A DNA stretch of 8,242 nt, from contig DCIF01000109.1 of the NCBI GenBank assembly GCA_002315795.1, forward strand, positions 1 to 8,242. The letters are read 5' to 3'. Source of the DNA: Bacteroidales bacterium UBA1733. GTDB lineage: Bacteria > Bacteroidota > Bacteroidia > Bacteroidales > UBA3663. Shown here one piece after another: positions 1-8,242 of this stretch (position 1 is its first letter; each line of letters starts with the position of its first letter). The position numbers were made by a program, and so were the translations under genes. The notes beneath the pieces are model-generated. The model saw only the letters and a program-made list of their open reading frames with translations, searched no databases and was not told the DNA's origin.

Positions 1-573
1 GGCTTCCAGGAGCTGCCGCAGCTGGAGGCAGACTACGGCAAGGTAGGTATGCAGAAGATCATCACTACCGTAGGTAACGTGGTCTCTGGCTCAGCCCGTA
101 GCAAGGAAACGCTCGAATGGCTTAGCAACGATATCTTCGGTAAGGTGGTACAGCTGAAGAAGGGTGTCACCATCGACCGTGACCGTACCAGCATCAACCT
201 CAATGAGAATATGGACAATCTCGTTCCTGCTTCCAAGATCAGTGACCTGCCTACGGGTTGGATATGTGGTCAGACCGCACGTGATTTCGTGCAGACAAAG
301 GTAGGCCATAATGGTAACATGAATATCCAGGAGGCAGAGGAGTTCCAGACTACGAAGTTCTTCTGCAAGACCAACTTCGATATGAAGGCCATCAAGACCG
401 AGGAGGAGAACTACAGGGAGTTGCCAAAGTTCTATCAGTTCCCTTCCAAGGAGGCTAAGGAGCGTATCCTCTACACCAATTTCATACAAGTCAACAAGGA
501 CATAAAGGATATGATCAATGATGTCTTCGGGCGCAACAAGCAGCAGCCAGAGACACCCAAGAAACAACCATAA
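1..573 (+). CDS. mobC: Type IV coupling protein MobC (VirD4/TraG family), C-terminal part
   Basis: The reading frame is open from the first base, so the N-terminal part, including any Walker ATPase motifs, lies outside the window; 190 residues are visible. Seen: an IITTVGNVVSGSA segment, a run with RDRTSINLNENMD, then LVPASKISDLPTGWICGQTA (about residues 74-93), a KTEEENYRELPKFY stretch and a charged KQQPETPKKQP tail. From family knowledge, this order (GNVISGQ-like segment, PASRI/L-S-x-GEFVG-like segment, then a paired E-E-x-Y-x-x-IP and helical tail) is that of the C-terminal half of Bacteroidetes conjugation protein MobC, the membrane ATPase that passes the relaxase-DNA complex to the mating channel. 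Inference: the window begins inside a conjugative or mobilizable element. The gene is last in its unit, because a terminator follows 22 bp after the stop. Family membership is fairly sure; the exact name is less so. Confidence 0.82.
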   Translation, partial: GFQELPQLEADYGKVGMQKIITTVGNVVSGSARSKETLEWLSNDIFGKVVQLKKGVTIDRDRTSINLNENMDNLVPASKISDLPTGWICGQTARDFVQTKVGHNGNMNIQEAEEFQTTKFFCKTNFDMKAIKTEEENYRELPKFYQFPSKEAKERILYTNFIQVNKDIKDMINDVFGRNKQQPETPKKQP

Positions 574-595
574 ACCTTGACTTTCTTTTTTGCCG

Positions 596-635
596 TCCGG
601 CCTGTTGCTCGTGAGAGTCGCAGGTCGGATTTTTT
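596..635 (+). terminator. Intrinsic terminator after mobC
   Basis: Arms at 596-609 and 616-629 pair over 14 positions, with one T-C mismatch and three G-U wobbles, around the 6-base loop CGTGAG (610-615). The pairing starts with TCCGGCCTG against CAGGTCGGA, and six T residues (630-635) follow directly. This is a classic rho-independent layout and should separate the transfer genes from the downstream cargo operon. Confidence 0.85.
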
Positions 636-729
636 ATGTCCATACGGTTCGATAAAGTGCGAATTATCCAAGAGGGCAAGTTACAAAAGAGCTGTCTCGT
701 TGTTAAAAATCTATATAATCGCAAATGAC

Positions 730-748
730 TTCCAATATAAAATTGGAA
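730..748. repeat. 7-bp perfect inverted repeat over the -33 box, possible operator
   Basis: TTCCAAT (730-736) and ATTGGAA (742-748) are perfect inverted arms separated by the 5-base spacer ATAAA. The right arm contains the TTG of the proposed -33 element, so a dimeric regulator bound here would compete with sigma factor. The repeat is seen directly; the operator role is inferred. No regulator gene is encoded in the window. Confidence 0.5.
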
Positions 749-773
749 ATATCGACTGAAAAGATTATCTTTG
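743..773 (+). promoter_or_regulatory. Bacteroidetes-type promoter for the cargo operon
   Basis: TATCTTTG at 766-773 fits the TAnnTTTG -7 consensus of the Bacteroidetes primary sigma factor. A TTG at 743-745 sits 20 bases upstream, the normal spacing for the -33 box. Transcription would start near 780, leaving only about a dozen untranslated bases before the ATG at 793. The surrounding DNA is AT-rich and lies just after a terminator, as expected for an operon head. Confidence 0.75.
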
Positions 774-792
774 CGCGCTAATATTGTTTTTT

Positions 793-1305
793 ATGACCCA
801 GTTCGTATCAGATGAGGAGCACTATGAAATGGTGCTCGACAAGATGCTAAAGGCGCAGCATGTCCTTTGGATCGGTACAGCCGACATCAAGGATCTGTAT
901 GTGAAGAAGGGTAACGGTTCCCAGCCGTTGCTCGGTGCGCTGTCTGATCTGCTGAAGAAGGGAGTAGAAATACGTCTGATCCATGCCAAGGAGCCTGGTC
1001 CTAATTTCCGTGAGGACTTTGACAAGTATCCCATCCTTGCTGAGAGTCTGGAAAGGGTGCTCTGCAACAGGGTACATTTCAAGATCATCGTCATTGACTG
1101 CGAATGGGTCTATGTCGGCTCTGCGAACCTCACCGGTGCTGGCATGGGTATGAAGTCACCCCTCAAACGCAACTTCGAGGCAGGCATCTTCACCGATGAG
1201 CCGCATCTGGTAGATGGCGCTATGGAGGAGTTCGACCGAATTTGGCGAGGTGATGAATGCAAGAAATGCGGACGTAAGGATTTCTGTATTGACAGGATCA
1301 AATAA
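793..1305 (+). CDS. Phospholipase D-like protein with one HKD motif and a C-terminal Cys cluster
   Basis: This is a 170-residue protein. The HxKxxxxD catalytic motif is at H95, K97, D102 (VHFKIIVID), followed by the conserved GSANLTGAG (109-117), the normal layout of a PLD/Nuc active-site half. Only one HKD copy is present, so by family rule it would have to dimerise to form a complete site. The C-terminus has C156, C159 and C165 in DECKKCGRKDFC, a possible zinc or iron-sulfur site. There is no signal peptide or membrane segment, so it should be cytoplasmic. PLD-fold proteins cleave phosphodiesters in lipid or nucleic acid; a single short copy resembles the Nuc-type nucleases, but the substrate cannot be told. 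I chose ATG 793 over an in-frame TTG at 784, because ATG follows the promoter at a sensible distance. It heads the operon; the next start is 10 bp downstream. Confidence 0.88.
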   Translation: MTQFVSDEEHYEMVLDKMLKAQHVLWIGTADIKDLYVKKGNGSQPLLGALSDLLKKGVEIRLIHAKEPGPNFREDFDKYPILAESLERVLCNRVHFKIIVIDCEWVYVGSANLTGAGMGMKSPLKRNFEAGIFTDEPHLVDGAMEEFDRIWRGDECKKCGRKDFCIDRIK

Positions 1306-1315
1306 ACAGGCAAAT

Positions 1316-1996
1316 ATGAAAGTCGAGACATTCGTTTGTAACTATCTCAACGAGAACTGCTACGTTGTCAGCTTTGACAATGGAGAGGGTTTCATCGTGG
1401 ATTGCGGAGCCATCAAGAAGGTGGAGCGCAAGGCCATCGAGGACTATGTCAAGGCTAATGGCATAACGCTGAAGGCGTGTCTCAATACCCACATGCACTA
1501 TGACCATGCCTTTGGATTACCTTTCGTCAAGAAGAAGTACGGACTCGTTCCGCAGTGTAGTCCGAAGGAGAAGGGTAACTATGAGCGCAAGGAGTGGTGG
1601 GTACACATGCTGAGGACAGTAGCCACTCTGACACAGGGAAGACCCCTCTTTGAGTTCATGCCTGATCCAGACTATTCTCTTACGGAAGGAACCAAGCTTA
1701 TGATCGGAGGAACGGAGATCAGGGTCATCGAGACTCCTGGTCATTCTATTGGAGGACTCTGTTTCTATCTTCCAAAAGAGAAAGTCCTATTCACTGGAGA
1801 TACGATATTCTATGACACTATCGGTAATACGAGGGATAAGGATGCCAGCATGGATGACATGGAAAAGTCCATCGGCAAGATCTTCCAGACGGTTCCGAAG
1901 AATGTCACCTTCTATCCTGGTCATGGTGAGGGAACTACCCTCGGCGGTTTCGTAGAGAATTACCGAAAGAGAGTTGAACGTGCTAATTCTGAATGA
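1316..1996 (+). CDS. Metallo-beta-lactamase-fold hydrolase, glyoxalase II-like
   Basis: This 226-residue protein carries the full MBL metal set: H59-x-H61-x-D63-H64 in THMHYDHAFG, H143 in TPGHSIGG, D162 in FTGDTIF and H203 in YPGHGEGT. This layout is typical of the small single-domain glyoxalase II-like branch, whose members hydrolyse thioesters such as S-lactoylglutathione or related thiol conjugates, using two metal ions. An insert at about residues 80-120 (rich in K, E, W and R) between the second and third motifs may shape substrate choice. The frame is open back to 1214, but that would overlap the PLD gene by 92 bp, and family homology starts with MKVETFVCNYLNENCYVV, so ATG 1316 is preferred. 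The stop overlaps the next start in ATGA at 1993. No signal peptide. The specific substrate is unknown. Confidence 0.9.
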   Translation: MKVETFVCNYLNENCYVVSFDNGEGFIVDCGAIKKVERKAIEDYVKANGITLKACLNTHMHYDHAFGLPFVKKKYGLVPQCSPKEKGNYERKEWWVHMLRTVATLTQGRPLFEFMPDPDYSLTEGTKLMIGGTEIRVIETPGHSIGGLCFYLPKEKVLFTGDTIFYDTIGNTRDKDASMDDMEKSIGKIFQTVPKNVTFYPGHGEGTTLGGFVENYRKRVERANSE

Positions 1997-2133
1997 TCGT
2001 GTCCAAGTGTATTGAATGCTTCTTCTGCCGTGACAGGCAGGAGAATGAAGAGACTATCAAACGCTGTTCTGTCACAGGACGCAAGCTTACTGATGAATCT
2101 GAGGCTTGCAGCAATATAATGAAAAAATCATAG
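1993..2133 (+). CDS. Small cysteine-rich protein, 46 aa, probable metal binder
   Basis: This short frame begins with an ATG that overlaps the MBL stop codon (ATGA, 1993-1996) and ends with TAG one base before the LysE-type start, so it exactly fills the space between two real genes. The product has five cysteines: C6, C9 and C12 in KCIECFFC, then C25 (KRCSVTG) and C39 (SEACSN). The CxxCxxC-x12-C-x13-C spacing suggests binding of zinc or an iron-sulfur cluster, or a thiol-redox role. The rest is polar and charged, with no membrane segment. Its codons match the neighbours. I do not recognise a family. Evidence for being real is positional (overlap, exact fit) plus the cysteine pattern; without it the space between genes 1996 and 2135 would be an unexplained 138-bp gap in an otherwise tight operon. 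Confidence 0.75.
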   Translation: MIVSKCIECFFCRDRQENEETIKRCSVTGRKLTDESEACSNIMKKS

Positions 2134-2134
2134 G

Positions 2135-2719
2135 ATGCCCATAACATTACTACCATCATTGCTATTCGCCATTCTGGTTGTCGGCTATACGCCAGGCCCT
2201 GCTAACCTCTATTCGTTGGCATGTTGTCTGAAGTATGGCAGAAGGAAAGCCCTGAAGATGTGGAGAGGACTGCTTACAGGCTTCTCCATAGCCGTCGTTA
2301 TCATGGCTCTTCTTACCCATATCCTTGGCGAAGTCATGGGAGAGTATGTTGTGTATCTGAAATATCTTGGTGCGGCGTATATCCTCTGGCTTGCGTGGAA
2401 GATGTGGCGTGATTCTGGCCAGACAGATACAGAAGCCAAGGACTGTACCTTTGTCTCTGGCATGATGGTACAGCTTACCAATGCCAAGATGCTGCTCTTT
2501 GACCTGACAGCCTTCTCGGTATATGTCCTCCCATATAGCAATCAGCTGACAGATCTACTGGTAGTTGCAGCCTTATTGCTTATTGCAGGCCCAGGAGCAA
2601 ACCTCGCATGGTTGTATGCTGGAGCCTATCTGAGAAGGTTCTTCAGCAAATACAGAAAACAGGTCGATATAGTCATGTCCTTGCTGTTGGCAGGATGTGC
2701 CCTGTATATTGTATTATGA
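2135..2719 (+). CDS. LysE/RhtB-family transporter
   Basis: This is a 194-residue, very hydrophobic protein close to the usual LysE/RhtB length of about 200. Seen: the N-terminal signature YTPGPANLYSLA (18-29) after a first membrane helix (about 5-27), the second conserved segment FVSGMMVQLTNAKMLLF (106-122), and about six membrane helices (roughly 5-27, 44-64, 73-92, 112-132, 138-162, 177-194). By family, it exports amino acids or similar small polar metabolites across the inner membrane using the ion gradient. LysE members usually have NPK in the second motif where this has NAK, a small deviation. Start ATG 2135 is one base after the small protein's stop, and the stop overlaps the next gene in ATGA (2716-2719). 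Specificity cannot be read from sequence. In this operon it may export a product of the neighbouring hydrolase or reductase (inference). Confidence 0.88.
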   Translation: MPITLLPSLLFAILVVGYTPGPANLYSLACCLKYGRRKALKMWRGLLTGFSIAVVIMALLTHILGEVMGEYVVYLKYLGAAYILWLAWKMWRDSGQTDTEAKDCTFVSGMMVQLTNAKMLLFDLTAFSVYVLPYSNQLTDLLVVAALLLIAGPGANLAWLYAGAYLRRFFSKYRKQVDIVMSLLLAGCALYIVL

Positions 2720-3522
2720 TAAACCACACCCCCAAAAAAATATCAATGGATAGTAACGAAAGATTCGTCCTTGCTACTGAGGATGCGACATACGATCAGG
2801 TACTTAATTTCAGGGAGTACATGTACAAGTATCTGACGATCATGGATTCCAGTGGACATCATATAGACCTAGATCTGGTGAGGGCTAATGAGAAGTCTGC
2901 ACTCTATATCATGATCATGGGATCGAAGGTTGCTCATTACATGCATGACAATGATACACCAATGCCACAGAAGGATGAGCATTATGAGATGTTCTTTGAA
3001 TCCGTTCAGGACAGCTTGCCTGAGGATGTGAAGGCTTTCTCAGACGATCATTATGATGCAGCAAAGATTATCTTTGTGACAGGTATGGTTATGTTCAACA
3101 GTTCCCTGCCAGAGGAGCAAATCAAAGAGAAGGATAGGGATCCTGCATTTGAGATACTTGATAAGATCATGGAGCTGAGGGAGTTCGACCGTGATGCCGA
3201 GCATGTACTGATGGAGGTGTGCATCGAAACCTACTTCAAGGATAAGGAAGCGCACGATTATGTCAAGGCACATCTGCCTGCTGCCTATGTTATCATGGAG
3301 AAGGGCATGACATGCTGGAAACATGACATCGGGGACAAGTGTGAAGAGAAGTTCCGGGATGAGAAAGAGATCAGAAACCTTTTCTTCAAGGGGATCATGT
3401 TCGATGAGTTCATGCAAAAGAATGAGATCATTGACCATGACAGGGAAATGGCCTGTGACCTGTTCATGCTTGGTGCCTTCCTGGAGTATAACCTCGAAAA
3501 TGACAACAATAAACTGAAATAA
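2716..3522 (+). CDS. Unrecognised acidic, mostly helical protein
   Basis: I do not recognise this family. From ATG 2716 it is 268 residues; this start overlaps the LysE stop (ATGA). A second in-frame ATG at 2746 gives 258 residues and an N-terminus MDSNERFVLATEDATYD that looks more like a folded start, and the intervening HTPKKIS stretch is low in structure, so either could be used. The frame is open back to 2608, but that would run over the transporter. The protein is rich in D, E, K and M and looks all alpha, with amphipathic helices. Cysteines are few. It lacks a signal peptide and clear membrane helices. Composition and codon use match the neighbours, so it appears to belong to the operon; the reductase begins 9 bp after its stop. 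Confidence 0.85.
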   Translation: MINHTPKKISMDSNERFVLATEDATYDQVLNFREYMYKYLTIMDSSGHHIDLDLVRANEKSALYIMIMGSKVAHYMHDNDTPMPQKDEHYEMFFESVQDSLPEDVKAFSDDHYDAAKIIFVTGMVMFNSSLPEEQIKEKDRDPAFEILDKIMELREFDRDAEHVLMEVCIETYFKDKEAHDYVKAHLPAAYVIMEKGMTCWKHDIGDKCEEKFRDEKEIRNLFFKGIMFDEFMQKNEIIDHDREMACDLFMLGAFLEYNLENDNNKLK

Positions 3523-3531
3523 GATACAGCA

Positions 3532-4146
3532 ATGAAAGTATTACTCATCAACGGCAGCCCACGTCATAAGGGCAACACCAACGTCGCACTCGAAGAGATT
3601 GCCAAGCAGTTGGCCAAGCACGATATTGACAGTGAGATCCTTTGGATCGGCAACAAGCCCGTTCGTGGCTGTATTGCTTGTGGCAAATGTGAGAACAACC
3701 GCTGCAACTTCAATGACGATATCGTGAATACGGTCATTGAGAAGATGGAGCAGTGCGATGGTCTGGTCATCGGATCACCAGTCTATTACGGACAGCCAGC
3801 CGGTCAGGTATGCTGTCTTCAGCAGCGAATGATGTATGCTGGAAGCAGTGTGTTTGCCAATAAGCCAGCAACAGGTGTATGTGTCTGCCGTCGTGGTGGT
3901 GCTACCGCAGCCTTCCAGACACTCAACATGCCGTTCCAGATGACTAACATGCCTGTAGTCACCTCTCAGTACTGGAATATCTTGTATGGTTGTGGCGAGG
4001 GAGAGACCTGTCTTGACGTGGAAGGTCTTCAGACGATGCGAACTCTGGCTAACAACATGGCGTGGATACTAAAGAAACTGAATGGCATACCGACCTCTGA
4101 TCAGCCAGAGCGTGAGGATTGGATGCCAATGAACTTCATCCGATAA
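3532..4146 (+). CDS. NAD(P)H-dependent FMN reductase / flavodoxin-fold protein with Isf-like Cys motif
   Basis: This is a 204-residue flavodoxin-like protein. The N-terminal strand and phosphate loop MKVLLINGSPRHKGNTN (1-17) binds the FMN phosphate, and GSPVYYG (81-87) forms the second flavin loop. Between them lies C47-x2-C50-x2-C53-x4-C58 (GCIACGKCENNRC), the compact cysteine pattern of the iron-sulfur flavoprotein (Isf) group, which can hold a 4Fe-4S cluster beside FMN. Many related NAD(P)H:FMN reductases share this motif, so cluster binding is likely but not proven. Further cysteines occur at 94-95, 117, 119, 154 and 160. The role would be cytoplasmic two-electron reduction of flavin, quinone or other small electrophiles, or electron transfer. 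It is 9 bp after the previous gene. Its stop is the last point of about 50% GC DNA before the AT-rich insert. Confidence 0.9.
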   Translation: MKVLLINGSPRHKGNTNVALEEIAKQLAKHDIDSEILWIGNKPVRGCIACGKCENNRCNFNDDIVNTVIEKMEQCDGLVIGSPVYYGQPAGQVCCLQQRMMYAGSSVFANKPATGVCVCRRGGATAAFQTLNMPFQMTNMPVVTSQYWNILYGCGEGETCLDVEGLQTMRTLANNMAWILKKLNGIPTSDQPEREDWMPMNFIR

Positions 4147-4162
4147 AAGGCTTTATTTCTTT

Positions 4163-5005
4163 ATGAATATATATTTCATAGATCCCAAATACATCAAAGA
4201 TGTCGCATGGATGCCTCTTTTATCATATCTAAAGGTAAAAGATTCGCTAAGTTTCATTCCTGATAATGAGTTGCCAAATTCATTGAAAGATATAATATAT
4301 CCTTCTAGATTTGAAAACCAAGGACCAAGAGGAATTGATAATTGTTCCTTTTGGTTAAGAGAACATTTAGAAAATTGTGTCAGATTGAAAATCAAAGATT
4401 ATCCAGATGGTAATGTTCCTAAGGATTCTTTGAAGAATTATAGTACAAACTCTCCACAACATAATATTGAAAATTTAGGCGTTCAAAATGTACTCATTTT
4501 AACCCCACTTTGCTCTACTTATGATAGTGAAGGCATTGTTCAAGCTCCTTTAATGAGCAAGTATATAGATGTATTTCCAGGTTTAATGAGGTATTGCTTA
4601 AATATTTTGCATAAGAAATATGGTCATAATGAATATGACAAACAGTGTTCTGCTATATTATTCGATGAATTCATGAGTCAGTCTTTTCTCTATTTTCCGA
4701 AGCGAAGAGAATGGCTCCCAATTAGGTTTGCCCCAAATGTGTTAAAAGGTGTACATGATATTGACCCCAGTAATTTTCAATTGACAGTATCAGACAATGA
4801 GAAGGAAGAATATACATCCTTGATAACTGATTTTGGACAGCAGAAATTATCGGAGTTCTTAAATGAAGTGAAAGAAGCAATACAAGAATATCGTGAAAGT
4901 ATAACTTATGAAGATTCTTGGCATGATTGGCAAAGAGAAGTTGATCAGATGAATAGAGATTTTTGGAATGAATGTGGTGAATCAAGTGTAAATTGCGACT
5001 TTTGA
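4163..5005 (+). CDS. AT-rich orphan gene, unknown function, probably acquired
   Basis: I do not recognise this 280-residue protein. Its DNA differs from both sides: a hand count over 4201-4980 gives 259 G+C of 780 (33%), against roughly 50% in the flanking genes, and arginine is mostly AGA while neighbours use CGT and AGG as well. Seen: N-terminal MNIYFIDPKYIKDVAWMPLL, a central hydrophobic strand NVLILTPLCS, aromatic-rich segments (FLYFPKRREWLPIRF), and a charged C-terminal helix from about residue 220 (SEFLNEVKEAIQEYRES). There is no signal peptide and there are no membrane helices. The N-terminus is plausible because ATG 4163 follows the previous stop by 16 bp and no other in-frame start exists nearer. 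An effector, immunity or defence role is possible for such isolated AT-rich genes, but nothing in the sequence shows it. Confidence 0.85.
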   Translation: MNIYFIDPKYIKDVAWMPLLSYLKVKDSLSFIPDNELPNSLKDIIYPSRFENQGPRGIDNCSFWLREHLENCVRLKIKDYPDGNVPKDSLKNYSTNSPQHNIENLGVQNVLILTPLCSTYDSEGIVQAPLMSKYIDVFPGLMRYCLNILHKKYGHNEYDKQCSAILFDEFMSQSFLYFPKRREWLPIRFAPNVLKGVHDIDPSNFQLTVSDNEKEEYTSLITDFGQQKLSEFLNEVKEAIQEYRESITYEDSWHDWQREVDQMNRDFWNECGESSVNCDF

Positions 5006-5144
5006 TTCTTATTCTATCAATTGAATCTTTCTCTTCACAGAAGCTGATTTTTCTGATTCGCCTGTTCTTTTATAGAACACCCTTATAATATATAATCTGA
5101 TGATTACAAATAGATACTTCAAGTTAATAACAAGTTATTGATCT
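5006..5144. other. AT-rich intergenic spacer, probable insertion border, with a small hairpin
   Basis: This 139-bp spacer shares the low GC of the orphan gene. It contains TGTTCT (5063-5068) and AGAACA (5074-5079), a 6-bp inverted repeat with loop TTTAT, but no T tract follows, so it is a weak terminator candidate at best. No TAnnTTTG promoter is visible, although some promoter may exist for the downstream genes. I see no tRNA, target duplication or att-like repeat. Confidence 0.5.
5126..5139. repeat. Short inverted repeat upstream of the YjbQ-family gene
   Basis: AATAAC (5126-5131) and GTTATT (5134-5139) form perfect 6-bp arms around AA, ending five bases before the ATG at 5145. It could be an operator or an element affecting translation initiation. 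Such AT-only short palindromes occur by chance in AT-rich DNA, so confidence is low. Confidence 0.3.
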
Positions 5145-5558
5145 ATGATTCAACAGGTAGAATTTTCGCTTAGAGAGAAGCGTCGCGGCTTCCATCTGGT
5201 GACTGGAGAGATCCTTCAGCACCTGCCACAGCCATTGCCCGAGACAGGATTGCTGAACCTCTTTGTCAAGCATACGAGCTGTTCACTGAGCATCAATGAG
5301 AACGCTGATCCTGATGTCCGCACGGATATGGAACAGATTTTCAACCATCTGGTCAAGGAAAGAGAACCTTACTATGACCACGTGCTCGAGGGTGCCGACG
5401 ATATGCCAGCTCATGCCAAGAGTACGATGATTGGTGTTAGCCTTAATATCCCAATCACAAGAGGCAGATTGAACCTCGGCATCTGGCAGGGAATCTATCT
5501 GTGTGAGCACAGAGACTACGGAGGTTCCAGAACGATTGTAGCAACCATTTACTCATAA
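5145..5558 (+). CDS. yjbQ: YjbQ / UPF0047 family protein (secondary thiamine-phosphate synthase-like)
   Basis: This is a 137-residue protein at the family's normal length. Seen: HTSCSLSINENADPDVRTDME at 43-63, the signature of the family, H79 in YYDHV, H90 in MPAHAKSTMIG and the C-terminal LGIWQGIYLCEHRD (111-124). H43, H79 and H90 are the conserved histidines thought to form a metal or substrate site. Members are small, trimeric, cytoplasmic proteins; E. coli YjbQ has been associated with a low thiamine-phosphate synthase activity, and the true reaction is not settled. It returns to the ~50% GC composition after the AT-rich stretch. The DUF169 gene starts 8 bp after its stop, so they are likely co-transcribed. 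The ATG at 5145 fits the family's N-terminus and no alternative lies nearby. Confidence 0.93.
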   Translation: MIQQVEFSLREKRRGFHLVTGEILQHLPQPLPETGLLNLFVKHTSCSLSINENADPDVRTDMEQIFNHLVKEREPYYDHVLEGADDMPAHAKSTMIGVSLNIPITRGRLNLGIWQGIYLCEHRDYGGSRTIVATIYS

Positions 5559-5566
5559 TTACGACT

Positions 5567-6283
5567 ATGACCCCACAGGAATTTGTAAAGGCATTTGCAG
5601 AGGCATTCGGTTCAGATACCCAGTTGCCTATTGCTTTCGGCTATAGTGATGAACCTTTGACCGAACCCAAGGAAGGACTTCGTTGCCTGATGGGTTTGTT
5701 CCCCAAGGTCAGGAAAGGCGATGCGGTGACGCTTGCCGACAAGTTCATTTCCTGTGGCGGCGGTATGCTCTATATGGGTACTGGCGAGTTGCAGGATAGA
5801 ATCCCCAACTTTGTTTCGAACATAGAGCACTATCAGCAGACACCTCAGATGGTACGCGACTATGTGGAGGGCTTGCATATCTTTCCAGCACCGAAGAAGT
5901 ATATCAACTTTCAAAGAGTAGATAACTTGACTGGGTGGGATGGCATCGAAGGGCTGATCTTCTTCGCTACTCCTGATGTGCTGAGCGGATTATGTGCTTG
6001 GGCATTCTTCGATGACAACTCTGAGTCGGCAGTCATTACCCGTTTCTCCTCTGGTTGTGCCTCATTGATCACGATGGCAGTGACAGAGAACCGCAAGGAA
6101 TATGGTCACAGCTGCTTCCTTGGAGGCTTCGACCCATCGGCCAGAATCATGATGCCTGCAGATGAAATGACCTTTGTCATTCCTTCTGTTCGTCTGCCTA
6201 AGATGCTCTCGACGATGAAGGATACCTGCCTGTTCGATACTCCAGCATGGAGCAAGATCAAGCAAAGAATTGAAAACAAGTAA
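5567..6283 (+). CDS. DUF169 family protein
   Basis: This 238-residue protein resembles the DUF169 family (PF02596), which has no established function. Seen: an N-terminal helix, PIAFGYSDEP (21-30), then the DUF169-type features CGGGMLYMGTG (63-73), LSGLCAWAFFDD (139-150), SSGCASL (161-167), and LGGFDPSARIMMPADEMTFVIPS (about 185-207). The paired cysteine motifs CGGG and SGC may form a cofactor or metal site (inference). No membrane segments or signal peptide are visible. The stop precedes the next gene by 10 bp. It is adjacent to a YjbQ protein, with only 8 bp between them, which suggests linked function, but I cannot name the pathway. Identity to DUF169 is from pattern memory, not a search. 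Confidence 0.78.
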   Translation: MTPQEFVKAFAEAFGSDTQLPIAFGYSDEPLTEPKEGLRCLMGLFPKVRKGDAVTLADKFISCGGGMLYMGTGELQDRIPNFVSNIEHYQQTPQMVRDYVEGLHIFPAPKKYINFQRVDNLTGWDGIEGLIFFATPDVLSGLCAWAFFDDNSESAVITRFSSGCASLITMAVTENRKEYGHSCFLGGFDPSARIMMPADEMTFVIPSVRLPKMLSTMKDTCLFDTPAWSKIKQRIENK

Positions 6284-6293
6284 AAATAGCAAT

Positions 6294-7787
6294 ATGTCAA
6301 AAAAGAAACAATCCAAACCACAGCAGCAGTCTATCTCTCCTGTAAGGTTCCTGAAGGAGAGAGTCAGACAGGTGCCGGTATATAAATGCTACCTCAGTCA
6401 TGACTTCGAGAAATCTACCGAAGGCACGGTGATGGTAGTGCGCAAGCATACAGGTGACAAATATACCTGCGGTCTTTACCTCGTAGATAAGTACTGTCTG
6501 GGTGTAAAGGATGCGTCGTACCACCTTCGCATGGATGAGCAGGAGTTTGATGAGTTCCTGGATCTCTTCGAGGAAGACTTCAACCCACATGTCGTTACCT
6601 ACGAGGAGGCTCATAACTGGGTATGGGGAGCAGTCGGCTTTGCCGAGGATGCAGGTATTGCACCTTGCAAGGAGTTCGAGCTGGCTCAGTATGTGCTGGC
6701 AGAGGATGATGACGAAGTTGAGCTGATAGAGTATGACTTCGGTGATGCCGATGGCAAGCATTGTCTGTTGGCTAATGACAGACTGGAGGCAAGCACCTAT
6801 CTGCCACTTATGCGCAAGAACCTTGGGGATGAGTTCACCTTCTGCCTTGGTCCGAATGACAGCATCCATGGCGCAGAGGATTGGGACTATGAGAAGAATG
6901 TTCCGCTTTTTGATGACTCTGATCTCTCAGGTTGGGATGTGGAAGAGGATGATGAGGTAGAGTACCACCAGGTGCATCCTGACTATCCGACGGAACTGAA
7001 TCTGAAGAATACGGATATAGCAGAAGTTCTCTCATGCAGTGATCCAAAGCTCCTGACAGCGGAAGATGTAGATGCTTTCATTTCCCGTGAAGGTATCAAG
7101 GAAGACCTTGAACAGTATATCCTGTATCATATCGGCCAGTCGAATGACGTTGCTTACGATAAGGATGAGACCATCTATGACAATGATGACAGGTATGACT
7201 GCAACCTGATGCAGGCTGTCAGACTGCTGTCAGAGGTAGGTGATGAGCAGAGTCTTGACGTTGTGCTGGAGGTATTACGTCAGGATTTGGGCTGTCTTGA
7301 CTATCATTTCGGCGATTACCTGGTTGAGTCCATTGTGCCTGCTGTAGTGAAGCTCGGGGCTGGTCATCTGGATAAGCTGATGTCGTATGCCAAGGAGCCA
7401 GGTCTGTATGACCTTGCCCATTATATCGCTCTGGAGGCAGTAGGTGCTATTTGGGAGTATAACCCTGAATTAAGGGAGGAAGCAAAGAAATGGTTCATCG
7501 AGGTTCTTACCTTTGCCAAGGAGAAACTTGATGCTGATGACAACAGCTATTTCTCTCATACCCTCATTGGTTTTGCCCTCTGCCAATGTATGAATATGGC
7601 AGATGAGGATCTTCTTATGATCATCAAGGAACTCTATGAGAAGGACTATGTGAACCAGAATATATGTGGAACATACGTCAATGTAGCACAGAGTATCCTG
7701 ACAGGTCAGAAATCTTTGGATCCTATTGAATTGGACATTCATGAGTGGTTCAAGTGGTACTATTCGAATTTCGGAACTGAAACGAAG
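6294..7787 (+). CDS. Large acidic helical-repeat protein, DUF1186-like C-terminal half
   Basis: This is a 498-residue cytoplasmic protein in two parts. Residues about 20-200 form an alpha/beta region with VPVYKCYLSHDFEKS, the strand-rich VMVVRKHTGDKYTCGLYLVDKYCLGVKD (46-73) and the helix EEAHNWVWGAVGFAEDAG (104-121), then an aspartate/glutamate-rich linker (about 195-240: DWDYE, DDSDLSGWDVEEDDEVE). Residues about 270-470 are paired helices such as LMQAVRLLSEVGDEQSLDVVLEVL and VPAVVKLGAGHLDKLMSYA, typical of HEAT/ARM-like or DUF1186 repeats. Such repeats act as scaffolds for protein or nucleic acid binding. The frame reaches back to a TTG at 6270 inside the preceding gene; ATG 6294, 10 bp after the DUF169 stop, with a MSKKKQSKPQQQ tail, is preferred. 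Its stop TGA (7788-7790) overlaps the RNase H-like start in GTGA. No enzyme motif is visible; function is unknown. Confidence 0.83.
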
Positions 7788-8221
7788 TGATACAGGACAG
7801 TACGACATACTACGTCTGGGTCGGAGGCTCTTGTGACTATGGTCATAAGGAGAGAGCCAGTGGTTGGGCCTACATCATTGAGCATGATGGTAGGGAGGTA
7901 AGCCGTGCCGTGGATGCTGATCATGACACTACTGAGTTCAGGATGATACTCACGGCTATGATCAGGGTGATGGAAGAACTGCCTGAAGGTTCAGACATTG
8001 TTTTCCTGACCAATGTGGCATACATCCAGAACTTTGATAAGACCCCTACAGCCAAGTCTGCCAATGCTGACCTTGTCACGGGGTGCCTCGAACAGAAGAC
8101 GCGACACCATTCTGTAGCAGTCAAGATCGTTCCGTATCACAAATACCCTTTGCTGATTGAGACTCATGACATGGCTCATGAAGCGATGATCAAACATAAA
8201 CTAACACTAAAACAAATTTAG
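7787..8221 (+). CDS. RNase HI-fold protein lacking catalytic carboxylates (probable pseudoenzyme)
   Basis: This 144-residue protein has the RNase HI fold order. Strand 1 YVWVGGSCDYGHKERASGWAY aligns with the TDGSC...GGYGAIL region, TTEFRMILTAMIRVMEEL (48-65) aligns with TTNNRMELMAAIVALEAL, TNVAYIQN (75-82) aligns with TDSQYVRQ, and HKYPLLIETHDMAHEA (118-133) aligns with the C-terminal His/Asp region. By this alignment the E. coli catalytic residues D10, E48 and D70 become G13, I54 and N76; H118 and D128 keep the H124 and D134 positions with the same spacing of 10. Two-metal nuclease activity is therefore unlikely, and nucleic-acid or protein binding is more plausible. The start is GTG 7787: an in-frame TGA lies at 7778-7780 and no ATG precedes strand 1. 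It overlaps the previous stop in GTGA, so translation is probably coupled. The fold assignment is by manual alignment. Confidence 0.8.
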   Translation: MIQDSTTYYVWVGGSCDYGHKERASGWAYIIEHDGREVSRAVDADHDTTEFRMILTAMIRVMEELPEGSDIVFLTNVAYIQNFDKTPTAKSANADLVTGCLEQKTRHHSVAVKIVPYHKYPLLIETHDMAHEAMIKHKLTLKQI

Positions 8222-8224
8222 CCA

Positions 8225-8242
8225 ATGGTAAAACCAACAATC
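8225..8242 (+). CDS. Start of a further operon gene, truncated by window end
   Basis: An ATG at 8225, three bases after the RNase H-like stop, opens a frame reading MVKPTI to the end of the window. The tight spacing matches the rest of the operon, so a real gene probably starts here, but six residues allow no identification. Confidence 0.5.

Follow-up and report, generated by a model that had tools for sequence, protein, structure and literature searches.

Near the 3' end of the 8,242-nt stretch of DNA analysed here (the window), a small gene was initially annotated as encoding an RNase HI-fold protein with three catalytic carboxylates replaced, and the question raised by the locus is whether such a protein is a decaying nuclease, a nuclease whose acids have been overlooked, or a preserved fold put to another use. 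The comparisons described below place it in a stand-alone RNase HI-derived family in which the nuclease site has been lost and a putative pocket has been rebuilt and strongly kept.

The gene and its position in the window

The gene occupies positions 7787..8221 of the forward strand and encodes a protein of 144 aa from a GTG start codon, as opposed to the ATG found in all of the relatives' loci that were inspected. Its GTG overlaps the TGA stop codon of the upstream ORF (6270..7790, forward strand, first ATG at 6294) as GTGA; this ORF, which the initial annotation described as a helical-repeat protein, has a weak match to DUF1186 (E 0.016) and is not a conserved partner (see below). Another ORF seems to begin with an ATG 3 bases past the stop codon of the RNase H-like gene and leaves the window (8225-8242), and the operon may therefore continue. 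Elsewhere in the window, a 280-aa ORF at 4163-5005 with no confident Pfam match lies in a region of low GC content (35% at 4001-5000 vs about 46-48% in the surroundings) and is likely a recent arrival, and a small PLD-family protein at 784-1305 matches the defence models MkoB (E 4.8e-9) and DrmC (E 2.4e-8).

Family membership and relationship to RNase HI

Three protein searches, which matched 943, 147 and 114 proteins and from which the 120, 120 and 114 listed ones were used, yielded 296 proteins, and together with the window protein and 25 intact loci from genomes these gave 322 rows, 321 of them distinct. Thirteen of the 38 loci found by scanning genome contigs were excluded from this alignment (A1), six for in-frame inserts and seven for truncation or frameshift, and loci L039 and L046-L056 also fall outside the 322 rows. 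Family rows are 40-98% identical to the window protein.

The predicted model of the 144-aa protein has the fold of RNase HI, as the initial annotation had anticipated. Profile-profile alignment (hhalign) against five canonical RNases HI, which had themselves been found in other genomes by the family's own profile, gave 97.8% probability and an E-value of 8e-13 in one comparison, and the family profile detects canonical RNases HI in five genomes with a best E-value of 1.9e-5. The sequence-only link between the family and RNase H is weak: the window protein scored 24.5 bits against a PF00075 gathering score of 25.8 bits, only nine of 44 family rows matched PF00075 even at E <= 1, and a search of the PDB with the family profile returned a gelsolin as the top match (E 0.007), with RNases H next at 0.056 and above. 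At the same threshold of E <= 1, L1R_F9L and MPK1_gelsolin_C were each matched by 19 of the 44 rows. The gelsolin chain, L1R_F9L (best E 3.7e-4) and MPK1_gelsolin_C were rejected as relatives, the sequence matches being weak and absent among the fold matches shown.

Replacement of the catalytic carboxylates

Residues are compared below with D10, E48, D70 and D134, which we take to be the catalytic positions in the numbering of E. coli RNase HI. Both hhalign and a joint MAFFT alignment upheld the initial placement of D10, E48 and D70 at G13, I54 and N76. G13 (codon 7823..7825) lies within residues 11-23 (W-V-G-G-S-C-D-Y-G-H-K-E-R; 7817..7855), which form strand 1 and the following loop; I54 closes residues 48-54 (T-T-E-F-R-M-I; 7928..7948) at the start of helix A, in which E50-F51 occupy the columns of N44/N45; and the codon of N76 lies at 8012..8014. 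All of these features are on the forward strand, as are those of the two histidines that follow.

The fourth position differs from the initial reading, in which H118 and D128 were held to keep the H124/D134 pair. When the sequences are aligned jointly, H127 (codon 8165..8167) shares a column with the catalytic C-terminal Asp found in the five canonical RNases HI and in L061, an additional RNase HI described below. The structural alignment ends with residue 138 of the model paired with residue 145 of E. coli RNase HI, which when carried back along the C-terminal helix puts D134 on H127, and in the model of a Fibrobacter relative (127 paired with E. coli 147) the same carry-back puts it on the matching His; these alignments give first and last residues only, the placement of D134 being extrapolated along the helix. 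D128 was rejected as the partner of D134, as it falls one residue late and its column is variable (D 215, E 60, Q 19, others, and 6 gaps among the 322 rows). Since H127 stands at the D134 column, four carboxylates have been replaced, not three. The other half of the pair has fared better: H118 (codon 8138..8140) is likely the counterpart of H124 on sequence grounds, but this is not certain because the loop before the D134 column is shorter by one residue, making its alignment ambiguous by one residue.

The replacements are a trait of the family and not a feature of a single sequence. G13 is present in 317 of 322 rows, N76 in 315 of 319 and H127 in 310 of 317, while column 54 holds M, I or L; among the 315 rows lettered at all four positions, the states at 13/54/76/127 are GMNH in 203, GINH in 94 and GLNH in five. 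None of the 322 rows has an acid at column 13 or 54, and D stands at column 76 in one, P0292, a protein of 101 aa whose tail past approximately residue 80 is no longer family-like. According to excerpts of a survey of RNase H-like enzymes (PMC3985635), all such enzymes keep the Asp of strand 1, and incomplete sites are often inactive; here that residue is G13, acidic in none of the 322 rows. The same excerpts state that active relatives permit His at the third catalytic position (PMC3985635), and H127 alone is therefore no proof of loss.

Conservation, selection and origin

When 119 columns were scored for conservation, the top 14 (18, 50, 51, 16, 23, 53, 73, 48, 79, 17, 15, 11, 14 and 76) all fell within four segments that bear the former active site and cover 38 of the scored columns (hypergeometric 1.6e-8, a guide only because the segments were picked from motif positions). 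Of the top 20 columns, 17 lie in the segments, whereas 118 rotations of these segments gave 15 at best. In 26 genes compared, synonymous variation is seen in the codons at positions 13, 76 and 127 (GGN, AAT/AAC and CAT/CAC), and the 65 of 325 gene pairs with usable dS gave a median omega of 0.127 and a maximum of 0.34, the remaining 260 pairs being excluded because their dS was saturated or low. The window gene itself gave an omega of 0.11-0.15 in three pairs. The family gene is thus shown to be under purifying selection, and the view that this is a disabled site in a kept fold, and not gene decay, is supported by the predicted fold, by omega and by the near-invariant columns, yet seven of the 38 genome loci are broken.

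When 56 family rows and 29 canonical ones were placed in one tree, the family formed one side of a 100/100 branch with a long stem, from which we infer a single loss of the catalytic site on the family stem followed by fixation. The sister group is uncertain because the join between the family and L061 has weak support (93/75) and brings long branches together. L061 is an extra, intact-looking RNase HI in Prevotella sp. P2-180, a genome that also carries family locus L001; it reads GSCDN, resembles the family in lacking the handle and is its weakly placed sister, and differs in retaining the D, E, D and D that the family has lost. It is possibly close to the family ancestor.

The family protein is not the cell's RNase H. 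A further match to PF00075 (E <= 0.001) was present in all 22 genomes checked of the 37 carriers, exceeding the cut-off in 20 of them. Among the 24 host RNase H-like genes read, D was found at both the D10 and D70 columns in every case and E at the E48 column in 19, the remaining five being Fibrobacter rows with I at column 54, which was taken for a local misalignment; the D134 column is unaligned for the Bacteroidota-type host RNases, and the host comparison covers the D10, E48 and D70 columns.

Distribution and genomic context

The scan of genome contigs, which used exact peptides of the window protein as seeds and favours close relatives, recovered 38 loci, 33 of them from Prevotellaceae or other Bacteroidales and the other five from Fibrobacter. 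Of 301 genomes sampled in the family-rank group, 11 had a match to the family, partial or split in three cases; in the phylum-rank sample of 395 genomes the centre genome alone had one, and five further matches were canonical RNases HI. Truncated or frameshifted copies at seven of the 38 loci, together with the low number of genomes matched, indicate that the gene is dispensable. Matches that would suggest a phage or plasmid gene amounted to two unannotated phage records, one viral contig and no plasmid. There were no PADLOC-DB families matching the protein at E <= 0.1, a weak test in a library of described systems only, and no account of this family was found in open-licence PMC papers, which is weak evidence of absence. 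Among the six listed members with a source name, four are called hypothetical protein and two ribonuclease H (P0234 and P0280); the latter lack the acids and are likely not RNase H, an instance of similarity-based annotation that would credit cells with an enzyme.

The neighbours of the family gene vary between loci. Across the 85 of 165 listed neighbouring ORFs that were scanned, several of which are the same gene in related genomes, matches were found to acetyltransferase PF00583 (seven), DNA-alkylation repair PF08713 (three), AbiEii (three) and AlkZ-related families (two), and to aldo/keto reductase, short-chain dehydrogenase, nitroreductase, flavin reductase and glyoxalase (two each); these counts are not independent because related genomes share some neighbours. 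The neighbourhoods are of an accessory stress or repair operon style with no fixed partnership, and no conserved operon partner of the family gene was found among the loci compared. The initial annotation had drawn on the tight coupling with the helical-repeat protein for a clue to function, a suggestion that did not survive comparison: the upstream protein was matched in three of the 37 genomes that carry the family gene, whole or as a fragment, and in each of the three the best match lies at a position exceeding the length of the contig with the family gene, and hence on a different contig. At seven loci (L001, L002, L007, L008, L010, L013 and L025) the same small genes are reshuffled around the family gene, with stop and start codons touching in several, and resemble exchangeable cassettes.

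Inserts and truncated copies

In-frame inserts of approximately 25 codons were observed within homologous genes at two fixed sites, site A after query residue 32 (L003, L013, L025 and L034) and site B after residue 93 (L010, L011, L013 and L026). Judged by eye, the insert DNA is palindromic and related between the two sites. A 17-base core, allowing one mismatch, had matches in six of 13 genomes searched, including 18 in G712, where the reversed pattern had none; in G696, also among the six, the reversed control was equally frequent. A second piece of 16 bases was matched in three of 15 genomes. The inserts have what we take to be a resemblance to Rickettsia palindromic elements, and no joint mention of that term and Prevotella was found in open-licence PMC papers. 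Two more distant members, P0190 and P0214, carry different, similar-looking inserts at site B, as if this site had been hit repeatedly. At L035, L036, L037 and L038, element-like sequence truncates the copies past GSCDYGHKE, and at all of these except L037 the truncated copy is followed by a gene starting M(A/T)EDNRTYIAIDLKSFFASVE, which by its appearance resembles a Y-family polymerase.

Proposed function and alternative explanations

The reading we favour, at a probability of roughly 60%, is that of a non-cleaving RNase HI-fold binding protein whose near-invariant pocket, as judged from sequence and the predicted model, has been rebuilt to hold a different ligand. With almost invariant G, M/I/L, N and H standing where the four metal-binding carboxylates used to be, cleavage of hybrid RNA would likely have been lost, and two-metal hydrolysis would be unexpected because Gly and Asn replace the strand-borne Asp residues D10 and D70. 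The near-invariant residues likely point to a specific pocket, which would putatively be lined by W11, C16, D17, Y18, H20, E22, R23, E50, F51, N76, H118, K119 and H127. Excerpts of a published study describe an engineered disulfide between Cys13 and Asn44 in E. coli RNase HI, 2RN2 (PMC4403899), and C16 and E50 occupy the positions of these two residues, so that at least these two should touch. The ligand could be a small molecule, a nucleotide or a nucleic-acid end carrying damage or a modification, and the pocket's own D, E and H residues could form a new catalytic site. As there is no conserved operon partner, the protein is expected to work by itself or together with a housekeeping protein, and its role might be an accessory one in stress or repair. 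A more detailed scenario is offered only tentatively: a nuclease fold, among the oldest there are, would have been converted once into a stand-alone protein of a new kind. In this scenario a Cys/His/Glu/Asn/Arg pocket took the place of the two-metal nuclease site, to recognise and perhaps also chemically process damaged nucleic-acid ends or a small molecule, and the protein spread through Bacteroidales and Fibrobacter, sometimes beside repair or detoxification genes.

A possible though not favoured alternative is a catalytic site relocated by only a few angstroms, built from D17, H20, E22, E50, H118 and H127 and using another metal or none on another substrate. Such polar near-invariant residues (D17 in 319, H20 in 311, E22 in 315 and E50 in 322 of 322 rows; H118 in 309 of 314 and H127 in 310 of 317 ungapped rows) are typical of an active site, and E50 lies four residues, or one helical turn, ahead of the E48 column. 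Excerpts of the RNase H-like survey offer precedents for relocated acids within the superfamily in YqgF and Tex, but describe the nuclease activity of these proteins as uncorroborated as of the survey's date (PMC3985635). A reading in which the acids were simply overlooked through misalignment, leaving an active RNase H, is highly improbable: other acids (D17, E50 and D70) are indeed present, but the GSC turn and the strand-4 motif anchor the alignment at the D10 and D70 columns, D stands at both in all 29 canonical rows and at the first in none of the 322 family rows, and the end offsets of the structural alignment agree with the sequence alignment.

The initial annotation proposed a sensor or decoy, that is, a dead RNase H which, perhaps also as a shield, would still bind RNA:DNA hybrids. 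The predicted fold, the kept GSC turn and T49 (299 of 322 rows) speak for this idea, as does the fact that some relatives adjoin genes matching DNA-alkylation-repair families. The asparagine pair N44/N45 of E. coli RNase HI, which we take to correspond to N105/N106 of the B. halodurans enzyme, has however become E50-F51 in all 322 rows. Excerpts of a study of a weakened B. halodurans RNase HI-zinc-finger fusion report greatly reduced or no activity for five further substrate-binding variants, including N105A N106A (PMC3526281). The basic handle is a gap in the alignment, and the family proteins are mildly acidic, with a median pI of 6.6 and charge of -1 (317 rows; -5 for the window protein) vs 8.6 and +2 for the 29 canonical rows, a comparison that is approximate since 24 of the latter were read from stop to stop. 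A plain hybrid decoy is disfavoured by these three differences, and the sensor or decoy idea, although compatible with the fold, is thereby weakened to an unlikely one. Least credible of all is a weakly constrained relict that persists as a passenger of accessory operons. The patchy presence in 11 of 301 genomes and the broken copies at seven of 38 loci might be adduced for this reading, but it is at odds with the median omega of 0.127 and with near-invariant columns encoded by varied codons. If the pocket of the favoured binding protein is a new binding or catalytic site, then the family shows a metal nuclease fold turned to another task, and the near-invariant residues on a protein of 144 aa make the question directly testable.

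Comparison with known systems

The closest comparison is with RNase HI itself (PF00075; E. coli RnhA and Chlorobium tepidum 3h08), with which the family protein shares the predicted fold over about 129-133 residues, the GSC turn, the TT-x-x-RM motif and the order of strands and helices. It differs in the four replaced catalytic carboxylates, in Glu-Phe for the Asn pair, in lacking the basic handle and in a slightly longer loop between strands 1 and 2. Among phage proteins, the best PHROG match is to phage-type RNase H (PHROG 531, E 7.9e-8, residues 6-83). Bacillus subtilis YpdQ is another small RNase HI homologue, reported to be inactive. Prp8, Tex, YqgF and the RT connection domain likewise combine an RNase H-like fold with a catalytic set that is incomplete, relocated or lost, and in the excerpted survey Prp8 keeps the strand-1 acids and YqgF all three carboxylates (PMC3985635). 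In contrast to these four, the family described here is small, stand-alone and RNase HI-like, with no carboxylate kept.
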